A stretch of DNA of 64,000 nucleotides from Siphonodentalium dalli (Eukaryota > Mollusca > Scaphopoda > Gadilida > Siphonodentaliidae). The translations under genes and the position numbers were made by a program. The stretch is from assembly GCA_032622095.1 (NCBI GenBank), contig CP136061.1, forward strand, positions 18,168,991 through 18,232,990. Direction: 5' to 3'. Of the stretch, positions 1 through 64,000 are shown one piece after another. Within the stretch, counting starts at the first letter, position 1. Each line of letters starts with the position of its first letter. The notes beneath the pieces were generated by a model. That model was not told the DNA's origin and searched no databases. It saw only the letters and a program-made list of their open reading frames with translations.

Positions 1-253
1 AAAGGGTTAAGTGTTAACTTAACAGTGAATAGAGTTACTGTCCTTGGATTGTGTGAATGGGAGAGGCCGGAAGTGACATAAGGAAACAAGGAAGTGAATG
101 GAGCAAATGGCAGATCTATGGATATGGAAATGTATATAGATATTGAACTGTAACGGAATAACAAGGGGTACTGTGCTGGGTCCATGGAGAGGAGGACCAC
201 GATGAAGTCAAGGGTAAGCTCTCTTACTAACGATACATGTAGAAGAATTCCAA

Positions 254-653
254 TTAACCCTTTACCCAACAAACCGGCCAAAAACGGCCAAATAAAGCTT
301 CAACAGCCTAAAATATCTTCGGTCTGTCTCAATAGAACCATACAAATATGGATATCATTGGAACCGGCTCCTTGACCACATTGTGATAGTTACAGTTATG
401 GCCTGTGCCAATGCATTCTCTTATATATGCGAGTCGACCATAGGTCGCCTCGCATATATAAGAGAATGCATTGGCCTAAAAAAAATCTTTTTTTAACACT
501 TTTTACCATTTTTTCTTACATTCTTTAACAATTTTATAATTTTTAATGTGTTAAGCCAATGCATTCTCTTATATATGCGAGGCGACCTATGGTCGACTCG
601 CATATATAAGAGAATGCATTGGCACAGGGCCCTTCTGTTGGGTAAAGGGTTAA
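254..653. mobile_element. piggyBac-like MITE, type A (ACCCAACA ends)
   Basis: A 400 bp element bounded by TTAA with inverted ends CCCTTTACCCAACA. It carries the double-hairpin cassette (about 397-625): two stems ending in GCCAATGCATTCTCTTATAT, separated by an AT-rich spacer. TTAA sites and CCC termini are typical of piggyBac; it has no coding capacity. Confidence 0.8.
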
Positions 654-1072
654 TACGAGAGAAATATTCAGATAATAATAACCAACCTACTGTATTGTCG
701 ACAATTTGTTGAACTTAAAATCTCATTTCCAAGGGAACTACTGTCTTCTCAATGAGTATTTAGTATAGAAAGGGTTAATAATTATGTCAATTTTTGTGAG
801 GAAGCAGGTATTTATGTGTATAAGATATATTTATCTGAGTTCCTTATTATTCAGCAAGAATGCTAAATATGGAAAATATACTGCATGAGGACTCTGGACT
901 TCACATTTACCACGAATTTAAATGCACAGATTTATAATAAAAGATGTGTGGATACTGTATTACTTATGAAGACGTGGGGACTTCATCTGTGAATTTCTAA
1001 CTAATCTCATAAATATGTAAGAGCCGCAAGTGTTATGAGGACAATGTATTCCTTGATAAACAAACTATTTTC

Positions 1073-1260
1073 TTTTATCTGGCCTAAACACAAGGCCACA
1101 CAAAATTGACTATCTCTTTCTTGGACACTTTTGTTTTCAAAATGGACAGGCAGGCAGGTTTTTATATTTATTTTTTACCTGCAAAATAACCAAGCAGGCT
1201 GGTTTTTATATGTTTACACCCGAATTATAAAAAAAATTATTTTTGGGTGTGAAAGATTAC
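1073..1260. repeat. Dispersed repeat with GCAGGCAGGTTTTTATAT
   Basis: Shares AAGGCCACACAAA, ACAGGCAGGCAGG and TTTATTTTTTACCT with 8528-8720 and, more weakly, 16810-16890. Class unknown. Confidence 0.55.
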
Positions 1261-1514
1261 TTCTCATGATTAATTGTGAATGGAATTTTAATGTTAGTTT
1301 GTTGTAGAACCCAAATACATAGTTTGTACATAGCTTAAGCCATTTAAGCTATTTACTCATTTTCAAAATAGGTTTACTCTATTTTCAATATAGAGTATGT
1401 TAGTGTAATTTGCCCTCATCCCATTCTCAAATTCACTCATTTGTGACATATTAGCTGTTGAATAGAGTAGATGGCGTATACAATGGTACAGTCTCCCTTT
1501 ATTATTATCAGAAA

Positions 1515-1769
1515 CAAGCCTTGAAATAATGTGTCTGTCATTTGCAGAATGAGGTCCCCAGAGGGTGAATTTAGTGATGCTACCCCGCATAGCGGGCTAG
1601 CATCACCAAATTCACCCTCTGGGGGACCTCATTCTGCTTACACCTCAGCAGAATGAGGTTCCCAGAGGGTGAATTTGGTGATGCTAGCCCGCTATGCGGG
1701 GTAGCATCACTAAATTCACCCTCTGGAGACCTCATTCTGCAAATGACAGATACCCTATTTCAAGGCTTG
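1515..1769. mobile_element. hAT-type MITE (CAAGCCTTG ends)
   Basis: 255 bp with inverted ends CAAGCCTTGAAATA and exact 8 bp duplication ATCAGAAA (1507-1514, 1770-1777). Inside are two nested hairpins built from GCAGAATGAGGTCCCCAGAG arms. Located in or just after the Magi 3' UTR. Confidence 0.82.
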
Positions 1770-1836
1770 ATCAGAAATAACAAATGGAAACATTAAATAC
1801 AAGTTGAAATGTGTCTAGGTAAATTTATGTCAGTAC

Positions 1837-1901
1837 AGTGTATCCATCCGTATAGTGTATCCATTAGTATAGTGTATCCATCATTATAGTGTATCCATTG
1901 T
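1837..1901. repeat. Short tandem repeat, about 17 bp
   Basis: Four units of AGTGTATCCATYMGTAT in the probable 3' UTR. Confidence 0.75.
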
Positions 1902-2135
1902 CAAGTGACATGTTGATTTATAATTATTGTTTTCAGTGGGCCATAAAAAGGACTCAGCAGGCCATCTTTTTATGAGGGGGCAAGTGTCTGATAAACAGAA
2001 CATTAATTTCCTTTGGCCTAACAACTCAGCGGTGATACTTTCATCATCTCCCAATTGAGTATTCTGGATATACGGATCAACGGAAATGTTAACGAATAAA
2101 TCACATCTGAATATGATGAGCTATATACAATATTA

Positions 2136-62791
<60,656 letters not shown>

Positions 62792-62872
62792 CTGAAATGT
62801 TTAAAGAAAATTGTTTCATAATTTGTGTACTTGCTCAGTACCAACAGTAGCATGTTTAGCAGTAGCATATAT

Positions 62873-63329
62873 GTGACCCGCCATATCAAATCCAGTCGTA
62901 AGTCGGGATTTTTTTTACCCTGTGCCAATACATTCTCTTATATATGTGAGACGACCATAGGTCGCCTCGCATATATAAGAGAATGCATTGGCCTAACAAT
63001 TTTTTATCATTTTTTTTAAATAAATGTTTCTGACAATTTTTAGGACATAAAATAAAAAACATCCATTACCCTGCAGGGAGCCCCACACATATATAGAAGC
63101 ATATAGAAGAGTGTCGTCTGCTCATGTTTGTCAGGGGGCTCTGTATGGGTGAAATTATAAAATTGCTAAAGAATACAAGAAAATATTATTAAAATTGTAA
63201 AAAATTGTTAGGCCAATGCATTCTCTTATATATGCGAGGCGACCTATGGTTGACTCGCATATATAAGAGAATGCATTGGCACAGGGTAAAAAAATCCCGA
63301 CTTATGACTGGATTTGATATGGCGGGTCA
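62873..63329. mobile_element. Element with TGACCCGCC ends holding the double-hairpin cassette
   Basis: About 50 bp of near-perfect inverted ends starting TGACCCGCCATATCAAATCC, with the same two hairpins inside as in the TTAA elements. A 22 bp segment TAATTTGTGTACTTRYTCAGT follows the right end and recurs at about 62819, before the left end. Confidence 0.7.
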
Positions 63330-63618
63330 TAATTTGTGTACTTATTCAGTGTTCAGATAATAAAATTAATTAACAATCTTGGTTGTTGAACTTATTATCG
63401 GAATATTTCACACCAATGAAAAGGAATCCTTCTGGACTTGCATTATCTATTCTGTCTTTCATATGCTCATATATCGTGAATAACCAGTCAGAGAATTAAT
63501 AGACCATTCCAATGTATAATTTTATAACGTTAAGAGTTTTTCAACAAACATTTTAATATAATAGTAGAAATAACATGAATGAACAACATGCTAAAATCAG
63601 GAAAAAGCCTGCAAGCTT

Positions 63619-63752
63619 GTCGCCATTCATCGGAAAGCTCTCAGTGAGAGCTTTCCGATGAATGGCAACAAACCATATTTCCGACTAAATCCTGAAAAAT
63701 TACCCATAATTCTGCTGTGGTTAAGGAGTTGATTATTTAGGGTATTACTGTA
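63619..63752. mobile_element. Foldback MITE, left-truncated
   Basis: Central hairpin and full right arm ending TTTAGGGTATTACTG; most of the left arm is absent. Confidence 0.72.
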
Positions 63753-64000
63753 CATCGCCATTAACTGGATATAGGACCAGTTTGAGATAACCATGTCAAC
63801 CATTTCTATACTAAATAGATTCTCCCAATCAGTTATGAAAGTATACATTTGATTGGTCTATTATTCAACCAGAGGGATGTTCAGGTGATATAAGCAGACA
63901 ACAGATAATAGAAAGTGCAGAAGAAATCCTATTAATTGCAGGGAAATGTTCAGATAAGGCCATGCAAATTAAATTTTCCATTTCTCAGGACCGCACACCA

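Follow-up and report, generated by a model that had tools for sequence, protein, structure and literature searches.

A hairpin module shared by mini-transposons with different ends in a 64 kb window of Siphonodentalium dalli

Mini-transposons that share an internal region

The CMITE families I-VI of the coral Acropora are TTAA MITEs whose terminal repeats differ between families but whose internal region is shared (PMC2872659). Their ends begin CCCT or CCCC, one copy bears the core of another family, and tandem arrays occur. The authors proposed that the core plays a role in transposition and that the families are cross-mobilised by several piggyBac-like transposases (PMC2872659). In the piggyBac and piggyBat transposons, also TTAA elements, a palindromic sequence bound by the transposase lies inside the ends, and the inner sequence can alter activity (PMC11707139). 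Defective copies of the Drosophila transposon Galileo have been ascribed to abortive gap repair, slippage, template switching and ectopic recombination (PMC4168063).

The elements reported here lie in one 64 kb window, the whole stretch of DNA that was analysed, to which all counts refer. It contains 27 copies of one hairpin, some of them truncated, in 16 elements. These resemble the CMITEs as described in the available text in several respects: i) they are short TTAA MITEs whose internal region is better conserved between families than the terminal repeats; ii) one copy has another family's core; iii) ends start CCCT or CCCC; and iv) tandem arrays are present. They differ in the core sequence, the published 60-base CMITE query having no significant match in the window (best 13 bases, E 0.039, outside the carriers). 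The ~75 bp CMITE core is not described in that text as a hairpin pair, whereas the module here consists of two 69-nt hairpins; and all CMITE families are of TTAA type, whereas one carrier here lacks TTAA. The piggyBac palindromes are 19 bp long as against two 69-nt hairpins, and the likeness is drawn without sequence comparison (PMC11707139). Galileo stands further away: it belongs to the P superfamily, makes 7-8 bp duplications, and the available account describes no module common to other families (PMC4168063). Among the matches listed, the coral CMITEs were the only direct precedent, and the element strings, sought as printed words, were absent from the literature searched. The mix-and-match of a shared core with different ends is already known from coral CMITEs; a core made of a hairpin pair, a recombinant centred on the hairpin, and carriage by a non-TTAA element may be new.

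The hairpin and its carriers

The typical hairpin is 69 nt long, not ~80 bp as first estimated, with arms of 33 positions. It is laid out as an arm GCCAATGCATTCTCTTATATATGCGAG, a mismatched base, 5 paired bases, ATA and the return arm. Read inward from the outer side (CCCTGTG), the left and right hairpins are oriented alike, and the full cassette is therefore an inverted pair around a spacer. The outer CCTGT is unpaired within its own hairpin and pairs only with the edge of the sister hairpin. The double-hairpin cassette of the original prediction holds for carriers such as type A but not for type B, whose copies have a single hairpin each. Each of the eight places originally quoted contains what had been described for it. 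The carriers starting at 8168, 18689, 21028, 22238, 24733, 27165, 32874, 38335 and 61645 (full coordinates below) come in addition to that list.

With as many as 7 mismatches allowed, a 27-nt half-stem recurs along the window, whereas ten order-1 Markov sequences of equal length contain none. For the hairpin tip, with at most 3 mismatches, 36 matches were counted at 23 places; 100 shuffles yielded none. Two stem patterns scanned in viral contigs and in contigs of prokaryote genomes were not found there, and Rfam models at gathering score gave 0 matches in the window. Helitrons end in a hairpin followed by CTAA; Helitron ends were set aside, the hairpins here being inverted pairs inside elements with terminal repeats.

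Four kinds of end had been predicted and four are seen, namely three TTAA types (A, B and C) and a type D without TTAA; the 16 carriers comprise 4 A, 3 B, 8 C and 1 D. The hairpin is present in 4/4 A copies and 3/4 B copies found, and the corresponding '8/8' for C is a biased rate since these copies were located largely via the hairpin. Judged from their sequence, A, B and C are TTAA (piggyBac-type) MITEs and non-autonomous. TTAA stands on both sides of 4/4 A and 4/4 B copies (in one B copy an extra T adjoins it); of six C elements tested, those at 27165 and 48291 have it on both sides and the other four on one side only. The terminal inverted repeats of A, B and C start TTAACCCT or TTAACCTT, fitting CC[C/T]T, with point variants in some copies. 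Further C ends considered at 28629, 37720, 39079 and 42581 were rejected as weak matches only. The joined-flank search for empty sites of 15 elements in the window gave no clean one; for the A copy at 17959 the stretch 1050-1085 (36 bases, 83%) is a weak candidate.

Type A is found at 254-653 (plus strand; cassette 402-628 with hairpins 407-475 and 555-623), 17959-18357 (plus; 18111-18179, 18259-18327), 18689-19095 (plus; left hairpin cut near the loop, 18842-18873, right hairpin 18997-19065) and 46719-47117 (minus; 46749-46817, 46896-46964). The B carriers are at 12731-13338 (minus; hairpin 13227-13295, cassette without the CCCTGT edge), 22238-22674 (plus; hairpin 22289-22357 and half the spacer) and 24733-24971 (minus; hairpin 24852-24920). 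Two features lack the hairpin: the fourth B copy (31287-31593, plus), in which the equivalent of bases 21-186 of the 22238 copy is missing, and a solo C end (24714-24736, no strand given) that abuts the B element at 24733. The solo C end and this B element have one TTAA in common, which would fit insertion of B at the border of a C element. The B copy at 31287 is immediately preceded by an array of ~25-bp tandem repeats (29760-31234), visible as regularly spaced matches to the copy's left flank.

Type C is represented by elements at 3950-4211 (plus; hairpins 3997-4065 and 4093-4161, left TTAA decayed), 8168-8329 (minus; one hairpin left with outer flank on either side, presumably by deletion between the repeated arms), 21028-21288 (minus; two length-variant hairpins, 21079-21142 and 21170-21242), 27165-27399 (minus; hairpin 27216-27284 and a second, 27312-27351, with its tip deleted) and 48291-48704 (plus; right half partly tandem-duplicated, hairpins 48339-48407, 48429-48497 and 48586-48654). 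Two fragments, 32874-32998 (minus; hairpin 32924-32990) and 38335-38470 (minus; hairpin 38385-38453), keep one C end each. The element at 61645-62140 (plus) has type C ends, its left TTAA lost, and is discussed below as a recombinant.

The single type D element (62870-63333, plus; hairpins 62924-62992 and 63212-63280) has ~45-bp terminal inverted repeats. It departs from the piggyBac type: the repeat starts TGACCCGCC and adjoins TATG and TAAT, with neither TTAA nor a CC[C/T]T start. D is a single copy without a clear duplication; if a TG unit was added at one end, the duplication could be TA.

Other repeats occur in the same window. A hAT-type family, P, with ends CAAGCCTTGAAATA is found at 1515-1769, 21816-22052, 27787-28038 and 45743-45996 and in further copies; three copies have an exact 8-bp duplication and the fourth an approximate one. 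Its geometry is that of the cassette, an inverted hairpin pair in which a 1x1 mismatch is followed by 5 bp and a loop of ATA. Sequence homology of the two hairpins was rejected, the local score of 7 being reached by 1485/2000 palindromic shuffles. Long single palindromes with CAGTAATGCCCTAA ends lie at 8924-9137, 9393-9594, 25169-25385, 43977-44189, 44441-44696 and 54319-54524; TA flanks 10/11 exact ends of this family. Nine translated stretches were given to Pfam, a non-exhaustive scan, and no transposase domain was found among them. Two of the nine have PDZ domains, which would fit a Magi-like gene on the minus strand.

Probable exchange of the module between families

Twenty-one of the 27 hairpins were aligned and used for all counts derived from the alignment; six length variants were left out (8218-8276, 18842-18873, 21079-21142, 21170-21242, 27312-27351 and 32924-32990). 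The A, B and D hairpins show 1-5 differences per 69 bases. The mean is 1.1 within A (21 pairs) and 2.7 within B (3 pairs), as compared to 1.9 between A and B (21 pairs), 2.4 between A and D (14 pairs) and 3.0 between B and D (6 pairs). The A, B and D cores are thus about as close as copies within B, suggesting that the exchange and the spread of these families are of similar age. The C hairpins are more varied (9.0 within C, 8.6-9.3 versus the other families). The hairpin tree has no well-supported branch, the alignment being too short to order the exchanges.

The ends outside the cassette behave differently. With one representative per end type, and the TTAACCCT hallmark removed except for D, 24/24 between-family pairs score like shuffled sequence (p 0.13-1.0) and 4/4 within-family control pairs score above it (p 0.002-0.006). 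The proposed comparison of flanks for unrelated terminal-repeat families, carried out within the window, thus found ends no more alike between families than shuffled sequence.

We consider it probable that A, B, C and one D element of another type acquired a common internal hairpin module and exchanged it by recombination between copies, the chimeras then being amplified in trans. Recombination is favoured over divergence because the ends are unrelated yet the A/B/D hairpins are nearly identical. Most likely, the exchange would have taken place inside the near-identical hairpins, by template switching or by ectopic gap repair, and each chimera would then have been amplified by whichever transposase recognises its ends. 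The module may chiefly be carried along as a passenger, its spread being due to the promotion of switching by palindromes.

The element at 61645-62140 shows such a reassortment, its hybrid hairpin being a single case with few diagnostic sites. Its left hairpin (61683-61751) has the A/B/D letter in 10/11 diagnostic columns. Its right hairpin (62022-62090) is a hybrid: columns 19 and 45 carry A/B/D letters, and 53, 54 and 79 carry C-right letters; column 44 fits neither consensus and equals the variant of two A/D copies. The outer arm is thus A/B/D-like and the inner arm C-right-like, which places the switch in the region of the loop, between alignment columns 45 and 53. The long A-rich spacer of this element resembles that of D. 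At 62140-62155, the right end of the element falls 15 bases inside a probable 5' splice site (GTAAGT), which adjoins a PDZ-coding stretch.

Breaks at the hairpins are seen in other copies. In the A copy at 18689 the left hairpin is missing from the loop onward; in C, the hairpin 27312-27351 lacks its tip and the copies at 8168 and 32874 have a single hairpin. The B copy at 31287 had been taken to show that the cassette is separable. The cassette is absent there, but its absence is better read as a deletion because the gap also removes ~25 bp of B's own end-adjoining sequence, present in the three cassette-bearing B copies.

Could the four kinds of end be diverged forms of one old family? A, B and C do begin TTAACCC(T), and this is the hallmark of the piggyBac type; unrelated ends around nearly identical hairpins, together with the recombinant 61645-62140, make the idea very improbable. 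This idea, which the original prediction had set against its own reading, is contradicted within the window, and the same three observations support the suggested sharing. The edges of the cassette bear on another explanation, that the cassette is or was a transposon of its own, with ends CCCTGTGCC...GGCACAGGG, inserted into members of several other families. Homology between families ends at, or a few bases from, CCCTGTGCC in the main matches, with two weak matches extending 20-24 bases past it (A-C 74%, C-D 72%), and the B copy at 12731 lacks the outer edge. An edge that is nearly identical in all families argues against random template switching, which should give varied edges, and CCCT is also a piggyBac-type terminal motif (CC[C/T]T; PMC2872659, in its available text). 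TA next to the edge in D and in 2/3 cassette-bearing B copies is what a TA duplication would leave, but the D flanks mirror each other, so that TA there is little proof, and A and C, with both edges present, show no target duplication flanking the cassette. Furthermore, B has only half a cassette, and all 27 copies in the window lie inside larger elements or fragments of them. An element of its own with CCCTGTGCC ends, as had been suggested, thus keeps the similar outer edge in its favour and is improbable given the missing duplications in A and C and the half cassette of B.

Folding and upkeep of the hairpins

Folded as RNA, the cassette 402-628 prefers one long 74-bp duplex between both hairpins (-147.9 kcal/mol, z -28.5) to the hairpins folded separately (-55.1 and -55.8 kcal/mol). 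If transcribed, this hairpin pair would give double-stranded RNA.

The hairpins might be kept since their fold, as DNA or RNA, serves the elements by aiding or tuning transposition, as a transposase site, or as a double-stranded transcript; on balance this is unlikely. Pairing is complete (32/32 positions) in both the A/B/D and the C-right consensus hairpin, and the six sites at which they differ form three compensated pairs (2.4e-6 if random; two of the pairs are adjacent), but palindrome correction without selection would also yield compensated pairs, and the C-left consensus, drawn from two copies, reaches only 29/32. Over the 21 aligned sequences, paired cells (94.6 vs 91.5%), both-side changes (20 vs 7.3) and covariation (0.096 vs 0.048) are above 500/500 shuffles; the numbers of pairs changed on both sides (301/500 shuffles as high) and of further pair types (445/500 as high) are not, which points to few independent events. 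Single-copy changes relative to the own group are 29 one-sided against 6 mirrored (three pairs, all in columns 38-60) in 19 hairpins, counted without both 61645-62140 hairpins and with changes unpolarised in the two-member C-left group. Inserted copies thus decay; the palindrome seems to be maintained in source lineages alone, whether through selection or through palindrome correction.

Divergence was also compared along the elements. C-right hairpins differ by 9.7% versus 18.0% for the adjoining ends (the tandem pair 48429/48586 left out) and are lower in 8/9 pairs, which are non-independent. Within B the hairpins (8/207) are no more conserved than the ends (4/130). Within A the mean difference is 3.2% for the arm (~0.9% without the copy at 18689) and 2.2% for hairpin 2; without that copy, hairpin 1 differs by 1.0% and the spacer by 8.9%. 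In A and B the hairpins have diverged roughly as much as the remainder of the elements. Taken together, these figures give no clear evidence of selection. Selection for structure, as originally suggested, is possible insofar as subfamilies differ by compensated pairs, and is opposed by the mostly one-sided changes and by A and B hairpins that have diverged like the rest.

Two outside comparisons favour a function of the fold: the same geometry is present in family P, and the 19-bp palindromes near both piggyBac ends are transposase sites while the subterminal sequence of piggyBat restricts activity (PMC11707139, in the part available). As inner end sequence in these transposons is bound by or restricts the transposase, the functional reading is a possible one. 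An extension of it, rather improbable in our estimate, is that the module is the unit of success and moves by recombination across superfamilies; the similar geometry in the hAT-type family P without sequence similarity would then mean that the fold, not the sequence, is selected.

With exchange by recombination as the preferred reading, these elements would add to the coral CMITEs a further case of MITE families with a common core and unlike ends, the core being a different one and the sharing possibly extending across superfamilies. Repeat annotation through core similarity would merge such unrelated families. If the pattern is confirmed genome-wide, it would become testable whether internal structure, not the ends, decides which mini-transposons succeed.
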